From NCBI GenBank assembly GCA_036374135.1, contig DASUUK010000074.1, positions 124,001-188,000 of the forward strand: DNA of 64,000 nucleotides, given 5' to 3'. This DNA comes from Euzebyales bacterium (GTDB taxonomy: Bacteria; Actinomycetota; Nitriliruptoria; Euzebyales; JAHELV01). The position numbers were made by a program, and so were the translations under genes. The notes beneath the pieces are model-generated. The model saw nothing but the letters and a program-made list of their open reading frames with translations. It searched no databases and was not told where the DNA came from. This document shows positions 1 through 64,000 of this stretch, in pieces (positions within the stretch are counted from its first letter, which is position 1; each line of letters begins with the position of its first letter).

Positions 1-177
1 GGAATCGGGCAGGCCAGCCCTCCACGGAAGGGAGCCGACGCCCGGCCCTGCCCGCGCGCGGCGCCGGGCCGACACAGCGGCGTGTGCGCCACCGTACCGT
101 CAACGGACGGTCGCGAGGTCGGCGGTGGTGACCGGGTGCGAGGCACGGATCACCTGCGCCGCGAGGCCCCCCGTGCC

Positions 178-714
178 TCAGGTCGAGCCGTCGTCCCTGC
201 GGATGTCGCCGTTGCGCCCGGGCTGGCGCGAACCGTCGGACGTGCGTTCGATGTTGACGACCTCGACGTCGACGACATCGTCACCGCGCTGCGGTGCCCC
301 GTACGGTCGCTGCGTGGGAGGGCGCCGCTGGCTGCCGAGCGAGGTGACCGTGAACCGCGCACCGAGCTGGCGTCTGAGCGTCGCCGTAGCCAGCGCGCGG
401 ACCGGCGGGACCATGAGCAGCAGCCCCACCGTGTCGGTCGCGAAGCCGGGGGTCAGCAGCAGCGCTCCGCCGAACAGCACGAGCGCACCCTCGAGCACCT
501 CGTCCGCCGGCACCCGGCCCTCCACCAACGCCGTGCGGAACCGCGTCCACGCCCGCAGCCCTTCGCGGCGCACCAGCCAGGCACCGGCCAGGGACACCGC
601 CAGCAGGAGCAGGATGGTCCATGCCGCGCCGATCAGCTCTCCGACCTGGATGATGATCGCGAGCTCCACGAGCGGGACGACGATGAAGACGATGACCAGG
701 AGCAGGCGCGTCAC
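178..714 (-). CDS. fxsA: FxsA family membrane protein
   Basis: A 178-residue integral membrane protein. The N-terminal helix (about residues 3-25) is followed by a second hydrophobic stretch (33-48) containing GAWLVRREG, then the helix-forming segment around ALVLFGGALLLTPGFATD (about 77-94); these are hallmarks of the FxsA/YtzA family. In E. coli FxsA overproduction relieves exclusion of phage T7 by F plasmid; the normal cellular role is unclear. The C-terminal 50 residues are polar and probably cytoplasmic. It starts at GTG with a GGGAGGG ribosome-binding site seven bases upstream. It lies immediately downstream of the Ku gene on the same strand (66-base gap), so the two may be co-transcribed, though no functional link is known. 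Confidence 0.88.
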   Translation of the reverse strand: MTRLLLVIVFIVVPLVELAIIIQVGELIGAAWTILLLLAVSLAGAWLVRREGLRAWTRFRTALVEGRVPADEVLEGALVLFGGALLLTPGFATDTVGLLLMVPPVRALATATLRRQLGARFTVTSLGSQRRPPTQRPYGAPQRGDDVVDVEVVNIERTSDGSRQPGRNGDIRRDDGST

Positions 715-780
715 GACCGCACCCTCCCGCAGACGCTGCCCGCGGGCGTCACAGCGACCTCACGCCGACGCCACCCGCGG

Positions 781-1656
781 TCATGACGCCTCCTGGCGCC
801 GGCGCTCCTCGGCACGCTCGACCGACTGGCGCAACGCCGCCATCAGGTCGACCACCGGCGCCTCCTCCTCGGCCTCCTCGGTCACGGTGACCTCCTGACC
901 GTCGACCTTCGCCTCGACCGCCTCGAGCACCCGATCCCGGTAGGTGTCGCGGTACTGGGAGGCGTCGAAGTCCTCGGTCAGGCTCGCGATGAGCTGCCGG
1001 GCCATCTCGACCTCCTTGTCGCGGGGCTCGGGCATCTCGTCGATGTCGACGTCGGACAGGTCGAACGCGCGGATCTCGTCGGGCCAGTGCATGGTCTCAA
1101 GCACGAAGAGCGGGCCGGGGGTCGCCTGCTCCTCGTCGGGCTGCCCGTCGGCGTCGCCATCGCCGTCGCCGTGCGCACCGGGACGACCCGGCAACAGGCG
1201 CAGCGTCGCCAGGTACTCCTTGTCGCGCAGCGTGATGCGACAGACCGCGACGCTGCCGCCATCGGTCATCGCCTCCGCCAACAGCGCGTAGGCCTTCGCG
1301 CCCGACGCCTCGGGGGCCAGGTAGTAGGTGCGGTCGAAGTAGATGGGATCGATCTGCTCGAGCGGCACGAACTGCTCGATCTCGATCGACCGGCTCGACG
1401 CCGGACGCAGGCTGTCGAGCTCGTCCTTGGTGAAGACGACGTAGTGGTCGCGCGCGTACTCGTAGCCCTTGACGATGTCGTCGTAGGCGACCTCTTCGCC
1501 GTCGGCCTTCGCCACGCGATTGTAGGAGATCCGGCTGTGGTCCGAGGAGCGCAGCTGGTTGAAGCTGGGCGTCCGGTTCTCGGTGGCGCTGAACAGCTGG
1601 ACCGGGATCGTGACGAGACCGAATGACAGCGTGCCCTTCCACAGGCTTCTCGGCAT
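781..1656 (-). CDS. ku: Ku protein, non-homologous end joining
   Basis: Bacterial Ku homodimer that binds double-strand DNA ends and recruits LigD. The 291-residue product begins MPRSLWKGTLSFGLVTIPVQ, the canonical Ku N-terminus, which is why this ATG is preferred over an upstream in-frame start 28 codons earlier that adds a basic non-Ku stretch. The beta-barrel core includes the segments KGYEYARDHYVVF and DRTYYLAPE typical of the family. The length is normal. An Asp/Gly-rich insertion (about residues 155-170) breaks the core near LPGRPGAHGDGDGDADG, longer than in the mycobacterial protein. The tail is charged with no lysine-rich extension. It is divergently oriented from ligD with about 170 bp between them, the common arrangement for a two-gene NHEJ system. 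Confidence 0.96.
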   Translation of the reverse strand: MPRSLWKGTLSFGLVTIPVQLFSATENRTPSFNQLRSSDHSRISYNRVAKADGEEVAYDDIVKGYEYARDHYVVFTKDELDSLRPASSRSIEIEQFVPLEQIDPIYFDRTYYLAPEASGAKAYALLAEAMTDGGSVAVCRITLRDKEYLATLRLLPGRPGAHGDGDGDADGQPDEEQATPGPLFVLETMHWPDEIRAFDLSDVDIDEMPEPRDKEVEMARQLIASLTEDFDASQYRDTYRDRVLEAVEAKVDGQEVTVTEEAEEEAPVVDLMAALRQSVERAEERRRQEAS

Positions 1657-1827
1657 GTCTGGCCCCTTCGCCGCGGCTCGCCGGTACCGCTGAGCATACG
1701 TCCGATGCCGCGAGGTGGCACCGGTGCGCCCCGTCCGCACCGCGCGTCACAATGCATGTGTGCGATCGAAATCTCCATCCGGGTGCCGCCGGTAGTGGCC
1801 GGGATCTTCGCCCTGCCATGGGAGGGG

Positions 1828-4464
1828 GTGCCGTCGATCGAGCGGCACCGTGACGCCTGGTCGGTCGAGCTCGATGGACACACGGTGCGCCTGACGAACC
1901 TCGACAAGATCTTCTGGCCCCGGGAGGGGTACACCAAGGGCGACGTGGTCGCGTACTACCTGACCGTCGCCGACGATGTGCTGCCGTATGTGAGACAGCG
2001 GCCGCTGACGATGAAGCGCATGCCCGACGGCGCGTTCGGCGACTTCTTCTACGCCAAGCAGGCACCGTCGCACACGCCCGGGTGGATCACGACCGCGCCG
2101 GTGGAGGCGATCCGTTCGGGCGCGCGCATCGACTACGTCGTCCCGACTGATCGCGCCAGCCTCGCGTGGCTGGCCAACCTCGGCTGCATCGAGCTGCACC
2201 CGTGGCACAGCCGGGTCGAGTCGCTGGGCGCTCCCGACTACGCGTTCTTCGACCTCGACCCGTTCGGCGTCGACTTCGTGGCCGTGCGTGACGTCGCGCT
2301 GCACGTGCGGGCCGTGCTCGACCAGTTGGGCCTCCGCAGCTACCCGCGCACGTCCGGCGCGACCGGCATGCAGGTCTACGTGCCGATCGATGCCGTCCAT
2401 GCCTACGGCGACGTGCGCGCGTTCGTCGAACGCTGCTGCGCGCTGATCAACCAGGCCGATCCCCGGCGCACGACCATGGCGTGGGACATCGGCCGACGCG
2501 ACGGCAAGGTCTTCCTCGATCACAACATGAACACCGAGGGCCGTAACATCGCGGCCACGTGGAGCCTGCGCCCCGAACCCGCGGCGCCGGTCGCGACGCC
2601 GCTGACGTGGGACGAGGTCGCCGGCGACGTGGTGCCCACGGACTTCACGATCGCGACGTTCGGGCCGGAGCTCGTCGCGCGCAGCGCGCTGTTCGCGCCC
2701 GTGCTGGCTGGCGGCCAGCGCCTGGCCCCGGCGATGGCGGCGTTGGGCCTGCCCGAGCCCGGGCCGGTGGAGCCACACCACAGGATCGCGTCGTCCGCTG
2801 ACGACGGCGATCGGCCCGTAACCGAGGAGCCCGGCGATCTCGACCGCTACGTGGCGATCCGCGACTTCGCGCGCACACCCGAGCCGAGCGGCGGCGACCC
2901 GACGGGCGATGGGACGGCGGCCGGCGACCCGGCCGGTGGCGAGGACGCCGCGCGTGACGACACCGGCGGCCAAGATGCCCCGCGTGACGACACCGCGGGC
3001 GGCGCCGAGGATGCCCCGCGTGACGACACCGCGGCCGGCGGCCAGGACGCCCCGCGTGACGACACCGCGGGCGGCGCCGATCCCGGTCCACGGTTCGTGA
3101 TCCAGCACCACCTGGCGTCGCGACTGCACCACGACCTACGGCTGGAGCGGGGCGGGACGCTGCGATCGTGGGCGCTGCCAAAGGGTCTGCCACTGGTGCG
3201 CGGCGAGCGCCACCTCGCCGTGCAAACCGAGGATCACCCGCTGCGCTACCTGGACTTCTCGGGTGAGATCCCCGCGGGCGAGTATGGCGCGGGATCGATG
3301 CGCATCTGGGACACCGGCGACTACGACGTGCGCGAGTGGACCAACGACAAGGTGACGTTCCGTCTGCACGGACGCAGGCACCGGGGCGCGTGGCACCTGT
3401 TCCGGCCGCGCAGCGGCGACGCGTCGCAGTGGCTGGTGACGCGCGTGGATGACGGCGTCGACGTGCCGGCCCCGCCGCGGACATACGCCCCGATGCTGGC
3501 GGCGACGCGCGACGAGCCGTTCGACGACGAGGCGTGGGGCTTCGAGATCAAGTGGGACGGCGTCCGTGCCATCGCCACGGTCACCAGACCCGGCCTGGGT
3601 CGCCCGTTCGGGACCCGCCTGCGCACCCGGCGCGGCAACGAGGTCGCCGTCACCTATCCCGAACTGGCCGGCGTGTGGGAGCGCGTGCTCGCCTGGACGG
3701 CGGTGCTGGACGGGGAGATCGTCGCGTTCGACCGTGAGGGCCGACCGTCCTTCGAGCGCCTGCAACGCCGCATGAACGTCCGCGACGAGCACATGGCGCG
3801 ACGCATGGCTGACGAGATCCCCGTCAGCTACATGGCGTTCGACCTGCTGGAGGTCGACGGCGAGGACCTCACAGGCCTTGGTACCGCGCAGCGGCTCGCG
3901 CGGCTCGACGACGTGCTCGTGCCGGGTGGCCCCGTCCGACGCAGTGAGGTGCTGGGGTCGAGCGGCACCGCCGTCTTCGAGGCGGCGCGGCACGCGCGCC
4001 TGGAGGGGGTGCTCGGCAAACGCGCCGACGCGCCCTACCGGCCCGGCCAGCGCAGCACCGACTGGGTCAAGATCAAGGTGCGCCACCACGTCGACGCCGT
4101 CATCGGGGGTTGGCTGCCCAAGTCGGATACGCCCGGTGGATCGGAGCCCTACAGCCTGCTGGTCGGGTTGTGGGACGGTCCGACGTTCCGCTGGATCGCC
4201 CGCGTCGGGTCCGGCGTGACCGGCGCGGAGCGCACGACGTTGGCCGAGCGCCTCTCGGTACTGGCCACCGAGGAGCGTCCGTTCGCCGACGATGCGGATC
4301 TCCCCGCCGACGCCCACTGGGTGCGCCCCGAACTGGTCTGCCGTGTGGAGTACGGCGAGGTCACCGAAGGGTTGCGCCTGCGGGCGCCCACGTACCAGGG
4401 CCGCCGCACCGATGTCGACCCACGCACGTGCTTGCTGACCGATCTCCCCAACCGCCCGTCGTGA
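1828..4464 (+). CDS. ligD: ATP-dependent DNA ligase LigD (Pol-PE-Lig)
   Basis: Multifunctional NHEJ ligase, 878 residues from this GTG. Domain order is polymerase (about 1-300, with the metal-binding pair in FFDLDP), linker (about 320-420), 3'-phosphoesterase (about 422-550, with the H-x5-H-x-D-x-R set in HHLASRLHHDLR and a later His in TEDHPLR), and ligase (about 552-878, nucleophile Lys575 in FEIKWDG). This is the mycobacterial-type order. The start is uncertain: an upstream ATG at 1756 adds a hydrophobic, non-LigD stretch, while the GTG gives the usual run-in to LTNLDKIFWP. The position that is commonly His in the polymerase motif SGxxGxH is Gln here (SGATGMQ). The linker contains four imperfect copies of a 10-12-residue acidic repeat (RDDTAGG..DAP). 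Confidence 0.95.
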   Translation: MPSIERHRDAWSVELDGHTVRLTNLDKIFWPREGYTKGDVVAYYLTVADDVLPYVRQRPLTMKRMPDGAFGDFFYAKQAPSHTPGWITTAPVEAIRSGARIDYVVPTDRASLAWLANLGCIELHPWHSRVESLGAPDYAFFDLDPFGVDFVAVRDVALHVRAVLDQLGLRSYPRTSGATGMQVYVPIDAVHAYGDVRAFVERCCALINQADPRRTTMAWDIGRRDGKVFLDHNMNTEGRNIAATWSLRPEPAAPVATPLTWDEVAGDVVPTDFTIATFGPELVARSALFAPVLAGGQRLAPAMAALGLPEPGPVEPHHRIASSADDGDRPVTEEPGDLDRYVAIRDFARTPEPSGGDPTGDGTAAGDPAGGEDAARDDTGGQDAPRDDTAGGAEDAPRDDTAAGGQDAPRDDTAGGADPGPRFVIQHHLASRLHHDLRLERGGTLRSWALPKGLPLVRGERHLAVQTEDHPLRYLDFSGEIPAGEYGAGSMRIWDTGDYDVREWTNDKVTFRLHGRRHRGAWHLFRPRSGDASQWLVTRVDDGVDVPAPPRTYAPMLAATRDEPFDDEAWGFEIKWDGVRAIATVTRPGLGRPFGTRLRTRRGNEVAVTYPELAGVWERVLAWTAVLDGEIVAFDREGRPSFERLQRRMNVRDEHMARRMADEIPVSYMAFDLLEVDGEDLTGLGTAQRLARLDDVLVPGGPVRRSEVLGSSGTAVFEAARHARLEGVLGKRADAPYRPGQRSTDWVKIKVRHHVDAVIGGWLPKSDTPGGSEPYSLLVGLWDGPTFRWIARVGSGVTGAERTTLAERLSVLATEERPFADDADLPADAHWVRPELVCRVEYGEVTEGLRLRAPTYQGRRTDVDPRTCLLTDLPNRPS
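2951..3085 (+). repeat. In-frame tandem repeat in LigD linker
   Basis: CGCGTGACGACACC begins at 2951, 2981, 3017 and 3053, giving spacings of 30, 36 and 36 bases, all multiples of three. The repeat encodes RDDT followed by a Gly/Ala/Gln/Asp-rich spacer ending in DAP. It lies between the polymerase and phosphoesterase domains, so length change would alter the flexible tether and not the catalytic folds. Confidence 0.85.
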
Positions 4465-4486
4465 CCGGCGCCGGTTGAACCGGTCG

Positions 4487-4741
4487 GCCGTCGTCCCAAC
4501 GCGGGCGGTCGTCCCAAGGCGGGGTGGTCGTCCCGGCAGCGGGGTGGTCGTCCCAGCGCGGGGCGGTCGTCCCGGCACCGGGGTGGTTGTCGAATCACGC
4601 GGATACGGGGCGAAGAGACAACCACCCTGCCATTGACGACGGCGGTCGTCCCAGCGCAGGGTGGTCGTCCCGGCACCGGGGTGGTTGTCGAATCACGCGG
4701 ATACGGGGCGAAAGGACAACCGCCCCTCCGAACGGCGACCA
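4487..4741. repeat. Duplicated ~98-bp intergenic repeat module with hairpins
   Basis: This fills most of the 305-base gap between the convergent ends of ligD and the PIG-L gene; I see no gene in it. GGTCGTCCC occurs exactly at 4507, 4526, 4546, 4565, 4644 and 4663, spaced 19-20 bases within clusters. The segment from 4546 recurs 98 bases later from 4644: a 50-base stretch at 4565-4614 is repeated base for base at 4663-4712. Each copy contains an inverted repeat; in the first, GGGTGGTTGTC (4581-4591) pairs with GACAACCACCC (4617-4627), an 11-bp stem. The second copy has one change in the right arm that leaves a G-U pair possible. It could be a dispersed intergenic element, or a local duplication acting as a terminator for both genes. 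Confidence 0.85.
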
Positions 4742-4769
4742 CCATGGTCGGGGGCGAACGACCGGGGGG

Positions 4770-5576
4770 TCAGTCGCGGGTCGGGCGGGGGTTGGTCGGC
4801 GGCTTGTCGCGGACGGCGTCCGATCCTGTCTCGTCGAGGACCCGCATCTTCAGGACGGTGAAGCCCTCGCACAGCGGGCGGTCGACGTGCGCGCCCAACG
4901 CGCCGTTCATCTGCCGCATCCACGGCTCGGGGTCCCAACCGTTCAGCTGGGTCGCGTGCTCGCGCAGCGCCGCGATCTTGTCGTCGAACGTCTCGGTGAT
5001 GTCGACCAGCAGATCGCCGGTCGAGAAGCTCATCATCCACAGCTCAGCGATGTCCCACGGCTCGAGCCCGTCGTCGAGCAGTGACGGGTCCCACAGCCGG
5101 GTCGACGCCGCCGGATTGACCGAGTGCAGGACGAGGTCACCCACCGCGCGGTGGTCCGGGTGGTTGATGTAGCCCTGCGGTGACCACCGGGTGCTGGGGT
5201 CCAGCGTCACGACGGCCTCGGGGCGGTGGCGGCGGATCGCGGCCGCCACCTCGCGACGCAGCGGTATGGTCGGCTCGAGGTAACCGTCGCGGTGGCCGAG
5301 GAACTCGACCGACGTGACCCCCAGCGACGCGCACGCCGCCCGCTGCTCCGCCTCGCGCAGCTCGGCCAGGCGTTCAACCGTCATCTCGGGGTCGGCGGAC
5401 CCACTCGCGCCATCGGTCACCACCACGTACCGCACGTCCGTGCCCATCGCCACCCAGCGCGCGATCGTGCCGGCCGCCCCGAACTCGGCATCGTCGGGGT
5501 GCGCCACCACGACCAGCGCGCGGCTGAACGCCCGCGCGGGCTCCCAGAGTCGCTCCACCACCTGCGTGCCTTCCAT
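4770..5576 (-). CDS. PIG-L/LmbE family deacetylase
   Basis: A zinc-dependent N-acetyl hydrolase of the PIG-L superfamily, which includes MshB and Mca of mycothiol metabolism. The 268-residue protein carries the metal-binding signature AHPDDAEFG near residue 25 (His and Asp ligands, general-base Asp) and the downstream NHPDHRAVG with the third His ligand. The substrate cannot be assigned; it lacks clear features tying it to MshB and more resembles the general LmbE group acting on N-acetylglucosaminyl or similar amides. The start at MEGTQVVERLW is chosen because upstream in-frame sequence is low-complexity and would overlap the divergent clpS promoter. The end lies beside the intergenic repeat block. 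Confidence 0.85.
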   Translation of the reverse strand: MEGTQVVERLWEPARAFSRALVVVAHPDDAEFGAAGTIARWVAMGTDVRYVVVTDGASGSADPEMTVERLAELREAEQRAACASLGVTSVEFLGHRDGYLEPTIPLRREVAAAIRRHRPEAVVTLDPSTRWSPQGYINHPDHRAVGDLVLHSVNPAASTRLWDPSLLDDGLEPWDIAELWMMSFSTGDLLVDITETFDDKIAALREHATQLNGWDPEPWMRQMNGALGAHVDRPLCEGFTVLKMRVLDETGSDAVRDKPPTNPRPTRD

Positions 5577-5745
5577 CGATCGTCGATGCCGTTCGCCGGA
5601 CCCATCCGGGGCGCCGCCGGGACCGTGGTCGCCGTGGCCGGCGCCCCGCGTCCCGGGGCCATCGCACACGGCGGCGCGCCTCGACGCAGAGCACCCGCAA
5701 CGCCGCGGCGCACCACCGGGAGCCGACGCACCCCGTGCGCCACTG

Positions 5746-5751
5746 TAGGCT
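5746..5751 (+). promoter_or_regulatory. Leaderless -10 box for clpS
   Basis: TAGGCT fits the actinobacterial -10 pattern TANNNT and ends six bases before the clpS GTG, which would place transcription initiation at the start codon. No -35 consensus is visible. The same geometry recurs before the NUDIX gene and ispH in this window. Confidence 0.5.
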
Positions 5752-5757
5752 GCAGAC

Positions 5758-6057
5758 GTGGATCTGAGCACCGCGCCCGTGATCGTGCCGGACCGGACCG
5801 AGGTGCCGGACGACCGCGACGAACGCGACCTGCCGTGGAACGTGATCGTGTGGAACGACCCGGTCACGTTGATGTCGCACGTGGTGTTCGTGCTGCGCAA
5901 GCTCTTCGGCTACGACGAACCGACCGCCACCCGACTGATGCTGCAGGTGCACAACGAAGGACGCGCCGTGGTCGCCAGCGGGCCTCGTGAGAAGAGCGAG
6001 CTCGACGTCCACCGCCTGCACGCGCACGGCCTGCAGGCCACACTGCAGCGCGACTGA
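5758..6057 (+). CDS. clpS: ATP-dependent Clp protease adaptor ClpS
   Basis: A 99-residue N-recognin that delivers substrates with destabilising N-terminal residues to the ClpA/ClpC unfoldase. The conserved core begins at [20 protein letters not shown] (about 26-45), with the Asn-Asp pair that binds the substrate alpha-amino group, followed by the family segment [13 protein letters not shown]. Length is normal. It uses a GTG start with a TANNNT box six bases upstream and no Shine-Dalgarno, suggesting a leaderless message. A DUF2017 gene follows after 12 bases, the usual actinobacterial pairing. Confidence 0.95.
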
Positions 6058-6069
6058 CCGCGAACGGAC

Positions 6070-6567
6070 ATGCGTCGCTTCCGCTGGACCTCGGCCGACC
6101 ACGTGCAGTTGCGCCTCCCCGCCGCCGAGCGCGCGGTGCTCACGTCGTTGCTCCCGCAGCTGCTGGCGGTCGTCAACGGCGAAGCCGAGGTCGAGCACCT
6201 GCGGGCGCGACTGTTCCCAGCGGCCTACGAGGACCCGGAGCGCGAGGACGAGTTCCGCCGGCTGGTCGGCGACGACCTGGTCGATCAGCGGCGAGAGGCG
6301 CTCGACGTCGTCGTGACCAGCCTCGACCAGGGCCGCAGCCGCGGACGCAATTGGGTCGTCGACCTCGATCTGGACCAGGTGCAGGCGTGGCTCGGGGTGC
6401 TGCACGACCTGCGGCTCGTGCTCGCCCAGGTGGTGGGCATCAGGACCGAGAGCGACTGGAGCACAGACCCCCGGACGGCCGAACCCGCAGAGATCGTGCT
6501 GTGGCACCTCGGAGCGCTGCAGGACGAGCTGATCGGGTTGCTGTCGGGCACCCTCGACGACTCTTGA
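6070..6567 (+). CDS. DUF2017 family protein
   Basis: A 165-residue soluble protein of the DUF2017 family, found almost always just downstream of clpS in actinobacteria; function unknown. Recognisable parts are the N-terminal MRRFRWT segment, the central FPAAYEDPEREDEFRRL motif (about 50-66) and the C-terminal helix with LWHLGALQDELIGLL. The 12-base gap to clpS implies one operon, so a role linked to Clp-dependent turnover is an inference from context only. No signal peptide or membrane segment is present. Confidence 0.9.
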   Translation: MRRFRWTSADHVQLRLPAAERAVLTSLLPQLLAVVNGEAEVEHLRARLFPAAYEDPEREDEFRRLVGDDLVDQRREALDVVVTSLDQGRSRGRNWVVDLDLDQVQAWLGVLHDLRLVLAQVVGIRTESDWSTDPRTAEPAEIVLWHLGALQDELIGLLSGTLDDS

Positions 6568-6678
6568 TCGCCCGGCACCGGAGCGCACGCCCGGCGTCGG
6601 TTCCGGTCATGTCGGCCTCGTGGCACCCACGCCCCTCAGCGCGCGCGGCGCATCCGGCCCCGGCCCTGACCGGAACCG

Positions 6679-6684
6679 TAAGCT
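6679..6684 (+). promoter_or_regulatory. Probable -10 box for tetR-type gene
   Basis: TAAGCT (TANNNT) lies nine bases before the ATG at 6694. Initiation here would give a leader of only about two bases. No -35 consensus or Shine-Dalgarno is evident. Confidence 0.4.
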
Positions 6685-6693
6685 GGGCACGTC

Positions 6694-7287
6694 ATGGCTA
6701 CCCGTCTCAGCGCCGACGCGCGGCGCGCCCAGCTCGAAGGCATCGCCGGTCGGATGTTCGCCGACGCCGGCTACCACGGCGTGTCGATGGAGCAGCTGGC
6801 CGATGCCGCCGGTGTCAGCAAGCCAGTGCTCTACCAGCACTTTCCGTCCAAGCGCGACCTCTACCTCGCCCTCGTCCGCGACGCGGTGAGCGAGATGGAG
6901 AGCCACGTCCGTGCCGCGCTGGAGGGCACGACCGACAACCGCGCACGGGTGGAGGGCGCCACGGCGGCGTACTTCGCGTTCGTGGACGATCCGCGCTTCC
7001 GACTGGTGTTCTCGGCCGAGCGCTCCGACGACGAGGTCCACGACGAGGTCAGTGCCGCACACCGGCGGGTCACCGAGACGGTCGCTGAGCTGATCTCAGC
7101 CGACGCCGGGCTCGACCGGGCGAGTGCCCTGTTCCTCGCGGCGGCGCTGCGCGGCCTCGCCGCGGACGGTGCCCGCTGGTGGTCGGAGCACTACGACGTC
7201 GACCGGGACGAGGCAGCCCGGCTCGCGGCGCAGCTCGCGTGGCGCGGACTCGGATCGTTCGGCCCGCGGCCCGAGGCCACCGACTGA
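6694..7287 (+). CDS. TetR/AcrR family transcriptional regulator
   Basis: A 197-residue regulator. The N-terminal helix-turn-helix (about residues 20-55) shows the family pattern MFADAGYHGVSMEQLADAAG followed by VSKPVLYQHFPSKRDLYLAL. The C-terminal ligand and dimer domain is all-helical and not assignable to a known effector. It is convergent with the SDR gene, and the upstream clpS-DUF2017 pair is separated by 126 bases, so its target is not obvious from position; many TetR proteins repress themselves or an adjacent gene, and the SDR is the nearest enzyme. Confidence 0.92.
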   Translation: MATRLSADARRAQLEGIAGRMFADAGYHGVSMEQLADAAGVSKPVLYQHFPSKRDLYLALVRDAVSEMESHVRAALEGTTDNRARVEGATAAYFAFVDDPRFRLVFSAERSDDEVHDEVSAAHRRVTETVAELISADAGLDRASALFLAAALRGLAADGARWWSEHYDVDRDEAARLAAQLAWRGLGSFGPRPEATD

Positions 7288-7332
7288 CGCCGCGCGGTGT
7301 GACCGCCGTCACGACGGGACCGCGCGCACCGC

Positions 7333-8082
7333 TCAGAACGCGTCGCTGGCCAGTTCGGTCGCGCCGTCGGCGATGGCGTCGACGATGCGCTCGGCCACCG
7401 CGTCAGGATCCAGCCCGTCGGGCAGCGACGGGGCGTCCCCGGCGACCGGGTGACCCGCCAGGCCGGTCTCGGTGTGCGGCGGACGGACGTCGATGACGCG
7501 CACCCGGGCGCGGCGCGCCTCTCGCGCCAGCGCGGCATCGAAGCTGGTCAACGCGGCCTTGCTCGCCGAGTACGCGGCCATGCCCGGCATCGCCCGCTCG
7601 GCGACGACGGCCGACACGTTCACGATCACGCCACCCTCGCGGAGGTGCGCGAGCGCCGCCTTCGCGAGGACCATCGGCATGAAGGTGTTGAGCAGGAACA
7701 ACTCCTCGACCGTGTCGACCGACAGTTCGGCGACGGGACCGAACGCGACCACACCCGCGGCGTTGACGACCACGTCGAGCCCGCCCCCGGCAGCGACGGC
7801 GGCCTCGACCGCCCGGCCGACGTTGGACGGGAACCGCAGGTCGAGCGTCAGCTTCTCACCCGGAACGTCGAGCGCGTCGACCCGGTCGGCGGTGCGCCCC
7901 ACGAGGGTCAGGCGCGCGCCCCGCTCGGCGAGCAGCCGGGCGATCCGCGAACCGAGGCCGCCGGTCGCGCCCACGATCAGCGCGGACGCGTCCTCGAGGT
8001 CGAGCTGCGCGATGGTCCGGCTCCTCGTCGACGTCGGTTTCTTGCGGACCGTCGCAGAGATGATCCGGCGAACCGCCGACAC
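7333..8082 (-). CDS. Short-chain dehydrogenase/reductase
   Basis: An NAD(P)-dependent SDR of about 249 residues. It has the nucleotide-binding GATGGLG near residue 35, the NAAG motif (VVNAAGV), the catalytic Ser in VNVSAVVAE and the YxxxK pair in YSASK. Substrate unknown. The GTG at 8082 is the most plausible start; the frame remains open to 8169, but that extension is basic and would run into the promoter region of the divergent helicase gene. The protein ends shortly after the substrate loop (DVRPPHTETG) and a C-terminal AVAERIVDAI helix, typical of classical SDRs. Confidence 0.88.
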   Translation of the reverse strand: MSAVRRIISATVRKKPTSTRSRTIAQLDLEDASALIVGATGGLGSRIARLLAERGARLTLVGRTADRVDALDVPGEKLTLDLRFPSNVGRAVEAAVAAGGGLDVVVNAAGVVAFGPVAELSVDTVEELFLLNTFMPMVLAKAALAHLREGGVIVNVSAVVAERAMPGMAAYSASKAALTSFDAALAREARRARVRVIDVRPPHTETGLAGHPVAGDAPSLPDGLDPDAVAERIVDAIADGATELASDAF

Positions 8083-8306
8083 CCCACCATGCCACGTCGC
8101 CGTCAGACGCCGCGCAGCGCCAGCGGTTGCTACCCTGGCAACGTCGTGGGGCGACCCGCGACCGATCACCGGTCGCGCGCGCCCGAACCACCACGACGGT
8201 CCGCCCGGGCCCGGCGTGCATCACCGCCGCCTGGCGCCACCGCGTGACCCATCCTGTGCAGCCATCCGCGGTCGGCGCCATCGCCACCGAGAGGACATGT
8301 GACCTC

Positions 8307-10247
8307 GTGACCACTGACGTACGTACGTTCCAGGACCTCGGCGTCGACGACGCCGTCGTCCGGGCCCTGGCCGACGCCGACATCGTCTCGCCGTTCCCCA
8401 TCCAGGAGCTCTCACTGCCGATGGCGCTGGCGGGCGCCGACCTGATCGGCCAGGCGCGCACCGGCACCGGCAAGACCCTGGCGTTCGGCATCCCACTCGT
8501 CCAGCGCCTCGACCCGCAGGCCGACCACACGCAGGCGCTCGTGGTCGTGCCCACGCGCGAGCTGTGCCTGCAGGTCCACGACGATCTGACGATGGCCGGC
8601 GCGACCCGCGGCGTCAAGGTCGTCGCCGCGTACGGCGGTCGTGCGATCGACCCGCAGTCCGAGGCGATCGCCGCGGGCGCCCCGATCGTGGTCGGCACGC
8701 CGGGGCGCCTGCTCGACCTGTGCCGGCGGCGGCTGCTGGACCTGTCACGCTGCACGGCGCTGGTGCTCGACGAGGCCGACGAGATGCTCGACATGGGTTT
8801 CCTGCCAGATGTCGAGCAGTTGATCGAGCGCTGCCCGACGCAACGGCAGACGCTGCTGTTCAGTGCCACGATGCCGTCGGAGGTCGTCAAGCTGGCACGA
8901 CGCTACATGGACAAGCCGACGTTCATGCGGACCGAGGTCGAGCAGCAACAGCACGTGGCTCCGGAGACACGCCAGCACTTCTTCGCCTGCCACCGGCTCG
9001 ACAAGCCGGCGGTCGTGGCCAGGATCCTCGCCGCACCGGGGCGGGGTCGGACGCTGATCTTCACCCGCACCAAGCGGATGGCCGACGTGCTTGCCTCGGA
9101 GCTGCGCGACCGTGGCATCGACGCCGGGGTCATCCACTCCGACCTCCGCCAAGAGGCGCGCGAGCGTGCGTTGGCGAAGTTCCGCAAGGGCCGCATCGAC
9201 GTGCTGTGCGCGACGGAGGTCGCCGCGCGTGGCCTCGACATCGACGAGGTCACGCACGTCATCAACTACGACTGCCCCGACGACGAGCGGATGTACCTGC
9301 ACCGCATCGGCCGCACCGGCCGGGCAGGTGCGGCCGGCATCGCCGTGACCCTGGCCGTCTGGAACGAGCTGGCACGGCTCGACATGATCAAGAAGGCGCT
9401 CGACATCGACCAGCCGACCCACGAGGTGCTGTCCACGACGCCGATGCTGGACGACCTGTTCGGCCCCGCCGAGGTGGCCGGGCGACAGCCCGCCGCCGAG
9501 CGGACCGGCCGTGACCGTCGGCGGCGCGACGACACCGGCTCGGGCGACGATGCGCCACGCGGATCGTCACGGGCCGGCCGGGGTGACGGTGGCCGGCGGG
9601 CCGACAAGGCATCGTCGGGCCCGGCGTCACGTCCCGAGCCACGGCCACGCACGCGACAGCGTCGGCAGCGACGCAGGACGCAGACGTCGTCGAGCGCCAC
9701 GGCATCGACCACGGCGAAGCCGGAGACTGGTGCGGGCAAGCACCACCACGACGCCAAGGACCGCGTCGCCGTCACCGCCGGCGACGTGACCGGCGAGGAG
9801 ACGACCGGTGACGGCAGTCAGCGCGGGCAGGCGACGGGCGCCGCGCCCACCCGTACCGCGAACACGCCCGACGACGTCATCACCGCGACCGCCGCGCCCA
9901 CCCGTACCGCGAACACGCCCGACGACGTCATCGCCGCGACCGCCGCGCCCACCCGTACCGCGAACACGCCCGACGACGACGTCGCCGCGACGTCGGCGAC
10001 GCCGACCGCCGAGGATTCGCCGAGCGACCAGCCCGCACGGGACGGCAGGAGCCCGCGCCGCTCACGTGGCCGCCGGCGCCGCTCCAGCCGCGGGCGGCGG
10101 CGCTCCGGGCGACCCGACGCCCGCCGTCCCGCGGAGGAGCGCGAGGAGGCACCGCAGATGGAGGGGCCGACGTCGCGAGCGGACCACACGCGCGGTGACG
10201 GGCGTCCCGCGCTCCACCGCCCGCTGCGGATCACGCACCTTCCGTAG
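8307..10247 (+). CDS. DEAD-box ATP-dependent RNA helicase with repeat-rich tail
   Basis: A 646-residue RNA helicase. All core motifs are visible: Q motif FPIQELSLP, Walker A ARTGTGKT, PTREL, TPGRLLDL, DEAD in LDEADEMLDMGF, SAT, and in the second RecA domain IFTRTKR, ARGLDI and HRIGRTGRAG. Residues beyond about 400 form a low-complexity extension: charged Arg/Asp stretches, three 17-residue repeats (AAPTRTANTPDDVI..T) and a very basic Arg/Ser segment likely to bind RNA. The core resembles CsdA/DeaD-like enzymes of ribosome assembly and cold response. The GTG at 8307 precedes TTDVRTFQDLGV, the expected start of the Q-motif region; the upstream open frame is non-homologous. It is divergent from the SDR. 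Confidence 0.94.
   Translation: MTTDVRTFQDLGVDDAVVRALADADIVSPFPIQELSLPMALAGADLIGQARTGTGKTLAFGIPLVQRLDPQADHTQALVVVPTRELCLQVHDDLTMAGATRGVKVVAAYGGRAIDPQSEAIAAGAPIVVGTPGRLLDLCRRRLLDLSRCTALVLDEADEMLDMGFLPDVEQLIERCPTQRQTLLFSATMPSEVVKLARRYMDKPTFMRTEVEQQQHVAPETRQHFFACHRLDKPAVVARILAAPGRGRTLIFTRTKRMADVLASELRDRGIDAGVIHSDLRQEARERALAKFRKGRIDVLCATEVAARGLDIDEVTHVINYDCPDDERMYLHRIGRTGRAGAAGIAVTLAVWNELARLDMIKKALDIDQPTHEVLSTTPMLDDLFGPAEVAGRQPAAERTGRDRRRRDDTGSGDDAPRGSSRAGRGDGGRRADKASSGPASRPEPRPRTRQRRQRRRTQTSSSATASTTAKPETGAGKHHHDAKDRVAVTAGDVTGEETTGDGSQRGQATGAAPTRTANTPDDVITATAAPTRTANTPDDVIAATAAPTRTANTPDDDVAATSATPTAEDSPSDQPARDGRSPRRSRGRRRRSSRGRRRSGRPDARRPAEEREEAPQMEGPTSRADHTRGDGRPALHRPLRITHLP
9840..9992 (+). repeat. 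51-bp in-frame tandem repeat in helicase tail
   Basis: Three copies begin at 9840, 9891 and 9942, an exact 51-base period. Each encodes 17 residues of the form AAPTRTANTPDDVIxAT; the third diverges at its end. The copies are nearly identical at DNA level, which points to recent expansion. Confidence 0.9.
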
Positions 10248-10302
10248 CCCTCGATCGCTCCGGCGTCGCCCCGGCGCGCCACCGCGTGGCTGGCACGACC
10301 GG

Positions 10303-11103
10303 TCAGCGCCGGACGCCTTCCGCGGCGGCGCGCAGATCGTCGTCGACCGGGATGCCGGCGAGCTCGGCCGCGATCACGCGGTAGGCGGCTGCGCCGGGAA
10401 CCCTGCCGGCGTACCGCAGGATCGACTGGCCGGCGTGCGGCGCCTCGGCGAAGCGCACGCTGGCGCGGACCGGGACACCGATCATCGGCAGGTCGTAGCG
10501 CGCGGGCAGGTCGGCGACGACCGCGGCCGCATGGCGCGTCCGGCTGTCGAACATCGTGGCGACGAACCCGACGACGCGCAGGCCGGGGTTCGTCAGCTGT
10601 TGGACGTCGGCGACGGTCTCGAGCAACTGCGCCACGCCGCGGTGTGCCAGCGTCTCGCACTGGACCGGCACGATCAGGCGGTCGGCCGCGGTGAGGCCGT
10701 TCAGCGTGAGCACACCGAGCGACGGCGGGCAGTCGATCAGCACCACGTCATAGGTCTCGCGGAGCGGATCGAGGGCGCGTCGCAGACGCAGCTCCCGTCC
10801 GGCGCGCCCGGCAAGCGTGATCTCCGCCCCCGCGAGATCGCCGTTGGCGACCGCGACATCGGTCTCGGCGTGCTGCCTGATCGCGCGTTCGAGCGGGGCG
10901 CCTCGACCGAGCACGTCCTGCATGGTCGGTGACAGCGCGGCCGCGTCGTACCCGAGGCTGAAGGTCAGCGCGGACTGCGGATCCAGGTCGACGGCGAGCA
11001 CGGCGAACCCCAGCTCGCCGAGCGCGGCCGCCAGCGAGATGACGGTGGTCGTCTTCGCCACCCCACCCTTCTGGTTGGCCACCGCGTACACGATCGCCGT
11101 CAT
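10303..11103 (-). CDS. ParA family ATPase (orphan)
   Basis: A 266-residue ParA/Soj-like ATPase that would form ATP-dependent dimers on DNA. It has the deviant Walker A KGGVAKTTT (about 11-19), Walker A' VDLDPQSAL and Walker B LIDCPPSLG. The start at MTAIVYAVANQKGG matches family N-termini; 20 further in-frame codons upstream look non-homologous. No parB gene or obvious parS site lies nearby, so this is probably not the chromosomal segregation locus and may position another cargo or act with a remote partner. It is convergent with the helicase gene. Confidence 0.9.
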   Translation of the reverse strand: MTAIVYAVANQKGGVAKTTTVISLAAALGELGFAVLAVDLDPQSALTFSLGYDAAALSPTMQDVLGRGAPLERAIRQHAETDVAVANGDLAGAEITLAGRAGRELRLRRALDPLRETYDVVLIDCPPSLGVLTLNGLTAADRLIVPVQCETLAHRGVAQLLETVADVQQLTNPGLRVVGFVATMFDSRTRHAAAVVADLPARYDLPMIGVPVRASVRFAEAPHAGQSILRYAGRVPGAAAYRVIAAELAGIPVDDDLRAAAEGVRR

Positions 11104-11211
11104 CGCTGCACCTGTCGTCCCGGAGCCGAGTGCCTCGTCAATCACATCATCGCCCATCGCCACGGTCCACCGGTGTTGCCGGTCCAGAACGGGCAGCGCT
11201 CGGCGCGCCCG

Positions 11212-11532
11212 TCACGCGCGTTGCAGGACCGGCAGGTCGTGGATGTCGAGCATCCGGTCGATCGTCCGTTGCCATCCGAACATGCACGCCAGGTGCGGGC
11301 GGCCCGCACCGGACGGCAGCGTCATGTCGCCGAGTGGCACTGTCACGATCCGCTGCGCGTCGATCCGGTCGAACTCGTCGCGCGCCCAGTGCGTGGTGCG
11401 GACGACGGTGTCGAACGCGGCGACCAGCCGCCGGTTCCAGTGGTCCGCGAGGCGGCGCGGCAGACGGCGTCCGGGCAACCGCGATGACAGCACCGCGTCC
11501 AGTCGTTCGTGCACCACCGCAACCGTCGGCAC
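11212..11532 (-). pseudogene. Remnant of a GT4-family glycosyltransferase
   Basis: A 106-codon open frame whose first two thirds look like the interior of a GT-B family 4 glycosyltransferase: PTVAVVHERLDAV, RLADHWNRRLVAAFDTVV, TTHWARDEFDRI and TVPLG match the stretch just before the inter-domain hinge in mannosyl- or glucosyltransferases. About 90 residues that should precede PTVAVVHE and the whole C-terminal nucleotide-sugar domain are missing, and after TVPLG the sequence no longer resembles the family. I therefore read it as a decayed fragment. It is possible that a short protein is still made from the GTG, but a catalytic product is not. Confidence 0.6.
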
Positions 11533-11828
11533 GCGTGGGTGGGGATGATCAGGTGCGGCCGGGAGCTCGACCTGCCGAACAGACCCGTCTCAGAGCGTGT
11601 TGTCCACTCCTCTCGCCGCGATGACCGAGGTCACCACAGCGGTCGGTAGGGGTCGCCGGCACCGGTCGCCGGAGCGAGAGGTGCCTGAGTCGACCCACGC
11701 TTGACGGTATGAGCCTCCGAGCGGTTGCCCGCAGGCTCGAGCCCGTCCGGCCGCACGCACGAGCCTAGTCGCACCGTCGGCGATCGACTACCGCAGGATC
11801 CAGCGGCCGCGAACCCGGCCGCACCGGC
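11533..11828. other. Intergenic stretch without recognisable gene
   Basis: About 296 bases between the glycosyltransferase remnant and the FHA-LuxR gene. No frame shows a recognisable protein. It may contain degraded upstream sequence of the remnant and the FHA gene's terminator, but I see no clear hairpin, promoter or repeat. Confidence 0.5.
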
Positions 11829-12485
11829 TCACCGCGGGGTCTGCAACCGCTGCGTGGTCGGCGCCTGCTCCTCGACCGGTAGACCCAACCGGTGGGCCGC
11901 GTCGACCGCGGCGGTGCGGTTGGGCACGCCGAGCCTGTCGTACACCTCTTGGCAGTGCGCCTTGACGGTGCGCTCGGTGACGCCCAACCGCTCCGCGATC
12001 TGCGGGTTCGTGAGCCCCTGCTTCAGGTACGCGAGCACCTCGCTCTGGCGGGGCGACAGAACCGGACGGTCGATCAGCGCGTCCTCTTCGCCGGCACGCT
12101 CCATCACCTCGGTGGACTCACCCTGGATCATCTGCGACGCGCGGTCCTCGAACCGCACGTCGACCGCTCCGAACCGGACGATGTCACCGTGCCGCAGCGC
12201 CAGGGGACCGACCACCGGTTCGCCGTTGACGAATGTGCCGTTGGTCGAGCCGAGGTCCTCGATGAGGATCGCTCCCGAGGATCGTCGGATCCGGGCGTGC
12301 GTCTGGCTCACGTGCGGGTCGCTGATGACGAGATGGCTGCTCGGTCGGCGGCCGACGAACAGTTCGTCATCATCGATCACGAGCGTCGCCGCGGGATTCA
12401 CGCCATCGCCCGGCACGACGAGCATCGGCTGCGGTGTCAACCGCTTCGCTGGACCTGCCACATCTGCCTCTTCCGCCGGTACCAC
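11829..12485 (-). CDS. FHA domain - LuxR-type HTH regulator
   Basis: A one-protein regulator of about 218 residues joining an N-terminal FHA domain with a C-terminal LuxR/FixJ helix-turn-helix. The FHA domain shows ELFVGRRPSSHLVI, then DPHVSQTHARI and DLGSTNGTFVNGE, which carry the Arg, Ser-x-x-His and Asn residues that bind phosphothreonine. The HTH reads LSPRQSEVLAYLKQGLTNPQ then IAERLGVTERTVKAH. A receiver domain is absent, so the input is presumably a phosphothreonine partner from a Ser/Thr kinase, inferred and not seen here. The start is ambiguous: GTG at 12485 or ATG at 12425. It lies just seven bases after the PHP gene and is probably co-transcribed with it. Confidence 0.88.
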   Translation of the reverse strand: MVPAEEADVAGPAKRLTPQPMLVVPGDGVNPAATLVIDDDELFVGRRPSSHLVISDPHVSQTHARIRRSSGAILIEDLGSTNGTFVNGEPVVGPLALRHGDIVRFGAVDVRFEDRASQMIQGESTEVMERAGEEDALIDRPVLSPRQSEVLAYLKQGLTNPQIAERLGVTERTVKAHCQEVYDRLGVPNRTAAVDAAHRLGLPVEEQAPTTQRLQTPR

Positions 12486-12492
12486 GCCGACA

Positions 12493-13368
12493 TCATGCTG
12501 TCGTCGACGCGAACGATATCGTATCGTGCATTTCCGTGCTCGCCAGTGCGTGCAGCTGTTCGAGCGTATCCGCCGTGGTCGTACGATCCCCGATGCGCAG
12601 CTCCTTGCGGTCACCGTGGAAGTCGCTCGCGCCCGTGATCAGCAGATCACGCGCCTGCGTGAGGTCACGCCACCGAGCGGCGACGTCGGGCTCGTGCGCC
12701 GGGTGGTCCACCTCGACCCCGGCGAGCCCCGCAGCGACGAGCTCGTCGAGCAGCTCCGCCGTGACGGGACCGCCGCCGTTCTCGCTGACCCCGGGATGGG
12801 CCAGCACGACCGCACCTCCGGCGGCGCGCAACAGGCGCAGGCCCCTGACGGGGTCGACCGCGTACTTGGGGACGTAGGCCGGGCCGCCGTCGGCCAGGTA
12901 GTCGTCGAACGCGGTCTGGATGTCGGGCACACGGCCGGCCTCGACCATCGCGCTGGCGATGTGCGGTCGACCGATCGGCGCCGAGCCGGCGGACTCGCGC
13001 ACACGCGCGACGTCGACACCCACGCCGAGCGCGTCGAGGCGCGCGCAGATGTCGTCGGCGCGGCGGGACCGCTCGTTTCGCAGGCGGTCGCACTCCTCGG
13101 CGAGGGCGCCATCGTTGGGATCAATCCAGTACCCCAGCAGGTGCACGCTGCGGCCATCCCGTTCGGTCGACAACTCGATGCCCGGCACGAACACCAGTCC
13201 GTGACGCGCGCACGCTTCACGCATCTGGCTCCAACCACTCACCGTGTCATGGTCGGTCAGCGCAAGGCCGGCGAGCCCTTTCTCCTTGGCCAATGAGACA
13301 TTGTCCTGCGGCTCAGTGGTACCGTCCGAATGGACAGTATGCGTGTGCAGATCGAACATGGGCGGCAT
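12493..13368 (-). CDS. PHP domain phosphoesterase (YciV/RNase AM-like)
   Basis: A 291-residue metal-dependent phosphoesterase of the PHP family. The N-terminal FDLHTHTVHSDGT and LALTDHDTV give the first His/Asp metal ligands, followed by VFVPGIELST, LAHPG and the C-terminal DFHG ligand motif. Its size and the internal GRPHIASAM and HLLGYW segments match the YciV/TrpH group, which acts on nucleoside 3',5'-bisphosphates or short RNA ends. The start MPPMFDLHTH is chosen over one 12 codons upstream because family members begin right before FDLH. It ends seven bases before the FHA-LuxR start, indicating an operon. Confidence 0.88.
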   Translation of the reverse strand: MPPMFDLHTHTVHSDGTTEPQDNVSLAKEKGLAGLALTDHDTVSGWSQMREACARHGLVFVPGIELSTERDGRSVHLLGYWIDPNDGALAEECDRLRNERSRRADDICARLDALGVGVDVARVRESAGSAPIGRPHIASAMVEAGRVPDIQTAFDDYLADGGPAYVPKYAVDPVRGLRLLRAAGGAVVLAHPGVSENGGGPVTAELLDELVAAGLAGVEVDHPAHEPDVAARWRDLTQARDLLITGASDFHGDRKELRIGDRTTTADTLEQLHALASTEMHDTISFASTTA

Positions 13369-13534
13369 CGCAGGTCCTGGTCGAAGGGCATCGGTGTCGG
13401 CCAACGTAGCCCCCGCGCCGCCTCACCGCCCGTCCCCACCCGCCAGCCTCACCAGGGGCGGAACCGGTTCGCACACGTCGCACCGGCCAGCACACCGTCA
13501 CCGCCAGGGCGCACGGGAGCGGGCGCCGGAGCTC

Positions 13535-13540
13535 TAGGCT
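13535..13540 (+). promoter_or_regulatory. Leaderless -10 box for NUDIX gene
   Basis: TAGGCT, seven bases before the GTG at 13548; identical hexamer and nearly identical spacing to the clpS promoter. No Shine-Dalgarno is present between the box and the start, consistent with a leaderless message. Confidence 0.5.
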
Positions 13541-13547
13541 GATCGCC

Positions 13548-13952
13548 GTGCCATCCGCGCCGCAACCCGAGGTCGCCGTCGGCGCCGTGTGCGTGCGCGA
13601 CGGCCGGTTGCTGGTCGTGCGCCGCGGACGCGGGGTGGCCACCGGTCTGTGGTCGCTGCCCGGCGGTCGCGTGGAAGCGGGCGAGACGCTGACGGACGCC
13701 GTGCGCCGCGAGTTGCGGGAGGAGACGGGTCTGACGGTGGCCGTGGGCGCACTGTGTGGCATCGCGGAGCGGATCAGCGAGCAGACGCACTACGTGATCG
13801 TCGACTTCTGGGCCACGGCCGAGGGTGCGGCCGTCGCGGGTGACGACGCCGCGGACGTCGCCTGGGTGGACCGTGACGGGCTGTCCGCACTGGCGCTCGT
13901 CGACGGTCTGTGGGACTTCCTCGCCGACCACGGCGTGCTCTCGCGGTTGTGA
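13548..13952 (+). CDS. NUDIX hydrolase
   Basis: A 134-residue NUDIX pyrophosphohydrolase. The full NUDIX box is present as GGRVEAGETLTDAVRRELRE followed by ETG (about 44-66), with the metal-binding Glu pair in REEx. The N-terminal VAVGAVCVRDGRLLVVRRG and the placement of the box resemble MutT/ADP-ribose-type enzymes; substrate unknown. The stop TGA forms the left end of a palindrome shared with the convergent EamA gene. Confidence 0.93.
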   Translation: MPSAPQPEVAVGAVCVRDGRLLVVRRGRGVATGLWSLPGGRVEAGETLTDAVRRELREETGLTVAVGALCGIAERISEQTHYVIVDFWATAEGAAVAGDDAADVAWVDRDGLSALALVDGLWDFLADHGVLSRL

Positions 13953-13968
13953 GGCCGGTCCGGCCTCA
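13950..13968. terminator. Palindromic bidirectional terminator containing both stop codons
   Basis: TGAGGCCGG (13950-13958), one T, then CCGGCCTCA (13960-13968): a perfect inverted repeat with 9-base arms. Its first three bases are the NUDIX stop codon, and its last three, read on the other strand, are the EamA stop codon. No T-tract follows, as is common for GC-rich actinobacterial terminators. Confidence 0.7.
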
Positions 13969-14910
13969 CCGGCCACGATCCCGTCCCGACGTCGCGGCCA
14001 GCAGCACGCCGCCGAGGACCAGCGGGGCGCCGACGCGGAACAGACCACCGGGGGCCTCGCCGAGCACGACTGCCGCCAGGATGGTCGCGCCGACCGGCTC
14101 GGCGATCACGACGACGGCCACCACCGTGGCCGACACCCGCCCCAGCACCAGGTTGAACACCGTGTGGCCGAGCAGCTGCGGCCCCACCACCAGGGCCGCG
14201 ATGGCCAGCCACGTCGTGCGATCGAACGGCGTGGCGACGCCCAGCGGCGTACCGGTCGCCAGTGCCACCGCTGCGAGCACGGCGGCGGCCCAGCCGTACG
14301 TCCACAGCGCGTACACGCTGACCGGGAGCGTCCGGCGGACGTGCCGTCCGACCAACAGGTAGCCCGCGATTGCCAGCGCCGCCGCCAGCGCCAGCGCGTC
14401 GCCGGCCAGCGCGCGAGCGGACACCCCACCGAGGTCGTCGGCGACGATGATCACCGCGCCGACGACGGCCAGTGCGAGGCCGACCCACACGCGTGGCCGG
14501 GGCGGCTCGGCGAGCAGCCACGCGGATCCCACGCCGACCGCCACCGGCGACAGGGAGACGAGCACGGCGGACGCGGCCACGGTCGTCAGCTCCAATGAGA
14601 GGAACCACCACCAGAAGTGGACGGCCAGCAGGACGCCCGAGACCGCGAGCAGGAACCGCTGACGCCGGTCCGGCGTGGCGCCCGAGCGCAGTGCGGGTAC
14701 GACCAGGGCCGCCGCGCCGGCCGCGGTGCGCCACCACGCCAACGACAGCGCCGGCGCGTCGGCGATCCGCACGAGCACGGCGGCCGACGAGACCGCCAGC
14801 ACGGCCACCACCAGCATGCCAGCACGCGTCCGGGCGTCGTCCAACCACGGTTCGAGGGCGCCGACCCGCGCGGGCCCGTCGGCGCGCGCACCACGGCGCC
14901 GTCCTTTCAC
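13966..14910 (-). CDS. EamA family (DMT) transporter
   Basis: A 314-residue drug/metabolite transporter with about ten hydrophobic segments arranged as two EamA repeats. Typical motifs include the first-helix MLVVAVLAVSSAAVLVRIAD, the ALSLAWWRTAAGA segment and, in the second repeat, VVGPQLLGHTVFNLVLG followed by VVVIAEPVGATILA. The substrate is not predictable; family members export amino acids, purines or other metabolites. The GTG at 14910 has a GGAGG about ten bases upstream, and upstream in-frame sequence is Gly/Arg-rich junk. Convergent with the NUDIX gene. Confidence 0.88.
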   Translation of the reverse strand: MKGRRRGARADGPARVGALEPWLDDARTRAGMLVVAVLAVSSAAVLVRIADAPALSLAWWRTAAGAAALVVPALRSGATPDRRQRFLLAVSGVLLAVHFWWWFLSLELTTVAASAVLVSLSPVAVGVGSAWLLAEPPRPRVWVGLALAVVGAVIIVADDLGGVSARALAGDALALAAALAIAGYLLVGRHVRRTLPVSVYALWTYGWAAAVLAAVALATGTPLGVATPFDRTTWLAIAALVVGPQLLGHTVFNLVLGRVSATVVAVVVIAEPVGATILAAVVLGEAPGGLFRVGAPLVLGGVLLAATSGRDRGR

Positions 14911-15029
14911 GTCCCGTCCGCCTCCAGTGCCGCCGGACCGCTGGTCGGGCCCACCACGGGGCCCAGCCCCTTCGGTGGAGCATGTTGCGCCCCGCCACGG
15001 CCCACGGGCCCGAGCCAATCCCTATTCCC

Positions 15030-15035
15030 TATACT
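15030..15035 (+). promoter_or_regulatory. -10 promoter box (TATACT)
   Basis: TATACT is the best -10 hexamer in this part of the window, in a locally AT-rich patch. It lies about 70 bases before the best-placed ribosome-binding site of the downstream unknown gene. No -35 consensus is seen at 16-18 bases upstream. Confidence 0.5.
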
Positions 15036-15163
15036 GTCCGCCAGCGCTCGGCGGCGACCTGTCGCACGGGCACGGTGGCATCACGAGAGTTGAGGGATCC
15101 ACACTGGCACGCGCCGATCTGCACCAGGCCTACGCCATCGACAGCGAGGTCCATCAGGCCGCC

Positions 15164-16162
15164 ATGACCGACCGCGCGGTGCTCGATCCGATCGTCCGCG
15201 TCGCCGGCGGCGTCCCCGGCACGGCGAAGCCGTTCAAGGTGGTGCGCGAGTACCAGGGTCCGCAGGGCACCTACGTCGAACGCTTCACCTTGTCCGACGC
15301 GCACGGACGGGTGCTGGCGGCGCCGCTACCGGGCCGCATCACGCTGCGCGGTGAGGCGTTCGAGGACAGGTTCATCAGCGAACTGCGCAACGTCGTCGTC
15401 GACGACCTCGGTGAGCATCGGCTGACGTTCCACATAGGCGACGACGAGGTCGGCTCGGTCCCGGTCTTCATCGAGCCCGAGGGCGGCGGTAGCGCGCGGA
15501 CGGCTGCTGAGGCCACGTTCGCGGCGGCGGTCAAGAAGAGCACGATCATCTGGGTGACCGTGCCCCCGCGCCCACGCGGTCGGCGCAGGCGGATGACCGA
15601 CGAGCACACGCAGCCAGTGTGGTTCGTGGCCGAGGGCGACAAGGTGTACCTGCTGCACGGCCCGGGCGAGCAGCAGGTGCCCGGGCTCGGCGAGACGCCG
15701 ACTGTCCGACTCAACGCCCGGGGCAAGGACACCCGCAGCCTGGTCGCGGACGTCGAGTGCGTGGTCGAGATCGTCGATCCCGACGACGAGCGCTGGGCGA
15801 AGATCGCGCAGAAGGCGAGCACACGCCGGCTGAACATGTCCGACGCCGGCGACGACACGATCGCGCGCTGGCGGGAGCAGTGCCAGATGCTCGAGCTGAC
15901 GCCGCAGTTTGGCGCGGACGAGGTCGCGGCGGCTGCGGCGACGCTTCCGGCGGCTCAGTCCGACGGTGCCCAGCCGTCGGGCGCGGCGACGCCCGACCGC
16001 TCCGACGAGATCCACGTCGAGGCGCAGATCGATCAGGAGGTCATGGATCGCCTGCTGAGCGATGGCCTGCCGGAACGTGTTGCGCGTGCCAAGTCCAAGG
16101 CCCACTACGTCCGCAGCGAACGCGCACGGATCCGGGCCGAGCGCGAGGGCGCGAACGCCTGA
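15164..16162 (+). CDS. Conserved-looking hypothetical protein, possible PNPOx-like C-terminal barrel
   Basis: A soluble protein of 332 residues from the ATG; I do not recognise the family. The N-terminal 110 residues are beta-rich (FKVVREYQGPQGTYVERFTL). From about residue 130, TIIWVTVPPRPR, QPVWFVAEGDKVYLLHGPGE and VRLNARGKDT resemble the strand order of split-barrel, pyridoxamine-oxidase-like proteins, but flavin-binding residues cannot be confirmed. The tail is helical and charged. A start further upstream is possible: a CTG at 15104 has GAGGGA placed six bases before it, whereas the ATG lacks a good ribosome-binding site. The end overlaps the convergent lipoprotein gene by 58 bases. Confidence 0.65.
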   Translation: MTDRAVLDPIVRVAGGVPGTAKPFKVVREYQGPQGTYVERFTLSDAHGRVLAAPLPGRITLRGEAFEDRFISELRNVVVDDLGEHRLTFHIGDDEVGSVPVFIEPEGGGSARTAAEATFAAAVKKSTIIWVTVPPRPRGRRRRMTDEHTQPVWFVAEGDKVYLLHGPGEQQVPGLGETPTVRLNARGKDTRSLVADVECVVEIVDPDDERWAKIAQKASTRRLNMSDAGDDTIARWREQCQMLELTPQFGADEVAAAAATLPAAQSDGAQPSGAATPDRSDEIHVEAQIDQEVMDRLLSDGLPERVARAKSKAHYVRSERARIRAEREGANA

Positions 16163-16923
16163 GCCGCCCCGTCCCCGGCCCGCGACCGGCGACGACGGAC
16201 CAGCAGCCACCCGCCGCCGACGCCGAGCACCAGCACGAGCAGGACCGACGCGAGCCCTGGCGGCGCGGCGAGCGTGTCGATGACCCGTTCGAGCGTCCAC
16301 GGCCGCCGCGCGATCGCGTACAGCTCGCGGGTCTCGCCGGGAGCGATCACCCACGTGACGCGGCCGTCGCCGGTCACCTCGTCGGCGTTCGACTCGAGGA
16401 CGTCGCCGGGCATCGTGGCGGTCACCCGCAGCTGCACGCTGTCGGCCAGCAGTGCGTCCGCGCGGGCGCGCGCCACGCCGAGGTCGGTGACCGCTGACGT
16501 GAGGACGAGACCCGCCCCGCCCCGCAGCTCGACCGTTGACGCGTCGACCACGAGCCGCCACGGCTGCAGTGGCCGTACCTCTGGAGCCGCCAGCGCGTCT
16601 GCGAGCTCGCGGCTCAGGCGTGTGAGCTCGTCCGGATCGGCGAACGTGGTGGTCAGCGTGATGCGACCCGGCGATGCGGCGCCCGGACGCCTGACGTCCC
16701 AGTCCGGGAGCTGCTCGACCGCGTCGGCCAGGGTGGCCAGCGGGTCGGCGCCGACGCGCGTCGCGGCCTCACGCAGCTCGCTGTCGGTGACCAGCGTCAC
16801 CGACAGCGCTCCCCCGCCGTCGCCGTCCACACGCACCCCCACGCCTGCACGCAGCTGGCAGCCGGACACGAGCAGCGTGACCGGAAGCGCGATCAGCAGC
16901 ATCCAGCAGGTGCGTGGGATCAT
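16105..16923 (-). CDS. LppM-like lipoprotein with C-terminal membrane anchor
   Basis: A 272-residue exported protein. The signal peptide ends in a lipobox, LLVSGC (Cys about residue 21), after a hydrophobic core, so the mature N-terminus would be lipidated. The extracytoplasmic part (about 22-215) begins LRAGVGVRVDGDGGG and shares the layout of LppM/DUF3153 proteins; in mycobacteria LppM affects cell-envelope lipids and host interaction, which should not be transferred without support. A membrane helix follows at about 222-243 (SVLLVLVLGVGGGWLLV), then an Arg-rich cytoplasmic tail. The tail codons overlap 58 bases of the convergent gene. The ATG is fixed by the signal peptide. Confidence 0.72.
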   Translation of the reverse strand: MIPRTCWMLLIALPVTLLVSGCQLRAGVGVRVDGDGGGALSVTLVTDSELREAATRVGADPLATLADAVEQLPDWDVRRPGAASPGRITLTTTFADPDELTRLSRELADALAAPEVRPLQPWRLVVDASTVELRGGAGLVLTSAVTDLGVARARADALLADSVQLRVTATMPGDVLESNADEVTGDGRVTWVIAPGETRELYAIARRPWTLERVIDTLAAPPGLASVLLVLVLGVGGGWLLVRRRRSRAGDGAAQAFAPSRSARIRARSLRT

Positions 16924-17033
16924 CGAGCGGGAGCCTCGCCAGCCGAGAGTGCCCCTACGATGCCAGAAGGACGGGGCAGGGGGGCGCGTCGCGCCGCCAC
17001 GCCCGGAACGGGGCGCATGCGGACCGCGCCGTC

Positions 17034-17039
17034 TAGACT
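17034..17039 (+). promoter_or_regulatory. Probable -10 box upstream of mrp
   Basis: TAGACT lies 77 bases upstream of the mrp ATG, in the 193-base gap between the divergent lipoprotein and mrp genes. It matches TANNNT; no clear -35 element is visible. Confidence 0.35.
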
Positions 17040-17116
17040 GGCACCCGGCGTCCACCACCTGGTTCGCGGTGCGCCGAACCCGTCATCGATGCAGCCATGG
17101 GGAGCGCACCCACACG

Positions 17117-18229
17117 ATGGTCACCACCGATCAGGTCACACAGGCGCTGGCAACAGTCGACGATCCGGAGATCGGACGCCCGATCACCGAGCTCGACATG
17201 GTGGCCGACGTGCGGATCGACGGATCGACCGTGACGGTCAGCATCCGTCTGACCGTCCCGGGCTGCCCGCTCAAGGACCGGATCAACGCCGACGTCACGG
17301 GGGCCGTCAAGGCGCTGGACGGGGTCGACGAGGTCGCGGTCGTGTTCGGCGCAATGACTGAGCAGCAGCGCGCGGCCGTGGCAGCCAAGGTGCGGGGCGG
17401 GGCTACCGACGACGCCGGACAGCCGGCGATCCCTTTCAACGACATCGACTCCAAGACGAAGGTGCTGGCGATCGCCAGCGGCAAAGGCGGAGTCGGCAAG
17501 TCCTCCATCACCGTCAACCTCGCGGTGGCACTCGCCCAGCAGGGTTACGACGTCGGCGTGCTCGACGCCGACATCTGGGGTTACTCGATCCCGCGGATGC
17601 TCGGCGTGTCGGGGCGGCCGGTCGCTTTCAACAACATGGTGATGCCGCTGCAGGGCAACGGCGTCAAGGTCATCTCGATCGGGTTCTTCCTCGACAGCGA
17701 GAAGCCGGTCATCTGGCGCGGTCCCATGCTGCACCGGGCGCTCCAGCAGTTCCTGGCCGACGTCCACTGGGGCGACCTGGACTTCCTGCTCTGTGACCTG
17801 CCGCCCGGTACCGGCGACATCGCCATCTCGCTGGCACAGATGCTGCCCAAGGCTGACATGCTCGTGGTCACCACGCCGCAGCCGGCCGCCCAGCGGGTGG
17901 CGCTGCGCGCCGGCCAGACGACCGCCCAGACCGGCATGCGGGTCGCCGGCGTCATCGAGAACATGGCGTCGTTCGTCGCACCCGACACCGGCACCGAGTA
18001 CCACATCTTCGGTGAGGGTGGCGGTGCGCTGTTGGCGCAGGAGCTCGAGACCACCCTGCTCGGGTCGATCCCGATCGACCCGCGCCTGCGCGAGGGCTGC
18101 GACGACGGCGTGCCGTTGGTGATCGGCGATCCGGAGGCTCCGGCGGCGGCACGACTGCGTGAGATCGCCCACGGCCTGGGACGCCAGCGGTCGTCGCTCG
18201 TCGGGAAGCCGCTGCCGCTGGCGATCTGA
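17117..18229 (+). CDS. mrp: Mrp/NBP35 family iron-sulfur carrier ATPase
   Basis: A 370-residue P-loop ATPase proposed to carry and transfer iron-sulfur clusters. Residues 1-80 form a MIP18/DUF59 domain (VTQALATVDDPEIGRPITEL, then RLTVPGCPLKDRI). The ATPase follows with deviant Walker A SGKGGVGKSS at 121-130, VLDADIWGYSIPRML, and Walker B LCDLPPGTGD. The common C-terminal CxxC of Mrp/Nbp35 is not evident: the equivalent region reads GVIENMASFVAPDTG, so cluster ligation by that pair is doubtful here. A mannosyltransferase gene starts 16 bases after the stop. In mycobacteria mrp also lies close to htrA-tatB. Confidence 0.93.
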   Translation: MVTTDQVTQALATVDDPEIGRPITELDMVADVRIDGSTVTVSIRLTVPGCPLKDRINADVTGAVKALDGVDEVAVVFGAMTEQQRAAVAAKVRGGATDDAGQPAIPFNDIDSKTKVLAIASGKGGVGKSSITVNLAVALAQQGYDVGVLDADIWGYSIPRMLGVSGRPVAFNNMVMPLQGNGVKVISIGFFLDSEKPVIWRGPMLHRALQQFLADVHWGDLDFLLCDLPPGTGDIAISLAQMLPKADMLVVTTPQPAAQRVALRAGQTTAQTGMRVAGVIENMASFVAPDTGTEYHIFGEGGGALLAQELETTLLGSIPIDPRLREGCDDGVPLVIGDPEAPAAARLREIAHGLGRQRSSLVGKPLPLAI

Positions 18230-18245
18230 CAGGCCGGGCGCAGCG

Positions 18246-18995
18246 ATGCGAGCGGTCGTCGTCATACCGACGTACAACGAGGCGGCGTCGCTGCGCCGCG
18301 TCGTCGAAACGGTCCGAGGGTCGGCCCGCGCCCACGTGCTCGTCGTCGACGACGATTCGCCCGACGGCACGGGAGAGCTCGCCGACTGGCTCGCAGAGCG
18401 TGACTACGGCGTCCACGTGCTCCACCGCCCGGCCAAGTCCGGCCTCGGCCCCGCGTACCGGACGGGCTTCGCATGGGCGTTGGCGTCGGGCTACGAGGCG
18501 ATCGGCGAGATGGACGCTGACGGCTCTCACGACCCCGGCGACGTCGCGCGGCTGCTCGAGGCGCTGCACAACGCGGACCTGGTGATCGGCAGCCGCTACG
18601 TGCCGGGCGGCGCGGTGCACAACTGGCCCCGGCGGCGCGAGTTGCTGTCGCGCGCCGGCAACTTGTACGCGCGCACGTGGACCGGCCTGCCGGTGCAGGA
18701 CGCGACGTCGGGGTTCCGCATGTTCCGCCGCCGCACCCTCGCCGCGCTCGACCTCGACGACGTGGAGTCGGACGGCTACAGCTTCCAGATCGAGCTCGCG
18801 CTGCGCACCTACGCCGCCGGCTTCCGCGTGGTGGAGATCCCCATCACGTTCGTCGAACGCGCCGACGGCGAATCCAAGATGAGCCGTGCGATCGTGGTCG
18901 AGGCGCTGTGGCGGGTGCCGACCTGGGCGACGCGCTCCAGGGGGCGGCCCGCCGCGGTCGACGGCGCCAGCGTGGCGGCCGGCAGCCGCCGCTAG
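18246..18995 (+). CDS. Polyprenol-phosphate mannosyltransferase-like GT2
   Basis: A 249-residue family-2 glycosyltransferase of the Dpm1/Ppm1 type, which transfers mannose from GDP-mannose to a polyprenyl phosphate on the cytoplasmic face. Motifs are VVVIPTYNEAASLRRVVETV at the N-terminus, VVDDDSPDGTGE, the acidic GEMDADGSHDP, SRYVPGGAVHNW, GLPVQDATSGFRMF and SDGYSFQIEL, which together are characteristic of dolichol/polyprenol-phosphate mannose synthases. It has no C-terminal membrane segments, like the catalytic domain of mycobacterial Ppm1. It follows mrp after 16 bases, so the two are likely co-transcribed, and it could supply lipid-linked mannose for lipoglycans or protein mannosylation. 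Confidence 0.9.
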   Translation: MRAVVVIPTYNEAASLRRVVETVRGSARAHVLVVDDDSPDGTGELADWLAERDYGVHVLHRPAKSGLGPAYRTGFAWALASGYEAIGEMDADGSHDPGDVARLLEALHNADLVIGSRYVPGGAVHNWPRRRELLSRAGNLYARTWTGLPVQDATSGFRMFRRRTLAALDLDDVESDGYSFQIELALRTYAAGFRVVEIPITFVERADGESKMSRAIVVEALWRVPTWATRSRGRPAAVDGASVAAGSRR

Positions 18996-19036
18996 GCGAG
19001 CGCCCCGTCCGTCGGGTGCCGCTGCGACCGCAGCGG

Positions 19037-19621
19037 TCAACGCATCGCCCGCCAGACCCGCGCGAGCAGCAGGCCCATGCCGGTGCCACCGAGCACGTCG
19101 CTCGGATAGTGGACGCCGACGTAGACGCGGCTGGCCGCCACGAACGTGGTCAGCGCACCCGCCACCACACGGACCAACCGGTCGCCGTCCGCGGCGATCA
19201 CGCTCATCATCGCCGCGGTCACGGCCGCGTGACCGCTGGGGTACGACGATCCGGTCGGAGGCCGGATCAGCCGGGCCACCCCTTCGGCCTCGTACGGGCG
19301 CTCCCGCTTGACACGTGTCTTCGCGCCCTGCGCGACGAGCCATGCGACCGAACCGATGACCGTCACATCACGGGCGAGCCGTCGGTGGCCACCGAGGCCG
19401 AGCGCCGCAGCCGTGCCGAGCACGCCGTAGAGCGACCCGAGATCGGTCGCGGCGGCCACGACGCGGTCCGACGGTCGGCTGCGGCCACGACGCACGAGAT
19501 CGCCGGCACGGACGTCCGCCCGGCGCAGCCGCGCGCTGGACAGCAGCAGCAGGGACCCGCCGACCATGGCGGATCCCATCACGGTCAACGACCGCCACAG
19601 CGGTCGTGTCGTCCCGCGCAT
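19037..19621 (-). CDS. PAP2 superfamily phosphatase
   Basis: A 194-residue membrane phosphatase. The three acid-phosphatase motifs are present: K-x6-RP in KTRVKRERP, PSGHA in SSYPSGHAAV, and SR-x5-H-x3-D in SRVYVGVHYPSD. Hydrophobic segments flank them, fitting a lipid phosphate or polyprenyl-diphosphate phosphatase facing the outside. Start at MRGTTRPLWRSL; further upstream sequence would run into the tatB stop. It is the last gene of a likely htrA-tatB-pap2 operon on this strand. Confidence 0.9.
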   Translation of the reverse strand: MRGTTRPLWRSLTVMGSAMVGGSLLLLSSARLRRADVRAGDLVRRGRSRPSDRVVAAATDLGSLYGVLGTAAALGLGGHRRLARDVTVIGSVAWLVAQGAKTRVKRERPYEAEGVARLIRPPTGSSYPSGHAAVTAAMMSVIAADGDRLVRVVAGALTTFVAASRVYVGVHYPSDVLGGTGMGLLLARVWRAMR

Positions 19622-19655
19622 CACACCCGGCGGGCCCGCCCCTCGGCGCCGTGAC

Positions 19656-19985
19656 TCACGTCGCGTGCGGGTCGTAGCGTGGCGGCTCGTCGGCCTCGAA
19701 ATCGTCCGTCGCACGCGACCGCCGGCTGCGGTCGTGGACCGATCGCGCGTCGATGCGGGATCGGGCGCGCAGGTCGTCACGCTCACGCCGCAGGTCGCTG
19801 CTGATCGACCGCAACTCGTCGAGCTCCACCTCGTCACGCAACGTGCTGAAGGTCGCGCTCGCCTCGTGTTTGATCTGCCCGACGACGCGGCCGACGGTGC
19901 GGGCGATCTGCGGCAGCCGCTCGGGCCCGAAGATCAGGAGCGCGAGCACGGCCAGCATCATCAGCTCCATGAACCCGACGTCCAC
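19656..19985 (-). CDS. tatB: Sec-independent translocase protein TatB
   Basis: A 109-residue single-pass component of the twin-arginine translocase. The N-terminal helix (about 5-20) is followed by the FGPERLPQIARTVG hinge and amphipathic helix, then a charged tail. A TatA/TatB distinction from sequence alone is soft, but the Glu in the helix (FMELMM), the length and the position between htrA and pap2 match actinobacterial TatB (next to htrA in mycobacteria). The start is GTG at 19985. No tatC lies in the window. Confidence 0.88.
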   Translation of the reverse strand: MDVGFMELMMLAVLALLIFGPERLPQIARTVGRVVGQIKHEASATFSTLRDEVELDELRSISSDLRRERDDLRARSRIDARSVHDRSRRSRATDDFEADEPPRYDPHAT

Positions 19986-20057
19986 GTCTGCTCCTCGTGT
20001 GCCGATGCTGTGGACAGTGTGCGTGCGACACCCGCGGCGACACCCACGACGCCGATG

Positions 20058-21260
20058 CTACTGCGGATCCGTCGTCGTGCGCTCGACCAGCACCACCTCG
20101 ACGCGTCGGCGCTCGCGGCTGCGGACGTAGGCGATGGTCACGCGGTCACCGACGTCGCGGTCACGGATGGCGATCGACAGCTCCTCCATCGACGCGATCG
20201 CCCGGTCGTCGACGCCGACGATCACGTCGTCGGGCGCCAGGCCGGCGCGCGCGGCAGGCGTGCCCGGGGTCACCTCGTGGATCCACGCACCGGCGCCGAC
20301 CCCGAGCCGCTCGGCGGCCTGTCCGCCGACGGGTCCACCGCTGACGCCGAGCAGTGGGTGACGGACACGTCCCGTGGCGATCAGCTCGTCGGCGACGTCG
20401 ACGACCGTGTCGACCGGTATGGCGAACCCGACCCCTGCGTTGGCGGCCTGACCCGACGTCAGGATCGCACTGTTGACGCCCATCAGGTGCCCGGACCGGT
20501 CGACGAGCGCGCCGCCGGAGTTGCCCGGGTTGATCGGGGCGTCGGTCTGCAGTACCTCGGGCAGGTACACCCCGTCACCGCCGCCCTCGGGGCCCGCGTG
20601 GATGCCGCGGCCGAGCGCGCTGACGACGCCGACCGTCACCGTGGCGTCGAGACCGAACGGACTGCCGACGGCGATCGCGAGGTCGCCGACGCGCGGCTTG
20701 GGGGACCCGCCGAGCACGATCGGCGTCAGATCGTCACGGTCGACGCGGATCACCGCGAGGTCGTTGAGCGGATCGGTGCCCACGATCTCGGCGGCCATCG
20801 AACGGCCGTCGGCGAACACGACCTCGATGCCACCGGGCGCCTCGACCACGTGGTTGTTGGTCACGATCAGACCGTCCGAGCGGTACACGACGCCCGAACC
20901 GTTGCCGGCGCCCTCGAACCGGTCCGTCATCGCCTGGTTGATGCGCACGACGGACGGCAGCACGGCGGCCGCGACGCGCGCCACCGTGCCCTGCGCCATC
21001 TCGTCGGTGGGTGCCCGCTGCGCCGGCTCGTCGGACAGGCCCGCGACGACGGGTGTCGGCGCCGGTTCAGGCGCCAGCCTCCTGTCCGCGGCGATGGCCA
21101 CGACGCCGCCGGCCAGACCGGCGATCACGACCGTCGACACCAGGCGCCGGCCCCCGCGGCTGCGGCGGCGGACGGTCGGCACACGCGGGAACACAGGCGG
21201 CCGGGCCGCGGCGACGCCGGACGTGGCGCCGGTGTCGGCGCCGTGGTCGGTCCGCGTCAT
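20058..21260 (-). CDS. htrA: HtrA/DegP-like serine protease with PDZ domain
   Basis: A 400-residue membrane-anchored protease. A short cytoplasmic N-terminus is followed by a membrane helix (about 42-58, LVSTVVIAGLAGGVVAIAA), an extracytoplasmic linker, and the trypsin-like domain with catalytic His in VTNNHVVE, Asp in DPLNDLAVI and Ser in PINPGNSGGAL. One PDZ domain occupies the C-terminus (VTPGTPAARAGLAPDDVIVG). This architecture matches mycobacterial HtrA/PepD, which act on misfolded envelope proteins. tatB and pap2 follow on the same strand. The start MTRTDHG gives a normal cytoplasmic leader. In mycobacteria sigE-rseA sits next to htrA; here only 232 bases separate htrA from the divergent methyltransferase, so those genes are absent at this place. 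Confidence 0.94.
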   Translation of the reverse strand: MTRTDHGADTGATSGVAAARPPVFPRVPTVRRRSRGGRRLVSTVVIAGLAGGVVAIAADRRLAPEPAPTPVVAGLSDEPAQRAPTDEMAQGTVARVAAAVLPSVVRINQAMTDRFEGAGNGSGVVYRSDGLIVTNNHVVEAPGGIEVVFADGRSMAAEIVGTDPLNDLAVIRVDRDDLTPIVLGGSPKPRVGDLAIAVGSPFGLDATVTVGVVSALGRGIHAGPEGGGDGVYLPEVLQTDAPINPGNSGGALVDRSGHLMGVNSAILTSGQAANAGVGFAIPVDTVVDVADELIATGRVRHPLLGVSGGPVGGQAAERLGVGAGAWIHEVTPGTPAARAGLAPDDVIVGVDDRAIASMEELSIAIRDRDVGDRVTIAYVRSRERRRVEVVLVERTTTDPQ

Positions 21261-21492
21261 CGTCTGGCTCCCGGGCCGGCACAGCCGCGTGCCGGCGGTC
21301 GTGGCTCCTGGATGGGTCGTCCATCCCAGCGTCGTGCGCCGGGACCGAGCGTGCCACATCCACGCGCTGCCGCGCACGGGCAGCGTCGGCCGGGGAGGGG
21401 ATCGGCTGCGGGCACGGGCGCCGGCGGTCGTTCGTTCTGCGGCTGCCGGGAGATACGCTCACGGGGCAGCGGTCTGACGCTCGGAGACCCCC

Positions 21493-22110
21493 GTGGGCAC
21501 CACAACAGCGACGGCCATCGACATCGACGCGTCCGCACCGCCGGAGGACGACGCGTTGCGCTCCGCGCGCGCACTCAGCGAGGGCGCCGGCATCGCACCT
21601 GTCACGCACCTGGGTGGCGCATGGCTGCGCTGGTTCGCGGGCATGCGCCCGGCGCGCGACGTCGTGGAGCTCGGCACCGGCGTCGGCTACAGCGCGTTGT
21701 GGCTGCTGGCGGGCATGCATCCGCGCGGCATGCTGACCACGATCGAGCCGGACGCCGACCTGCAGGCCAGCGCGCAGCGCGTCCTGGGTCGCGCCGGCCA
21801 CGGCCAGCGGGTGCGCAGCATCCTCGGCTCGGCGCTGACGGTGCTGCCGCGGCTCGCCGACGACGCCTACGACCTGGTCTTCATCGACGCGGTGCCCGAC
21901 GAGTATCCCGACTACCTCCCGCACGCGACGCGGCTGCTCCGGCCCGGCGGGCTGCTGATCGCCGACCGCGTGCTGGACGGCGTCGGGGCCGATGACGGCG
22001 GGGGCGTGCGCACGTTCGCCGACCTGGTCCGCGACGACCCGGCGCTGGACGGTCAGCTGCTGCCCGTCGGCGACGGGATGCTGGTGGCGGCCAGGACCGC
22101 GCCGGCCTGA
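21493..22110 (+). CDS. O-methyltransferase (class I, COMT-like)
   Basis: A 205-residue SAM-dependent O-methyltransferase. Motif I is VVELGTGVGYSALWL, then LTTIEPDADLQASA, GSALTVLPRL and YDLVFIDAVPDEYPDYL, followed by LLRPGGLLIADRVL; this is the small catechol/caffeoyl-CoA type family that includes mycobacterial Rv1220c. The N-terminal 20 residues are low-complexity. GTG start at 21493; a possible TACGCT -10 box lies at 21454. It is divergent from htrA, the same neighbour relationship as in mycobacteria apart from the missing sigE-rseA. Substrate unknown. Confidence 0.9.
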   Translation: MGTTTATAIDIDASAPPEDDALRSARALSEGAGIAPVTHLGGAWLRWFAGMRPARDVVELGTGVGYSALWLLAGMHPRGMLTTIEPDADLQASAQRVLGRAGHGQRVRSILGSALTVLPRLADDAYDLVFIDAVPDEYPDYLPHATRLLRPGGLLIADRVLDGVGADDGGGVRTFADLVRDDPALDGQLLPVGDGMLVAARTAPA

Positions 22111-22119
22111 GCCGCGACC

Positions 22120-22142
22120 CCGGCGCCCCGCGCGGGCGCCGG
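22120..22142. terminator. GC-rich hairpin between convergent genes
   Basis: CCGGCGCCC (22120-22128) and GGGCGCCGG (22134-22142) form a perfect 9-bp stem with a five-base loop, ten bases after the methyltransferase stop and ten before the stop of the convergent membrane-protein gene. Likely bidirectional termination. Confidence 0.7.
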
Positions 22143-22151
22143 TCGCCGCCG

Positions 22152-22925
22152 TCAGCCGAAGAAGCCAACCTTGCTCGACAGCTCGGCGCTGAAGGCCATG
22201 ATGACGGCCAGGTAGAACATGCCGGTCGCGGCCTGGATCGAGCGTCCCCCCTCCTGCGCGAGCTTCCAGACGAAGCCGGCGATCAGCGCGCAGATCGCGA
22301 CGAGTCCCGCGACGAGCAGGAGCGAGAACCCGGGTACGGCCAGGAACGGCGAGAAGCCGGTCGCCACAGGGGTGGGATGCTGCGCCGACAGCACCGCGCC
22401 GACGATGGCCGCGCCGACGCCGCCGGCGTACAGCATCGCGCTGCGCACCATGTGGCTGTTGGACAGACGGCGCTCGACGAGGTACCAGTGGCCGAGCAGC
22501 AGTCCGTACAGGGCCGAGCCCAGGAAGAACGCTCCTGCGGCCAGTTCGACGCCGGCCAGCACGACGCCCGTGCCCCGCGCCAGCGCGACGGTGCCCAGCG
22601 CCACGACGCCCACGGCCGCCGCACCCAGGCCGATGACGCGCTCGACTGCGAGGCGCGCGAGCACGGCCAACTGCCACAGCGTGAGCACGCCCGCGAACAC
22701 GCCGAGCGCCGTCACCATGCGCGCCTGCGCCGCGGACGGCGTTGCACCGACGGCGGCACGCGCCGTCGCCCATGCGCCCCAGGCGCACAGCGCGAGGATC
22801 ACACCGGACAGCACGAGGAAGCCGCGGCGGACCTTGCCGTGCACCCCACTGGTCAGGGTCACCACGGTGCCGCCGACAGCCGTCTCGGCCAGCAGCACCG
22901 CCATGACGGCGAGGGGCCCGCTCAT
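22152..22925 (-). CDS. Eight-helix membrane protein of unknown function
   Basis: A 257-residue protein with about eight hydrophobic helices and short loops; I do not recognise the family. Notable polar residues inside or near helices are the His in LLLGHWYLVERRLS (helix 5) and a His after helix 6 (SAQHPTP), which could bind a cofactor or ion, but this is only suggestive. The N-terminus (MSGPLAVMAVLLAETAVGG) could act as the first helix. The ATG at 22925 is preferred because the longer open frame upstream is basic and would overlap the divergent thioesterase. It shares a terminator hairpin with the methyltransferase gene. Confidence 0.75.
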   Translation of the reverse strand: MSGPLAVMAVLLAETAVGGTVVTLTSGVHGKVRRGFLVLSGVILALCAWGAWATARAAVGATPSAAQARMVTALGVFAGVLTLWQLAVLARLAVERVIGLGAAAVGVVALGTVALARGTGVVLAGVELAAGAFFLGSALYGLLLGHWYLVERRLSNSHMVRSAMLYAGGVGAAIVGAVLSAQHPTPVATGFSPFLAVPGFSLLLVAGLVAICALIAGFVWKLAQEGGRSIQAATGMFYLAVIMAFSAELSSKVGFFG

Positions 22926-23021
22926 GACGCCCCGCCCGCAGGGAGAGGATGCGTCAGCGCCGTGCGCGGGTATACCTGCGTTCGTACCAGACCAGCCCGT
23001 GACCGACCGACGGAGACCGTC

Positions 23022-23426
23022 GTGGTGGTTGAGCTCCCCGATGCGTGCGTGCCAGGCCGTCGCGCGAGCGTCGACCTCCGCGTGGCGCAGGACGACACCG
23101 CCGCGGCACTCGGCTCGGGCGACGTCGACGTGCTCGGCACGCCGCGGGTCCTGGCGATCGCGGAAGAGGCGTCCCGCCGCGCACTGGGAGACTGCCTCGG
23201 CCCTGAGCTGACGACGGTCGGCTCCTGGGTGGAGATCGAGCACAAGGCACCGAGCCACGTCGGTGACGACGTGCGGGCCGACGCCGTCCTGCTGGGCGTG
23301 CACGGCCGGAGGCTGGAGTTCTCGGTCACGGTCACCTCGGGAGACACGGAGGTCGCCCACATCCGGCACCGGCGCAAGATCGTGGAGCGGGCGAAGTTCG
23401 GCCAGGCCGGTCGCGCCACACCCTAG
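23022..23426 (+). CDS. FlK-like hot-dog thioesterase
   Basis: A 134-residue hot-dog fold thioesterase related to fluoroacetyl-CoA thioesterase FlK. Thr40, Glu48 and His74 sit with exactly the spacing of the FlK catalytic set (Thr42, Glu50, His76), in TPRVLAIAEEAS and VEIEHKAPSHVG. The closing GRRLEFSVTVTSGDTEVAHI segment also matches the family. Whether fluoroacetyl-CoA or an ordinary short acyl-CoA is the substrate cannot be told; most relatives are of unknown specificity. The GTG start has GGAG six bases upstream. It is divergent from the eight-helix protein gene. Confidence 0.8.
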   Translation: MVVELPDACVPGRRASVDLRVAQDDTAAALGSGDVDVLGTPRVLAIAEEASRRALGDCLGPELTTVGSWVEIEHKAPSHVGDDVRADAVLLGVHGRRLEFSVTVTSGDTEVAHIRHRRKIVERAKFGQAGRATP

Positions 23427-23480
23427 TCGCACGACAGGACCCGGGCGGCGCTGCCGACGCTCCGGATCGTCCACCAACGA

Positions 23481-24992
23481 TCATGACAGGGCCTCGAGCC
23501 ACGCCACGAGGGTCCGCACACCGAAGCCGGTGGCACCCTTGGGCACCAGCGGGCCGTCGCCGCTGTCGGAGAACGCCGGTCCGGCGATGTCGAGGTGGGC
23601 CCACGGCACGTCCCCGACGAACTCCGACAGGAACAGGCCGGCGACGATGCTCTGGGCCTCGCGCGGCTTGCCGATGTTGCGCAGGTCGGCCACCTCGCTG
23701 CGGAGCTGCTCACGGTAGTCCGCCGGGAGCGGGAGCCGCCACAACCGCTCACCCGCCCGGCCCGCGGCGGCCTCCAACGCGTCGAGCAGGTCGTCGTCGG
23801 AGCCCATCAGCGCGGCGATGCGGTTGCCGAGCGCCACGATCTGACCGCCGGTCAGCGTGGCGAGATCGACCATCGCGTCCGGCTCGAGCTCGACGCCGTA
23901 GGCCAGCGCGTCCGCGAGCACCAACCGACCCTCGGCGTCGGTGTTCATGACCTCGACCGTCGTGCCGTTGCGGTGGGTCAGCACGTCGGACACCCGCGTC
24001 GCATCGCCGCCCGGCATGTTCTCGGCGAGTGCCAGCAGTCCGGTGACCCGAGGCGCGACCCCCAGCCGTGCCGCGGCCAGCACGGTCCCCACGACGGCCG
24101 CGGCACCGCTCATGTCGCTCTTCATGGTCGACATCGACGCCGACGGCTTGAGGGACAGTCCGCCGCTGTCGAACGTGATGCCCTTCCCGACGAGGACGAC
24201 GTGCACGCCATCACCGTCATCCGCCGTCCCGGCGTAGGTGAGCTCGACCAGCCGTGGTTCGGTCGACGATCCGCGTCCGACGCCGATCAGGCCGCCGAAG
24301 CCGCCCTGCTCGAGCTCGTCGGCCGCGAGCACGCGGGAGGTGACGGGTGTGTCGGCGGTGAGCGACACGACCCTGTCCGCCAGATCCGGTGGCCGTTTGA
24401 ACGCGGGCGGCGTGTTGATCAGGTCGCGGGCGATGCTGGTCGTATCGACGATCACCCTGGCGAGGCGCACGCCGCGTTCGACCGCGTCGGGGTCGACGCC
24501 CGCACCCGGCACGACGACGATGCCGTCCAGGCGCACCGCGTCGTGGTTCTTGGTCCGGTAGGTCGTGTAGGCGTAGGCGCCGAGACCCGCACCTTCGGCG
24601 ACGGCGCGAGCCGCGGTGGTCGCGTCGAGCTGCCCGCCCACGTCACCGGGCACGATCACGGCCAGGGTGGCGTCGCGGGTCGCCTGCCTGGCCGCGGCGG
24701 CGGCGCCGCGACGCAGCGCATCGGCGCCGACCTCGGCCCGGTCGCCCACGCCCACCGCCAGCACGAGGGCCGTGGTGTCGTCGACCTGCACCGGGACGCG
24801 GCCGACCTCGTCGACGGCACCGGTGAGGTGCAACGCGTCGAGCGCGGCGGCGATGTCCACGCCCGCCGCTTCCGCGAGGGCGGTCAGATCGCGTCCGATG
24901 ACCGGCTGTTCGTCCTCATCCTGCGCGACGAAGCAGGCGACGACCGACGCCCCGGCGTCGGTCGTGGTCGGGGCGGTCCGGATGTCGGTCAT
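23481..24992 (-). CDS. pepA: Leucyl aminopeptidase (M17, PepA)
   Basis: A 503-residue cytosolic metallo-aminopeptidase that removes N-terminal residues from peptides; M17 enzymes are hexamers with two metal ions. The C-terminal catalytic domain has the metal- and substrate-binding segments VGKGITFDSGGLSLKP, SDMSGAAAV and the family signature NTDAEGRLVLADALAY, then DLATLTGGQIVALG. The N-terminal 170 residues form the macro-like domain and are more variable. Length is normal and the ATG at 24992 is the first in frame. It stands alone, with its end 54 bases from the convergent thioesterase. Confidence 0.95.
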   Translation of the reverse strand: MTDIRTAPTTTDAGASVVACFVAQDEDEQPVIGRDLTALAEAAGVDIAAALDALHLTGAVDEVGRVPVQVDDTTALVLAVGVGDRAEVGADALRRGAAAAARQATRDATLAVIVPGDVGGQLDATTAARAVAEGAGLGAYAYTTYRTKNHDAVRLDGIVVVPGAGVDPDAVERGVRLARVIVDTTSIARDLINTPPAFKRPPDLADRVVSLTADTPVTSRVLAADELEQGGFGGLIGVGRGSSTEPRLVELTYAGTADDGDGVHVVLVGKGITFDSGGLSLKPSASMSTMKSDMSGAAAVVGTVLAAARLGVAPRVTGLLALAENMPGGDATRVSDVLTHRNGTTVEVMNTDAEGRLVLADALAYGVELEPDAMVDLATLTGGQIVALGNRIAALMGSDDDLLDALEAAAGRAGERLWRLPLPADYREQLRSEVADLRNIGKPREAQSIVAGLFLSEFVGDVPWAHLDIAGPAFSDSGDGPLVPKGATGFGVRTLVAWLEALS

Positions 24993-25178
24993 CGTTCTCT
25001 GCTTTCGGCGGGCCGGCCGACGGCGCCCCGCACGACGTCGTCGGCGTGATCCGGGCGAGTCTAGAGCCGCTGTCGCACCCCCGCGCCGGCGCGACCTGCC
25101 CGCGGGGACCCGTCACACGCCCGTTCCGCCGCCCCGGCCCACGCGCTTCCCGGCTGAGACCCGGGAGGCGAGGTCGCC

Positions 25179-25553
25179 GTGCGACACTGTGGAGCGATGC
25201 AACCCTCCGCCGCCGATCTGCGCGACCACGTCGCCTTCGATCCCGCCCGCGCCGTGCGGTCCCGCGTGCACGAGACCGACCTGCTGGCCGTTGACATGCT
25301 GTGCCTGGAACCCGGCCAGCAGCTCGCGGCGCGGACGTACGACGAGTCGGACACCGTCTACGTGGTCATCGGTGGGCGCGCCTGGGTCGTCACCGACGAC
25401 GAGGAGGTGACGCTCGGTCCGCTGCAGACCGTGCTGATCCCGGCCGGCACTCCGCATGGGCTGCGCAACGACTCACCGGACCCACTGCTCCTGCAGACCG
25501 TCACGGCGCTGCCCGTGTCCGCGCCGGCTGCGGTCAGTCCCGGCGCGGGATGA
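25179..25553 (+). CDS. Small cupin-domain protein
   Basis: A 124-residue single-domain cupin. Core strands include LCLEPGQQLAARTYDESDTV then YVVIGGRAWVVTDDEEVTLG and TVLIPAGTPHGLRNDS. The first cupin motif normally has two His and a Glu; here it reads ARTYDESDTVY, so the metal site is reduced and enzymatic activity is doubtful; the second-motif His (TPHG) is kept. Start chosen at GTG with GAGG five bases upstream; ATG at 25197 is possible but its GGAG is only two bases away. Its last 20 bases overlap the end of the convergent lipoprotein gene. Confidence 0.8.
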   Translation: MRHCGAMQPSAADLRDHVAFDPARAVRSRVHETDLLAVDMLCLEPGQQLAARTYDESDTVYVVIGGRAWVVTDDEEVTLGPLQTVLIPAGTPHGLRNDSPDPLLLQTVTALPVSAPAAVSPGAG

Positions 25554-26076
25554 CGTCGAACGAACCCGACACCGTGCCCGACCCGAGGTCGAGGCGCAAC
25601 TCCCCTACGTAGCGGCGGAAGCGCTCGACCTCGGTCAGCACGACGCGTCCACCGCGTGCCCGCTGCCGCTCACCGGTCGCGAGCTGGAGGTCGACGACAG
25701 CGCCCTCGGTGACGCCATCACAGCCGCCGGAGCACGCCGGGTCGACCACGGGCAGGTCGGCCACCGCCCGTAGCACGTCGGGGTTCTCGAACACGACGAC
25801 GACCAGCTGACCGTCGATGTCGTCGGCGATGATGCACACATCCCGGTCGCCACCCCCCGCCGGGTCGCAGTCGCCGACGTTGAGGTCGGGCGAACCGTCG
25901 CTCACCGCCAGCTGCCGGTTGCCGACGGTCCCTGACAGCTGCAGCCCGGCACGTCCGTCGCGAGGCTGTACGGTCTGCGCAGGCGCCGACCAGCAACCCG
26001 ACAGCAACACGGCGAGCGCCACCACCACGCCCGCGCGGACGCGCGCCACACCGGACCACAGGAGCACCGTCGTCAT
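25534..26076 (-). CDS. Putative lipoprotein, unknown function
   Basis: A 180-residue exported protein with a lipoprotein signal: a basic n-region (VARVRAG), hydrophobic VVVALAVLLSGC with the lipobox Cys about residue 28. The mature part contains two Cys pairs (NVGDCDPAGGGDRDVCII and DPACSGGCDG), suggesting disulfides outside the membrane. I recognise no family. The start is uncertain: the ATG at 26076 shares a CATG with the divergent DUF3151 start, while a GTG at 26049 would still leave a good signal peptide. The end overlaps the cupin gene by 20 bases. Confidence 0.72.
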   Translation of the reverse strand: MTTVLLWSGVARVRAGVVVALAVLLSGCWSAPAQTVQPRDGRAGLQLSGTVGNRQLAVSDGSPDLNVGDCDPAGGGDRDVCIIADDIDGQLVVVVFENPDVLRAVADLPVVDPACSGGCDGVTEGAVVDLQLATGERQRARGGRVVLTEVERFRRYVGELRLDLGSGTVSGSFDVIPRRD

Positions 26077-26527
26077 GGCATCCGACCTACCACTGCAGGG
26101 TGTGACGCCGACCCACCTGCCGGCCGACGATCCGGAGACCGTCGCGGCGCTCGCCGACGCGGTCGCAGACGGCCGTCTGGAGGCGCTGCGCACGGTCGTC
26201 CGCGCGCACCCGGCGTGCCTCGACGCCTGGGCGCGGCTGGGCATGGCGGCGTTCGACGCGGGCGACGACGTCGGGGCCTACGCGTGCGCACGCGTCGGCT
26301 ACCACCGGGGGCTCGACGCCATCCGACGTGCCGGCTGGCGTGGTCAGGGAGCGGTCCCGTGGTCGCACGAACCGAACCGCGGCTTCCTGCGCAGCCTGTG
26401 GCTGCTGGGCACGGCGGCGGCCGCCATCGGCGAGACCGACGAGGCCCAACGGTGCGCCGTGTTCCTCCAGGAGCTCGCTCGCGATCATGACCTTCCCGCT
26501 GTTCCGACGTCCGGCGACGCCGGCTGA
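26075..26527 (+). CDS. DUF3151 family protein
   Basis: A 150-residue soluble, helical protein of the actinobacterial DUF3151 family. Diagnostic segments are AYACARVGYHRGLDAIRRAG then WRGQGAVPWSHEPNRGFLRS and AAAIGETDEAQRCAVFL. The repeat-like helical pattern resembles TPR proteins. Function unknown. The ATG overlaps the divergent lipoprotein start codon inside one CATG, so either the transcripts overlap or one start lies further in; a GTG at 26102 is in frame here. Confidence 0.88.
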   Translation: MASDLPLQGVTPTHLPADDPETVAALADAVADGRLEALRTVVRAHPACLDAWARLGMAAFDAGDDVGAYACARVGYHRGLDAIRRAGWRGQGAVPWSHEPNRGFLRSLWLLGTAAAAIGETDEAQRCAVFLQELARDHDLPAVPTSGDAG

Positions 26528-26612
26528 CGTCCCTGAGCCTACGCGCCGTCCGGTCGTGTCGACCGGGCGCACATCCGACGTCGTCGCATCATCGTCGGGG
26601 ACCGCCGCCAGC

Positions 26613-26618
26613 TAGCCT
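26613..26618 (+). promoter_or_regulatory. Candidate -10 box for alpha/beta hydrolase gene
   Basis: TAGCCT fits TANNNT and lies 76 bases upstream of the hydrolase ATG. The -35 region is not recognisable. Confidence 0.3.
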
Positions 26619-26694
26619 GGCGCGCAGATCACACCTGTCACCTGACCAGCGGGAGACGCCCGCCCCGACGGTCGTTCGCCCGCACGGAGACTCC

Positions 26695-27468
26695 ATGTTC
26701 ACTCAAGTCAACGGCGTCAACCACCACTACCGCAGCCTCGGCGAAGGCCCGCCGATCGTCCTCGTCCACGGGCTCGGCGGCGCGTTGGACGTGTGGCACG
26801 GTGTCGCCGAGCTGCTGGCGCTGCACCACCACGTCGTGACGCTCGACCTGCGTGGGCACGGGCGTACGCCGGCCGGACGGGCGCAGCTCAGCATCAAGTC
26901 CTGGGCGCAGGACGTCGCCGGGCTGATGGGCGCGCTCGAGCTGCCCGCAGCCACCGTCGTGGGCCACTCGATGGGCTCGCTGATCGCGCAGCACATGGCG
27001 CTGACGACACCGGACCTCGTCGATCAGCTCGTGCTCGTCGGCGGCATCAGCTACTTCGAGCCGCCGGACAGGCAGGCCTACGAGCAGCGCGCGAAGGCGG
27101 TCGACGACAACGGGCTCGACGACATCGTCGACGACTGGCTGGAGGGCGCGCTGTCCCCGCGCACGCACGCACGGCTGCCGCAGATCAGCGGCCTGCTGCG
27201 TCACCTGTTCCTCAGCAACGACCCCAAGAGCTACGCGAAGGCGTGCCGGGCGCTGGCGAAGATGCCGTCGATCGGACGCGAGCAGATCGGACAGCCGACG
27301 CTGCTGCTGGTCGGCGACCACGACCGCTCCACGCCGTTGCGGATGACCGAGCAGCTGCACCGCGACATCCCGGTGTCGCGCGTGCAGGTCGTGCCGTCGG
27401 CGTCGCACTGGATGACCATCGAGCACCCGGACGTCATCGCCGCCGCGATCCTGCAGTTCCTCACCTGA
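26695..27468 (+). CDS. Alpha/beta hydrolase
   Basis: A 257-residue alpha/beta-hydrolase fold enzyme. The oxyanion segment is VLVHGLGGALDVW, the nucleophile elbow GHSMGS, the acid in LLVGDHDRSTPL and the catalytic His in PSASHWMTIEHP. The overall pattern (LDLRGHGRTPAG, DLVDQLVLVGG) fits esterases, lactonases or peroxidase-like members; substrate unknown. The ATG begins MFTQVNGVNHHYRSLGEGPP, a normal family start. It is convergent with the orphan histidine kinase gene and stands alone on its strand. Confidence 0.9.
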   Translation: MFTQVNGVNHHYRSLGEGPPIVLVHGLGGALDVWHGVAELLALHHHVVTLDLRGHGRTPAGRAQLSIKSWAQDVAGLMGALELPAATVVGHSMGSLIAQHMALTTPDLVDQLVLVGGISYFEPPDRQAYEQRAKAVDDNGLDDIVDDWLEGALSPRTHARLPQISGLLRHLFLSNDPKSYAKACRALAKMPSIGREQIGQPTLLLVGDHDRSTPLRMTEQLHRDIPVSRVQVVPSASHWMTIEHPDVIAAAILQFLT

Positions 27469-27506
27469 CGGGCGCGGCGCGGTGGACCGACCGCCGCGCG
27501 CGCCCG
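27469..27506. terminator. Hairpin after alpha/beta hydrolase gene
   Basis: CGGGCGCG (27469-27476) begins directly after the stop codon and pairs with CGCGCCCG (27499-27506), leaving a 22-base GC-rich loop that can pair further. Probable terminator. Confidence 0.55.
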
Positions 27507-27540
27507 GACTGCGCCGCTGCGGACGGCCCCCGGCTCCTCA

Positions 27541-27584
27541 GCCCACCATCTCGTCAGCCCACCTGCTCCCGGCGGATGGTGGGC
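27541..27584 (-). terminator. Hairpin spanning the histidine kinase stop
   Basis: GCCCACCATC (27541-27550) pairs with GATGGTGGGC (27575-27584), a perfect 10-bp stem with a 24-base loop. The right arm lies in the last codons of the kinase gene, whose stop is at 27554. Candidate terminator for that gene. Confidence 0.5.
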
Positions 27585-28612
27585 GGGGGATGGTCGGGGA
27601 CCACGGTCGGCGCGTCCGGGACCGGATCGGGTCGGTGACGCAGCCCCGTGACGCGGCCGTGTGCCGCGTCCGGCTGCAGCTCGTACGCGGCTGGAAGGTT
27701 GACCTCGAAGACGATCAGCTGCGGGTCGTCGATCAGGTCGATGCTGCCGCCGTACGCCTCGACGAGCTGCCGGCACACGTGCAGTCCGAGGCCGAGCCCG
27801 TCCGCCGAGCGCGTGTCGGTCGGATCGCCTTGGACGAACGGTTCGTACAGCGCCGCCCGCAGGCCCAGCGGGATCGCCGGTCCAGCGTTCGACACCCGCA
27901 GCACGACCCGCCCATCGCGTTCCGCGCCCTCGACGCCGATGCAGCCGCCGGGTTCTCCGAACTTGACCGCGTTGTCGATGAGGTTGGCCACGATGCGGAT
28001 CGCCGCCTCCTCGTCCATGCGGGCGTTCAGCGCACCCCGCAGTGCGACGCGCAGACGTGAGGTGTCGTCACCGATGCCCGCCCTGGTGACGGCCTGGGAC
28101 AGGACCTGCGACAGCTGGCACGTCCTGCCGACGACGACGAGCGGCGTGCGGGACGCGACGACGACGTTGTCGATCAGGCGGGCGAGACGGTTGGCGTGCT
28201 CGTCGATCGCGTCGACGAACAGCCGCAGCGTGCCCCGGTCGAGCTGCTCGAGCCGACCCGACAGCGTGCGGGAGAACCCGACCACACCGGTCACCGGGGT
28301 GCGCAGCTCGTGCGAGACGAGGCCGAGGATCTGGCGCTTGGTGTGCGCGAGCTCGCGCTCGTGCTGCTCCATCTCGCTGCGCATCCGTCGCTCGGCGCAC
28401 CACCGCGCGGCGGCGGCCGCGATCAGCGCCGCACCGACGACGGCGACGCCGATGATGAGCGCAGCCGAACCACGTGGTCCGACGGCGAACGCCAGCAGCA
28501 GCGGCGCGGGCACCGCGACCGGGACGGCGCGGACGATGGTGCAGCGGGCGCTGGAGCGACGCGCGTGGACGGATCCATCGAACGCACCGCGGGAACCGTA
28601 TCGCTGGAGCAC
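27554..28612 (-). CDS. Orphan sensor histidine kinase
   Basis: A 352-residue membrane histidine kinase. Two hydrophobic helices (about 30-46 and 50-69) are separated by only a few residues, so almost no extracytoplasmic sensor exists. The cytoplasmic part has a short coiled stretch, the H-box with His101 in LGLVSHELRTPVTG, N-box RIVANLIDNAVKFG and G-boxes in NAGPAIPLG and DGLGLGLHVCRQL. The C-terminus carries an unusual Pro/His-rich tail of about 35 residues. No response regulator gene adjoins it, so its partner is elsewhere. It may sense through the membrane or from inside. GTG start at 28612. Confidence 0.88.
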   Translation of the reverse strand: MLQRYGSRGAFDGSVHARRSSARCTIVRAVPVAVPAPLLLAFAVGPRGSAALIIGVAVVGAALIAAAAARWCAERRMRSEMEQHERELAHTKRQILGLVSHELRTPVTGVVGFSRTLSGRLEQLDRGTLRLFVDAIDEHANRLARLIDNVVVASRTPLVVVGRTCQLSQVLSQAVTRAGIGDDTSRLRVALRGALNARMDEEAAIRIVANLIDNAVKFGEPGGCIGVEGAERDGRVVLRVSNAGPAIPLGLRAALYEPFVQGDPTDTRSADGLGLGLHVCRQLVEAYGGSIDLIDDPQLIVFEVNLPAAYELQPDAAHGRVTGLRHRPDPVPDAPTVVPDHPPPTIRREQVG

Positions 28613-28714
28613 GGTGACACTGTATGCACGCCCTGCAGCCCGATACGAGCCCTTTCGCGCGCAACGGCGCGGTTTCGCTCGGTCGGGGGGTGCCCCCTCC
28701 CCACGATCGTGGGG

Positions 28715-29026
28715 TCAGCCGGCCTCGGCGTCGACCAGCACGTGCCACAGGGCCGCCGCGGCGGCCAGCGCCTCGTGGGTGTCCGCGCCGGGAAGCGTCG
28801 CGTCACCGACGACGTGGACGCGCCAGGGTTCCGCCGATCGTGCGCCGGCGGAAGGGACCCGCGGTGCGCGTGGGCGTGGGGAGGTCGGACGCGCCGCGTG
28901 CGCGCGGTCGTGCCGCGACGCGCTCGTGCCCGGCAACCGTTGCGCCTCGCGCAGAGCAACCCATGAGACCATCGCAAGCACCGCCGCACCCACCGCCGCC
29001 ATCACGATCATGTGCGGAGTATGCAT
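28715..29026 (-). CDS. Putative small membrane-anchored protein
   Basis: A possible 103-residue protein; not recognised. It begins MHTPHMIVMAAVGAAVLAMV, a plausible single N-terminal membrane helix, continues through a basic Pro/Arg/Ser region (about 35-65), and ends with a more ordinary helical segment (DTHEALAAAAALWHVLVDA). Evidence for coding is limited to composition, the membrane helix and the lack of any competing gene in the 28,613-29,153 gap. The ribosome-binding site is weak. It lies upstream of, and on the same strand as, the orphan kinase. Confidence 0.4.
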   Translation of the reverse strand: MHTPHMIVMAAVGAAVLAMVSWVALREAQRLPGTSASRHDRAHAARPTSPRPRAPRVPSAGARSAEPWRVHVVGDATLPGADTHEALAAAAALWHVLVDAEAG

Positions 29027-29153
29027 CCTGTGACCCGTAGGAGCGTGCAGGCTCGACGGCGCGACCGGACCGTCGACCGCCCACAGGGTGACGGGCGGCG
29101 GTCGCCGGCGACCAGGCGGACCGCACACGACCGGCACCGAGCGGGAGGCATCG

Positions 29154-30014
29154 ATGCGACTCGGCACCCAGCACCTCGATCTGCGCCGGCGCGTGGCCGT
29201 GATGGGCGTCGTCAACCGGACGCCCGACTCGTTCTACGACCGTGGCGCGACCCTCGACCTCGACGCCGCCCTCGCGCTCGCGGAGCGGCATGTCAGGGCC
29301 GGGGCCGACATCATCGACATCGGCGGCGTCAGGGCGGGACCCGGCGACGAGGTCGACCTGCGCGCCGAGCTCGCGCGTGTCCTCCCGTTCGTCGAGGCGT
29401 TCCGCGAACGGTGGATGACCCCGCTGTCGGTCGACACCTTCCGCCCCGAGGTCGCGGACGCCGCGCTGGAGGCCGGGGCTGACATCGTCAACGACGTGAC
29501 AGGGCTGAGCGATCCCGGGGTCGCCGACGTCGTCGCCGCACATCCGCACACCGCACTGGTGCTCACGCACCACGGCGGACCGCGGCGGTCCCGCCCGTTC
29601 CGTCCCGACTACGAGCCCGACGTCATCACCGCGGTCCGGCAACGGTGGCGCCAGCTGGTCGATCTGGCGGTCTCCCGCGGTGTGCCCCGGGGGCAGCTCA
29701 TCGTCGATCCGGGCCACGACATGTACAAGACCACCGCCCACTCCCTCGAGCTCACGCGGCGGCTCGACGAGCTGGTGGGCCTCGGTCACCCGGTGCTCGT
29801 GGCCCTTTCGAACAAGGACTTCCTCGGCGAGGCGCTGGACCTGCCGCCCGACCGCCGCGGCGCGGCGTCGCTGGCGGCCACCGTGTACTCCGTGCTCCGC
29901 GGTGCGCGCATCGTGCGCGTCCACGACGTGGAGGCCACGGTCCACGGTGTCCGACTGACGGAGGTGCTCGAGGGATGGCGGGCACCGGCCAGGCAGCTGC
30001 GCGGACTCGACTGA
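29154..30014 (+). CDS. FolP2-like dihydropteroate synthase homologue
   Basis: A 286-residue TIM-barrel protein of the DHPS family. It is closer to mycobacterial FolP2 than to true FolP1: the first loop reads GVVNRTPDSFYDRGATLDLD where FolP1 has NVTPDSFSDGG, and ADIIDIGGVRAGPGDEVD replaces the usual IGGESTRPG. The LIVDPGHDMYKTT and LVALSNKDFLGE segments also follow FolP2. M. tuberculosis FolP2 does not supply DHPS activity, so folate synthesis should not be assumed; the real substrate is unknown. The ATG is preceded by GGGAGG at good spacing. Confidence 0.85.
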   Translation: MRLGTQHLDLRRRVAVMGVVNRTPDSFYDRGATLDLDAALALAERHVRAGADIIDIGGVRAGPGDEVDLRAELARVLPFVEAFRERWMTPLSVDTFRPEVADAALEAGADIVNDVTGLSDPGVADVVAAHPHTALVLTHHGGPRRSRPFRPDYEPDVITAVRQRWRQLVDLAVSRGVPRGQLIVDPGHDMYKTTAHSLELTRRLDELVGLGHPVLVALSNKDFLGEALDLPPDRRGAASLAATVYSVLRGARIVRVHDVEATVHGVRLTEVLEGWRAPARQLRGLD

Positions 30015-30072
30015 TCCACACCACGGCGCGCTCTGGACTACCGTGGCGGCAGCGTCGATCGGGGTCACTGAC

Positions 30073-30420
30073 ATGCCCAAGCCGAGCACCTTCGCATTCG
30101 TGTGCATCAACCAGCGCGATCCGTCGCATCCCCGCCCGAGCTGTGCAGCCAACGGCGGTGCCGAGCTGTTCAACGCGCTGCGGGAGGAACAGGGGCGACG
30201 CGTGGCGACGGAGGTCAAGATCGTCGCCACCGGCTGCATGGAGGCGTGCATGGTCGGGCCGGTCGTCGCCGTGTTCCCCGACGACGTGATCTACGGCGGG
30301 GTGATCCCCGACGACGTGCCCGACGTGATGGACCACCTGCAGGGCGGGCCGCCGGTGAGCCAGCTCGAGATCGGCGACGCCGAGTTCGACCTGCGGCCCC
30401 CCGAGATGACCGGTCCCTGA
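30073..30420 (+). CDS. Thioredoxin-like [2Fe-2S] ferredoxin
   Basis: A 115-residue thioredoxin-fold ferredoxin. Cys11, Cys24, Cys55 and Cys59 follow the spacing C-x12-C-x30-C-x3-C expected for this family ([27 protein letters not shown]). The [19 protein letters not shown] segment is also characteristic. It would carry one electron in the cytoplasm; partner unknown. Start at [11 protein letters not shown]; a GTG at 30043 is possible but longer than needed. pdxH begins two bases after the stop, so the two genes form an operon, perhaps by convenience more than shared function. Confidence 0.88.
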
Positions 30421-30422
30421 CC

Positions 30423-31079
30423 GTGCCGGGACCAGCCGGCGGTGACGCGGACCTCGCGGGGCTGCGTCGCGACTACCGGAACCTTCCCCTGGACCCGACC
30501 GCGATGGCGGCGAATCCGCTGATCGAGCTGCGTGGGTGGGTCGACCGGGCGGTGGCGGCGGGCGTCACCGAGCCCAACGGGATGACGCTCGCCACGGTGG
30601 ACGCCGACGGCGCCCCGTCGGCGCGGGTCGTGCTGCTGCGCGGACTGGACGACGGCCTGGTGTTCTACACCAACTACGACAGCGCGAAGGGGCGCCACCT
30701 CGAAGGCGACCCACGGGCGGCGGCGGTGCTGTGGTGGGTCGACCTGGCGCGTCAGATCCGCGTGACCGGCCGGTGCACGCGGGTCTCGGAGGCCGTCAGC
30801 GACGCCTACTGGCGCTCGCGGCCGGCCGGCAGCCGCGTCAGCGCCGCGGCGAGCCCACAGAGCCACGTGATCGCCGATGCCGCGGAGCTGGCCGATCGCG
30901 TCGCCCGGGTCCGCGCGCGCCATCCCGGTGGCGATGTGCCACGGCCACGGCACTGGGGTGGGTACCGCCTGCGGCCCGACGTCGTCGAGTTCTGGCAGGG
31001 GCGTCCCGACCGCCTGCACGAGCGCGTGCGTTACCGTCGCGTCGCCGACGGCTGGGTCGTCGAGCGCCTGGCGCCGTAG
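30423..31079 (+). CDS. pdxH: Pyridoxamine 5'-phosphate oxidase
   Basis: A 218-residue FMN enzyme that oxidises pyridoxine or pyridoxamine 5'-phosphate to pyridoxal phosphate. Family segments: [15 protein letters not shown] near the start, [50 protein letters not shown], and the C-terminal [17 protein letters not shown] with the closing [10 protein letters not shown]. Length is normal. The GTG start follows the ferredoxin stop by two bases, implying translational coupling. Confidence 0.95.
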
Positions 31080-31130
31080 CCCGTCCCGCCCGAAGGCCCG
31101 TGGCGTCTCGGCGAGGTGACCGGACGCTGG

Positions 31131-31162
31131 GGTGCGCCGGGCACCGCCTGCGTGCCCGCACC
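31131..31162. terminator. Hairpin between convergent pdxH and phosphodiesterase genes
   Basis: GGTGC/GCACC and GGGCAC/GTGCCC form an 11-bp stem interrupted by a three-base bulge, with a seven-base loop (31145-31151). It lies 51 bases past the pdxH stop and 16 bases before the stop of the opposite gene. Confidence 0.55.
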
Positions 31163-31178
31163 GGGCCGCTCCGGATGC

Positions 31179-32321
31179 TCAGCCCTGCGCCGCGAGCAGC
31201 GGCACGTACATCTCGGCGGGCGTGAGGCTGCCGTGCATGGTCAGCAGCCGCGCCTGGCGCGGATCGCCGGGATCGACCAGCGTGGCGGCACCCCGCGCCG
31301 ACAGGACGACATCGCCCAGACGTCCCGCGACGACCGGCCGGGTGCTCGGACCCAACCAGCCCGCGGCGACGACCTGCGCCCGGTCGTGGACCCAGGCGGC
31401 GGACCCCACGAGCTCGCGCGCGGCGGCGAGGAGGTCGCCAGCGGCGCCGGACCGCGCGTGCAGGTACCGCATCCGCGTGCTGCCGGCCATCGCGCTGACC
31501 ATGGGCAGCAGTGGTCGCAGGTCGACCCGCTCGGCCGGGTCGGTCGTCACGTGCCCGTGGTCGGCCGTCACCAGGAGTACCGCGCCCGGCGGCAGACGCC
31601 GACGGATGCCGCGGACGACACGGTCGCTGAGCGCGAGCGCATGGCCGAACGCGTCGTGGTCGAGGCCGCGTTCGTGTGCGGTCCGGTCGAGGTCGGGCAG
31701 GTATGCGTAGACGACGCGCGCTCCGTCGTCCAGGCAGGCACCGACCCGGCGGACGAGATCGTCGACGTCCTCGTACCCGTGGTACGGCGCGCCGCGCAGA
31801 TGGGCGGCGCTGAAGCCAGATCCCGCAAACCTGTGGTGGCTGACGACGGCCACGCCACCCGCCGCGAAGGGTCGATGGGGCTGCACGCTGTCCGGTGCCG
31901 GAGGCCGGCCCCGGGCGACCGTCCACTGCAGCACGCTCAGCACGCGCCCACCGACCCGCATGCGATCACCGAGCATGCCGTGCTCACCCGGCGTGCGCCC
32001 TGTCGTCAACGAGGGCAACGCCGTGGCGGTGGTCGTGGGCACGACGGCGGTGATCCGCGTGCCGTCGAAGTCCGCGAGCGACGGCAACGCCGAGGAGAAC
32101 CGCCGGTACAGCTCCCAGCCGAGCCCGTCGATCAGCAGCAGCACATGCTGACGCGCCTGCGCCACCCACGCCGGGGCGCCGGGTGGCGCGTCACCGGCCG
32201 CCAGCGCGGGCAGCACGGCGCCGATCCACGCGCCGCCGTAGTCAGGCAGCGCGATGCCGTCGGCGGCCGCGATCGTCGCGCGCTGGGACTCGTGTGACAG
32301 CGGTCCGGCTCCTAGGCTCAT
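31179..32321 (-). CDS. Type I phosphodiesterase/nucleotide pyrophosphatase family protein
   Basis: A 380-residue member of the alkaline phosphatase superfamily. VLLLIDGLGWELYRR carries the first metal-binding Asp, VVPTTTATALPSLTTGRTPG contains the nucleophile Thr region, and DHDAFGHAL and VTADHGHVTT supply the Asp/His ligands. No signal peptide is evident, so it appears cytoplasmic. The substrate could be a nucleotide sugar, phospholipid head group or pyrophosphate bond. The ATG begins MSLGAGPLSHESQ, 36 bases from the divergent ndh start. Confidence 0.85.
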   Translation of the reverse strand: MSLGAGPLSHESQRATIAAADGIALPDYGGAWIGAVLPALAAGDAPPGAPAWVAQARQHVLLLIDGLGWELYRRFSSALPSLADFDGTRITAVVPTTTATALPSLTTGRTPGEHGMLGDRMRVGGRVLSVLQWTVARGRPPAPDSVQPHRPFAAGGVAVVSHHRFAGSGFSAAHLRGAPYHGYEDVDDLVRRVGACLDDGARVVYAYLPDLDRTAHERGLDHDAFGHALALSDRVVRGIRRRLPPGAVLLVTADHGHVTTDPAERVDLRPLLPMVSAMAGSTRMRYLHARSGAAGDLLAAARELVGSAAWVHDRAQVVAAGWLGPSTRPVVAGRLGDVVLSARGAATLVDPGDPRQARLLTMHGSLTPAEMYVPLLAAQG

Positions 32322-32357
32322 GGAGCGCACAGCGTAGGCGACGACGAAAGCGGCACG

Positions 32358-33773
32358 ATGCAGCGGCACCAGCGAGCTCCACGCGCGGGACAGCGCAACG
32401 CGCGTTCCGGGATCCTCATCCTCGGCGGCGGATTCGCGGGTGCGACTGTCGCTCGCCGGCTGGGCCGGACGGGGGCCACCGTCGTCTCCGACGAGAACGC
32501 CCTGCTGTTCACGCCGATGCTGCCGGAGGTGGCGTCCGGGACGATCGAACCCCGCCACGTCGTGGTGCCCCTGCGGCAGATGTGCCCGCACGCCGATCTC
32601 GTGCTGGGCGAGGTGGGTGCGATCGACACCGAAACGCGCACAGTCGTCGTCCACAACGAGGTCGGTGAGCTGCACTACCGCTACGAGCATCTGGTCATCG
32701 CGCTCGGTGCGGTGTCGCGCACGCTGCCGATCCCCGGCCTCGCCGAGTTCGGCGTGGGCTTCAAGACGTTCTACGACGCGGTGTACCTGCGCGACCACGT
32801 GCTGCGCGAGCTCGAGCTGGCGGACAACGAGATGAGTCCCGAGCGCGCCGCCGGTCACCTCGGCTTCGTGTTCGTCGGGGGGGGCTACGCGGGCGTCGAG
32901 GCGCTCGCCGAGCTGCACGACCTCGTCCAGGACGCGCTGCGCGAGTACCCCTCGCTGCGGGGCGTCAGGCAACGCTGGGTGCTGGTCGAGGCGCAGGACC
33001 ACATCCTGCCCGCCATCCCCTCGCGGCTGGGCGAGTACGCCACCGAGCTGCTCGCCCGCCGGGGCGTCGAGATCCTGACGTCGACGCGACTCGAGGCGGT
33101 CCACGCCGACCGCGTCGAGCTGTCGGGTGGGAGGACCGTCGACGCGCACACGCTGGTGTGGAGTGCCGGTGTCGCAGCGCATCCGCTGACCGGTGACCTC
33201 GACCTGCCGACCGACGATCGTGGGCGGCTGAAGGTCGACGCCACGCTCCGGGTGGAGGGACACGACGACGTGTGGGCCCTCGGCGACGCGGCCCGCGTGG
33301 TCAACGCCGCCACCCCGGACCGGATCGATCCGCCGACGTCGCAGCACGCCATCCGGCAGGCCCGTCACCTCGCCCGCAACCTGCAGGCCGCTCGGGCGGG
33401 GGCGTCACTGACGGCGTACGGCTACCGGGCCCTCGGGCAGGTGGCCACCCTGGGCAGGTACCGCGGCATCGCCGAGGTCCTCGGGCTCCGTATCGCGGGG
33501 CTCCTGGGCTGGTTCATCACACGCAGCTACCACCTGTACGCGATGCCGCTGCTGACGCGACGGATGCGGGTGCTCACCGACTGGACGCTGTCGCTGTTCT
33601 TCCGCCGCGACATCGTGTCGTACGGGGGCTTCGCGTCCGTACCCGCACTGGGTTCCCGACCGGGCGCACCCGACGCCGGCGCCGCACCCGGATCGTCGAC
33701 CGCCGACCCCGACGCCGGTCCGGGCGACGGCTCCGCCCGTGACGCCGACGCCGACGTGGAGGAGCACGCGTGA
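32358..33773 (+). CDS. ndh: Type II NADH dehydrogenase (NDH-2)
   Basis: A 471-residue membrane-bound flavoprotein that passes electrons from NADH to quinone without proton pumping. The FAD site is ILILGGGFAGATVARRL near the N-terminus and the NADH site FVFVGGGYAGVEALAEL about residue 178; TLVWSAGVAAHP and DVWALGDAARV complete the pattern. The C-terminal region (RMRVLTDWTLSLFFRRDIV) is the amphipathic membrane anchor, followed by an acidic Ala/Asp-rich tail absent in most relatives. The last base set GTGA overlaps the rsgA start, so translation of the two is coupled. Confidence 0.93.
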   Translation: MQRHQRAPRAGQRNARSGILILGGGFAGATVARRLGRTGATVVSDENALLFTPMLPEVASGTIEPRHVVVPLRQMCPHADLVLGEVGAIDTETRTVVVHNEVGELHYRYEHLVIALGAVSRTLPIPGLAEFGVGFKTFYDAVYLRDHVLRELELADNEMSPERAAGHLGFVFVGGGYAGVEALAELHDLVQDALREYPSLRGVRQRWVLVEAQDHILPAIPSRLGEYATELLARRGVEILTSTRLEAVHADRVELSGGRTVDAHTLVWSAGVAAHPLTGDLDLPTDDRGRLKVDATLRVEGHDDVWALGDAARVVNAATPDRIDPPTSQHAIRQARHLARNLQAARAGASLTAYGYRALGQVATLGRYRGIAEVLGLRIAGLLGWFITRSYHLYAMPLLTRRMRVLTDWTLSLFFRRDIVSYGGFASVPALGSRPGAPDAGAAPGSSTADPDAGPGDGSARDADADVEEHA

Positions 33774-34756
33774 CGCCCGCGGGCACCGCCAGCGGTGCCG
33801 CGGCCGGTGACGAACCCGGCGACCACGATGTGATGGCCCAGCTGGGCTGGGATGCGGGCTGGGCCGAGACGTTCACCGCACTGGCCGGGACCCCCGCCCG
33901 CGTCGCGCGGGTCGATCGTGGTTGGCTGCGAGTCGTCGACCGCGAGGGTGAGGTGTCGATGGCGCAGCCACGCGATGCACCCGCCGTGGTCACCGGCGAC
34001 TGGATCGGGCGCTCGACCGTCGACGGCCAACCGCGCGTCGTGGACGTCGCCCCGCGCCGGACCGCGCTCGTCCGGCGTGATCCTGCCGAGCACAAGGCGC
34101 GCCCGCAGGTGCTGGCCGCCAACGCCGACCAGGTGTGGATCGTGCACGCCGTCGACCAGCCGCTGCGGCCCGGATGGCTCGACCGTGCGCTCGTCGTCGC
34201 CCACGGCAGCGGCGGTCACCCGGTCGTCGTGGTGGCCAAGCACGATCTGGATCCGGATGACGACACCGCCGCACACGTCGCCGCCCTCGCCCCCGGCACG
34301 GCCGTCGTCATGACGAGCAGCGCCGACGGCCACGGCATCGACGACCTGCGGGCACGACTCAATGGCGGTCGCTGCGCGGCGCTGCTGGGACGCTCGGGCG
34401 CGGGAAAGTCGTCGCTGATCAACGCCCTGGCCGGCACGACGGCGCACCGCACCGCTCGGGTGCGCTCCGGCGACGGGCGCGGACGTCACACGACGACCAG
34501 GCGCTCGCTCGTCCGCGTGGCTGACGGCAGCGTGATCGACACGCCCGGCATCCGTGCGATCGGGCTCTGGGAGCCGGAGCGTGGACTCGCGCGGACCTTC
34601 CCCGACGTCGCTGAGCTCGCGGTCGGCTGCCGCTTCACCGACTGCACCCACCGCCACGAACCGGGCTGCGCGGTGCTCGCGGGCCTCGACACCGGGGCCC
34701 TCGACCGGCGGCGCTACGACCGCTACATCGCATTGAGTGAGCCTGCGCTGACCTGA
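33770..34756 (+). CDS. rsgA: Ribosome small subunit GTPase RsgA
   Basis: A 328-residue circularly permuted GTPase that checks late 30S maturation. An N-terminal OB-type domain (VARVDRGWLRVV, GDWIGRS) is followed by the G domain with permuted order: VVAKHDL (G4), then P-loop LLGRSGAGKSSLINAL, the GRHTTTRR switch region and DTPGIR. The zinc-binding tail has VGCRFTDCTHRHEPGCAV, the C-x4-C-x-H-x5-C set. GTG start overlaps the ndh stop by four bases. Coupling to a respiratory dehydrogenase is unusual and may be incidental. Confidence 0.94.
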   Translation: MTPAGTASGAAAGDEPGDHDVMAQLGWDAGWAETFTALAGTPARVARVDRGWLRVVDREGEVSMAQPRDAPAVVTGDWIGRSTVDGQPRVVDVAPRRTALVRRDPAEHKARPQVLAANADQVWIVHAVDQPLRPGWLDRALVVAHGSGGHPVVVVAKHDLDPDDDTAAHVAALAPGTAVVMTSSADGHGIDDLRARLNGGRCAALLGRSGAGKSSLINALAGTTAHRTARVRSGDGRGRHTTTRRSLVRVADGSVIDTPGIRAIGLWEPERGLARTFPDVAELAVGCRFTDCTHRHEPGCAVLAGLDTGALDRRRYDRYIALSEPALT

Positions 34757-34899
34757 CGTCCTGTCCCCGCCGTCACGCACGGATCGCAGCGAAGAATTCA
34801 TCAGCATTGGGGTTTTCGTCAGCGCGGACAATGTCACGCTGGCGTCGACGGCGCACGGATCGTGCGCGGACATCGTTCGAGGGGCGGATCGCGTTGACC

Positions 34900-37644
34900 A
34901 TGCAGTGGCAGCGGGTGCGGAAGATCGGCCACGCTCTGGGCGTGCTGATCGCACTCGCGCTGCTGGCGGTGGTCGCGGTGGCCCCCGCGGCCGCCCAGGT
35001 CACATCCGACGTCGACCCGCTGGACCGGTTCGACGTGCTCGGCGTCCGCACGGGCGACCGTGCCGAGATCCTGTTCGCCGCACCGCCGGGCACGGCCACG
35101 CAGCAACTCACCGGCGACGACGTCGCCGTGCAGGTCGACGGCACGGAGGGCGCCGCCCGGCTGCAGCGCCTGCCGATCGATGAGCTCCATGTCGCGGTCG
35201 TCGTCGACACCACCGTCCCGATCGCCGATCTCCGGGCCATCCAGGGAGCGGTCGTCCAGCTTGCACTCGCGCTGCCCCAGGGCGCGACCATGCGGATCGT
35301 GGATGCCACAGGCGCCGTCGGGGCGCCGGCACCCGTGCCCGGGCCGGCCATCGCACAGGTCCGCCAGCTGACGGCCGGGACGGGCGACGACCTCCAGCGC
35401 GGCGTGGTGCAGGCGAAGGCCGGGCTGGACACCTCGAACGCTGACCGGGGGGTCCTGGTCGTGATCGGGCGGGACCTCGGCGAACGACTGCGGCCCATCG
35501 GTGGCCAGGGGTTCCGTCGCCTGCACGAGTTGATCGACGTCGGCGGTCCGGACGCCGACACCACCCTGCTGGGTCCACGGGCGGCCGGGAACGTCAGGAC
35601 CGTGGACGGCCCGGCCGCGGTCCTCGCGGCGACCGACCGCGTGTCGCACAACGTCGGCAACCTGTACCGCGCCACGGTCGACGTGCCGGCCGACGGCGCG
35701 GAGACTGTGACCCTGCGGGTGGCCGCCGCCGGCGTTGACGGATCGTCGCGCACGCTCGCGCTGGATCCCGACAGCATCCGCCCGGTCGACGCGTCGGTGC
35801 CAGACGGCGCCGACCCGGACACGAGCGCGGCGGACGTCGAGGAGGCGGGGGGCGACACCGCACCCGACCGCGCACGAGCGTCACCGATCACGGGTGTCAC
35901 ACTGCGCGACATCGTGCTTCCGGTGCTGCTCGCAGGTGTCCTGCTCGTCGCACTCGCGGTCGTGTGGCTGTCGGCACGCGTGTGGCAACGCCGGCTGCGG
36001 CCACGCTGGCGGGCGGCCGCCGCCAGGCGCACGGCGGCGGCTGCCGCGGACGCGTCGTCGTGGCGCCGGCAACGGGGATACGTCGACGCCACCGGATACG
36101 AGCGGGCGACCGTCGGTCGGCCGGTTGGACGGCGCCACCGAGGAGGGCTCTCGGCCGACGCCGACGGCGCCCCGACCGTCACGAGCTCAGCGACCGTCGG
36201 TCGGCGGGTTGGACGGCGCCACCGAGGAGGGCTCTCGGCCGACGCCGACGGCGCCCCGACCTCGCCCAGCGCCCCGACCGTCACGAGCTCAGCGACGGTC
36301 GGCGACGGCTCGGGGAATGGCGCCGCCACCGCCGGGACCGCCGCATCCAGGGACGCGACGGAGTCGTCGGACGGCGCGGCGGCCGTCACCGTCACCGGCG
36401 CCGCGACGCCCGACCGCACGGCGACGCCCGACCGCACGGCAGCCGGCACCACCGGCGAGCCTGTCCTCCGCAGGTCCGCGCCCCGGCAGTCCGGCACCAC
36501 GGCAGCCGGTGCCGCGGCGACCGCCGGACCTGCGCCAGCCACGACGACCACCACCCCCGGACCCGTCGCCGGGGACGCGGCAGGTGAGCGGACGCTTCGC
36601 AGGGACGACACAGCGCTCGACGACGCCTCCGGGTCGACGAGCGCCGGACCCGGGCCGCGTCCGCGCCGCCGGCGTGCCGCGGACGCGGGGCGGCCCATCG
36701 CCAAGCTGAGCCCGCAGACCCGCGAGGCGCTGGCGCACGCCCACCGCAGTCTGCGCCAGCTGGCGCTCGCGTCACGCGCGGCCGCCGACAGCGTGCCGGA
36801 CGACCTGTTCCGACTGACCGAGGCACGTGCCAGCGTCGCCCTCAGCCGCCAGGACATCGACCTGGACGAGGTGCTGCTGCGGACCCTGGCCGACGAGGAC
36901 GACGCCGACGTCGAGCTCGTCCGTCGCACCGCCGCCGCACTTTCGACCGGCTGGCAGCACACCGCCCACCGCTCGTCGGCGCCACCACCGATCATCGAGA
37001 TCAACGCCGTGCTGACCGGCGCCACCGCACCGGGACGGACGCCGCGTGGGCCCCGTCGGCCCGTCGCGCCCGTGCGCGCGCTCAACCCGCTGGTCGACAT
37101 CGGCCTGGAGCACGTCGTGCTCGCCCGGCACCCCGACCGGGACAGCGAACTGGTGGCACGGGCCGTGACCGCGACCGACATTATGCGTGCGGCCCGGCTG
37201 GCCCGACCCGCGCTGGCGATCAGTCCGTGGCTGCTCGACGAACGGGTCGGCTACCGCGCGGCGCTCGACGCGGACCTCAACGATTCCGACCAGCGCGACC
37301 AGTGGCTCCAGCTGCTGTGCGGCTGCCTCGCGCGCGCCGCGACCGGGTCCACGGCACAGCTGGAACGGCTCGATCGACTGCGGGAGCGGTACCGCGCCCG
37401 CGCCACCGACACGCGGATGCTGCCCCTGATCGACCTGCTGCTGGCCCACCCGATCATCGATGCGTCGTTCGTCAGGCGCCGGTTGTCGACGTCGGGGCGC
37501 ACCGCAAACCGACTGCTGACCGAAGCGGAACGCGCGGGATGGATCCGCCGCGACCACCGGCGGACGGGCACGTGGTGCGCGGAGCAGATCCTCTCGCTGT
37601 TCTCCACCGTCGACGTGCGGGCGCGCAGCTCACAGCCCGCCTGA
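34900..37644 (+). CDS. Membrane protein: VWA-like ectodomain, TM helix, Fic-shell/winged-helix C-terminus
   Basis: A 914-residue protein of unusual design. Residues 1-33 are a signal peptide ending AVAPAAAQ. Residues about 60-280 look like a von Willebrand A-type fold (ELHVAVVVDTTVPIADLRAI, then GVLVVIGRDLGERL), but the MIDAS position reads DTTVP, not DxSxS. One helix spans about 333-352 (VLLAGVLLVALAVVWLSA), placing the rest in the cytoplasm. A 250-residue low-complexity linker includes two 28-residue repeats. From about 603, LSPQTREALAHAHRSL and DDLFRLTEARASVALS resemble the N-terminal helices of Fic proteins, and ALAISPWLLDERVGYRAALD to the end (IDLLLAHPIID, SGRTANRLLTEAERAGWI) resembles the Fic C-terminal helices and winged helix. 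The catalytic HPFxxGNGR is absent. A TTG at 34894 is an alternative start. Confidence 0.75.
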   Translation: MQWQRVRKIGHALGVLIALALLAVVAVAPAAAQVTSDVDPLDRFDVLGVRTGDRAEILFAAPPGTATQQLTGDDVAVQVDGTEGAARLQRLPIDELHVAVVVDTTVPIADLRAIQGAVVQLALALPQGATMRIVDATGAVGAPAPVPGPAIAQVRQLTAGTGDDLQRGVVQAKAGLDTSNADRGVLVVIGRDLGERLRPIGGQGFRRLHELIDVGGPDADTTLLGPRAAGNVRTVDGPAAVLAATDRVSHNVGNLYRATVDVPADGAETVTLRVAAAGVDGSSRTLALDPDSIRPVDASVPDGADPDTSAADVEEAGGDTAPDRARASPITGVTLRDIVLPVLLAGVLLVALAVVWLSARVWQRRLRPRWRAAAARRTAAAAADASSWRRQRGYVDATGYERATVGRPVGRRHRGGLSADADGAPTVTSSATVGRRVGRRHRGGLSADADGAPTSPSAPTVTSSATVGDGSGNGAATAGTAASRDATESSDGAAAVTVTGAATPDRTATPDRTAAGTTGEPVLRRSAPRQSGTTAAGAAATAGPAPATTTTTPGPVAGDAAGERTLRRDDTALDDASGSTSAGPGPRPRRRRAADAGRPIAKLSPQTREALAHAHRSLRQLALASRAAADSVPDDLFRLTEARASVALSRQDIDLDEVLLRTLADEDDADVELVRRTAAALSTGWQHTAHRSSAPPPIIEINAVLTGATAPGRTPRGPRRPVAPVRALNPLVDIGLEHVVLARHPDRDSELVARAVTATDIMRAARLARPALAISPWLLDERVGYRAALDADLNDSDQRDQWLQLLCGCLARAATGSTAQLERLDRLRERYRARATDTRMLPLIDLLLAHPIIDASFVRRRLSTSGRTANRLLTEAERAGWIRRDHRRTGTWCAEQILSLFSTVDVRARSSQPA
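36106..36270 (+). repeat. 84-bp in-frame direct repeat in linker
   Basis: The unit starting at 36106 recurs at 36190. It encodes 28 residues, ATVGRxVGRRHRGGLSADAD and on to APTVTSS; the second copy has a six-residue insertion near its end. DNA identity is nearly complete, indicating a recent duplication in the linker of the VWA/Fic-like protein. Confidence 0.88.
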
Positions 37645-37669
37645 CAGAGGGCAGCCAAAGCATGCGGCA

Positions 37670-37690
37670 ACCGCGGCTCGTGACCGCGGT
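37670..37690 (+). terminator. Short hairpin after the VWA/Fic-like gene
   Basis: ACCGCGG (37670-37676) and CCGCGGT (37684-37690) form a perfect 7-bp stem with a seven-base loop. No T-tract. Candidate terminator. Confidence 0.4.
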
Positions 37691-37922
37691 GTGTACCCCT
37701 GCTGATGGCGGGACCGGCCGGCGCGCGGTCCGAGACAACGACGGTCACGCTGGTCCACGGTTCCGGGGCGGCTCGCCGACGACGCGCGGCGACTCCCGGA
37801 CCACTCCCGCAACCGGGGTCGACCACCCCGCGTCCCGCCACAGCGGGCTCGTGCACGTGGGTGTGGCACCCGCGCGCACCCGCCATCCGCACCGGTTCCA
37901 TGGCCGGCGGCCATCGACATCG

Positions 37923-37928
37923 TACGTT
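37923..37928 (+). promoter_or_regulatory. Candidate -10 box for rmuC
   Basis: TACGTT in a local AT-richer patch, 39 bases upstream of the rmuC GTG; it would give a leader of about 32 bases that includes the GAGAGGAG ribosome-binding site. Confidence 0.4.
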
Positions 37929-37967
37929 TGTTCGGCCCCGCAGGACATCTGAGAGGAGCATGCGGAC

Positions 37968-39119
37968 GTGGTCACCATCATCGCGGTGCTCGTTGCGATC
38001 ACCGGCACGTTCGCGGTCGTGTGGTTCGCTCTCGGTCAGCAACGCCGTCAGCTGGCCGATGCGTCCGCCGAGCTCGAACGGCGCCTGCAGGCCGACCGCG
38101 CGGCACAGCTGCACACGACGGTCGACACCGTGGTGTCACTCGCCCGCCAGCAGCTCGGGGCGGTCCGCGACGCCGAGACGGAGCGGCTCGCCGGCACCGA
38201 GTCGCGGATCGGGCTGCAGCTCACGCAGATGCGCGGCGAGCTCGACCAGGTGACGTCGCTGGTCCGCCAGCTCGAGACCAGTCGCGCCGAGCAGTACGGC
38301 TCGCTGACCGAACAGCTGGCCGAGGCCGGGCGCCAGACGCGCCTGCTGAGCGACACCGCCAACGATCTACGCCAGGCGCTGTCATCGAGCCAGGCCCGCG
38401 GTCAGTGGGGCGAGCGGATGGCCGAGGACGTGCTCCAGCTCGCAGGGTTCCTCGAAGGGGTGAACTACCAGAGGCAACGACGCCTGGACACCGGCGGCGT
38501 GCCCGACTTCACGTTCATGCTGCCGCGCGGCCTCGAGCTGCACATGGATGTGAAGTTCCCGCTCGACAACTACCTGCGCTACCTCGACGCCGACAACGAC
38601 ACCGACGGCGAGCGCCACCGCAAAGGATTCCTGCGGGACGCGCGCGACCGCGTCCGTGAGCTGGCCGACCGGGGGTACCGCGATCCCGACGCGTCCGTCG
38701 ACTGCGTCCTGATGTTCATCCCCAACGAGGCGCTGTTCGGGTTCATACAGGAGCACGACCGCGGCCTGGTCGACGACGCCCTGCGCCGGCGGATCATCCT
38801 GTGCTCGCCGCTGACGTTGTTCGCCGTGCTCGCTGTGGTCCGGCAGTCGGTCGACAACTTCCAACTCGAGCGCACATCCGACGAGATCCTGTCACTGCTC
38901 TCGGACTTCCGTGGTCAGTGGGACAAGTTCTGCGACGAGTTCGACAAGCTCGGCACGCACCTCACGCGGTCACAGAAGACCTACGACGCCCTGTGCACCA
39001 CCAGACGGCGCCAGCTCGAGCGGCCATTGGACAAGCTGGAGGATCTGCGCGCGGAACGCGAAGATCCCGCGCCGCCCTCGTCGCAGCCGGAACTGCGGGC
39101 GGTCGGCTCGGGATCGTGA
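37968..39119 (+). CDS. rmuC: DNA recombination protein RmuC family
   Basis: A 383-residue protein with an N-terminal membrane helix (about 2-22), a long coiled-coil (about 25-140) and a C-terminal nuclease-like domain. The RmuC core is clear: SSSQARGQWGERMAEDVL, GVPDFTFMLP, LHMDVKFPLDNYLRYLDAD and VDCVLMFIPNEALFGFI. In E. coli RmuC limits DNA inversions and has a predicted PD-(D/E)xK fold; the Asp, Lys pair in MDVKFP fits that. GTG start with GAGAGGAG upstream. It stands alone and ends at a strong hairpin shared with the ferredoxin gene. Confidence 0.92.
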   Translation: MVTIIAVLVAITGTFAVVWFALGQQRRQLADASAELERRLQADRAAQLHTTVDTVVSLARQQLGAVRDAETERLAGTESRIGLQLTQMRGELDQVTSLVRQLETSRAEQYGSLTEQLAEAGRQTRLLSDTANDLRQALSSSQARGQWGERMAEDVLQLAGFLEGVNYQRQRRLDTGGVPDFTFMLPRGLELHMDVKFPLDNYLRYLDADNDTDGERHRKGFLRDARDRVRELADRGYRDPDASVDCVLMFIPNEALFGFIQEHDRGLVDDALRRRIILCSPLTLFAVLAVVRQSVDNFQLERTSDEILSLLSDFRGQWDKFCDEFDKLGTHLTRSQKTYDALCTTRRRQLERPLDKLEDLRAEREDPAPPSSQPELRAVGSGS

Positions 39120-39147
39120 CGACCACCCGGGACGACCACGCGGCACG

Positions 39148-39181
39148 TCGCGGTCGTGAGGCCCGTACGGGCTCACCGCGA
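39148..39181. terminator. Compound hairpin between rmuC and fdxA
   Basis: An inner palindrome GCCCG-TA-CGGGC with GTGA/TCAC arms is enclosed by TCGCGG and CCGCGA, giving a long, slightly bulged stem between the convergent genes. Likely bidirectional terminator. Confidence 0.65.
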
Positions 39182-39207
39182 CATGGCGGGCCTGTCGGGC
39201 TGAGCGA

Positions 39208-39531
39208 TCAGAAGCTCCAGTTCGCGACCTTGGGGTGGTCGGTCGCCTGGACCCCGACGACGGCCGCACCGCCCGGGGCGCCGAGACCGGTCACGGTGTC
39301 CTCGAAGAACTCCCGGTTGATGGCCGTGAACTCGGTCCACATGTCCGGGATGTCGTCCTCGTAGGCGATGGCCTCGACAGGGCAGACCGGCTCGCACGCG
39401 GCGCAGTCGATGCACTCGTCGGGCTGGATGTACAGCATCCGCTCGCCCTCGTAGATGCAGTCCACGGGGCACTCTTCCACGCAGGCACGGTCCTTGACGT
39501 CGATGCATGGTTCAGCGATCACGTACACCAT
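39208..39531 (-). CDS. fdxA: 7Fe ferredoxin of the FdxA type
   Basis: A 107-residue ferredoxin with [3Fe-4S] and [4Fe-4S] sites. Cysteines are in AEPCIDVKDRACVEECPVDC and DECIDCAACEPVCPVEAI, the arrangement of actinobacterial FdxA, and the length including the C-terminal DMWTEFTAINREFF region is typical. It can donate electrons to cytochromes P450 and other oxidoreductases; FdxA-like proteins are often induced by low oxygen or acid stress. The start MVYVIAEPC fits relatives exactly; GGAG lies about 12 bases upstream. An ATG eight codons earlier is less likely. Confidence 0.94.
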   Translation of the reverse strand: MVYVIAEPCIDVKDRACVEECPVDCIYEGERMLYIQPDECIDCAACEPVCPVEAIAYEDDIPDMWTEFTAINREFFEDTVTGLGAPGGAAVVGVQATDHPKVANWSF

Positions 39532-39659
39532 GGGTGTGGGTGCTCCTTCAGCCATCGGCCATGCCCCGGCGCGAACACGGGGGCGGTCCTCACGATCGTT
39601 CGCCTCTACCCTAGCGGCTGTCGGCGCAGTTCCTGCGCGCGGTGCGCGACAATGGCCAC

Positions 39660-39935
39660 ATGGCATCGATGCGCGCACGCCTGACGGTACGGATCTCACC
39701 CGACGACGTGGGCACGCGGGTGTCCGTGCGCGCCCGCCACCGCGGTCCGGAGGCCAGCATGGTCGATGTCGTCGGCGTGCTGCGCGCCTGGGACGACGAG
39801 GCGCTGACGATCGAGCGACGCGACGGCTCGACGGCCACGGTCGCGGTCGCAGATCTCGTCGCCGGCCGGGTCGTGCCGCCAGCGCCCGCTCGTGCGGACG
39901 GCCGACCTGTGCGAGGCGGGGGCCACGGCCCGTAG
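39660..39935 (+). CDS. Small barrel-like protein resembling GNAT N-terminal domain
   Basis: A 91-residue protein. VRISPDDVGTRVSVRARHRG, DVVGVLRAWDDEALTIERRD and DLVAGRVVPPAP resemble the small SH3-like domain that precedes the acetyltransferase domain in many actinobacterial GNAT proteins. Here it stands alone with no GNAT domain following. Function unknown; a nucleic acid or protein-binding role is a guess. Start is uncertain among ATG 39660 and nearby ATG 39669 or GTG 39642. Its last codon overlaps a TAGACT box that may serve the next gene. Confidence 0.6.
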   Translation: MASMRARLTVRISPDDVGTRVSVRARHRGPEASMVDVVGVLRAWDDEALTIERRDGSTATVAVADLVAGRVVPPAPARADGRPVRGGGHGP

Positions 39936-39968
39936 ACTCGGCCGGGCATCCGGCGGAGGGGAGTCACG

Positions 39969-40421
39969 GTGGATGTGCTGGTCAACACCGATGCCACGAA
40001 CGCCCGGACGGCCGCCGCCACGGACGTGCTCGACTGCCTGCTGCGGGCGGCCACGCGCGTCGCGGCCCGTCAGAGCGGACAGTTGCGCGATCTCGGCCTG
40101 TCGCCGAGCGCCTTCGCTCTGCTCCGTCATCTGGCCGCCGCCGACGACGGCCTGCAGCCGTGTGCGCTCGCGGACCTGCTGGCGGTGACGCGCCCGTCGG
40201 TCTGCGGCCTGATCGACGGCCTGCAGGCCAAGGGGCTCGTCTGCCGTGAGCCGCACGACCACGACGGCCGGCGCGTGATAGTCCGGCTCACGCGCGCCGG
40301 CGCTGCGCTGCAGTCACGGCACGGGGCTGCGTTCGAGACGAGCCAGCGCGCCCTGCTGTCGGACCTGTCGGCAACCGAGCAACGCGAGCTCGCGCGGCTC
40401 GTGGACAGGGTGGGTGCCTGA
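39969..40421 (+). CDS. MarR family transcriptional regulator
   Basis: A 150-residue winged-helix regulator. LRDLGLSPSAFALLRHLAAA leads into the HTH LQPCALADLLAVTRPSVCGL then IDGLQAKGLVCREPH, and the wing DHDGRRVIVRLTRAG, the family signature. Targets unknown; it is not directly beside an efflux or degradation gene. The GTG start has GGAGGGG upstream, and TAGACT at 39933 is a possible -10. MarR proteins usually sense small aromatic or phenolic ligands or oxidants. Confidence 0.9.
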   Translation: MDVLVNTDATNARTAAATDVLDCLLRAATRVAARQSGQLRDLGLSPSAFALLRHLAAADDGLQPCALADLLAVTRPSVCGLIDGLQAKGLVCREPHDHDGRRVIVRLTRAGAALQSRHGAAFETSQRALLSDLSATEQRELARLVDRVGA

Positions 40422-40439
40422 CGACCGGCGCCCGCGGGC

Positions 40440-41213
40440 TCACCCGCCGACGAGCTCCAACAGGCGATCGTGGAGCACGCCGTTGGACGCGAGCCAGGGT
40501 CCGTCAGCCAGATCCGACGCGCCGTCCCACCGGGAGATCCGTCCACCGGACTCGGGGATCACCGTCAGCATGGGCGCGATGTCCCACACGCGCACGCCCG
40601 GATCGACCATCGCGTCGATGTGGCCGCGGGCCACGAGCAGGTACCCGTAGCCGTCCCCCCACGTGCGGGTGCGCATGCCCGAGCCGGCGACGGCCAACAG
40701 GGCGTCGTCAGGCCACCACGGCCGGTCGAAGGAGCTCGTCGACAGGCAGGCACCCGGGACGCGGTCGGTGTCGCTGACGTGCAGTGGCACGCCGTCCCAG
40801 TGGCACCCGAGACCGCGACCGGCCACCGCTCCGACGCCGAGCGCAGGGACGACGATCGTGCCGATCGCGGGACCGTGCTCGTCGAACAGCGCGAGCAGCG
40901 AGCTGTACAGCGGCACGCCCCGGACGAACGATTCGGTGCCGTCGATCGGATCGATCACCCATGTGCGGCGCGAGGAGCCTGACGCCTCGCCACGCTCCTC
41001 GCCGACCACCGCATCGTCCGGGAAGAGCTCGGCGAGACGGGACCGCAGGTGGTCCTCGGCGGCGAGGTCGGCGTCGGTGACGAAGCTGCCGTCACCCTTG
41101 CGGCGCGTGCCGGCATCCTCGGCACCGAACCACCGCAGGGTGAGCTCGGCCGCCTCCCGGGCGATGGTCCCGGCCACGTCGAGCAGGTTCGGGTCGACCG
41201 GCGGCGGCTGCAT
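40440..41213 (-). CDS. Inositol monophosphatase family phosphatase (HisN/SuhB-like)
   Basis: A 257-residue Mg-dependent phosphatase of the IMPase superfamily. Metal-binding motifs are VGEERGEASG (Glu), IDPIDGTESFVRGVP (Asp, Asp) and VWDIAPMLTVI (Asp). Among actinobacterial homologues the KGDGSFVTDADLAAE and ASDLADGPW segments are common in histidinol-phosphatase HisN, but inositol monophosphatase activity is equally possible; no his genes adjoin. The ATG at 41213 begins MQPPPVDPNLLDVA. The upstream gap holds a broken SDR gene on the other strand. Confidence 0.88.
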   Translation of the reverse strand: MQPPPVDPNLLDVAGTIAREAAELTLRWFGAEDAGTRRKGDGSFVTDADLAAEDHLRSRLAELFPDDAVVGEERGEASGSSRRTWVIDPIDGTESFVRGVPLYSSLLALFDEHGPAIGTIVVPALGVGAVAGRGLGCHWDGVPLHVSDTDRVPGACLSTSSFDRPWWPDDALLAVAGSGMRTRTWGDGYGYLLVARGHIDAMVDPGVRVWDIAPMLTVIPESGGRISRWDGASDLADGPWLASNGVLHDRLLELVGG

Positions 41214-41275
41214 CGCGCAGATGCTACCGCCCGACCCCGCGCGGTCGCGCATCCAGCGGCTGGGGCCGTGGCGCG

Positions 41276-41511
41276 GCGGGGCGGCTCGACGTCGCCATCG
41301 CCAACGCCGGTGGCGGAACCGGCGGACGACCGGCCACCTGCTGCTGATCGGGTCGGCCGCGGGCCGTGTCACCATCGATGGTTCGCGTACGCCGCAACGA
41401 TAGTGGGCCGTCACCGGCATGGCCCAGGCGATCCGCGCCGAGGTGCACCGCACGGGTGTGCGCATCACGGTCATCCAGCCCCGGCCACCCGGCCCGCGCC
41501 GCCACGGTCGA
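41276..41511 (+). pseudogene. Broken short-chain dehydrogenase
   Basis: Pieces of an SDR lie in order but in different frames: LDVAIANAGGGTGG from 41285, GHLLLIGSAAGRVTIDGS near 41333-41388, AYAAT near 41390-41400, and WAVTGMAQAIRAEVHRTGVR then ITVIQP from about 41406 to 41501. About 45-50 residues expected between the NAG motif and the strand-5 GHLLLIGS segment are missing, the first nucleotide-binding third is absent, and two frame changes separate the rest. The catalytic YxxxK region is split by the frameshift. It is a remnant, not a gene. Confidence 0.78.
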
Positions 41512-41514
41512 AGG

Positions 41515-42888
41515 CTACAGCTGCGGTGACAGGTCGAGCTCGCGGGTGAGCTTGCGGGCGGCCACCTGCAACAGATCCCAGACGCCGCCGAACGGGGGCG
41601 CATAGGAGAGGTCAAGGAACTGCGCGTCCTGGACGCGCACGCCCAGCTGGCACCACACCGCGGCGACGTCGATGCGTTTGGCCACGTTGCCGGTTCCGAT
41701 GAGCTGGGCGCCGAGCACCCGCCCAGTGCCGCGCTCCGCGAGCATCTTGACGTGCACCTTCCCCGGGCGGGGCATGTAGCCGGCCGTCGCCGTGCCCGTG
41801 AAGGTCACCGCGGCGTGCTCGACGCCCAGGCACGACGCCTCGCGTTCGCTGAGCCCGACCCGTGCCACCTCCCACGCGCACAGCTTGGTCACGGCGGTCG
41901 TGACGACGCCGGGGAACACCGCATCGCCGTCGTCGGGATGCGCCGCGATGTCGACGCCGGCGACCTTGCCCTGCTTGTTGGCGTGGGTTCCGAGCTGGAC
42001 GTTGACGCGCCGCCCCGCCACCAGGTCGATCGACTCGACGACGTCACCGGCGGCCCAGATGCCGGGCACGGTGGTCCGCATGCGGCCGTCGACGACGAGG
42101 GCCCCCGATGCCCCGACGGCACATCCGGCGTCCGCCGCCAACGCCACGTTGGGCGTGCCGCCCATCGCCAGCACCACCAGATCCGCCGTGTACTCGCCCG
42201 CGTCGGTGACGACCTGCCGGCACCGTCCATCGTGCGCGCGCACCTCACGCAACTCCTCACCCAGGTGCAGGTCCACGCCGAAGCCGACCATCACGTCCTG
42301 CAGGTGCTTCGCCATGTCGGCGTCGAGGGTCCGCATCACCTGCGGGCTGCGGTCGATCAGGTGGACGCTGATCTCACGCTCGATCAGGGCCTCGGCGATC
42401 TCCAGGCCGATGTAGCCGGCGCCGACGATGGCGACGTTGTCGATGTCGTCGCGCCGGTCCAGCAGATTGCGCAGCACGACGCCCTCGTCGAGGGTGTGGA
42501 CGGCGTAGCCGTGGTCGTCCATGCCCGGGAGATCCGGCACGCGCGGGTGGGCACCGGTCGCGTACAGCAGTGCGTCGTAGGGTTCGTCCCACTCCGTGCC
42601 GTCCTCCAGGTCGCGCACGCGCACGCGCCGCCGGTCGGCGTCGATCCCGACCGCCTCCGTGCGCATGTGGACGGTCATCCCGTGTTCGCGGAACTCGTCG
42701 GCACTGCGCGAGACGAGCGTCTCGGCCTCGTCGACCCATCCCGCCACGTGGTAGGGGATGCCACACATCGAGTACGACGTGTACGAACCGCGCTCGATGA
42801 CGACGATCTCGGCGTCGCCGCGTCGACGCTCGATGACGGATGCGGCGGTCATCCCCGCCGCGTCTCCCCCGACGACGACGACCCTCAC
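41515..42888 (-). CDS. CoA-disulfide reductase/NADH oxidase-like flavoprotein
   Basis: A 457-residue pyridine nucleotide-disulfide oxidoreductase. FAD binding: RVVVVGGDAAGMTAASVI; redox-active single Cys in SYTSYSMCGIPYH; NAD(P)H binding: VAIVGAGYIGLEIAEAL; C-terminal dimer domain with GYMPRPGKVHVKM and LDLSYAPPFGGVWD. This single-Cys arrangement marks the CoA-disulfide reductase, NADH oxidase and persulfide reductase group; the exact reaction is undecided, and no rhodanese domain is fused. GTG at 42888 is preferred over GTG 42903 because GGAGG lies eight bases before it. Confidence 0.9.
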   Translation of the reverse strand: MRVVVVGGDAAGMTAASVIERRRGDAEIVVIERGSYTSYSMCGIPYHVAGWVDEAETLVSRSADEFREHGMTVHMRTEAVGIDADRRRVRVRDLEDGTEWDEPYDALLYATGAHPRVPDLPGMDDHGYAVHTLDEGVVLRNLLDRRDDIDNVAIVGAGYIGLEIAEALIEREISVHLIDRSPQVMRTLDADMAKHLQDVMVGFGVDLHLGEELREVRAHDGRCRQVVTDAGEYTADLVVLAMGGTPNVALAADAGCAVGASGALVVDGRMRTTVPGIWAAGDVVESIDLVAGRRVNVQLGTHANKQGKVAGVDIAAHPDDGDAVFPGVVTTAVTKLCAWEVARVGLSEREASCLGVEHAAVTFTGTATAGYMPRPGKVHVKMLAERGTGRVLGAQLIGTGNVAKRIDVAAVWCQLGVRVQDAQFLDLSYAPPFGGVWDLLQVAARKLTRELDLSPQL

Positions 42889-42984
42889 CGCACCGACCTC
42901 CACGCGTCGACGGTGGTCCGACGCCCGGTGGACCGGTCGACGACGCCGGCGTCCGCCGGGTACAGGCCCGCCATGCCGGGGCTC

Positions 42985-44427
42985 CTACCGTTGCAGCGGG
43001 TCACCGATGCGGTGCACGTAGATCCGGTTGGTGCCGCCCGACGATCCCGCGGTCCCTGACACGATCACCACGCGGTCGCCGTGGGACGCGATGCCGCCGT
43101 CGACCAGCACGCGCTCGGCGGAACTGATCAGGTCGAGGCTCTCGCCCTTCATGGGCACCAGCAGGGCCTCGGCACCCCACATCAGAGCGGTGCGGCGCCG
43201 GGCCGTGTCCTGCGGCGTCAGGCCGACGAGACGGACCGGTGGGCGGAACTTGCTGACCAGCTGGATAGACGCACCGGAGATCGAGTAGACCGCCAGCGCA
43301 GTGGCTTCGACGTCGCGCGCGACGGTGACGGCCGCCCTGGCGACGACGTTGCCGATGTCGTCGGCAGCCGCCGGCGCGTGCTCGATGTCACCGACCAGGT
43401 GGGGCGACGTCTCGGCGACCTCGCAGATCCGCGCCATGGTGCGGACAGCCTCGACCGGGTACCGCCCGGCCGCGGTCTCGCCCGACAGCATGACGGCGTC
43501 GGTACCGTCGAAGATCGCGTTGGCGATGTCGCTGGCCTCTGCGCGGGTCGGCCGGGGCGAGTTGATCATGCTGTCGAGCATCTCGGTCGCGGTCACCACC
43601 GGCTTGGCCAGCATGTTGGCCTCGTCGATGATCTGCTTCTGGATCGCCGGCACCCGTTCGGCGCCGATCTCGACCCCCAGGTCACCGCGCGCCACCATCA
43701 CCGCGTCGCTCGCAGCGACGATCCTCTCGAGGTCGTCGATGGCCTCGGGGCGCTCCAGCTTGGACACCACCGGCGCCTCGCCGCCGTGTTCCTTGATCTG
43801 CCTGCGGGTCCGCTCGACATCCTCCGGGCGTCGCACGAAGGACAACGCCATCCAGTCGGCGCCGAGCTCGACGGCGACCTTGAGGTCCTCCTCGTCCTTC
43901 GCGGTCAGGCTCGGCGCCGAGACCCGGACGCCGGGCAGGTTGACGCCCTTGCGGCTCTTCGCGACGTTGCCGGCGACGACGCGGGCGACGACCTCCTCGT
44001 GCGACGCGCGGGACACGACCAGACGGATCGAGCCGTCGTCGATCAGGATCATCGAGCCCGGATCGCAGTCGTCGCCGAGCGCCTCGTAGACGACCGGGAG
44101 CTCGACCTGCCCCTCGCTGGTGTACTCGTCGAGCTCCTCCGCGCCTGGCACCAGCGTGACCTCGCTGCCGTCGGCGAGCTCGATGCCGTCGTCGGGCAGG
44201 AGCCCGAGACGGATCTTGGGCCCCTGCAGGTCAGCCAGGACACCGATGTTGCGCTCGAGATGGGTGGACATCTCGCGGACGTCGCGCAGCCGACGCGCGT
44301 GCGTGTCGTGATCGCCGTGGCTGAAGTTCAGTCGCACGACATCGATGCCCGCCTCCAGCGCGGCGCGCAACTTGTCCCTGTCGTCGAGCGCCGGACCCAA
44401 CGTGGCGACGATCTTCGTCTTCCGCAC
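42985..44427 (-). CDS. pyk: Pyruvate kinase
   Basis: A 480-residue glycolytic enzyme converting phosphoenolpyruvate and ADP to pyruvate and ATP. Family motifs run from RKTKIVATLGPALDDR and VVRLNFSHGDH to ADLQGPKIRLG, DWMALSFVRRPEDVE, VMVARGDLGVEIG, and the signature around VTATEMLDSMINSPRPTRAE. The regulatory C-terminal domain is complete. GTG start with AAAGGA about 12 bases upstream. It is divergent from the BMP transporter operon and shares a 211-base gap with it. Confidence 0.96.
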   Translation of the reverse strand: MRKTKIVATLGPALDDRDKLRAALEAGIDVVRLNFSHGDHDTHARRLRDVREMSTHLERNIGVLADLQGPKIRLGLLPDDGIELADGSEVTLVPGAEELDEYTSEGQVELPVVYEALGDDCDPGSMILIDDGSIRLVVSRASHEEVVARVVAGNVAKSRKGVNLPGVRVSAPSLTAKDEEDLKVAVELGADWMALSFVRRPEDVERTRRQIKEHGGEAPVVSKLERPEAIDDLERIVAASDAVMVARGDLGVEIGAERVPAIQKQIIDEANMLAKPVVTATEMLDSMINSPRPTRAEASDIANAIFDGTDAVMLSGETAAGRYPVEAVRTMARICEVAETSPHLVGDIEHAPAAADDIGNVVARAAVTVARDVEATALAVYSISGASIQLVSKFRPPVRLVGLTPQDTARRRTALMWGAEALLVPMKGESLDLISSAERVLVDGGIASHGDRVVIVSGTAGSSGGTNRIYVHRIGDPLQR

Positions 44428-44502
44428 GTGCCAGCCGTCCTTTCACGTCCTCGTCACACCGCCCGACGGCGCATTGCGTGGCCCGCGCTACTACGCCTAG
44501 AG

Positions 44503-44508
44503 TACGAT
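44503..44508 (+). promoter_or_regulatory. -10 box for the BMP transporter operon
   Basis: TACGAT, within CTAGAGTACGATCG, fits TANNNT and lies 130 bases upstream of the lipoprotein ATG. No -35 consensus is visible. The resulting leader of about 120 bases is long enough to contain regulatory structure, which I cannot assign. Confidence 0.45.
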
Positions 44509-44638
44509 CGCTGCACGCGGTCACGGTTGGTCTGCCCATCCGCCCGCGAACCCACACGCCGAGAACGACCGCCCGCGCGCCGGCGCCGCACCCTGGGTGG
44601 CCCGCGGGCGCACGCGCGCTGCTACGAAAGGGATCTCG

Positions 44639-45781
44639 ATGCGCACATCGAAGTTGCTGGCGGTGTTGTTCGCCTTGGCCATGCTTGTGGCCGCATGTGG
44701 TGACGCTCCGGCGGAGGAGACGACCGACGACGCGGGCGGCGGGGACACCGCGTCGAGTGAGGCGCCGGACGCGAGCGAGTCGGACGGCGACACCGCGCAG
44801 GCGACCGACTTCAGCGCCTGCCAGGTGACCGACACCGGCGGCGTCGACGACCGCTCGTTCAACCAGACGGCCTTCAAGGGCCTGCAGGACGCGGAGTCCG
44901 AGTTCGGCATCAGCACCAGCGTGCTCGAGTCCGAGTCCGACGCCGACTTCGAGCCCAACATCAACACGTTCGTCGATCAGGGCTGCGACCTGATCGTGAC
45001 CGTCGGCTTCCTGCTCGGCGAGGCGACGCAGGCCGCCGCCGAGGCGAACCCGGACGTCAACTTCGCGATCGTCGACTTCGACTTCTTCGACACCGAGGCG
45101 ACCGAGGACGTCACCATCGACAACGTCCGCGAGCTGACGTTCGCCACCGACCAGGCCGCGTTCCTGGCCGGCTACCTGGCGGCGGGCATGACCGAGACCG
45201 GGACCGTGGGCACCTACGGGGGGTTGAACATCCCCACCGTGACCATCTTCATGGACGGGTTCCTGGCAGGCGTGCGCCATCACAACGCCGAGAAGGGGAC
45301 GGACGTCGAGGTCATCGGCTGGGACGGCAGCGACGGCCTGTTCACCGGCAACTTCGAGAGCCAGGACGACGGCCGCCAGCTGACCGAACAGCTGATACAG
45401 CGCGACGCCGACATCATCATGCCGGTCGCCGGTCCGGTGGGGCTCGGCTCCGCCGCGGCGCTCGAGGACGCCGGGGAGGGCAGCCTGATCTGGGTCGACA
45501 CGGACGGCTACGAGTCCGCGTCGCAGTTCTCCGACCTGATGCTGACGTCGGTCGTGAAGAACATGGACGTCGCGGTCTTCGACACCATCGCCACCGCGAT
45601 CGACGGCAGCTTCGAGGGCGGCCTCTACGTGGGCACGCTCGAGAACGACGGCGTGGCGATCGCACCCTTCCACGACTTCGAGGACGAGGTCCCCGACGAG
45701 CTGAAGTCCGAGCTCGACACGCTGCGCGAGGGCATCATCGCGGGCGACGTCTCCGTCTCGTCCGCGGACTACGAGGGCTGA
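44639..45781 (+). CDS. BMP family ABC transporter substrate-binding lipoprotein
   Basis: A 380-residue exported binding protein. The signal peptide MRTSKLLAVLFALAMLVAAC ends in a lipobox (AAC), then an acidic Asp/Glu/Ser-rich linker of about 40 residues, and the BMP/PnrA-like domain (TDTGGVDDRSFNQTAFKGL, GFLLGEATQAAAEANPD, VGTYGGLNIPTVTIFMDGF, VAGPVGLGSAA). BMP proteins bind purine or pyrimidine nucleosides. AAAGGGA lies six bases before the ATG. It heads an operon with an ATPase and two permeases; a strong hairpin follows the gene. Confidence 0.93.
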   Translation: MRTSKLLAVLFALAMLVAACGDAPAEETTDDAGGGDTASSEAPDASESDGDTAQATDFSACQVTDTGGVDDRSFNQTAFKGLQDAESEFGISTSVLESESDADFEPNINTFVDQGCDLIVTVGFLLGEATQAAAEANPDVNFAIVDFDFFDTEATEDVTIDNVRELTFATDQAAFLAGYLAAGMTETGTVGTYGGLNIPTVTIFMDGFLAGVRHHNAEKGTDVEVIGWDGSDGLFTGNFESQDDGRQLTEQLIQRDADIIMPVAGPVGLGSAAALEDAGEGSLIWVDTDGYESASQFSDLMLTSVVKNMDVAVFDTIATAIDGSFEGGLYVGTLENDGVAIAPFHDFEDEVPDELKSELDTLREGIIAGDVSVSSADYEG

Positions 45782-45795
45782 CGGTCCACTCGGCG

Positions 45796-45830
45796 CCGGG
45801 AGGGCCTGGCTGACGAGCCGGCCCTCCCGG
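45796..45830 (+). terminator. Strong hairpin between binding-protein and ATPase genes
   Basis: CCGGGAGGGCC (45796-45806) and GGCCCTCCCGG (45820-45830) form a perfect 11-bp stem; the loop can extend it with GGCT/AGCC. It sits 14 bases after the binding-protein stop and 19 before the ATPase start. In binding-protein operons such structures usually protect the upstream message or partly terminate, raising binding protein over the transporter. Confidence 0.75.
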
Positions 45831-45849
45831 TGGCCACGAGGAGCGCACG

Positions 45850-47385
45850 GTGAAGCTGGAACTGCGCGGCATCACGAAGCGGTTCCCCGGCGTGGTCGCC
45901 AACGACCACGTCGACCTGACCGTTGAACCGGGCGAGATCCACGGGCTGCTCGGGGAGAACGGCGCCGGCAAGTCGACACTGATGAACATCCTCTACGGCC
46001 TGTACCACGCCGACGAGGGTGAGATCCTGATCGACGGCGAACCAGTGTCGTTCGAGGGTCCCGGCGATGCGATCGCCGCCGGCATCGGCATGGTGCACCA
46101 GCACTTCATGCTCGTCCCCGTCTTCACCGTCGCCGAGAACGTCGCCCTGGGGACGGAACCCACGAAGGGCCCGGGCGTGCTCGACCGACGGCGCGCCGCG
46201 GAGGACGTGCGGCGGCTGTCCGAGGAGTTCGGCCTGCCGGTCGATCCCAACGCCATCGTCGAGGACCTGCCCGTCGGCGTGCAGCAGCGCGTCGAGATCC
46301 TCAAGGCACTGCACCGCGACGCCCAACTGCTGATCCTCGACGAGCCGACGGCCGTGCTCACACCCCAGGAGACCGACGAGCTGTTCGACGCCGCGCGGGG
46401 ACTCGTCACCACCGGCCGCTCGGTCATCTTCATCTCGCACAAGCTGCGCGAGCACCGCGAGCTCGTCGACCGGGTGAGCGTGCTGCGTCGCGGAAGGGTC
46501 GTCGGCACGGCGGACCCGAGGCAGGCCGACGACGCCGAGCTCGCCGAGCTCATGGTCGGTCGACCGGTGAGCCTGGTCGTGTCGCGCACCGAGGCGTCAT
46601 CGGGCGACGTCGCGCTGTCGGTGCGTGGCCTCACCGTCCGCAACAGCGCGGGCGCGGCCGTCATCGACGACGTGAACCTCGATGTCCGGGCTCGCGAGAT
46701 CGTCGCGATCGCCGGCGTCGAGGGCAACGGACAGACCGAGCTGGTGCGGGCGCTGACAGGACTGGCCGACGAGTCCACTGAGGGCTCGGTCAAGCTCAAC
46801 GGCCGGGAGATGCTCGGGCTGTCGCGCAAGGACTTCATCCGCGGCGGGGTTGGCCACGTGCCCGAGGACCGCAACCGCACAGGTCTGGTCGGCGCGTTCT
46901 CGGTCGCGGAGAACCTCGTGCTGAACCGCTGGGACGCCGAGCCCTTCGCCGCCGGCCCCCGGCTGCAGTTCGCCACGATAGCCTCGCACGCGTCCGAGCT
47001 CGTCGAGGCCTACGACATCCGCACGCCGTCGATCCACACGGCGGCGGCCGCGCTGTCGGGCGGCAACCAGCAGAAGACGGTGGTCGCGCGGGAGTTCGAC
47101 CGCCCGATCGAGCTGCTCGTCGCGGCGCAGCCCACGCGGGGCGTCGACGTCGGCGCAATCGAGTACATCCATCAGCAGCTCGTGGCGAAGCGCGATGAGG
47201 GCACCGCCGTCGTCATCGTCTCCTCCGAGCTCGACGAGGTGCTCGCGCTCGGCGACCGCGTCGCTGTCATGTTCCGCGGGCGGTTGTTCGGACCGTTCGA
47301 CGCCCCGGTGGACAAGGATCGGATCGGGTTGCTGATGGCCGGCGGCGACACCGAGCAGGGCGTGCACGACGGGGACGCGGCATGA
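45850..47385 (+). CDS. BMP-type nucleoside ABC transporter ATP-binding protein
   Basis: A 511-residue tandem ATPase of the RbsA/YufO type. The first half has Walker A GENGAGKST, the Q-loop VHQHF, signature LPVGVQQR and Walker B LLILDEPTAVL. The second half is degenerate at Walker A (GVEGNGQTEL lacks GKT) but keeps LSGGNQQK and LLVAAQPTRGVD; this asymmetry is usual for the family. It energises uptake with the two permeases downstream. GTG start with GAGGAG upstream; the stop overlaps the permease start as ATGA. Confidence 0.94.
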   Translation: MKLELRGITKRFPGVVANDHVDLTVEPGEIHGLLGENGAGKSTLMNILYGLYHADEGEILIDGEPVSFEGPGDAIAAGIGMVHQHFMLVPVFTVAENVALGTEPTKGPGVLDRRRAAEDVRRLSEEFGLPVDPNAIVEDLPVGVQQRVEILKALHRDAQLLILDEPTAVLTPQETDELFDAARGLVTTGRSVIFISHKLREHRELVDRVSVLRRGRVVGTADPRQADDAELAELMVGRPVSLVVSRTEASSGDVALSVRGLTVRNSAGAAVIDDVNLDVRAREIVAIAGVEGNGQTELVRALTGLADESTEGSVKLNGREMLGLSRKDFIRGGVGHVPEDRNRTGLVGAFSVAENLVLNRWDAEPFAAGPRLQFATIASHASELVEAYDIRTPSIHTAAAALSGGNQQKTVVAREFDRPIELLVAAQPTRGVDVGAIEYIHQQLVAKRDEGTAVVIVSSELDEVLALGDRVAVMFRGRLFGPFDAPVDKDRIGLLMAGGDTEQGVHDGDAA

Positions 47386-48665
47386 CGACGCCCGCCGGAC
47401 GGGACCCGGTCCCCGACAGCGGGGCATCGACCGACGCCGAAGAAGAGCGGCGCGAGGCTGCGGCCCGGGAGGAGGAGCGGGGTCACGCCGTCGACGTCGG
47501 CGCGTCCGTGGGCCAACGGTTCCTCGCGGCGCTGTCGGCGACCACCGTGCTGACCACGGTGCTGGCCATCGTCGCCGCGCTCGTCGTCGGTGCAATCATC
47601 CTCGCGCTGGCCTCGGAGGAGACCCGCGAGGCACTGGGCTACTTCTTCGCCCAACCGGCGGACACCTTCGCGGCGCTCAAGGAGAGCGTCTGGGATGTGT
47701 ACGCCGCGCTGCTGCGCGGCGCCTTCGGTGGCGCCAACCAGTTGTCGGAGACGATCACCGCGGCGACACCGCTGATCCTGACCGGGCTGGCGGTCGCCGT
47801 GCCGTTGCGCGCCGGGTTGTTCAACATCGGCGGTGAGGGCCAGTTCCTGGCAGGCGGGGCATTCGCCGGCTACGTCGGGTTCGCGATCACCGGGCTACCG
47901 CTCGTGGTGCACCTGCCCCTCGCCGTCCTCGCCGGCATCGTGGGCGGTGCACTGTGGGGCTGGATCCCCGGCGTCCTCAAGGCCCGGACGGGCGCCCACG
48001 AGGTCATCACGACGATCATGTTGAACAACGTGGCGATCCTCGGCGTGGAGTACATGCTGTCGCTGGACGCGGTACAGCCGATCGGTCGTGACGACCCGCT
48101 CTCGCGGGGTATGCTCGACTCGGCCACGCTGCCACGCCTTGCCGGCGCCGGACGGCGCGTCAACGCGGGCATCATCGTCGCGTTCCTCCTCGCGCTCGTG
48201 CTGTGGTGGCTGCTCGAACGCTCGACCCGCGGGTTCGAGCTGACCGCAGTGGGCTTGAACCCCGAGGCCGCCCGCTCCGCCGGCATGAACGTGGCGACCA
48301 CCGTCACGATCGCCATGCTCGTGGGCGGCATCGCGGCCGGCCTCGGTGGCACGTCGCAGGTCCTCGGTGTGGACGGCCGCATCAGCGCCGGTCTCGGCGG
48401 CGGTCGCGGCTTCGACGGCATCACCGTCGCGCTGCTCGGTCGCGGTGGCGTGGGCGGCACCGTGTTCGCGGGCCTGTTGTTCGGTGCCCTGGAGGCCGGT
48501 GGACGCCTGATGCAGGCACAGACGGGCACGTCGCTCGACCTCGTCAGCGTGATCCAGGCACTCATCGTGTTGTTCATCGCAGCGCCGGCGCTGGTGCAGG
48601 CGATGTTCCGCATCCAGCCGGACACGACGGCCGGGACCGACATCGCGTCGGGGTGGGGCCAGTGA
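47382..48665 (+). CDS. BMP-type nucleoside ABC transporter permease (YufP-like)
   Basis: A 427-residue inner-membrane permease with a polar Asp/Glu-rich N-terminal extension of about 45 residues and roughly nine hydrophobic helices. Family segments are TAATPLILTGLAVAVPLRAG, LFNIGGEGQFLAGG, GAHEVITTIMLNNVA and the coupling region GLNPEAARSAGMNV, which matches YufP/NupP permeases. It overlaps the ATPase gene by four bases (ATGA) and the following micro-ORF by four (GTGA). Confidence 0.93.
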   Translation: MTTPAGRDPVPDSGASTDAEEERREAAAREEERGHAVDVGASVGQRFLAALSATTVLTTVLAIVAALVVGAIILALASEETREALGYFFAQPADTFAALKESVWDVYAALLRGAFGGANQLSETITAATPLILTGLAVAVPLRAGLFNIGGEGQFLAGGAFAGYVGFAITGLPLVVHLPLAVLAGIVGGALWGWIPGVLKARTGAHEVITTIMLNNVAILGVEYMLSLDAVQPIGRDDPLSRGMLDSATLPRLAGAGRRVNAGIIVAFLLALVLWWLLERSTRGFELTAVGLNPEAARSAGMNVATTVTIAMLVGGIAAGLGGTSQVLGVDGRISAGLGGGRGFDGITVALLGRGGVGGTVFAGLLFGALEAGGRLMQAQTGTSLDLVSVIQALIVLFIAAPALVQAMFRIQPDTTAGTDIASGWGQ

Positions 48666-48789
48666 GCGCGTCAGCGGTCACTGGACCGGCCTGGGGGGCG
48701 ACCTGCTCGCGCGAGCGAGGAGGTCGGGCGGTGAGCGCGTCAGCGGTCACTGGACCGGCTGCTCGCGTCAGCGAGGAGGTGGGGCGGTG
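48662..48789 (+). repeat. 69-bp direct repeat duplicating a ribosome-binding/start region
   Basis: GTGAGCGCGTCAGCGGTCAC and the bases that follow start at 48662 and again at 48731; each is followed by GCGAGGAGGT and, seven to eight bases on, a GTGAGC. The third GTGAGC (48787) is the second permease start. Confidence 0.85.
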
Positions 48790-48790
48790 A
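48662..48790 (+). CDS. 42-codon micro-ORF bridging the two permease genes
   Basis: GTG at 48662 overlaps the first permease stop (GTGA, 48662-48665), and its TGA at 48788-48790 overlaps the second permease start (GTGA, 48787-48790). The product would be 42 residues with an internal duplication, SASAVTGPA twice, 23 residues apart. A second in-frame GTG at 48731, preceded by GAGGAGGT, could start a 19-residue version. The DNA is a 69-base direct repeat. It is most simply a duplicated start region kept in frame so that ribosomes pass from one permease to the next, but a real micropeptide is possible. Confidence 0.5.
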   Translation: MSASAVTGPAWGATCSRERGGRAVSASAVTGPAARVSEEVGR

Positions 48791-50034
48791 GCACGGCGGT
48801 GCGCACGCCCGAGCAGCAGCGACGCGAGCGGCGCTTCGGCATCGTCTCCCTGGTGTTCGCCGCCGTGATGGGCGCGGTGTTCGCGGCGAACGGCGCCGGC
48901 GCCATCGCCACGTTCGACCTCGCCGGCCGGGGCGCGACCTTCCTCGCGGAGGTGCAGGTTCCGGTCGGCCTCACCGCCGCCGTGCTCGCCGTGATCGTCG
49001 CGGCGGTGGGCACGGTCCAACTGCTCCGTGGCTTCGGTGACCGTGCCGCCACCGCGGTCGGTGTGAGTGCCGCGCTGTTCACCCTGGCGTTCCTGGCCTG
49101 GGCGGCGCGTGACGCGACGCTCCCGCTGCTCGGACTGTTCCAGAACACCCTCAGCGGATCCGTCCCGCTCGCGCTCGGCGCGATGTGCGGACTGGTCTGC
49201 GAGCGGTCGGGCGTCATCAACATCGCGATCGAGGCCCAGTTCCTGTTCGCCGCGTTCACGGCCGCCGTGGTCGGCAGCATCACCTCGAGCGCCGTCATCG
49301 GCCTCGGTGGCGGCATCCTGGCCGGCGTGGCCGTCGGCGGTCTGCTCGCGCTGCTCTCGATCCGCTTCCGCGCCGACCAGATCGTCGTCGGCGTCGTGCT
49401 CATCGTGTTCGCGACCGGCCTGACGTCGTTCCTCAACCAGCAGTTGCTCCAGCCGTCGCCCGAGCTGAACCAGCCGACCGGGTTCTCCCGGCTCGACATC
49501 CCGCTGCTGAGCGACATCCCGATCCTCGGACCGCTGGTGTTCCGCCAGACCGTGCCGGTCTACATCATGCTGCTCGCCGTGCCGATCCTGCAGTGGGCGC
49601 TCTTCCAGAGCCGCTGGGGGCTGCGGCTGCGGTCGGTCGGTGAACACCCGAAGGCGGCTGACACGGTCGGCATCAACGTGCTCGCGACCCGTTACCGGGC
49701 GGTGATGCTGGGCGGTGCGCTGGCGGGCATCGGTGGCGGATGGTTCACCCTGGACTCCGCAGGTCAGTTCAGCCCGGGGATGTCGGCCGGGCTCGGCTTC
49801 ATCGCGCTGGCAGCCATGCTGGTGGGCCGGTACCAGCCCTACGGTGCCTTCGGCGCCGCGCTCGTGTTCGGCTTCGCCGGGGAGGTCGCGACGTCGCTGA
49901 CCATCCTCGACGTCGGCGTGCCGTCCACCGTCCTGCTGATGGTGCCCTACATCGTGACGATCGTCGTCGTCGCGGGGTTCGTCGGCCGGCTGCGCATGCC
50001 TGCCGCGGACGGCCAGCCGTACGTCAAGGAGTGA
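48787..50034 (+). CDS. BMP-type nucleoside ABC transporter permease (YufQ-like)
   Basis: A 415-residue permease. The first 120 residues hold three extra hydrophobic segments compared with short YufQ proteins, then the family core appears: LSGSVPLALGAMCGLVCERS, GVINIAIEAQFLFAA, FRADQIVVGVVLIVFATGL and VGEHPKAADTVGINV, the coupling helix that contacts the ATPase. GTG start with GAGGAGGT eight bases upstream. It is the last gene of the transporter operon; an acyl-CoA ligase follows after 102 bases. Confidence 0.92.
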   Translation: MSTAVRTPEQQRRERRFGIVSLVFAAVMGAVFAANGAGAIATFDLAGRGATFLAEVQVPVGLTAAVLAVIVAAVGTVQLLRGFGDRAATAVGVSAALFTLAFLAWAARDATLPLLGLFQNTLSGSVPLALGAMCGLVCERSGVINIAIEAQFLFAAFTAAVVGSITSSAVIGLGGGILAGVAVGGLLALLSIRFRADQIVVGVVLIVFATGLTSFLNQQLLQPSPELNQPTGFSRLDIPLLSDIPILGPLVFRQTVPVYIMLLAVPILQWALFQSRWGLRLRSVGEHPKAADTVGINVLATRYRAVMLGGALAGIGGGWFTLDSAGQFSPGMSAGLGFIALAAMLVGRYQPYGAFGAALVFGFAGEVATSLTILDVGVPSTVLLMVPYIVTIVVVAGFVGRLRMPAADGQPYVKE

Positions 50035-50136
50035 CGTCGGTGCCCAACGGGAACGACGGCCCTACGCCACCGACACGGCGGCGAGGGTCGTCGTCACCCA
50101 GGTTGCACCAGCCTCGCCACCGCCAAGGAGCCGCTG

Positions 50137-51687
50137 ATGGTACTGCGCAGCCCGTTGTCCGACCTCGAGATCCCCGACCTGCCCCTGCACGCGTTCATCT
50201 TCGAGCACGCTGACGCCCGGGCCGACAAGCCGGCACTGATCGACGGCCCGTCCGGCCGGACGATCACCTACGGCGAGCTCACCCGGGGCGTCGAGGCGTT
50301 GGCGGCCGGCCTGGCGGCGCGCGGGCTGGAACCGGGCGGCGTCGTGGGGATCTTCAGCCCGAACCTGCCGGAGTATGCACTGGCGTTCCACGGGATCGCA
50401 CGGGCCGGCGGGACCGTGACGACGGTGAATCCCACCGCGACCACGAAGGAGCTGACACGCCAGCTCAGCGACGCGGACGCCCGGTTCCTGCTGACCGCGC
50501 CACCGTTCGTCGAGACGGCCCGGCAGGCGGCCGACGAGGCGGAGGTCGAGACCGTCTTCGTGTTCGGCGAGGCCGACGGCGCCACGCCGTTCAGCGAGCT
50601 GATGGGCGACCCCTCCTCCGCACCTGACGTGGACATCGACGCGGCTGAGGACCTGGTGGTCCTGCCGTTCTCCAGCGGGACGACCGGCCTGCCCAAGGGC
50701 GTCATGCTGACCCACCGCAACCTCGTCGCCAACGTGCTGCAGTCCGAGGCGCTGCTCGAGACGTCCGCGGACGACGTGGTGATCGGTGTGCTGCCGTTCT
50801 TCCACATCTACGGCATGACCGTGATCATGAACCTCGCCCTGCGCAACGGCGCGACCGTCGTGACGATGCCGCGCTTCGACCTCCAGCAGTTCCTCGAACT
50901 GCACGCCGAGCACGAGATCACCCAGTGCTACGCGGTCCCGCCGATCGTCCTGGCCCTGGCCAAGCAGCCGGTCGTCGACGACTACGACCTGTCGTCCGTG
51001 CGGTTCGTCATGTCGGGCGCCGCGCCCCTGTCGGCCGATCTGGCCGAGGCCGCCGCCGAGCGCCTGGGCTGCACGGTGCTGCAGGGCTACGGCCTGACCG
51101 AGACGAGCCCGGTGACCCACGTGAACCCGATCGAGCGCAACAAGCCGGGCACCGTCGGTGTCCTGCTGCCCAGCACCGAAGCCAGGATCGTGGATCTCGA
51201 CTCCGACGAGGAGGTCGCGGCCGGCGACCGCGGCGAGCTGTGCGTGCGGGGGCCGCAGATCATGAAGGGCTACCTCAACAACCAGTCCGCCACCGACGCG
51301 ATGATCGATCCGGACGGCTGGCTACACACCGGCGACATCGCCGTCGTCGACGACGAGGGGTACTTCTCGATCGTCGACCGGGTCAAGGAGCTGATCAAGT
51401 ACAAGGGCTTCCAGGTGCCGCCGGCCGAGCTCGAGGCGTTGCTGCTGGAACACCCCGACATCTCCGACGCCGCCGTGGTCGGCCGTCCCGACGAGGAGGC
51501 CGGCGAGATCCCGGTCGCGTTCGTCGTGGCCGACGGGCTGGAGCCGGACGCGGTGCTGGCCTGGGTCGCCGAGCGCGTCGCGCCCTACAAGAAGCTCCGC
51601 GGCATCGAGATGGTCGACGAGATCCCCAAGTCAGCGTCCGGCAAGATCCTGCGGCGCGAGCTCATCGAGCGGATGCGCGATGCGTGA
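50137..51687 (+). CDS. Acyl-CoA ligase, 4-coumarate-CoA ligase-like
   Basis: A 516-residue AMP-forming acyl-CoA synthetase. Motifs: P-loop SSGTTGLPKGVMLTH, adenine-binding GYGLTETSPVTH, hinge region GWLHTGDIAVV and YFSIVDRVKELIKYKGFQV, and the catalytic Lys in SASGKILRREL. LPFFHIYGM and the overall layout match plant-type 4CL and related long or aromatic acid ligases; the substrate cannot be fixed. A Shine-Dalgarno AGGAG lies eight bases before the ATG. Its end overlaps upp by eight bases. Confidence 0.92.
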   Translation: MVLRSPLSDLEIPDLPLHAFIFEHADARADKPALIDGPSGRTITYGELTRGVEALAAGLAARGLEPGGVVGIFSPNLPEYALAFHGIARAGGTVTTVNPTATTKELTRQLSDADARFLLTAPPFVETARQAADEAEVETVFVFGEADGATPFSELMGDPSSAPDVDIDAAEDLVVLPFSSGTTGLPKGVMLTHRNLVANVLQSEALLETSADDVVIGVLPFFHIYGMTVIMNLALRNGATVVTMPRFDLQQFLELHAEHEITQCYAVPPIVLALAKQPVVDDYDLSSVRFVMSGAAPLSADLAEAAAERLGCTVLQGYGLTETSPVTHVNPIERNKPGTVGVLLPSTEARIVDLDSDEEVAAGDRGELCVRGPQIMKGYLNNQSATDAMIDPDGWLHTGDIAVVDDEGYFSIVDRVKELIKYKGFQVPPAELEALLLEHPDISDAAVVGRPDEEAGEIPVAFVVADGLEPDAVLAWVAERVAPYKKLRGIEMVDEIPKSASGKILRRELIERMRDA

Positions 51688-52318
51688 GCACCCCAACCTG
51701 CGGGTGGTGGACCACCCGCTCGCCCGTCACCTGCTCGCGGGTCTGCGCGACGAGACCACGGAGCCGGAGCGGTTCCGCTACCTGACCCAGCGGCTGGCGT
51801 CGGTGCTGGTGCTCGAGGCGACGCGCGATCTGCCGACGGCGACGGCGACGATCCGCACCCCGCTGGCCGACACCGAGGTCGACCGGTTGGCGGGCAACGT
51901 GATCGCCGTGCCGATCCTGCGGGCCGGCCTCGGCCTGCTCACCGCGGTGACCGGCCTGCTGCCGGACGTGCAGGTCGGCTACGTGGGTCTGGAACGCGAC
52001 GAGCAGACGCTGCGGCCGTCGTCGTACTACCTCAAGGTCCCGCCGCTGGACGACCGCCCCGTTCTGCTGCTGGACCCGATGCTGGCGACCGGCGGCTCGG
52101 CCAGCTTCGCCGCGAGCCTGCTGCGCGACCGCGGCGCGGTCAACCAGACGCTGGTGTGTGTGGTCGCCGCGCCGGAGGGCGTCGAGCGCCTGACCGGCGA
52201 TCATCCCGATCTGCGCATCGTGACGGCCGGGCTCGACGACTGCCTGAACGACGTCGGCTACATCGTGCCCGGGCTGGGCGACTTCGGTGACCGGCTGTTC
52301 GGCACGTTCGACGCCTGA
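51680..52318 (+). CDS. upp: Uracil phosphoribosyltransferase
   Basis: A 212-residue salvage enzyme making UMP from uracil and PRPP. The PRPP-binding signature is VLLLDPMLATGGSASFA; other conserved parts are VVDHPLARHLLAGLRDE at the start, VPILRAGLGL, VGLERDEQTLRPSSYYLK and the C-terminal YIVPGLGDFGDRLFGT. It overlaps the ligase gene by eight bases, so it is co-translated. With the nucleoside ABC importer upstream it fits pyrimidine salvage. Confidence 0.96.
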   Translation: MREHPNLRVVDHPLARHLLAGLRDETTEPERFRYLTQRLASVLVLEATRDLPTATATIRTPLADTEVDRLAGNVIAVPILRAGLGLLTAVTGLLPDVQVGYVGLERDEQTLRPSSYYLKVPPLDDRPVLLLDPMLATGGSASFAASLLRDRGAVNQTLVCVVAAPEGVERLTGDHPDLRIVTAGLDDCLNDVGYIVPGLGDFGDRLFGTFDA

Positions 52319-52321
52319 CCC

Positions 52322-53449
52322 GTGCCGGTCGACACCCGTCTGCTCGCGGCCACCCCGGCCGAGCTGGCTTCGGCGCTCGACGCGCTCGGGGACCCGCCGG
52401 TCGTCGGGGTCGACGTCGAACGCGCCGACGCCCACCGCTACTGGCGACGCCCGGCACTCATCCAGCTGGGCGCCGACGGCGTCGTCGTGCTTGCGGATCC
52501 CCTGGCGACGTTGGACATGTCCGTCCTCGACGCCTACCTGTCCCAGCGCACGGTCGTGCTGCACGCAATGGACAACGACATCGCGCCGCTGGCCAGCGTC
52601 GGCATCGCCGTCGGTGACATCGAGGACACGGCGGTCGCGGCCGCGATGCTCGGCCTGCCGACCGGGCTGGAGACGCTGCTCGCCGACATCCTCGACGTGC
52701 ACTTCGACGGCGACAAGCAGCGCATGCAGCGTGCCGACTGGGCCAGACGCCCGCTGACCGACGACATGCTGGCGTACGCGGCGGCCGACGTCGCCGACCT
52801 GCCCCGGCTGTGGCGCACGCTGCACCGGCGGCTCGCCGACGAGGGCCGGCTCGAGTGGTACGCCCAGGAGCGCGACGCCCTTCGGGACCAGCCGCCGATC
52901 GAAGAGCGGCGGGCGTGGACCCGCATGCGCGGCGTCGGGCGGCTCGACGGCCGCGCCCAGACGCGCGCACGTGCGCTGTGGCAGACCCGCGAGACACTGG
53001 CACGCGACACCGACACCGCCCCGAACCGCATCGTCAGCGATCGCGTGCTGCTCGATCTCGCGGCCGAGCCGGTTGACGACGAGCGCCAGCTGCGCCGTGC
53101 CGGCGTGCGTCGCCAATCGGCGCGGCGGTTCGGCTCGCAGCTGCTCCGCGCGCTGCGGGACGCGACACCGGCACCAGCCACACGCCCCCACCCGCGACGC
53201 TTCGACGACCGCGAGCGGGCGTTGGTCGACGATCTGCGGGCACGGCGATCGGTCGTCGCGCAGGACGTCGGCATCGACCCTGGCGTGCTGTGCCCCAACC
53301 GCGCGTTGGAGCAGGCCGTCGCGCGCCGTGCGCAGACGCCGGCGGAGCTGCGTGATGCGCTCGAACTGCGGCCGTGGCAGTGGTCGTTGCTGGCCGCGAC
53401 CTTCACCGAGGCGTTGACTGACGCCGACACGGGAACACCGACCACCTGA
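52322..53449 (+). CDS. rnd: Ribonuclease D-like 3'-5' exonuclease with HRDC domain
   Basis: A 375-residue DEDDy exonuclease. Catalytic residues: Asp31 and Glu33 in VGVDVERAD, Asp86 in HAMDNDI, Tyr152 and Asp156 in AYAAADVADL. A HRDC-type helical domain lies around 205-285 (RALWQTRETLARDTDTAPNR, VLLDLAAEP) and a second related helical region near the C-terminus. RNase D trims 3' ends of tRNA precursors. GTG start three bases after the upp stop. Confidence 0.92.
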   Translation: MPVDTRLLAATPAELASALDALGDPPVVGVDVERADAHRYWRRPALIQLGADGVVVLADPLATLDMSVLDAYLSQRTVVLHAMDNDIAPLASVGIAVGDIEDTAVAAAMLGLPTGLETLLADILDVHFDGDKQRMQRADWARRPLTDDMLAYAAADVADLPRLWRTLHRRLADEGRLEWYAQERDALRDQPPIEERRAWTRMRGVGRLDGRAQTRARALWQTRETLARDTDTAPNRIVSDRVLLDLAAEPVDDERQLRRAGVRRQSARRFGSQLLRALRDATPAPATRPHPRRFDDRERALVDDLRARRSVVAQDVGIDPGVLCPNRALEQAVARRAQTPAELRDALELRPWQWSLLAATFTEALTDADTGTPTT

Positions 53450-53488
53450 CCCCACGCGGCAGCGAACGAGAACAGAGGATCTTCGTCA

Positions 53489-53776
53489 ATGGCCAACGTG
53501 TTGAACCCGGACGCCCTGCATCACGAGCTGGACCGCCTGGATGGATGGGAGGGGACGGTCAAGGACGGGATCTCCAAGTCCTACACCTTCGACGACTTCG
53601 CCGGATCGATCGCCTTCGTCAACGACGTCGCCGATCACGCCGAGCAGGCCGGTCACCACCCCGACCTGACCATCAGCTGGGACACGGTCACGGTCACCTT
53701 CATCACGCACTCGGCGGGCGGCGTCACACAGGACGACATCACACAGGCACGCGAGATCGACGGCTTGTCGGTCTAG
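53489..53776 (+). CDS. 4a-hydroxytetrahydrobiopterin dehydratase family (PCD/PhhB)
   Basis: A 95-residue pterin carbinolamine dehydratase. The signature is FVNDVADHAEQAGHHPDLTI, containing the His, His-Pro-Asp active-site set, followed by the typical VTVTFITHSAGGVTQDDI. In bacteria lacking aromatic hydroxylases such proteins may serve other roles, for example in molybdopterin or folate chemistry; no aromatic hydroxylase is seen here. Length is normal. It follows RNase D by 39 bases and is convergent with ispH. Confidence 0.92.
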   Translation: MANVLNPDALHHELDRLDGWEGTVKDGISKSYTFDDFAGSIAFVNDVADHAEQAGHHPDLTISWDTVTVTFITHSAGGVTQDDITQAREIDGLSV

Positions 53777-53877
53777 CGGCGTCCCGTCCGGCCAGGCTCG
53801 GGCGACGTCGCGACCGACGGGCGGCAACCGCGGTGCGGGTCGACAGCTGTGGCCGCCCACCCGCCCGGCCCGCGCCG

Positions 53878-54864
53878 TCAGCTCGACGCGAGCTGCAGCC
53901 TGCGCAGTGACGCCGGCAGCGCGAAGTGCATCTGCTCGTCGACGACGTCGAGCGTCTCCACGGATGCGCCGCGCGGCTGAGCCATCAACGCGGCGATCAC
54001 CTCGTCGACCAGTACCTCGGGTGCGCTGGCGCCGGACGTGAGCCCGACCGTGTCCACGCCCTCGAGCCAGGTCGGGTCGAGCGACCGGGCGTCGTCGATC
54101 AGGCGCGCAGCGGGTGCCCCGCGCTCGAGCGCCACCTCGACCATGCGCTTGGAGTTCGACGACGTGTCGGATCCGACCACCAGCACGAGGTCCGTGCGCT
54201 CCGCGAGCACACGCGTGGCGTCCTGTCGGTTCTGCGTGGCGTAGCAGATGTCATCGCCGCGAGGCCCACGCGCGTTCGGGTACCGCTCGCGCAGCGCGGC
54301 GATCACCCGGTCGGCGTCGTCGACGGACAGGGTGGTCTGCGAGATGTAGGCCACCCTGTCGGGATCGGGCAGGTCGAGCTGCGCCACGTCCTCGGGCGTC
54401 TCGACCAGGTGCATCGCGTCCGGCGCGTGACCCATCGTGCCGACGACCTCCTGATGGCCGGCGTGGCCGATCAGCACGATGTCGTAGTCGCGCTCGGCGT
54501 ACTCCCGCGCTTCGTAGTGCACCTTGGTGACCAGCGGGCACGTCGCGTCGAGCATCTGGAGCCCGCGCGCGGCGCTGCGCTCACGCACGTCCGGCGGCAC
54601 GCCGTGGGCGCTGAACACCACGAGGGCGCCCTCGGGCACCTCGGTCTCGTCCTCGACGAACACGGCGCCGCGGGCCTCGAGATCGGCGACGACGTGGGTG
54701 TTGTGGACGATGGCGTGGCGCACGTACACGGGCGGTCCGTTGGCCTCCAGCGCCAACTCGACGATTCGGATCGCCCGCTCGACGCCGGCGCAGAACCCGC
54801 GCGGGGCCGCGAGGAGCACGGTTCGTGGCGTGTCGATCGTGGGTTCGGTGTGGGTGGGGGTCAC
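53878..54864 (-). CDS. ispH: 4-hydroxy-3-methylbut-2-enyl diphosphate reductase
   Basis: A 328-residue [4Fe-4S] enzyme, last step of the MEP isoprenoid route, making IPP and DMAPP. Cluster cysteines are Cys25 ([10 protein letters not shown]), Cys109 (DATCPLVTK) and Cys207 ([11 protein letters not shown]). The substrate-binding His in VRHAIVHN and [12 protein letters not shown] and the SNSKR motif are present. GTG start with a TANNNT box six bases upstream and no Shine-Dalgarno, so a leaderless message is likely. The organism therefore has at least this part of the MEP route. Confidence 0.96.
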
Positions 54865-54870
54865 ACCGCC

Positions 54871-54876
54871 ACCCTA
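54871..54876 (-). promoter_or_regulatory. Leaderless -10 box for ispH
   Basis: On the minus strand TAGGGT ends six bases before the ispH GTG, the same spacing as the clpS promoter. No -35 consensus is seen. Confidence 0.45.
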
Positions 54877-55129
54877 TCGCCGGTCGCGGCGCGCGGTGGG
54901 TGGGTGCCGCGGGTCGGTTGGTCCGGCACGGTGGCATACTTCGCGGAGCCTGGTTCCACGAACACGCGGCGGACCGGCCGAAGCCGTGCAGGAACCCATG
55001 GCTGCTCGGTGACGCCGCCTGACAGGCGTCGAGCGTCCCGCCGACGCACGCCCGCCCGCGTTGCCCTTTCGCGGATCACGGGCCATCATCGACGACGTCC
55101 GCGTCCGGCGCGACAGGAGACGACACCGC

Positions 55130-55801
55130 ATGCACGTGATCATCGGCGGCTGCGGGCGCGTCGGCGCCCAGCTCGCGGATCAGCTGGCACGTGACGAGCA
55201 CGACGTCGTCGTCATCGACACCGACCCGGAGTCGTTCGACCGGATCGGCAGCGCCTTCAACGGCGAGACGTTGATGGGCGACATCATCAACAAGGACACC
55301 CTGCAGCGTGCGGGCATCGAGCGCGCCGACGCGCTCGCGGCGGTCACCGATCTCGACAACGCGAACCTGATGGCCGTCCAGATCGCGCGGGAGCTGTTCG
55401 CCGTCAAGGTCACGGTCGCGCGCCTGTTCAACCCGCAGCGGGAGGAGTCGTACCGCAAGATGGGCGTGTCCTATGTCTCGGGCACACGACTGGTCGCCCG
55501 CGCGATCGTGAAGCAGCTGGACATCGACACGTTTCCGCCGCACGTCGGCTTCAGCGAGGGTGGCATCGACGTGGTCGAGCTGGTGGTCACCCGGAAGGCG
55601 CATGGCATGACGGTCAGCGAGCTGCAGAATCGCGGCGACCTGCGTGTCGCGGCGATCGAGCGCGACGGGCGCACGCGCATCCCAGCCGGCCGTGACAAGC
55701 TCGTCCACGACGACCTGCTGGTGGCGGCCATCCGCGGCGGTCGCCCCGGCCGGCGGGCCCGGGGGCTGCTGACCAGCCCCGCGACATCGAGGCGGGTGTA
55801 G
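55130..55801 (+). CDS. TrkA family potassium uptake regulator (first)
   Basis: A 223-residue cytoplasmic gating subunit. RCK-N domain with NAD-binding HVIIGGCGRVGAQLADQL and the acidic VVVIDTDPESFDRI; the RCK-C-type part (about 140-210) includes VVELVVTRKAHGMTVSELQN. It would bind nucleotides and control the TrkH channel. The ATG has AGGAGA nine bases upstream; an upstream in-frame start is less likely. A second trkA follows after two bases, then a small membrane protein and trkH: a potassium-uptake operon. Confidence 0.92.
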   Translation: MHVIIGGCGRVGAQLADQLARDEHDVVVIDTDPESFDRIGSAFNGETLMGDIINKDTLQRAGIERADALAAVTDLDNANLMAVQIARELFAVKVTVARLFNPQREESYRKMGVSYVSGTRLVARAIVKQLDIDTFPPHVGFSEGGIDVVELVVTRKAHGMTVSELQNRGDLRVAAIERDGRTRIPAGRDKLVHDDLLVAAIRGGRPGRRARGLLTSPATSRRV

Positions 55802-55803
55802 CC

Positions 55804-56481
55804 GTGTACATCGTGATCGCCGGTGGCGGCAAGGTGGGGCGGTCGATCGCCGTCGATCTGCTGGCGGACCACCACGAGGTGACGATCATCGAGCTGATCG
55901 AGGATCGCTGCGAGGAGCTGCTGCGCGACCACGATCTGCTGGTCATCCACGGCGACGCGTGCGAGGTGCGCTATCTCGAACAGGCCCGCCTCGAGCGGGC
56001 GGACGTCTTCGTCGCGACGACCCACGACGACGACGACAACTTCGTCGCGTGCCAGCTGGCGCTCGCATCGTTCGCGGTACCGCGTGCCATCGCGCGGGTC
56101 AACGCGCCGCACAACGAGGAGATCTTCGACCGCATGAACATCGAGGCTGTCTCGACGACCTCGCTGATCTCGCGGTTGATCCGCGAGGAGCTGACGGTCG
56201 GCGAGCTGATCCACCTGTACACGCTGCGTGCGGGCAAGGTCAACCTCGTCGAGATCGACCTGCCGCCGACCGGGAACTACACCGCGCGCTCGGTTGTCGA
56301 TCTCTCGCTGCCGCGCGAGTCGGTGCTCGTGTGCATCTTCCGTCTGGTCGACGGTGTCGACGAGATCGTCATCCCGCGAGGTGACACCCGGCTGCTCGCC
56401 GGTGACCAGGTCATCGCGCTGACCACGCCGGAGTTCGAGGACGAGCTGCGCGCCGCGGTCCTCGACGACGGTCGGGAGTAG
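55804..56481 (+). CDS. TrkA family potassium uptake regulator (second)
   Basis: A 225-residue TrkA paralogue. It opens with YIVIAGGGKVGRSIAVDLLA (nucleotide-binding Gly motif) and VTIIELIEDRCEEL, with a RCK-C domain at about 140-222 (NLVEIDLPPTGNYTARSVVD, VIPRGDTRLLAGDQVIAL). Paired TrkA proteins made as separate chains are common in actinobacteria (CeoB/CeoC) and probably form a mixed gating ring. GTG start two bases after the first trkA. Confidence 0.92.
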   Translation: MYIVIAGGGKVGRSIAVDLLADHHEVTIIELIEDRCEELLRDHDLLVIHGDACEVRYLEQARLERADVFVATTHDDDDNFVACQLALASFAVPRAIARVNAPHNEEIFDRMNIEAVSTTSLISRLIREELTVGELIHLYTLRAGKVNLVEIDLPPTGNYTARSVVDLSLPRESVLVCIFRLVDGVDEIVIPRGDTRLLAGDQVIALTTPEFEDELRAAVLDDGRE

Positions 56482-56485
56482 GGCG

Positions 56486-56641
56486 ATGGCCCGTCGACCA
56501 CCGGTGCGGTTGCTGCGCGACCGCTGGCGCCGCTCCCCCTTCCACGGCGGGCTGCTCGGCATCGCGTCGGTCGCGCTGGCCACGGTCGCGGTGGGCGCGG
56601 TCTGTGCCGGCATCGCCCTCGTCGTCGCGCTGATCTACTGA
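56486..56641 (+). CDS. 51-residue membrane protein in the trk operon
   Basis: A short open frame exactly filling the gap between the second trkA and trkH. It encodes a basic N-terminus (MARRPPVRLLRDRWRRSPF) and one long hydrophobic helix (about 22-51, IASVALATVAVGAVCAGIAL then VVALIY). The ATG is four bases after the trkA stop and the TGA is 12 bases before the trkH ATG. GGAG (56475-56478) lies eight bases upstream. The positive-inside charge suggests an N-in helix. I do not know a family; a small TrkH accessory subunit is a reasonable guess from position. Confidence 0.65.
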   Translation: MARRPPVRLLRDRWRRSPFHGGLLGIASVALATVAVGAVCAGIALVVALIY

Positions 56642-56653
56642 GCCGGTTCACGC

Positions 56654-58159
56654 ATGCTGTTCCGCCCCGACCGCCGCGACTTCAGCCTGATCGGCTTCTA
56701 CACCGGCAAGGTGCTGTTCGGCGTCGGCCTGGCCATGCTGGTGCCCGCGGCGATGGCACTGGCCCTCGGCGAGCGCAACGAGCTGTACGCCTTCCTACTC
56801 GGTGCCGGCCTGGCGATCGCCGCGGGGCGGACGACCGAACTGACGCTGTACACCCGCGAGCCGATGTCGACCAGCCACGGGCTGGCCACGGTCGCGCTGT
56901 CCTGGCTGATCGCGCCGATCTTCGCCGGGCTGCCGCTGCTGCTGTCGGGACACTACGCGTCGTACCTCGACGCGTACTTCGAGGCGATGAGCGGCTTCGC
57001 CACCATCGGGTTGACGCTGGCCAACGACCTGGACCACATGGCCCGCAGCGTCAACCTGTGGCGCCACTTCATGCAGTTCGTCGGTGGGCAGGGCATCGTC
57101 GTCGTCGTGCTCACGATCCTCGCGAGCGCCGGTGGCCGGATCGGCTACCTGTACACGGGCGAGGGGCGCGAGGAGAAGATCCTGCCGAACGTGATCCGCA
57201 CCTCACGGTTCATCTGGCGGGTCGCACTCACCTACTTCCTCATCGGCACCGCGCTGCTGTGGATCGCCCTGCTCGCGGCCGGGCTCGCGCCCGCGACTGC
57301 CCTGTACCACGGGGCGAACCTGTTCATGGCGGCCTTCGATACGGGGGGTTTCGCGACCCAGTCGTCGAGCGTCGCCTTCTACCGGTCGCCGTACGTCGAA
57401 CTGGTGCTGCTGCCGATCATGACGGCGGGCGCGTTCAGCTTCGCGTTGCACTACCAGCTGTGGCTCGGACGCCGCTCGGAGCTGGCCCGCAACATCGAGA
57501 CCCGCACGATCGCGGCGTCGACGCTGGTGATGTTCGCCATCCTGGCGGTCGGCCTCGGTCGCACCGGTACGTTCACCGACTTCGGTGTGCTGATGCGTCA
57601 GGGCTTCTTCCACCTGGTCAGCGCGCACACCACGACGGGGCTGGCCACCGTACCGGGTCGGCTGTACGTGACCGACTGGGGTGTGCTGGCGCCGGCCGTG
57701 CTGGTCGCGGCGATGGCGTTCGGCGGCATGGCCGGCTCGACCGCCGGTGGCATCAAGGCCCTGCGGATCGGCCTGATCATCAAGGCCGTCCTGCGGGACG
57801 TGCAGAAGGTGCTGCTGCCCGAGGACGCCGTCGTCGTGACCACCTTCCACTCGAGCACCCGCAAGACGTTGACCGACGTGCAGGTGCGTGCCGCCGCGAC
57901 GATCCTCCTGCTGTGGCTGGTGCTGTACTTCGCAGGTGGGCTGCTCGGCCTGTTCTACGGCTACGAGCTGCAGTTGGCGCTGTTCGAGAGCACCGCGGCC
58001 GCGTCCTCGGGAGGCCTGTCGGTCGGACTGGTCCGGCCCGACCTCGAGTGGCCGCTGAAGGTGGTCTACACGGCACAGATGGTCATCGGCCGCCTGGAGT
58101 TCATCGCGGTGTTCGCCCTGTTCGGGTACCTGCTGGCGATCGTGCGGGGCCGGGTATGA
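56654..58159 (+). CDS. trkH: TrkH family potassium uptake protein
   Basis: A 501-residue potassium-channel-like transporter with four M1-P-M2 repeats. Pore-loop and filter regions appear as MSGFATIGLTLAND, AFDTGGFATQSSS, SAHTTTGLATVPG and TAAASSGGLSVG, each with the filter Gly. A conserved basic segment in the third repeat follows (GGIKALRIGLIIK). It would import potassium under control of the two TrkA proteins upstream. ATG at 56654, 12 bases after the small membrane protein. Confidence 0.95.
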   Translation: MLFRPDRRDFSLIGFYTGKVLFGVGLAMLVPAAMALALGERNELYAFLLGAGLAIAAGRTTELTLYTREPMSTSHGLATVALSWLIAPIFAGLPLLLSGHYASYLDAYFEAMSGFATIGLTLANDLDHMARSVNLWRHFMQFVGGQGIVVVVLTILASAGGRIGYLYTGEGREEKILPNVIRTSRFIWRVALTYFLIGTALLWIALLAAGLAPATALYHGANLFMAAFDTGGFATQSSSVAFYRSPYVELVLLPIMTAGAFSFALHYQLWLGRRSELARNIETRTIAASTLVMFAILAVGLGRTGTFTDFGVLMRQGFFHLVSAHTTTGLATVPGRLYVTDWGVLAPAVLVAAMAFGGMAGSTAGGIKALRIGLIIKAVLRDVQKVLLPEDAVVVTTFHSSTRKTLTDVQVRAAATILLLWLVLYFAGGLLGLFYGYELQLALFESTAAASSGGLSVGLVRPDLEWPLKVVYTAQMVIGRLEFIAVFALFGYLLAIVRGRV

Positions 58160-58184
58160 GCCCCGACCCGCTTCGAGCGCGCCG

Positions 58185-58901
58185 GTGAGCACGTCACCGC
58201 GCCGCCGGCCGGCCCCCCGCCGCCGGGTCCTCGCCGCGACGGTCGCCCTGTTGGCGCTGCTCGGCGCCGTGATCGCGACCGGTGAGCTGTTGCGCCACCC
58301 CCACGATCCCATCAGCGGCATCCCCGAAGAGGAGCTCGCGGGAGCGGACCCGCGGGACGAACTGCTGTGCCCCGAACCGGCGCCGCGCGAGGGCCAGCAG
58401 CGCGACCTGGACGACGAGCCGTCAGCGCCGGTCCAGGTCGACAGCAACGACCTCTACGACTGCCCCGAGAGCTTCGACGGGCGCCGGGTCGTGTACCGCG
58501 GGGAGGTCGTCGGTGCACTCATGGACCGCCGCGACGGCGTGTGGACCCAGCTCAACGACGACGTGTACGCCGAACTGCTGGGCCCGCTGCCCGCCCACCG
58601 GGACTACCGCGGTGGCAACGCCGGCGTGGGGGTGCTGCTGCCGCACGACGCAGCGGCGAGGGTCAACAGCGTGGGCGGGCCCCAGACGCGCGGGGACGTG
58701 CTCGAGGTCAACGGCATCTTCCACCGCGTCGACGCGACCGGCGAGGTGGCGGTCATCCGCGCCGACGACGCGCAGCTGGTGGCCGAAGGACAGCCCTTCC
58801 CCGATCCGCCACTGACCGACCGCCGGATCGCCGCCTGGCTGGCGGTGCTGGTCGCTGTCGGTCTGACGATCACGGAGCGCGTCGTGGCCGCCCGCCGCTG
58901 A
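58185..58901 (+). CDS. Membrane-anchored protein with OB-like domain
   Basis: A 238-residue protein. A basic N-terminus leads into a membrane helix (about 14-33, RVLAATVALLALLGAVIATG); the soluble middle contains CPESFDGRRVVYRGEVVGAL, MDRRDGVWTQLNDDVYAELL and GDVLEVNGIFHRVD, the strand pattern of an OB-fold; a second helix (about 213-230) closes the protein. Two lone Cys (LLCPEP, YDCPES) may form a disulfide outside. I know no characterised homologue. It follows trkH by 25 bases and is likely co-transcribed. Confidence 0.7.
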   Translation: MSTSPRRRPAPRRRVLAATVALLALLGAVIATGELLRHPHDPISGIPEEELAGADPRDELLCPEPAPREGQQRDLDDEPSAPVQVDSNDLYDCPESFDGRRVVYRGEVVGALMDRRDGVWTQLNDDVYAELLGPLPAHRDYRGGNAGVGVLLPHDAAARVNSVGGPQTRGDVLEVNGIFHRVDATGEVAVIRADDAQLVAEGQPFPDPPLTDRRIAAWLAVLVAVGLTITERVVAARR

Positions 58902-58963
58902 CCGGGACGCGTGGCACCCTGCCCCGCCCAGCCGGGACCCGCCGCCCACGCTCCCGACACGCG

Positions 58964-59686
58964 TCAGCCGAGGCCGACCGCCTGGCCGGCCTTGTCGCGC
59001 TTGCCCGCGATCAACGACGACGGGCACAGCGGCTCGACCACGCAGTCACCACACCGCGGTCGCCGGGCGTCGCACACGCGCCGACCGTGCAGGATGATGC
59101 ACAGGCTCGCGGGCCCCCACTGCTCGCGGGGCAGCAGCCGCATGAGGTCGCGCTCGATCCTGGCCGGGTCCTCGTGGCGCGTGAACCGGAACCTGCGGCT
59201 GAGCCGCTTGACGTGGGTGTCCACCGCGACGCCGGCGTCGGGATCCGTGGTGTGGGTGTCCGGGAAGGCCGCGCTCTGCACGACGTTGGCGGTCTTGCGG
59301 GCGACGCCCGGCAGGGTGATCAGGTCCGCCATCGTCTCGGGCACGTCGCCGTCGAAGTGCTCGAGCAGCGCCGCGCAGACCCCGCGGATCGCCCGGGTCT
59401 TCTGGCGGTAGAACCCGGTCTGGTAGATGTCGGCCTGCAGCTCGTTCTCGTCGACGGCCAGGTAGGACTGCGGATCCGGATACTTGCGGAACAGCTCCGC
59501 CGTGACCTCGTTCACCTTGGTGTCCGTGGACTGCGCGGACAGGATCGTCGCGATCAGCAGTTCGAACGGCGTCGTCCAGTCGAGCTCCACCACGCCGCCC
59601 TCGTACTCGTCGATCAACGCCTCGATCATCGCGGGTGCGCGCCGGGTCTTGCCGCTGTCGCGGTGGACGTCGTCCGGGATCTGCAT
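58964..59686 (-). CDS. nth: Endonuclease III
   Basis: A 240-residue base-excision DNA glycosylase/AP lyase for oxidised pyrimidines. Helix-hairpin-helix LPGVARKTANVV holds catalytic Lys131; the general-base Asp156 is in VAVDTHVKRLSRR; four cysteines at 205, 212, 215 and 221 (C-x6-C-x2-C-x5-C) bind the [4Fe-4S] cluster. Early LIATILSAQSTDTKVN is also typical. The ATG at 59686 is preferred over an upstream start 11 codons earlier. It lies downstream of the sensor kinase on the same strand. Confidence 0.95.
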   Translation of the reverse strand: MQIPDDVHRDSGKTRRAPAMIEALIDEYEGGVVELDWTTPFELLIATILSAQSTDTKVNEVTAELFRKYPDPQSYLAVDENELQADIYQTGFYRQKTRAIRGVCAALLEHFDGDVPETMADLITLPGVARKTANVVQSAAFPDTHTTDPDAGVAVDTHVKRLSRRFRFTRHEDPARIERDLMRLLPREQWGPASLCIILHGRRVCDARRPRCGDCVVEPLCPSSLIAGKRDKAGQAVGLG

Positions 59687-59745
59687 GGTCGCGGAGTCTA
59701 CGTCTCCCGGCGGCGGCACACCCGACCCGGGCGGGCCTCCAGAGA

Positions 59746-61125
59746 TCAGTCCGCCGCGACCGGCAGCTCGACGCGGAACGTCGACCCGACGCCCAGTTCG
59801 CTGTCGAGCTGCAGCGTGCCGCCGAGCCGTTCCGTCGCGTGCCGCACGAGCGAGAGCCCGAGGCCGGTCCCCCCGGCCGCGCGGCTGCGGGCCTTGTCGA
59901 TGCGGTAGAAGCGCTCGAAGATGCGCTCACGCTCGGCCGGGGCGATGCCCTCGCCGGTGTCGGTCACCTCGAGCACCACCATCGCCTCGCGCCGGCACAG
60001 CCGCACGGTCACGCTGCCGCCCGGCCGGTTGTAGCGCACCGCGTTCTCGATGAGGTTCGCCACGATCGACCGCACGTCGCCGGGCGTCGCGATGATGTCG
60101 CAGCGGTCCGGCAGCTCGGTCGCCACCGTCACGCGCTGCTCGGCCGCGGCGTTGTGCACCCGATCGATCTGGGCGTTGACCACCTCGACCAGGTCGACGC
60201 GGCGGCGCTCGTGGCCTTCGTCGCTCTCCTCGAGGCGGGCGAGATCGAGCAGATCGCGGACCAGCCGCGCAAGCCGGCCGGCCTCGTGCTCGATGCGTTC
60301 GACCATCCGCGTCGCGCGCGCGGGGTTGTGCCGCAGCGCCAGGTCGAGTGACTCGGCGAGCGCCTGGATGCCCGCGACCGGCGTCTTCAGCTCATGGGAG
60401 GCGTTCACGACGAAGTCCCGCCGGACCGCGGCCAACCGGCGGGCGCGGGTCACGTCGCGCACGACCAGCACGACCTCGCCCGAGCCGACGGTCGCCGTCC
60501 GGGCGGCGAGCACCGCGTCCCCGCGTTCGACCTCGACGTCGATCGTGCGGCCGATCGTCCGCGTCTCCTCGACGGCGTCGAGCAACGTCTTGGCGGGTGG
60601 GTCCGAGAACGCCTTCGCCATCTCCTCGGGATCCGCCAGACCGGGGATGCTGAACATCGCCTCGGCGGCGCGGTTGACGTAGACGAGGTCCTCGCCATCG
60701 AACAGGACAACGGCAGACGGGAGCTCCTCGAGCAACCGTTGGCTGCGGACGCGCTCCTCGACCACCTGGTCGGCCTGCGCGTGCAGCGAGGACACGACCC
60801 GGTCGACCGCCTCGGACAGCTCGCGCCACTCCTCGCGGCCGCCGAAGACCTGCCGCGCCGCGTCACCGCCCTCGGTGACCGCATCGACCCGACGCGCGAG
60901 CACGCGCGCATGGGCCGCGACGATCGACGACAGCAGCCACGTGCCGGCGCAGGCGAGGAGCACGGCGATGACGATGGCAGGCACGAGCGCGCCGAGTTGC
61001 ACGCCGATGACCGCCGCCACCACCATCAGCAGCGTCAGGATCACGAGCGCCGGCGCCCCGACGCCATGCTGGGCGACGCCGTCGCCGATCCTGCCCATCA
61101 GGCTCCGCGGTGGCGTCTGCACCAC
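59746..61125 (-). CDS. Sensor histidine kinase, SenX3/PhoR type
   Basis: A 459-residue membrane kinase. Two helices (about 24-42 and 46-67) with nearly no external loop, a linker, a PAS domain (about 130-230, LEELPSAVVLFDGEDLVYVN), and the kinase core: His244 in NASHELKTPVAGIQ, N-box SIVANLIENAVRYN, G-boxes DTGEGIAP and GGTGLGLSLVRH. This layout matches actinobacterial SenX3 and PhoR, which sense phosphate status through the Pst complex and not an external ligand. It lies 18 bases after the response regulator gene; pst genes lie upstream on the same strand. Confidence 0.92.
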   Translation of the reverse strand: MVQTPPRSLMGRIGDGVAQHGVGAPALVILTLLMVVAAVIGVQLGALVPAIVIAVLLACAGTWLLSSIVAAHARVLARRVDAVTEGGDAARQVFGGREEWRELSEAVDRVVSSLHAQADQVVEERVRSQRLLEELPSAVVLFDGEDLVYVNRAAEAMFSIPGLADPEEMAKAFSDPPAKTLLDAVEETRTIGRTIDVEVERGDAVLAARTATVGSGEVVLVVRDVTRARRLAAVRRDFVVNASHELKTPVAGIQALAESLDLALRHNPARATRMVERIEHEAGRLARLVRDLLDLARLEESDEGHERRRVDLVEVVNAQIDRVHNAAAEQRVTVATELPDRCDIIATPGDVRSIVANLIENAVRYNRPGGSVTVRLCRREAMVVLEVTDTGEGIAPAERERIFERFYRIDKARSRAAGGTGLGLSLVRHATERLGGTLQLDSELGVGSTFRVELPVAAD

Positions 61126-61143
61126 GACCCGGCGTCGCCGACG

Positions 61144-61830
<687 letters not shown>

Positions 61831-62146
61831 CTGCTCGGGATTGTATGGATCCGATGACAGGCGCCTGGGTGGCAGACGCCGGGCGTCGTCTGATTTCATC
61901 CCGTGTTCCCTCGGTGTTGGCCAGGTGTTCACACCGAACGCGGGAACAGTACCCGCTGACGCGTCCACGGACGCAGGCAGAGGTCCGGTGACGAGGGCCG
62001 GACGCCCACACGAACCGCGACGCCACGTGGACCACAGCGCATGACGCGACCGCCTGCACGGTAGCGCGGTGCGATCCGACCGGCAGGACTCCTGGATCAG
62101 TGGATCGGATGCGCCGACGTCAACACCCGACCGCCCGGCGGCCGGC
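61831..62146. other. Intergenic region upstream of the response regulator
   Basis: About 316 bases between pstB and the response regulator on the same strand. No protein frame is convincing apart from the possible 23-codon N-terminal extension (61831-61899). On the minus strand TACAAT (61840-61845) ends nine bases before the ATG and could be a -10 box. GTTC/GAAC elements around 61926-61947 are loosely Pho-box-like but not diagnostic. Confidence 0.5.
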
Positions 62147-63070
62147 TCAGCCGAACCGCCCGCTGATGTAGCCCTCTGTGCGCTTGTCGTGCGGGTCTCC
62201 GAAGATGACCTCGGTGTCATCGAACTCAATGAGTCGCCCCGACCGGCGGTCGTGACCCTCGTCGTCCTGCTGCACCTCGGTCGTGATGAATGCCGTCATG
62301 TCGCAGGCGCGGGCCGCCTGCTGCATGTTGTGGGTGACGATGACGATCGTGTAGTCCTCGCGCAGCGTGCGCATGAGGTCCTCGATCGCGCCGGTCGCGA
62401 TCGGGTCCAGCGCCGAACACGGTTCGTCCATGAGGATCGTGTCGGGCTCGACGGCGATGGCCCGCGCGATGCACAGGCGCTGCTGCTGGCCGCCGGACAG
62501 GCCGAGCGCGCTCGAATCGAGTTTGTCCTTCACCTCGTCCCACAGCGCGGCCCGACGAAGCGAGCGCTCGACGAGCTCGTCGGCGTCGTACGTCATGCCC
62601 GTCACCTTGGGGCCGAACAGGATGTTCTCGCGGATCGACTTCGGGAAGGGGTTCGGCTTCTGGAAGACCATGCCGATGCGCCGGCGGACCTCGACCGGGT
62701 CGACGTTCCTGCCGTACAGATCGGTGCCCTCGTACGTGATGGTGCCCGCGACCGTCGCGCTGGGGATCAGGTCGTTCATGCGGTTGAAGCACCGCAGCAG
62801 CGTCGTCTTGCCACACCCCGACGGACCGATCAACGCCGTGATCATCCGCTCACGGATCTGCATCGTGACCTCGCGGATCGCGGGGAAGGAGCCATACCTC
62901 ACCGTGACGTTGTCGAGGTCGAACACGACCGCCGCGTCCGCACGGATCCTGGGCCTTCCCGCCGCCTGTCGCGCGAGCTCGCTGTCGATTCGGCCACCCG
63001 TCCGCTTGTGACGATCGCCAACGTCGGCGACGGTCTCCGTCCGGGTCTGAGCCTGCGCCTGCTGCTCCAT
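62147..63070 (-). CDS. pstB: Phosphate ABC transporter ATP-binding protein PstB
   Basis: A 307-residue ATPase. Walker [15 protein letters not shown]-loop [12 protein letters not shown], signature [15 protein letters not shown] and Walker [17 protein letters not shown] are all typical of PstB, as is the DLNDLI-like [11 protein letters not shown] segment. The first 47 residues are a charged Gln/Arg-rich extension not usual for the family; a later start is possible but not obvious. Its ATG directly follows the pstA stop, so the two are translated together. No phoU is seen in the window. Confidence 0.95.
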
Positions 63071-63979
63071 CTAGCTGCTCCTCGAGTAGCGGTTGCGGAG
63101 GTAGATCGCGATCGAGTTCATCAGCAGCAGCAGCACCAGGAGGATGATGATCCCCGCGGGCGCCACCATCTCCTGGAACTCGGCCTGTGGCCGTGAGACG
63201 AGGTTGTAGATCTGGATCGGCAGAGCGGAGAACGCGTCATCGATGTCCCACGGCACGTTGTCGGACCGCCGGGAGAACAGCGCGCCGACCACGAGAATGG
63301 GCGCCGTTTCGCCGATGGCCCGCGACAGGGCGAGGATCGTGCCTGTCAGGATGCCGGGCAGCGCCTGCGGAAGGATCTGGCGGCTGATCGTCTGGAGCCT
63401 CGTCGCGCCGAGACCGAGCCCGGCCTCACGCAGCGCCTGCGGCACCGCCCGCAGAGACTCGCGCGACGCCACGATGATCACCGGCAGGATCAGCAGCGAC
63501 AAGGTGATCGCGCCGACGACCAGGGACCGTCCGAGGCTGAAGAAGTAGACGAACACGCCGGCACCCAGCAGGCCGTACACGACCGACGGCACGCCAGCCA
63601 GGTTGGAGACGTTGGCCTCGACGAAACGCGTGAACCAGTTGCGCGGAGCGAACTCCTCGAGGTACGTGGCGGCACCGACCCCGATCGGGAACGACAGCAA
63701 CGCGGTGACGACCATCAACGACAACGTGCCGGTGATGCCCGAGCGGAAGCCGAACTCCTCGGGAAATCGCGACGCGTAGTTGGTGAAGCGCGTCAGGGTC
63801 AGGCTGGGCAGGCCGTCGATGAGGATGTCGATCAGCAGGATCGCGAGCACGATGACGGCGACGGCGGTCGCGACCATCAGGCTGAGCTGGAACGTGCGCT
63901 CACGGCGTCCCCGGCCGGCCGGGCGTCGCAGAGCGCGCTGGACCTCGTCGACCTCGCGCCGGGGCGTGCTCACCGCCAT
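63071..63979 (-). CDS. pstA: Phosphate ABC transporter permease PstA
   Basis: A 302-residue inner-membrane permease with about six helices. FRSGITGTLSLMVVTALLSF and IGVGAATYLEEFAP start the permease core; the coupling loop is ALREAGLGLGATRLQTISRQ, then LPQALPGILTGTILALSRAI and GETAPILVVGALFS, hallmarks of PstA. An ATG with GGGGAGGTG upstream starts it 21 bases from the window edge, so pstC and pstS are expected beyond 64,000. Confidence 0.95.
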   Translation of the reverse strand: MAVSTPRREVDEVQRALRRPAGRGRRERTFQLSLMVATAVAVIVLAILLIDILIDGLPSLTLTRFTNYASRFPEEFGFRSGITGTLSLMVVTALLSFPIGVGAATYLEEFAPRNWFTRFVEANVSNLAGVPSVVYGLLGAGVFVYFFSLGRSLVVGAITLSLLILPVIIVASRESLRAVPQALREAGLGLGATRLQTISRQILPQALPGILTGTILALSRAIGETAPILVVGALFSRRSDNVPWDIDDAFSALPIQIYNLVSRPQAEFQEMVAPAGIIILLVLLLLMNSIAIYLRNRYSRSS

Positions 63980-64000
63980 GGCCGCACCTCCCCGGTCGTC

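Follow-up and report, generated by a model that had tools for sequence, protein, structure and literature searches.

A predicted transmembrane protein joining a VWA-like ectodomain without its metal site to a Fic-type module without its catalytic motif

What role might be played by a bacterial membrane protein in which two recognisable domains, one outside the cell and one inside, have each lost their active site? The question is raised by a gene at positions 34900-37644 (forward strand) of the 64,000-nucleotide stretch of Euzebyales bacterium DNA analysed here, hereafter the window. A single open reading frame encodes a protein of 914 residues, present in one copy in the draft genome (115 contigs). 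By Pfam, the gene is preceded by those for an NDH-2-like oxidoreductase and RsgA and followed by rmuC, in agreement with the original prediction that the gene lies between rsgA and rmuC. These two neighbours offer no functional hint.

The protein opens with a signal peptide (residues 1-33; 34900-34998, like all features below on the forward strand), whose hydrophobic segment covers residues 12-30. It is followed by an extracytoplasmic region (residues 35-298; 35002-35793) composed of a small beta subdomain and then a VWA-like domain. The N-terminus has a counterpart in the orthologues described below, with weak conservation. A further hydrophobic segment, residues 338-356 (35911-35967), forms the predicted transmembrane helix, found likewise in proteins P0002 and P0003 and in a more distant protein from genome G021. 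A third, weak hydrophobic peak (residues 840-858) coincides with the winged-helix region and has no counterpart in the orthologues. The topology predicted purely from hydrophobicity is that of a type I membrane protein with a cytoplasmic C-terminus. Alignment with the orthologues delimits a low-complexity linker, residues 361-594 (35980-36681), containing about two copies of an 84-bp tandem repeat (36106-36282); since 84 is a multiple of three, the repeat keeps the reading frame. From the length of the product to the signal peptide, the single membrane helix and the repeat-expanded linker, the protein is built as had been predicted.

It had been recognised that ectodomain and C-terminus might belong to two genes joined by an error within the linker. 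Full-length orthologues are found in two congeneric Nitriliruptorales genomes, G002 (761 aa, 57% identical to the window protein) and G003 (708 aa, 52%). Each reads in one frame with the same domain order, which shows that the fusion is real and rules out an assembly chimera or split gene; in the window gene itself, third-position GC is highest in one and the same frame throughout. In a fourth genome, G001, the ectodomain and transmembrane helix are followed by the contig end. The rsgA and oxidoreductase genes lie upstream in all four genomes, and rmuC lies downstream in the window and G003, that side being off the contig in G002 and G001. The linker, 234 residues long in the window protein, is much shorter in the two other orthologues. 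Searching 397 genomes of the phylum for the C-terminal shell returned only the three orthologues among the best 5-9 candidates per genome; two further matches, to proteins with neither a Fic motif nor the layout of a Fic protein, were attributed to chance. A collection of genome contigs yielded one orthologue only, and the viral contigs and plasmids searched gave no match. Full-length comparisons are those of three sequences from one genus.

The Fic relationship of the C-terminus is not apparent from whole-protein Pfam and NCBIfam scans, which give HTH_13 alone, and emerges through profiles or the PADLOC SoFic model. HTH_13 is matched in all three orthologues (E=8.8e-5 for the winged helix at residues 839-901) and Fic_N weakly in two of the three (E=0.001 in P0003), in both cases below the curated cut-off; the Pfam Fic domain gives no match at E<1 in the orthologues. 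When a profile built from the C-termini of the three orthologues is run against 66 genomes of the class, genuine Fic proteins are matched across the last half, with E-values down to 5e-19. Comparison using hhalign with 13 Fic proteins of the class, which themselves match the SoFic crystal structures 3eqx and 3zcn, yields E=5.6e-21 over 297 columns, the score of 152 comparing with a maximum of 22.5 in 20 column-shuffled controls. The N-terminal half taken alone, which includes the Fic_N-like segment (residues 602-684; 36703-36951), still gives E=4.3e-5 (39 against a control maximum of 20.4). The PADLOC model matches at E=1.1e-17 over residues 752-902, covering the Fic C-terminal helices (residues 758-838; 37171-37413) and the HTH_13-like winged helix (residues 839-901; 37414-37602). 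Profile comparison thus bears out the predicted Fic-like C-terminus, its Fic_N side included, and establishes homology to SoFic-type Fic proteins along the whole length, winged helix and all. A direct search of PDB sequences with the C-terminal and ectodomain profiles returned nothing significant, and a structure model of the C-terminus, derived from an alignment of two sequences, had a pLDDT of 37 and no Foldseek match. Near a contig end in G003 (C55, loci L009 and L015), two Fic genes lie adjacent on opposite strands, one of SoFic type and the other bearing HPYADGNGR.

The last 300 residues can be aligned with these class II proteins (Fic_N, Fic, winged helix) over their entire length but, unlike them, the 914-residue protein adds a secreted VWA domain and a membrane helix and lacks the elements of catalysis. 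In the collapsed Fic core (residues 708-757; 37021-37170) the motif HPFxDGNGRxxR, of the general form HPFx[D/E]GN[G/K]RxxR, is absent, as had been noted for the window protein, and it is equally absent from both other orthologues, so that layout and motif loss are conserved together in all three. The aligned stretches read HPDRDSELVAR, RPGDDSDLVAR and RDGRDDQLVAR. The inhibitory helix motif [S/T]xxxE[G/N], which appears as ASSxIEGTQ in active relatives, is replaced by ASVALSxQ, and about 40 residues comprising the flap (TPGEFRxSQNWIG to FVPPP) are deleted. Catalytic motif, inhibitory SxxxEG and flap are gone together in all three orthologues and, in view of the family mechanism, AMPylation of the known kind would not be expected.

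Catalysis through an unrelated site is another reading, for which AvrB of the Fido superfamily may be cited: it retains the Fic fold without the motif and binds ADP (PMC2686095). AvrB is, however, a secreted effector with other additions and without VWA domain, membrane helix or winged helix. With flap, motif, anion-binding loop and inhibitory helix residues all missing here, this is the least probable of the readings considered. A dead copy might instead act as an antagonist, binding and blocking an active Fic toxin of the same cell. G001 and G003 do encode active-looking SoFic-type proteins, but the profile finds no other such Fic protein in the window's genome or in G002, and we regard such a role as highly improbable.

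Despite the loss of its catalytic motif, the Fic shell is under purifying selection. In the Fic_N half, dN is about 0.16-0.19 and dS about 0.7-0.8, as against a linker dN of 0.6-0.7, dS being high enough that the dN/dS ratios are rough. Orthologues are 71-91% identical over Fic_N and the following segment and 52-67% identical over the winged helix. Conservation in the shell is greatest at residues 685-707 (36952-37020; WQHTAxRxSAPPPxxEINAVLTG), which adjoin the deleted flap and are 83-91% identical between orthologues; the same segment in pairs of active Fic proteins of 56-72% overall identity is 35-65% identical. We infer that this segment forms a new binding face of the dead Fic core, and the pattern points to the remodelled face as a working surface. 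The suggestion that a dead Fic fold serves as a scaffold hence stands as regards the motif-less Fic homology, but the conserved face indicates that the word may understate the part played by the Fic module. It should be added that, with three full sequences from one genus, conserved segments could owe more to shared ancestry than to function.

The ectodomain presents a parallel case. A profile of the genus ectodomains finds a VWA_2 protein with an intact metal site at locus L041 (E=3.3e-4) and, once the G021 sequence is added, finds TadB-like proteins of VWA-TM-T2SSF organisation. An ectodomain model of moderate quality (pLDDT 55, pTM 0.55) retrieves VWA folds from the PDB with Foldseek, at a best E-value of 4.7e-5 and low TM-scores. 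At the MIDAS position, the DxSxS motif is represented by DTT(V/L) in the genus (DTTVP at residues 103-107, 35206-35220, in the window protein, where relatives read DTSGS). Both serines are missing, and the Thr and Asp positions of the site are not kept. The predicted VWA-like ectodomain without a full MIDAS is accordingly recovered by profile, structural and alignment comparisons, and by sequence it is related to the VWA domains of actinobacterial TadB-like proteins. It shares with these proteins the order of signal peptide, small beta domain, VWA domain and membrane helix, but their MIDAS is intact, and where they carry T2SSF the present protein has the Fic shell. Pfam scans of the 914-residue protein and its orthologues give no T2SSF match; a T2SSF gene inspected in the window's own genome is without a VWA domain. 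The L041 protein (positions 1414-2676; G061:C32) consists of a VWA domain with intact MIDAS and a membrane helix, with almost no cytoplasmic part; the tailed VWA proteins may have started from such a form.

A second kind of tail occurs in another family of the same order. The G021 protein (L040:607-2442; contig C39, reverse strand) resembles the window protein in having a signal peptide, a MIDAS-less ectodomain (DITQE at the MIDAS position), a membrane helix, a linker and a tail derived from a truncated DNA enzyme; it differs in that this tail is of Nei/Fpg type, an endonuclease VIII-type N-terminal domain matching residues 13-122 of E. coli endonuclease VIII at E=1e-6. It has neither the catalytic first residues nor the remainder of the enzyme, so that the H2TH and zinc-finger parts are missing too. 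A related ectodomain, with DTSRG at the MIDAS position, and membrane helix are encoded in G023 (L058:1492-3767; contig C16), where a similar tail lies in a different frame and matches the G021 tail at 4e-9 in a single comparison. Third-position GC in the G023 gene shifts between frames within the linker, making a frameshift or assembly slip likely, and G023 probably carries a second gene for a protein of this VWA-TM-Nei_N organisation. We found no earlier description of such proteins in the literature searched. In a tree, the genus, G021 and G023 ectodomains group together against the TadB-like proteins with support of 93/95, which falls short of being decisive, and the branches are long.

The setting of the G021 gene is also different. 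Its neighbours are M17 peptidase, membrane-protein and DUF4397 genes, and rsgA, which immediately precedes the gene for the 914-residue protein, is here up to about 3 kb away. The G021 gene also adjoins homologues of genes that in the window are separated from rsgA by about 9-12 kb. No VWA-Nei gene was recognisable beside the M17 and membrane-protein genes at 13 loci in other genomes of the order. Window positions 19656-25112 and loci L080-L092 encode an M17 aminopeptidase, a multi-helix membrane protein without a Pfam match, an O-methyltransferase and a trypsin/PDZ protease, in an order kept across the order. The occurrence of a related ectodomain with a different truncated enzyme tail in another family is in keeping with a receptor whose tails are exchangeable. 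One receptor may have swapped its tail, or two receptors may have arisen in parallel. A wider proposal, that a small Nitriliruptorales family of VWA receptors lacking the metal site employs dead-enzyme cytoplasmic tails (pseudo-Fic or truncated Nei-type) as signalling or docking modules, is put forward as a possibility rather than a probability.

The original prediction went further, proposing that an external binding event is relayed to a DNA-binding winged helix. Such a membrane-tethered transcription regulator, in which binding outside would alter how the Fic shell dimerises, with the winged helix binding an operator, perhaps the element upstream of its own gene, seems possible though on balance doubtful, and ranks second among our readings. 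One-component, single-pass membrane regulators of the ToxR/CadC type offer a comparable (here predicted) topology of sensor outside and winged helix inside. Their winged helix is N-terminal; unlike theirs, that of the 914-residue protein is C-terminal, behind the Fic shell. The linker may well be long enough to reach DNA. Fic proteins of the same Fic plus winged-helix order bind DNA through the winged helix: CccR autorepresses its own promoter (PMC9755527) and CbFic2 dimerises on DNA (PMC10628234), but both are catalytically active and without VWA domain or membrane helix.

There is, moreover, a candidate site. Alignment of the four genomes upstream of the gene reveals a two-block element, GAA(A/T)TCAT..TT..GGGTT-N17/18-GTCACGCTGG (34794-34849), situated 50-60 bp before the start codon. 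Invariant columns number 34 in this alignment, whereas 100 shuffled sets average 9.7 and never exceed 20. The window's own genome contains a single copy of the core pattern (0.01 expected in the window; none for a reversed-pattern control), and within each of the four genomes the element is all but confined to this gene. It is likely to be a promoter and/or operator; we take its spacing to resemble that of an ECF-type promoter.

Other observations speak against a regulator. The winged helix is less conserved than the shell, its net charge being +5, +1 and -3 in the three orthologues (the negative value in G003), and the recognition helix, only 21-50% identical between orthologues, changes where the upstream element does not. 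By eye, the element contains no clear palindrome. As pairs of active Fic proteins at similar distance likewise have a less conserved winged helix, this variability is weak evidence against DNA binding. The proposed relay is thus left as a possibility against which variable charge and recognition helix speak weakly. An anchor to the membrane for the chromosome or a DNA-bound complex, without signalling, would make sense of the winged helix here and the glycosylase-derived tails of G021 and G023 as parts of DNA-contacting proteins, and of the neighbouring rmuC, which belongs to a DNA-recombination family. However, in Nei most DNA contacts are carried by the H2TH and zinc-finger parts, which the G021 tail lacks, the match ending near Nei residue 122; together with the negative winged helix in G003, this leaves an anchor very unlikely.

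The architecture, the homology, the loss of both active sites and the purifying selection are established. For the role of the protein, we rank first, as a tentative choice that falls somewhat short of an even chance, that of a transmembrane adaptor or receptor, its dead Fic module serving to bind a partner in the cytoplasm. Outside the cell, the VWA fold without its metal site would bind a protein or wall ligand. Inside, the SoFic-type module would engage its partner via the remodelled face (about residues 685-757), and the state of the ligand might be signalled as altered clustering or partner binding. The winged helix may dimerise, bind DNA, or both. As had been supposed, no described family with this VWA-TM-pseudo-Fic layout was found in the literature searched, nor was any description there of a conserved pseudo-AMPylase fused to a receptor. 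If the adaptor reading is true, this would be a bacterial instance of an enzyme fold retained for binding once catalysis had gone, here as a component of a transmembrane protein. The Nei-tailed relatives suggest that such recycling of enzymes may have happened twice on one receptor base.
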